Below, piece by piece: positions 1 through 10,538 of a DNA stretch of 10,538 nucleotides (the first letter of the stretch is position 1; each line of letters begins with the position of its first letter). The stretch spans positions 1 to 10,538 of the forward strand of contig CAJZFF010000031.1 of NCBI GenBank assembly GCA_915069725.1, read 5' to 3'. Source of the stretch: an uncultured Actinomyces sp. (GTDB lineage: Bacteria > Actinomycetota > Actinomycetes > Actinomycetales > Actinomycetaceae). A program made the position numbers and the translations under genes. The notes below the pieces were generated by a model. It saw only the letters and a program-made list of their open reading frames with translations, was not told the DNA's origin and did no database searches.

Positions 1-1017
1 GGCCCGCTCGGACAGGTCAGAGAGGTCGACCTGGTGCGTCTGGTTCCCAGGCCCTCACGATCCGGGGGCCGGCACCCCGCAGAGGCGAGCACCTGGTTCC
101 TGGACGCCGCCCGTCTCCTGGCGCTTCCTTCTGATCCCGATGAGGCGGCCCAGGAGGCGCTGGAGGGCAGCACCTCCGGTTTGGGAGGAGTCATCGGTGC
201 GGCCCTGAGCCGTACCGGCCCCTTGGACACGCTTGTGGTGGGGTTGTCGCGCTCCGCCGTCCACGACGGGGGCCTGGGAGCCATGGACGCGCTCGGCGGC
301 CTGCGAGCAGCCAAGGACCTGCTGTCGCATCGCAGCCTGGGACTGGCCCTGGCCGACGACATCTCCCTGGGAGGCATGAGCGGCGCCGGGGCGGCTCTGG
401 CGAGTATCACCTCTATCAGCCCGGAGCGGGCCCAGGAGCTGGACCGCCGCGCCTGCGCCAAGGCGATGGAAAGTGTCAGGGTGGCCGAGGACCTCGATCC
501 CGGTGGCCTCGGTGCACGCAGAAGTCTGCCCGTCGTCTCTGCACTCGACGACGCCGGGCCGTCCGCCTCCGCGCACACGGCGGATGCGGATGGAGCGGCT
601 CGCCTGAGCGTGTCGACCTGGGGGACCGGGGCGGGCGGGGGCAGCGCCCTATTGCTGCGGGCCCTGGGAGCGTGGGCGCGGCCCGGGGCACGAGTCATGG
701 CTGAGCTCGTCAGTCTGAGCGATGCCGCCTACGGCCAGGATCTGGTGGTCTCGGCCTGGGGAGAGCTCTACGACGTCCTGGCTGATAGCGTCGTGGGCGT
801 CGTCGGCCAGCAGGCCGCCTCACAGGCACAGCCGTGCATCCTGGTGTGCGGGCGCTGCGCCGTCAGTCGCGGAGAGCTGGCCGCAGCCGGTGTCACTAAC
901 GCCTACGGTCTGCAGGAGGCTCACGCCGCCGAGCCCTGGGAAGCGACTGACTCCCACGGACTGGAGCGACGACTGACGGACCTCGGCTCCCGGTTGGCCC
1001 GCACGTGGTCGCGCTGA
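1..1017 (+). CDS. Glycerate kinase-like protein, 5' end outside window, degenerate motifs
   Basis: The reading frame is open from base 1 and ends at the TGA at 1015-1017. A GTG at 34 is possible but unlikely as the start, because the protein already aligns to the middle of the glycerate kinase family and about 90 N-terminal residues should lie upstream. Family traits seen: GLSRSAVHDGGLGAMDALGG (nt 241-300), matching the family GGSATNDGGAGMLxALG motif, a DDISLGGMSGAGA segment (from nt 355) at the DVxNPLxGxxGA position, and GTGAGGGSA (from nt 622), matching GAGAAGG. Family members phosphorylate D-glycerate with ATP in the cytosol. The usual ITGEGRLDxQTxxGK motif is here VVSAWGELYD (about nt 742-774) with no QT or GK, and the QKGA motif is missing. 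About 40 residues of Ala/Asp/Ser-rich sequence lie between the two halves. The fold assignment is reasonable; kinase activity is doubtful. It converges on malR with a 42-bp gap. Confidence 0.7.
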   Translation, partial: GPLGQVREVDLVRLVPRPSRSGGRHPAEASTWFLDAARLLALPSDPDEAAQEALEGSTSGLGGVIGAALSRTGPLDTLVVGLSRSAVHDGGLGAMDALGGLRAAKDLLSHRSLGLALADDISLGGMSGAGAALASITSISPERAQELDRRACAKAMESVRVAEDLDPGGLGARRSLPVVSALDDAGPSASAHTADADGAARLSVSTWGTGAGGGSALLLRALGAWARPGARVMAELVSLSDAAYGQDLVVSAWGELYDVLADSVVGVVGQQAASQAQPCILVCGRCAVSRGELAAAGVTNAYGLQEAHAAEPWEATDSHGLERRLTDLGSRLARTWSR

Positions 1018-1027
1018 CCGGAGCACA

Positions 1028-1041
1028 GGCGTTAACGCGCC
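1028..1041. terminator. Short inverted repeat between convergent genes, possible bidirectional terminator
   Basis: The 42-bp gap between the glycerate kinase-like gene and malR contains the perfect 10-bp palindrome GCGTTAACGC (1029-1038). It can also be read as a GGCG/CGCC stem with a six-base loop. No T-run follows on either strand. A weak terminator is the simplest reading from its position; a protein-binding site is the alternative. Confidence 0.3.
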
Positions 1042-1059
1042 GCCGGGGGCCAGTTGGGC

Positions 1060-2073
1060 TCAGTCGATGGGGGCCGCGGCGGTCGAGTCGCGCACGATGA
1101 GGTCAGGGGCGAAGAGCATCTCGGTGTCGGCCGGCCGCTGCCCGTTGAGCTGCGCCAGAAGCGTGGAGACGGCCGCCCGGCAGATGGACTCCACGGGCTG
1201 ACGCACCGTGGTCAGCGGCGGGTCCGTCATGGGGATGAGCGGCGAGTCGTCATAGCCGATGACGGAGACGTCATGAGGCACGGACCTGCCCGTCTGGCGC
1301 ACCCCGTGGACCACCCCCAGGGCCATGACGTCTGAGGAGCACACGATGCCGGTGCATCCCTGCTCCAGCAGGTGCAGTGCTGCGCTGACCCCGCCCTCGT
1401 AGGTGTAGAGCGTCTCCACGATCCGCAGCGGCTCCTCGGGCAGACCCTCGCTCATGGCGTCCTCGTAGCCGGAGCGCTTGCGCTGAGCCGGCACCATGCG
1501 CATCGGCCCCATGGCCAGGCCGATGCGCTGGTGACCCAGGGCGATGAGGTGATCCACCGCGATACGGGTCGCCCGGCGGTCATCGGTGGCGAAGCCCGGT
1601 GCCTTGATGGTCGGCGCGTTGCCGTTAATCGTCACCAGTGGTACGCCGCGCTCACGCAGGCGCTGGTAGCGGGTCACGTCACCGGTGGTGTCCGCGTGGC
1701 GTCCGGAGACGAAGATGATGCCGGCGACACCGCGGTCCACGAGCATCTCGATGTACTCGTCCTCGCTGATACCGCCGGGGGTCTGGGTACACAGCAGGGG
1801 AGTGTGCCCGGAGGGTGCCAGGAGCTGTTCGATCTGCTGGGCGAACAGCGGAAAGATCGGGTTGCTCAGCTCGGGCACGATCAGCCCCATGAGACCGCGG
1901 GAGGTCTGGTGCACCGATTCGGGCCGCTCGTAGCCCAGGATGTCGAGCGCAGCGAGTACCTGCCGACGGGTCGAGTCAGCCACGTTGGACTTTCCATTGA
2001 GCACACGGGAGACAGTCGCGGTGGAGACGCCCGCCTGGTCGGCGATGTCAGTGAGAGTGAGTCTCTGTGGCAT
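1060..2073 (-). CDS. malR: LacI/GalR-family transcriptional repressor, probable MalR
   Basis: The 337-aa protein has a typical LacI layout. The N-terminal helix-turn-helix (residues 6-25, LTDIADQAGVSTATVSRVL) carries the recognition helix STATVSRVL. A linker follows, then a periplasmic-binding-protein-like effector domain starting near GLMGLIVPEL (60-69), with VDHLIALGHQRIGLAMGP (173-190), SSDVMALG (246-253) and VIGYDDSPL (271-279). The start ATG (2071-2073) has AGGA eight bases upstream. The linker YERPESVHQTSRG is about three residues shorter than in E. coli LacI and lacks the Leu that wedges into the minor groove there. From memory, the GYERP linker and CTQTPGG segment resemble the actinobacterial maltose-regulator subgroup. 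It is the last gene of the malE-malF-malG-malR row, 196 bp after malG and in the same direction. It presumably represses the locus until a maltose-derived effector binds. The LacI family is certain; the maltose role rests on context. Confidence 0.9.
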   Translation of the reverse strand: MPQRLTLTDIADQAGVSTATVSRVLNGKSNVADSTRRQVLAALDILGYERPESVHQTSRGLMGLIVPELSNPIFPLFAQQIEQLLAPSGHTPLLCTQTPGGISEDEYIEMLVDRGVAGIIFVSGRHADTTGDVTRYQRLRERGVPLVTINGNAPTIKAPGFATDDRRATRIAVDHLIALGHQRIGLAMGPMRMVPAQRKRSGYEDAMSEGLPEEPLRIVETLYTYEGGVSAALHLLEQGCTGIVCSSDVMALGVVHGVRQTGRSVPHDVSVIGYDDSPLIPMTDPPLTTVRQPVESICRAAVSTLLAQLNGQRPADTEMLFAPDLIVRDSTAAAPID

Positions 2074-2183
2074 GAGTGAATCCTACGAAGAACGGTCAGG
2101 ATGGAGGGGCTGACTCGCCTGAACCGACAGCGGATCGTCGCGTCCCTCGACTGACCATCATCGCAGTTCATGTCCCGTTTGTG

Positions 2184-2225
2184 GGAATCCGGGACGGTGA
2201 GGCGGCACCGTCGGCCCCTGATTCC
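2184..2225 (-). terminator. Two-tier hairpin between malG and malR
   Basis: An inner 7-bp stem GACGGTG (2193-2199)/CACCGTC (2206-2212) closes a six-base loop. Outside it, GGAATC (2184-2189) pairs with GATTCC (2220-2225), giving a stacked structure with an asymmetric internal loop. It begins about 45 bases after the malG stop. No U-tract follows, as is common for candidate terminators in high-GC actinobacteria. It could end malEFG transcripts, stabilise their 3' end, or reduce read-through into malR. An alternative stem GTCCCG/CGGGAC (2172-2177/2190-2195) overlaps the left arms and would exclude the full structure. Confidence 0.45.
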
Positions 2226-2269
2226 GGGCTGATGGGACGGGAAGGATGCGTCAAGGCGCCCGGCCCCGA

Positions 2270-3199
2270 TCAGCCCTTGACCGCACCCGAGATCGATCCG
2301 CCGACGATATAGCGCTGCAGGTACTGGAACAGAGCGATCACCGGGGCCATGGTAAGGACCGCCCCGGCGGCGAAGATGCCCAGGTTGTTGGAGCGGTCGC
2401 CGACGAGCATGCCGTAGAGCCCCACTGCGAGCGTCTTCTGGGAGTTGTCGGTCAGAATGATCGAGCCCAGGAGGAACTCGCTGATGACACCCACGAAGGC
2501 CAGCAGGAAGGTGGTGGCGATGATCGGCTTGAGCGTGGGCAGAAGGATGATGCGGAAGACCTGCCAGTGCGTGCAGCCGTCGATGATGGCGGCTTCATCG
2601 AGCTCGCGGGGAATCGTGTCGAAGGTTCCCTTGATGAGCCACACCTGCCCCAGTGCTCCGCCCATGAGCGCCAGGCTGTAGCCGGCCAGGGTGTTGAGGC
2701 CGAGGAAGGGGACGACCTGGCCGATGTCGGAGATCATCGTGTAGATGGCGATCATGGACAGGATCGCGGGGAACATCATAATGAGGAGCAGGGCGAGCAG
2801 GCCGCCGCGGCGTCCGGTGAAGCGGAACCGGGAGAAGGCGTAGGCCCCCAGCAGGGACAGGAAGACCTGAGCGGTTGCCACCACTGTGCAGATGATGATC
2901 GTGTTGAGGTACCAGCGCAGGAATGGGCCTCGCGCCCCCGACAGCAGGTTCTGGTAGTTGACCAGACTCACCTTGGTGGGGATCAACCCGGTGGATGCCA
3001 CCGTGCCCAGGGGGTTGAGAGAGGCGGAGATGACGTAGAGGACGGGGAAGGCTGCGAAGACCAGGGCGATGACGCCGACGACGTGTCTCCAGCCGATCTC
3101 CCGGAACCAGCGTGAGAACGGCATGTGATTCTCGATGACGACATTGTCCTCGGAACTGTTTGATGCGGACCGGGACACGGGCTGCGATGAGGTGCTCAT
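2270..3199 (-). CDS. malG: Maltose/maltodextrin ABC transporter permease MalG
   Basis: This 309-aa inner subunit of the maltose importer is close to E. coli MalG (296 aa). Six hydrophobic segments are visible, at about residues 39-60, 97-121, 133-155, 168-186, 220-244 and 274-296. The cytoplasmic EAA coupling loop, which docks on the ATPase, is ELDEAAIIDGCTHWQVF (199-215), with the conserved Glu-Ala-Ala and Gly. The C-terminus QRYIVGGSISGAVKG is typical of MalG-type permeases. The N-terminal 38 residues are a polar, Ser-rich cytoplasmic tail. The ATG (3197-3199) is preceded by GGAAAG with nine-base spacing. The gene starts 27 bp after malF ends, so the two are almost surely cotranscribed. Together with MalF it forms the transmembrane channel. 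Exact sugar length preference (maltose versus longer maltodextrins) cannot be read from the sequence. Confidence 0.93.
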   Translation of the reverse strand: MSTSSQPVSRSASNSSEDNVVIENHMPFSRWFREIGWRHVVGVIALVFAAFPVLYVISASLNPLGTVASTGLIPTKVSLVNYQNLLSGARGPFLRWYLNTIIICTVVATAQVFLSLLGAYAFSRFRFTGRRGGLLALLLIMMFPAILSMIAIYTMISDIGQVVPFLGLNTLAGYSLALMGGALGQVWLIKGTFDTIPRELDEAAIIDGCTHWQVFRIILLPTLKPIIATTFLLAFVGVISEFLLGSIILTDNSQKTLAVGLYGMLVGDRSNNLGIFAAGAVLTMAPVIALFQYLQRYIVGGSISGAVKG

Positions 3200-3226
3200 G
3201 ATGATGTTCTTTCCGAGGTCGGCTGG

Positions 3227-4801
3227 TCAGTTGACGTCTTCGAGCTTCTTGGTGGCTCGGAACTGCAAGGCGGCCAGGACGCCGGTGACGGCGAACAGGA
3301 CCACGGAGACGGCAGAGGCGAATCCGAAGTCCGAGCCGGCACGGCCGAAGGCGATGCGGTAGACCATGGAGATGAGGATGTCGGTTCCGCCACGCGTGTA
3401 CTCCCCAGCCGGGAAGGGCCCACCCTCGGTCAGCAGCTGGATGGCATTGAAGTTGTTGAAGTTGAAGGCGAAGGTGCTCACCAGCAGAGGGGCGACGGCG
3501 ACCAGGAGCAACGGGGTGACGATGCGCCATGTGGCCTGCATACCACTGGCGCCGTCCATCTTGGCCGCCTCCTTGACATCGCCGGAGATGGACTGCAGAG
3601 CGCCGGTGCACACGATGAACATGTAGGGGAAGCCCATCCACGTGTTGGTCAGCAGGACGGCGATCTTGGCCATGGTCGGGTCGGACAGCCACGGGATACT
3701 GAGGTGCATCATCCGGTTGATGAGGCCGAAGTCCTGGTTGTAGAAGTTCGACCACACGAGCAGCGAGATGAAGCCGGGTACGGCGTAGGGCAGCAGGAGG
3801 AAGGAGCGGTAGAGCTTCTTACCCTTGATGCGATCATCGTTGAGGGTCAGCGCCAGGAAGAAACCGAGGCCGAAGGTGAGCAGCACCGAGCCCAGGGCGA
3901 AGATGATGGTCCATGCGAAGGCCTTGAGGAACTGGGAGGCCAGGTTCCCCTCAGTGAAGAGCCGTGAGTAGTTGGCCAGTCCCACGTTCTGCTTCCAGGA
4001 CTGGGCCAGGCTCTCTCCCTCGGCGTTGACGAAGTGCTCGGACAGTCCCACCTTCTTGACCGAGTAGACGTCCCCGGTGGCGGTGTTGGTGATGGTGTCG
4101 GAGGACTTGTTGTAGACCATCCGCTTGGTTCCCTCGAAAGCGGTTCTGACGCCCTGAACCTTGACCGTGGTCTTGTCCGTGAAGGGAACCGACATGGCGC
4201 TGATGTCCTCGTAGGCGGTGTTGATCTGCCTGGGGGACAGGATCGTGTATCCCTCCGCTTTGGTGACCACGCCGTCGTCGACGGTCACGGTGCTGGCGTC
4301 GACCTTCTCCAGCTTCTTCCCGTCACTTCCCCGCAGCACCTCCTTGGTCTGCGGATTGACGAGGAACAGTGAGAAGGGGCCCTTGGTGACGTCGCCGTCG
4401 GTCGCGACTGACAGACCATAGGTGGGAGAGTCCTCCGTACGGACCATGGAGTTGTTGGTGATTGAGGCGATGGCTTCCTCCTTGGTCCCGCGGTACCCGT
4501 CCCCGAAGTTGGTGAAGGAGGTTTGAATGGTCAGCGCGATGGGGACGATGAGGAAGACGGTGAGGAAGAACGTGCCTGGGAAGAGGTACTTGGCGGGCAC
4601 GAATCTCTTGGTCGAGTACAGCAGGAACATGGCCCCCGTGGTCAGGACGACGATTCCCAGCCACAACCACATCCGATAGGCGATAAGAAGTGGGACGAGG
4701 TAGATCGCTGCGACCAGCGTGAGGGACAGCACCATGATGCGACCGACGAGACCTCTGATGGTCGTGGTCTTCTCCCTCGGGGTGGTGGATGCGGACGTCA
4801 T
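3227..4801 (-). CDS. malF: Maltose/maltodextrin ABC transporter permease MalF
   Basis: The 524-aa protein has the MalF topology. Three hydrophobic segments at the N-terminus (about 22-42, 44-62, 73-93) are followed by a large external loop (about 94-290), the P2-type domain that contacts the binding protein in E. coli MalF (514 aa), and then five more hydrophobic segments (about 294-318, 331-352, 378-398, 427-447, 492-514). The EAA loop is DVKEAAKMDGASGMQATWRI (408-427). FNNFNAIQLLTEGGP (448-462) is a recognisable permease signature. The external loop is rich in Thr, Val, Asp and Lys, and its sequence is much less family-like than the membrane part. The start ATG (4799-4801) has GGAAAGGA ten bases upstream; that site lies in a possible hairpin (4814-4832). 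It pairs with MalG and would need an unlinked ATPase. The assignment to the MalF group is strong because of the long loop. Confidence 0.93.
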   Translation of the reverse strand: MTSASTTPREKTTTIRGLVGRIMVLSLTLVAAIYLVPLLIAYRMWLWLGIVVLTTGAMFLLYSTKRFVPAKYLFPGTFFLTVFLIVPIALTIQTSFTNFGDGYRGTKEEAIASITNNSMVRTEDSPTYGLSVATDGDVTKGPFSLFLVNPQTKEVLRGSDGKKLEKVDASTVTVDDGVVTKAEGYTILSPRQINTAYEDISAMSVPFTDKTTVKVQGVRTAFEGTKRMVYNKSSDTITNTATGDVYSVKKVGLSEHFVNAEGESLAQSWKQNVGLANYSRLFTEGNLASQFLKAFAWTIIFALGSVLLTFGLGFFLALTLNDDRIKGKKLYRSFLLLPYAVPGFISLLVWSNFYNQDFGLINRMMHLSIPWLSDPTMAKIAVLLTNTWMGFPYMFIVCTGALQSISGDVKEAAKMDGASGMQATWRIVTPLLLVAVAPLLVSTFAFNFNNFNAIQLLTEGGPFPAGEYTRGGTDILISMVYRIAFGRAGSDFGFASAVSVVLFAVTGVLAALQFRATKKLEDVN

Positions 4802-4813
4802 TATCTGCGGGTC

Positions 4814-4832
4814 CTTTCCAGAAGTGGGAAAG
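4814..4832 (-). promoter_or_regulatory. Hairpin over the malF ribosome binding site
   Basis: CTTTCC (4814-4819) and GGAAAG (4827-4832) form a perfect 6-bp stem with a seven-base loop in the malE-malF gap. On the transcript the 3' arm is GGAAAG, most of the malF Shine-Dalgarno sequence (GGAAAGGA, complement of 4812-4819). Folding would hide this site and could keep MalF below MalE, the usual stoichiometry for binding protein over permease. The structure is read from sequence; its effect is inference. Confidence 0.4.
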
Positions 4833-4890
4833 CAGTAGAGGAATAACCGGGTGTGTGGAGAAGCGTTCCGATCCTGGGCGCCGGGGCGGT

Positions 4891-6177
4891 TTACGAGCCC
4901 TTGATCGACGCCTTGATGGTCTGGCCGACCCCGGTCATGGTGCTGGCGGGATCAGCACCCCCGACGATGTTGGCCTGAGCGCGTCCAAGGGGTTCCCACA
5001 CTGAGGACATGGCGGGAATCGCGGGCATGGGGTCCGCCTTGGCGGAGAGCTCCGCGAAGGTGACCATGTCGGGGTGCTCCGCCTTGAGCTTGTCCGCGAG
5101 GTCCTTCTGGGCCGGAGGCAGCTCGTTGCTGGGGAACATCGAAGACGCGAATGTCATATCCTTGGCCGCGTCGGCCACGAAGGTCTCGGCGAAGGCCTTG
5201 TTCTTCCCGTTGGAGGCGACATAGAAGCAGTTGACCCCGACGAAAGGCTTCGCCTGGCTGTTCTTGATGTCTTTGAATCCCGGAATCCGAGTGAGCTGGT
5301 AGTCGATACCGGCCTTCTTGATGTCCGCCAGGGCCCATGGCCCCGAGATGAGGTAGGGAGCCTTGCCATCGGTGAACAAGGAAATGTGGTTGGCGGTCGT
5401 GACTGACTTCCTGAGGACTCCCTGCTGGCCGAGCTGGCGGATCTTCTCCGCAGCCTTGATGGATCCCTCTTTGCCGATACCGAGGTCATTGGGATCGTAG
5501 GAGCCGTCCGGGTTCTTGCCGAACATGTAGCCGCCGGCGGCGGTGTAGATCGGCTCCATGCTGTAGGCGTCGCCCTTCTCGTCGATGGCCTGCGACAGGA
5601 CGAGCTCGGTTCCGGCCGCCTTGCCGGCCTCGATCATCTCCTCGATGCTGGCCGGCTGGATCACTGAGGTCAGTGCCTTGTTGACGAACAGGCCCAGGCA
5701 CTCGACGGCGTAGGGCGTTGCGTAGATCTGGCCGTCGTAGGTGACGGCCTTGAGCGCGATGTCGGAGTAGTTGGACTCGGCCTCAGGGCTTAGAACGACC
5801 GGCCGGATCGCGCTGTTCTGCACCAGGTTGCCGATCCAGTCGTGTGCGCCGAGGACGATGTCGGGGCCGTTGCCGGCCTGGTTGGCGGTGATGAAGTTGG
5901 GCTGCAAGTCATTGGCGACGGTCTGGACCGCCACCGAGATGCCCTGCTGCTCGCCCCAGGTCTTGGCGATCTCCTTGAGGGAGTCCGCCTTCTTCTGATC
6001 CGCCCAGATGACCAGGTCGGCATCGGAGTCGCCTGCCGAGGCGTCAGACGCCTGTGAGGCAGCGCCGCCCGAGGCCGCCGTACCCGCAGCATTGCGCGAG
6101 CCGGAGCAGGCGGCCAACGTTGGCACGGTGGAGGCCAGAGCGGCCATCGTCAGGAAGGATCGGCGGGTGGGTGCCAC
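4891..6177 (-). CDS. malE: Maltose/maltodextrin-binding lipoprotein MalE with Tat-type signal
   Basis: This extracytoplasmic solute-binding protein of the maltose importer has 428 aa from the chosen GTG start (6175-6177). That start has an ideal AAGGAG (6185-6190) seven bases upstream; an in-frame ATG at 6231 would add 18 residues, has no such site, and lies at about the predicted transcription start. The N-terminus APTRRSFLTMAALASTVPT carries twin arginines (R5, R6) in a TRRSFL context, a hydrophobic core, and the lipobox LAAC with Cys24 as the acylated residue, so export by Tat and anchoring to the membrane are likely. A flexible Ala/Ser/Gly/Asp linker (25-53) leads into the binding domain, which begins LVIWADQKKADSLKEI. 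Family features include GNGPDIVLGAHDW (102-114), YATPYAVECLGLFVNK (152-167), SGPWALADIKKAG (278-290) and VGVNCFYVAS (313-322). It lies 89 bp before malF. Sugar specificity is inferred from homology and neighbours. Confidence 0.92.
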   Translation of the reverse strand: MAPTRRSFLTMAALASTVPTLAACSGSRNAAGTAASGGAASQASDASAGDSDADLVIWADQKKADSLKEIAKTWGEQQGISVAVQTVANDLQPNFITANQAGNGPDIVLGAHDWIGNLVQNSAIRPVVLSPEAESNYSDIALKAVTYDGQIYATPYAVECLGLFVNKALTSVIQPASIEEMIEAGKAAGTELVLSQAIDEKGDAYSMEPIYTAAGGYMFGKNPDGSYDPNDLGIGKEGSIKAAEKIRQLGQQGVLRKSVTTANHISLFTDGKAPYLISGPWALADIKKAGIDYQLTRIPGFKDIKNSQAKPFVGVNCFYVASNGKNKAFAETFVADAAKDMTFASSMFPSNELPPAQKDLADKLKAEHPDMVTFAELSAKADPMPAIPAMSSVWEPLGRAQANIVGGADPASTMTGVGQTIKASIKGS

Positions 6178-6184
6178 AGGGATT

Positions 6185-6190
6185 CTCCTT
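6185..6190 (-). promoter_or_regulatory. malE ribosome binding site (fixes the GTG start)
   Basis: AAGGAG on the minus strand is separated by seven bases from the GTG at 6177-6175. It is the only good Shine-Dalgarno match near the N-terminus, and it places the start immediately before the twin-arginine signal. Confidence 0.85.
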
Positions 6191-6205
6191 CGAATCAGAT
6201 CCGCA

Positions 6206-6221
6206 GCGAGGAGTTCCTCGC
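6206..6221 (-). promoter_or_regulatory. 16-bp palindrome in the malE leader, candidate MalR operator or 5' stem-loop
   Basis: GCGAGGA and TCCTCGC are exact inverted repeats separated by two bases. The element starts about four bases after the transcription start predicted from the promoter at 6232-6260. LacI-family repressors often bind even-symmetry palindromes of this size overlapping or just past the start site. In RNA the same bases can form a 6-bp stem with a four-base loop. The symmetry is direct observation; binding by MalR is inference. Confidence 0.5.
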
Positions 6222-6231
6222 CTGGCACCAT

Positions 6232-6260
6232 AATTTAATCGGCTTATGCAAAGATTACAA
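6232..6260 (-). promoter_or_regulatory. malE promoter (sigma70-type)
   Basis: On the minus strand TTGTAA (6260-6255) and TAAATT (6237-6232) are separated by exactly 17 bases, each matching four of six consensus positions. The surroundings are strikingly AT-rich for this genome. The predicted start near 6225 gives a leader of about 48 nt that contains the palindrome and the ribosome binding site. This would make malE-malF-malG independent of the upstream GH13-like gene. Confidence 0.6.
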
Positions 6261-6280
6261 GAGACTAATGAAACTTGCAT
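6246..6280 (-). promoter_or_regulatory. Nested inverted repeats spanning the malE -35 region
   Basis: ATGCAA (6246-6251) and TTGCAT (6275-6280) are exact inverted repeats. CAAG (6258-6261) and CTTG (6274-6277) form a second pair inside this span, and the -35 box lies between the arms. CTTGCA-like half-sites recall those described for streptomycete maltose promoters, which I cite from memory. This could be a second MalR site or an activator site; short repeats in an AT-rich patch may also arise by chance. Confidence 0.3.
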
Positions 6281-6300
6281 CCGTGTGCCCTAGGCAACGG
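6281..6300 (-). terminator. Hairpin at the stop codon of the GH13-like gene
   Basis: CCGT plus TGCC pair with GGCA plus ACGG to make eight base pairs with one bulged base and a three-base loop that includes two bases of the TAG stop codon. It lies immediately upstream of the malE promoter, where a terminator would insulate malE from the upstream gene. There is no strong U-tract; the sequence after the stem on the transcript is ATGCAAGTTTC. Confidence 0.35.
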
Positions 6301-7516
6301 TTGTGGCCTCCAGCCACGTCGTCGTCGCCGGGGGTACGAGTGGACGCCCCTCCTCCTGGCGCAGGGGCTGGGAGGATAGGAGAACCTTGGCCTCGGCCGG
6401 CAAGGTGACGGGGGAGTCGGAGGTGTTGACGACGACCAGGACGCCACGCACCAGGAAGGAGAGGGCCTGGGGCGGGCACCACTCCAGCCCGGTGACGAAG
6501 GCCAGGGGAGCGCAGGCCAGGTTGTACTCGTGCCGAACGTGGGCCGCGTGGCGCACGGTCGCAGTCGGAGAGCCGAACTGAGAGGACTGCACCTGCGTGT
6601 GCTCAGCCACCATGTCGGCCAGCTCCAGGGGAGCGGTCGGCTTGTCGGAGTCGGACAGGGCGATCTCATCGCCCTGACGTAGGTAGAGCGAGCCGGGCAG
6701 GGCCAGCATCATGGCCTGCAGGGCGAGCCCTCGACGCAGCCGTTCCTCGTGGTCGACGGAGTACCAGCGCTGCCCGTCGCCCGGATCCAGGTGCTCGGAG
6801 AGAATGTGGGGAGGCAGGAATCGCCAGGTGGGGGGTGCCCCGAAGCGGTCGTGCTCGTCCAGCGACCGGGTCAGGTGGGACGTGAGCGACTCGGCGTTCC
6901 ACCGTGTCAGTGTCAGGCAGTCGTCGCGCAAGTGGTGCACCCAGTCGTCCTGGAGGTGATGACGCAGTGACTCCGGGTAGTCGGCGGTCACGTCGGCACC
7001 GATGATGCCCTCGTCGACGTACTCGGCCAACTGGCCGTGCAGCATGGCGCAGTAGGTGCTGAGTCGATCCAGCCGGATTCCGCTGGTGAGCTGGGGAGGC
7101 ACGATCGTGCCCAGGTCGATGCCGGCCGCACCGGCTTGCAGGTAGGCCTCCGAACGGCGTAGCAGGTCGTCAGCGGCGCCTTCGAGGCCGGTGACGAAGC
7201 CGGTGGTCTGCTTGGCGTAGGGTCCTGTGATCGGACCCAGCGCACCGGAGATGCGCACGATGGTGCGCAGCCCCTGCTCCCCGGCCTCGTCGATGAAGCG
7301 GCGGATCGAGTCCATCTCGGTGTCGATGTCGAGCAGGCTCGGACGGATGAGTACCGCGTCCATGCCCAGGTAGCGGGCGTGCTTGATGATGGGATCGGTG
7401 CGGTCCAGCTCGGCTGCTCCCAGGGCAGGTGAGGGGATCTCGTAGACCAGTGCGTGGCGCCACCACTCTTCCGGACCGTCGTAGGGCCGGTGAACGAGGG
7501 TTGTGGTGGTGGTCAC
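6290..7516 (-). CDS. GH13-fold protein of the maltose locus, predicted catalytically inactive
   Basis: The 408-aa cytosolic protein begins at GTG (7514-7516), behind GGAAGGGAG. It keeps fold markers of GH13 alpha-glucosidases: EEWWRHALVYEI (16-27; family WWxxAVIYQI), YLGMDAVLIRPS (49-60), and LRRGLALQAMMLALPGSLYLRQGDEIAL (260-287, marker end QGDEIAL for QGEELGL). The catalytic regions have decayed. Region I DxVxNH is RISGAL (87-92). The nucleophile motif GFRxD is GIDLG (132-136) with Gly136 for Asp. The acid/base motif GE is GADV with Ala174. The NHD motif is PPH with His237 for Asp. Family enzymes are usually about 550 aa, so it is also shorter, with little room for domain B. No signal peptide is visible. 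A sugar-binding, scaffolding or regulatory role is possible but unproven. The ORF is intact over 400 codons, which argues against simple decay. Fold assignment is good; inactivity is by-eye alignment. Confidence 0.8.
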   Translation of the reverse strand: MTTTTTLVHRPYDGPEEWWRHALVYEIPSPALGAAELDRTDPIIKHARYLGMDAVLIRPSLLDIDTEMDSIRRFIDEAGEQGLRTIVRISGALGPITGPYAKQTTGFVTGLEGAADDLLRRSEAYLQAGAAGIDLGTIVPPQLTSGIRLDRLSTYCAMLHGQLAEYVDEGIIGADVTADYPESLRHHLQDDWVHHLRDDCLTLTRWNAESLTSHLTRSLDEHDRFGAPPTWRFLPPHILSEHLDPGDGQRWYSVDHEERLRRGLALQAMMLALPGSLYLRQGDEIALSDSDKPTAPLELADMVAEHTQVQSSQFGSPTATVRHAAHVRHEYNLACAPLAFVTGLEWCPPQALSFLVRGVLVVVNTSDSPVTLPAEAKVLLSSQPLRQEEGRPLVPPATTTWLEATTVA

Positions 7517-7525
7517 GGCAGGTGT

Positions 7526-7534
7526 CTCCCTTCC
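7526..7534 (-). promoter_or_regulatory. Ribosome binding site of the GH13-like gene (fixes its start)
   Basis: GGAAGGGAG on the minus strand ends nine bases before the GTG at 7516-7514. Longer in-frame starts up to 7684 would place this site inside the coding region and add a low-complexity Pro/Thr stretch with no family similarity. Confidence 0.75.
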
Positions 7535-7595
7535 GCCGGGCATGTGCCTGGGGACTTGACGTCCAAGAAGTGATTCATCGATGTGAGGAGGGTGC

Positions 7596-7606
7596 GTGGT
7601 GACCAC
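7596..7606. promoter_or_regulatory. Perfect 11-bp inverted repeat between divergent genes
   Basis: GTGGT and ACCAC flank a single central base in the 198-bp region between the GH13-like gene and dgt. The site lies about 80 bp upstream of the GH13-like start, a plausible operator position. No clear -35/-10 pair for the GH13-like gene could be recognised around it. Function is inferred from position only. Confidence 0.3.
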
Positions 7607-7643
7607 AAGCTGGAGGGATCGGGTACCGGTGCTCCCCTGGGAT

Positions 7644-7670
7644 GGTGTCGGAGGTGTCGGAGGTGTCGGA
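7644..7670. repeat. Three tandem copies of a 9-bp repeat
   Basis: GGTGTCGGA occurs three times without mismatch, back to back, in the divergent intergenic region. The unit length of nine keeps any overlapping reading frame open, which explains the PTPPTPP-like stretch in the minus-strand extension. It may be a slippage-prone tract or spaced protein contacts. Confidence 0.8.
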
Positions 7671-7702
7671 ATGGTGACGACCATGGTAACCCGCTTCTGC
7701 GC

Positions 7703-7714
7703 TACCTTGTGACT
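7703..7714 (+). promoter_or_regulatory. dgt -10 box, probable leaderless start
   Basis: TACCTT (7703-7708) lies exactly six bases before the ATG at 7715. This spacing puts the transcription start on the A of the start codon. No Shine-Dalgarno sequence is seen upstream, and no convincing -35 box was found. Leaderless mRNAs are common in actinobacteria. Confidence 0.55.
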
Positions 7715-9034
7715 ATGTCAGCGCAGAAATCTGGATCCGAACCTGTGCGTATCGACGGACGAGACGCCCTTGACCTGTCCGGGTACCGGGTGCAGGACGT
7801 GGAGCGCTTCGTTCACGAGCAGGCGAAGAACCCTCAGCGCACCCCTTTTGAACGCGACCGGGCTCGGGTCCTGCACTCCTCGGCGCTGCGGCGTCTGGGG
7901 GCCAAGACCCAGGTGCTGGGGCCTGCCGCTGACGACTTCGTGCGCACCCGGCTCACCCACTCCCTGGAAGTGGCGCAGGTGGGGCGCGCCCTGGGACAGG
8001 CGCTGGGATGCGACCCCGACGTCGTCGACACCGCCTGCCTGTCCCATGACCTGGGCCATCCTCCCTACGGGCACAACGGTGAGAAGGCGCTCGACGTCGT
8101 GGCCCGCCAGATCGGGGGCTTCGAGGGTAATGCCCAGACCTTCCGGATCCTCACTCGGCTGGAGCCCAAGACCCTTGACGCAGCCGGGCGGCCGGTCGGC
8201 GTCAATCTGACGCGGGCCAGTCTCGACGCCGTCGCCAAGTACCCGTGGCTCAAGGGGAGGGGGCCGGGTGGACCGAGCGGGCGCAGTGCGCGCAAGTACT
8301 CCGCCTACGACGACGACGCCGAGATCTTCGCCTGGATGCGTCAGGGGGCTCCGGAGGGCAGGCGCTGCATCGAGGCGCAGATCATGGACCTGTCCGACGA
8401 CGTCGGCTACTCCGTCCACGACGTCGAGGACGCGATCGCCCTGGGGCGCCTGGACCCGGCCTGCCTGACCGACCCCAAGGAGGTCGATGAGCTGCTCGAG
8501 GCCACGCGGGCCTGGTACGGCACTGACCTGAGCGCCGACGCCCTCGGAGCGGCTTTCGAGAGGTTGTCCGACCAGCCCTACTGGATCCGCTCCTACAACG
8601 GCTCGGTGGCCGACGCAGCGCACCTGAAGAACCTCACCAGCGAGATCATCGGACGCTTCGTCTCCGCGGTCGCCTCCGCCAGCCGCCAGACCTACGGCGA
8701 CGGGCCACTGACTCGCTACGAGGCCGAGCTCGTCATCCCCGAGGAGACGGCCGCGGAGATCCTCCTGCTCAAGGGCATTGCCGTGCGCTACGTCATGGAG
8801 CCGCGGGAGCACGAGCCGGTCTACCTGCGCCAGCGCACCCTCATCTTCGACCTCGCCGACGTCCTCATGACCGGCGGCGGGAAGGGCATCGACCCGGTTC
8901 TGCTCGATGTCTGGCACCGGGCCGAGAACGACGATGCGCGCCTGCGGGTGGTGGTCGACCAGATCGCCTCCCTGACGGACACCTCCGCGCGGGCCTGGCA
9001 CGCCCGGCTGTGCGGCATGTTCTCCGAGGTCTAG
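7715..9034 (+). CDS. dgt: Deoxyguanosinetriphosphate triphosphohydrolase-like protein (dGTPase)
   Basis: The 439-aa HD-superfamily enzyme hydrolyses dNTPs, dGTP in the best-known cases, to deoxynucleoside and triphosphate, and so affects dNTP pools. The metal-binding HD set is visible: H82 in RLTHSLEVAQVG, H111-D112 in SHDLGHPPYGHNGE (110-123, the family hallmark), and D225 or D229 in MDLSDDVGYSVHDVEDA. Residues 46-69 (ERDRARVLHSSALRRLGAKTQV, marker end TQV) match the conserved N-terminal region, and DQIASLTDTSA (415-425) the C-terminal motif. The ATG at 7715 was chosen because similarity begins soon after it and a -10 box lies six bases before; an upstream in-frame start at 7583 would run through intergenic repeats. 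A Gly/Ser/Arg stretch (181-193) looks like a loop. dgt followed by dnaG is a common actinobacterial pair; here they are 69 bp apart with a separate promoter candidate for dnaG. Confidence 0.94.
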   Translation: MSAQKSGSEPVRIDGRDALDLSGYRVQDVERFVHEQAKNPQRTPFERDRARVLHSSALRRLGAKTQVLGPAADDFVRTRLTHSLEVAQVGRALGQALGCDPDVVDTACLSHDLGHPPYGHNGEKALDVVARQIGGFEGNAQTFRILTRLEPKTLDAAGRPVGVNLTRASLDAVAKYPWLKGRGPGGPSGRSARKYSAYDDDAEIFAWMRQGAPEGRRCIEAQIMDLSDDVGYSVHDVEDAIALGRLDPACLTDPKEVDELLEATRAWYGTDLSADALGAAFERLSDQPYWIRSYNGSVADAAHLKNLTSEIIGRFVSAVASASRQTYGDGPLTRYEAELVIPEETAAEILLLKGIAVRYVMEPREHEPVYLRQRTLIFDLADVLMTGGGKGIDPVLLDVWHRAENDDARLRVVVDQIASLTDTSARAWHARLCGMFSEV

Positions 9035-9091
9035 CCGTACTGGTCGGGGAGCCCCCTTCAAGCCCTGGCGCAGGATGTCGGTAGCCTCGCC

Positions 9092-9103
9092 TACGATGAC
9101 CCT
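9092..9103 (+). promoter_or_regulatory. dnaG -10 box, probable leaderless start
   Basis: TACGAT (9092-9097) precedes the GTG at 9104 by exactly six bases, the same geometry as at dgt. The 69-bp dgt-dnaG gap has no Shine-Dalgarno sequence in front of the GTG. TACGAT matches the actinobacterial -10 pattern TAnnnT well; a -35 box is not obvious. Confidence 0.55.
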
Positions 9104-10538
9104 GTGGCGGGACTGATCAGGCGTGAGGACATCGAGGCGGTGCGCGAGCGCGCCAGGCTTGAGGACGTCGTCGGCGAGCACGTGACCCTCAAGAGCGCCG
9201 GCGTCGGCTCGCTCAAGGGGCTGTGCCCCTTCCACGACGAACGCACCCCCTCCTTCCACGTCCGCCCCCAGCTCGGTTACTGGCACTGCTTCGGCTGCGG
9301 TGAGGGCGGTGACGTCATCACCTTCATCGAGAAGATCCACCACCTCGGATTCGCCGAGGCCGTCGAGTACCTCGCCGACCGCACCGGGGTCCAGCTGCGC
9401 TACGAGGAGGGCGGTGCGGTACGGCGCGGGGTCGAGCCGGGCACTCGGCAGCGCCTCATGGACGCCAACCGCCTGGCCGAGGCCTGGTTCCGCGAGCAGC
9501 TCGCCACCCCGGAGGCACAGCCGGGGCGGGACTTCCTCACGTCCCGGGGCTTCGACCGCCATGCCGCCGCACACTTCGGCGTCGGCTATGCGCCCGCCGG
9601 ATGGGACAACCTCGCCCGCTACCTGCGCGGCTCCGGCTACACCGAGGCCGAGCTGGTCGACTCCGGCCTGTGCAGCCGGGGCGGGCAGGACGGGCGCCGC
9701 GTCTACGACCGCTTCCGCGGCCGCCTCATCTGGCCCATCCGGGACGTCACCGGAGCCACCGTCGGCTTCGGGGCGCGCAAGCTCTTGGAGGAGGACCAGG
9801 GCCCCAAGTACCTCAACACCCCCGAGACCCCCGTCTTCCACAAGAGCCAGGTCCTCTACGGGCTGGACCTGGCCAAGCGGGAGGTCGCCCGCTCCCACCG
9901 GATCGTCGTCGTCGAGGGCTACACCGACGTCATGGCCGCCCACCTGTCCGGGGTGACCACGGCCGTGGCCACGTGCGGGACCGCCTTCGGTGCGGACCAT
10001 GTGCGGGTCGTGCGCCGCCTGCTGGGGGATGTGGACGACCCTGCGGCGGGAGTGGTCACCGGTCAGGGGCGCGAGGCCCGTGGCGGCGAGGTCATCTTCA
10101 CCTTCGATGGTGACGCGGCCGGCCAGAAGGCCGCGCTGCGCGCCTACGCCGAGGACCAGCGCTTCGCCACCCAGACCTTCGTCGCCGTCGACCCCGGCGG
10201 CCTGGACCCCTGCGACCTGCGCATGAAGGAGGGGGATTCGGGCATCCCGCGCCTGCTGTCCAGGCGGGTGCCGCTGTTCGAGTTCGTGATCCGCACCTCC
10301 CTGTCCCACCTGGACCTGGACACCTCCGAGGGTCGGGTCCGGGGCCTGCGCTCGGCGGCGCCGGTGGTGGCCGGCATCCGGGACCGGGCGCTCAAGCGCG
10401 AGTACACCCGACGGCTCGCCGGATGGCTGGGACTACCCGATGCTGAGGTCCACGCGGCAGTCCAGGCCGCAGGGAGGCGAGGGGCACAGCCCAGCGCTGC
10501 GCGGGGCGGTCAGTGGCCCACCGACGAGACCGCCGGCC
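9104..10538 (+). CDS. dnaG: DNA primase DnaG (3' end outside window)
   Basis: The primase makes RNA primers for chromosome replication on the lagging strand. The visible 478 residues start at GTG 9104 with [17 protein letters not shown]. The CHC2 zinc domain has Zn ligands C41, H44, C62 and C65 ([13 protein letters not shown], then [13 protein letters not shown]). The catalytic core continues with DFLTSRGF (143-150), [21 protein letters not shown] (204-214) and [16 protein letters not shown] (233-248). The Toprim domain shows [13 protein letters not shown] (268-280, Glu271) and [13 protein letters not shown] (332-344, Asp335 and Asp337), followed by GGLDPCDLR (365-373). A Gly/Asp-rich stretch of about 20 residues (308-328) sits between RVVRRLL and the DGD motif. 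Pro/Ala/Gly-rich sequence follows at the right edge. The helicase-binding C-terminal domain is not in view. The reading frame is open to base 10538. Confidence 0.95.

Follow-up and report, generated by a model that had tools for sequence, protein, structure and literature searches.

GH13-fold pseudoenzymes have so far been known mainly as animal transporter heavy chains. The account in PMC8537225 describes the ectodomain of 4F2hc as a GH13 fold that lacks domain B and the catalytic site, and that of rBAT (GH13_35) as one that retains domain B and the catalytic triad. GH13_30 alpha-glucosidases, e.g., CmmB (PDB 8yie) and an AglA-like enzyme of A. oris (L106:9093-10871), have a barrel and a C-terminal beta domain, as does the protein described here. 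In active GH13 enzymes the Asp of region I pairs with the Arg of region II.

We analysed a stretch of 10,538 nucleotides (hereafter the window), in which the open reading frame at 6290-7516 of the minus strand encodes a protein that we call PSG. The window contains the following features:

1060..2073, minus strand: LacI-family regulator (Pfam, NCBIfam), MalR-like by position
2270..3199, minus strand: malG-type permease (Pfam, NCBIfam)
3227..4801, minus strand: malF-type permease (Pfam, NCBIfam)
4891..6177, minus strand: malE-type binding protein, likely start GTG 6177 rather than ATG 6231
6232..6260, minus strand: putative malE promoter, with the MalR-type repeat TTGTAATCTTTGCA at 6260-6247
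6290..7516, minus strand: PSG, GH13_30-derived pseudoenzyme, 408 aa, GTG start
7683..7711, no strand assigned: conserved block between PSG and dgt with opposed -10-like hexamers, putative bidirectional promoter
7715..9034, plus strand: dgt, dGTP triphosphohydrolase (HD domain), divergent neighbour of PSG
9104..10538, plus strand: dnaG, DNA primase, running off the window

The PSG frame has no internal stop from its GTG at 7516, ahead of which sits GGAAGGGAG, and remains open upstream as far as ATG 7684. The GTG is the likely start because 24 aligned PSG rows share a TTTTTLVHR-like block as their first residues. PSG is 98% identical to its counterpart in A. oris CCUG 34288 (L001), so that the window most likely derives from A. 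oris. Pfam returned a single, sub-threshold match (DUF3459), NCBIfam returned none, and we found no paper on the protein among those under open licence, in agreement with the sequence-only reading, which knew of no described family. Database records name its relatives glycosidase, alpha-glucosidase or hypothetical protein; since several carry one of the first two names, the annotation is misleading. We saw neither a signal peptide nor a membrane helix in PSG (maximal 19-residue Kyte-Doolittle value of 1.21, N-terminal maximum of 0.32).

The sequence-only reading had taken PSG for a catalytically dead GH13 protein, and the GH13 motifs that it named are indeed present. We checked the catalytic positions in two independent alignments: one made by HMM-HMM comparison with the active alpha-glucosidase encoded in an A. 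oris genome, and a joint one of 84 PSG relatives with 22 active enzymes; the 84 rows contain near-identical A. oris strains, and 49 of them are less than 62% identical to each other. Both alignments concur on the positions of the acid/base, the transition-state residue, the region I Asp and the catalytic Arg. The nucleophile position corresponds to Gly136, as had been proposed, in the joint alignment and to a gap in the HMM-HMM alignment; neither shows an Asp, and the joint column holds Gly in 72 of the 84 rows and Asp in none. The transition-state position (strand 7) is His237, as read by eye, and its column (18 His, 16 Arg, 8 Tyr) never holds Asp. The reported loss of the region I Asp and His was confirmed, the former being replaced by Arg88 (63/84). 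The catalytic Arg of region II has become Asp134 (Asp in 83 rows, Glu in one). The acid/base position on strand 5 had been misplaced by one residue: Ala174 faces the Ala preceding the Glu, and both alignments give Asp175. This column is variable (28 Asp, 17 Glu, 14 Ala, 11 Ser, 14 other or gap). The stretch between regions I and II spans 23-46 residues in PSG versus 105-113 in the active enzymes, i.e., domain B is missing, and the GYD and DGIGD loops are gaps in all 84 rows. The nucleophile, the transition-state Asp and the catalytic Arg are thus lost across the 84 relatives, and the claim of a GH13-derived pseudoenzyme stands. Two observations run counter to this reading: the acid/base position still holds Asp or Glu in 45 of the 84 rows, and the position of Arg88 is not Arg in 21. 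We also considered Asp134 as a shifted nucleophile, which is improbable: both alignments place it at the position of the catalytic Arg, and strand 4 of the structural model is predicted to run from 132 to 137, past Asp134.

Charged residues have appeared around the former active site. The structural model places Arg88 on strand 3, Asp134 on strand 4 and, around strand 6, Arg197-Asp198 along with Trp192 and His194. Arg197 (75/84), Asp198 (77/84) and Trp192 (75/84) are well conserved and stand in the place of Phe, Asn and Glu of the active enzymes; His194 is common to most active enzymes. In the pair Arg88-Asp134, the charges of the Asp-Arg pair found in active GH13 enzymes may have been swapped, and the two residues could form one pocket with those of strand 6.

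The GH13_30 alpha-glucosidases are the best structural match of PSG and, by profile, its best sequence match in the PDB. In a tree restricted to 84 PSG and 22 active enzymes, the two groups are split by one branch (support 1.0, length 1.15). Of eight PSG pairs, six have a dN/dS of 0.07-0.14 and the remaining two have 0.29 and 0.31, the pair at 0.29 having a dS of only 0.03; the values for dgt are 0.06-0.22. PSG thus matches dgt in its low dN/dS and is under purifying selection, and its frame is maintained in relatives that share as little as about 24-35% identity with the window. These results bear out the earlier impression of an intact, maintained gene. One genome has PSG broken into three overlapping frames (G031:C6:61642-62863), by sequencing error or decay.

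PSG was matched at E ≤ 1e-70 in 118 of 213 genomes of the Actinomycetaceae, a recurrence beyond chance. It is dispensable within the family, since 95 genomes lack a match at this threshold. We examined 30 of the latter: seven carry a diverged PSG (in a frame of 345-517 aa) adjoining dgt, dusB and dgt are no more than 217 bp apart in 13, and in three Actinomyces-like genomes it is a LacI gene that adjoins dgt instead. Across the order (396 genomes, with up to four candidates scored in each) there were at least 15 full-length matches, all in genomes of the family set; the other matches listed were partial, and most of them lay in frames of at least 550 aa. In protein searches for relatives beyond the family, the matches that carried a name, as many did not, were all from Actinomycetaceae. 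In one genome (G062:C1:545559-545936), a 199-aa frame away from the dgt locus matches positions 253-380 of the PSG profile (E 8.7e-37); it is possibly a second copy or a fragment.

The sequence-only reading had placed PSG at the head of a maltose transport locus. We fetched the loci of 78 of the 118 PSG genomes, of which 77 had at least 1.2 kb upstream and 73 at least 4.5 kb downstream, and found that the constant neighbour is dgt. It lies upstream and divergent in all 77 testable loci, at -400 to 600 bp in 74 of them and at -932, -439 and 609 bp in the other three; the two negative values come from over-extended frames. The gene dnaG follows dgt in nearly all mapped loci; in one (L123) it flanks PSG on the opposite side, and in another (L104) it was not seen. 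Other conserved neighbours (dusB, a class II tRNA synthetase, a zinc-uptake set and a type I dehydroquinase) gave no functional lead and look like housekeeping synteny.

Between PSG and dgt, two -10-like hexamers are oriented in opposite directions, with 14 bp separating them. TACCTT (7703-7708) points toward dgt and precedes the ATG of that gene by 6 nt; TACCAT (7688-7683) points toward PSG. The surrounding block, CACAAGGTAnCGCAG...CGGGTTACnAT, is kept in all six aligned loci, including that of A. bowdenii; it corresponds to C50-T78 of the window row and is mostly invariant across the six rows. Bidirectional promoters are described as widespread among bacteria (PMC12825309, PMC10268837). From its sequence, the block at 7683..7711 may act as one.

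The maltose genes are less constant companions. Of the 73 loci, 34 have them within 4.5 kb of PSG, in one of two arrangements (15 on the same strand, 19 on the opposite one), and 39 lack them in this range. Two loci have a second, AglA-like GH13 gene (about 445-450 bits), convergent between PSG and malG (L053:9582-12023, L092:8568-10331). A glycerate kinase-like gene at 1-1017 (plus strand) of the window has a homologue beyond lacI in most mapped Actinomyces loci. We searched 49 PSG-bearing genomes with the MalF of the window, a biased set made of the 39 without maltose genes nearby, nine more and A. oris. MalF was encoded on the PSG contig, roughly 6-24 kb away, in 13 further genomes of this set; from this, and from the 34 linked loci, an ancestral link between PSG and mal that was later loosened is likely. 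PSG may stem from a glucosidase of a mal locus. At E ≤ 1e-30 there was no MalF match in 23 of the 49 genomes, which for five of them (G105, G154, G047, G010, G190) holds among the candidates listed. A PF00128 search of the same genomes found GH13 proteins in 48 and none in G213.

The start of malE and the position of its operator also bear on the link with maltose. A ribosome site, GATTCGAAGGAGAATC, is conserved in most of the compared PSG-malE loci and points to GTG 6177, making this the probable start of malE. It leaves space for a putative promoter (-35-like TTGTAA at 6260-6255, 17 bp, -10-like TAAATT at 6237-6232), with which the extra 54 bp of a start at ATG 6231 would overlap at the -10. 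For Streptomyces lividans, PMC5526262 reports that the MalR core site ahead of malE is CTTGCAG, which is present there as direct and inverted repeats. We found TTGCA-N4-TTGCA repeats (at most one mismatch) between PSG and malE in 17 of 20 Actinomyces loci, against 0.003 in shuffled sequences; the three without are L075, L077 and L085. The match in the window itself is weak (one mismatch, and 22 of 200 shuffles also match), so that the weight of the operator rests on its recurrence in relatives. Upstream of PSG, none of the 20 loci has such a repeat at up to one mismatch; the repeats do not precede the first gene, as they would in an operon under MalR control that included PSG. Transcripts of PSG may read through into malE.

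These data allow us to weigh what PSG might do. A maltodextrin sensor, a MalEFG accessory protein or a partner of an active alpha-glucosidase, with the position beside dgt being old synteny, would suit a protein with the fold of an enzyme acting on short alpha-glucans, followed on its strand in A. oris by malEFG-lacI; the 34 linked loci count in the same direction, and against a role beside dgt-dnaG. We nevertheless find such a role unlikely. Almost half of the bearers searched lack a MalF match, and one lacks any GH13 match; neither a membrane helix nor a signal was seen in PSG; and the putative malE promoter, MalR-type repeats included, falls after PSG. PSG is also intact in Actinomyces strains whose transporter has eroded: malE and malF are fragmentary in L004, and L006 and L069 have lost malEFG from between PSG and lacI, while all three retain PSG and the LacI regulator. 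As a role for the whole family, the sensor or accessory protein suggested by the sequence-only reading is thus not supported, nor is the assignment of PSG to the maltose locus; having tested neighbours, MalF and GH13 presence and operator position, we placed maltose second. A maltodextrin role within Actinomyces alone is possible.

Decay of an alpha-glucosidase gene would account for the 95 genomes without a match and for the PSG split over frames, but we regard it as very improbable: low dN/dS refutes it for the Actinomyces members tested, the frame persists in distant relatives, and the new residues are conserved. A rebuilt pocket that carries out new chemistry, beyond mere binding, would explain why Asp134, His194, Arg197 and Asp198 are conserved at the old active-site strands more strongly than a scaffold needs. 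This is doubtful, as we recognised no known active-site motif and the conserved residues may instead be needed for stability or at an interface with another protein. Equally tentative is a bolder version, in which PSG would be a new cytosolic sensor or enzyme that links a ligand, sugar-derived or nucleotide-type, to dNTP pools or replication; in its barrel, the strand 3 Asp and the strand 4 Arg would have exchanged charges and the Arg-Asp pair on strand 6 would have been added, and PSG would be expressed together with dgt-dnaG from one symmetric promoter.

Our preferred reading, to which we give a probability of about 0.66, is that PSG is a cytosolic pseudoenzyme of single GH13_30 origin with a rebuilt pocket and a housekeeping role beside dgt-dnaG. 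It would have arisen once in the Actinomycetaceae, where dusB and dgt border each other, by descent from a GH13_30 alpha-glucosidase. Family-wide, it has lost the nucleophile, the transition-state Asp, the catalytic Arg, domain B and two active-site loops; new charged residues are conserved at its old active site, it is under purifying selection, and its head-to-head position with dgt is constant. The rebuilt pocket most likely binds a small ligand or a partner and would not cleave sugars. PSG is probably expressed with dgt-dnaG; if their expression is tied through a shared bidirectional promoter, a housekeeping role rather than maltose use would follow. The dgt-dnaG neighbourhood, rather than the maltose genes, points to a different job for PSG, and this tight link is a testable place to seek it.

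PSG can be set against three described groups. Compared with the GH13_30 enzymes, whose barrel and C-terminal beta domain it shares, it is without domain B, the GYD and DGIGD loops, the nucleophile, the transition-state Asp and the catalytic Arg, and it is shorter (364-415 aa after trimming versus 551-687 aa). It differs from rBAT, which has domain B and the triad. The ectodomain of 4F2hc (CD98hc, SLC3A2, GH13_34) is the next structural match after GH13_30, and both lack domain B and the catalytic triad. However, 4F2hc serves amino acid transporters as an extracellular heavy chain anchored in the membrane, whereas PSG is bacterial and has no hydrophobic stretch to anchor it, and its profile is closer to GH13_30 than to 4F2hc. 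The losses in the two proteins look convergent. PSG resembles 4F2hc as a GH13 fold that does not cleave, but lies outside the 4F2hc group; it would represent a bacterial counterpart that arose independently and likewise lost domain B, and its host is an oral commensal that is tractable.
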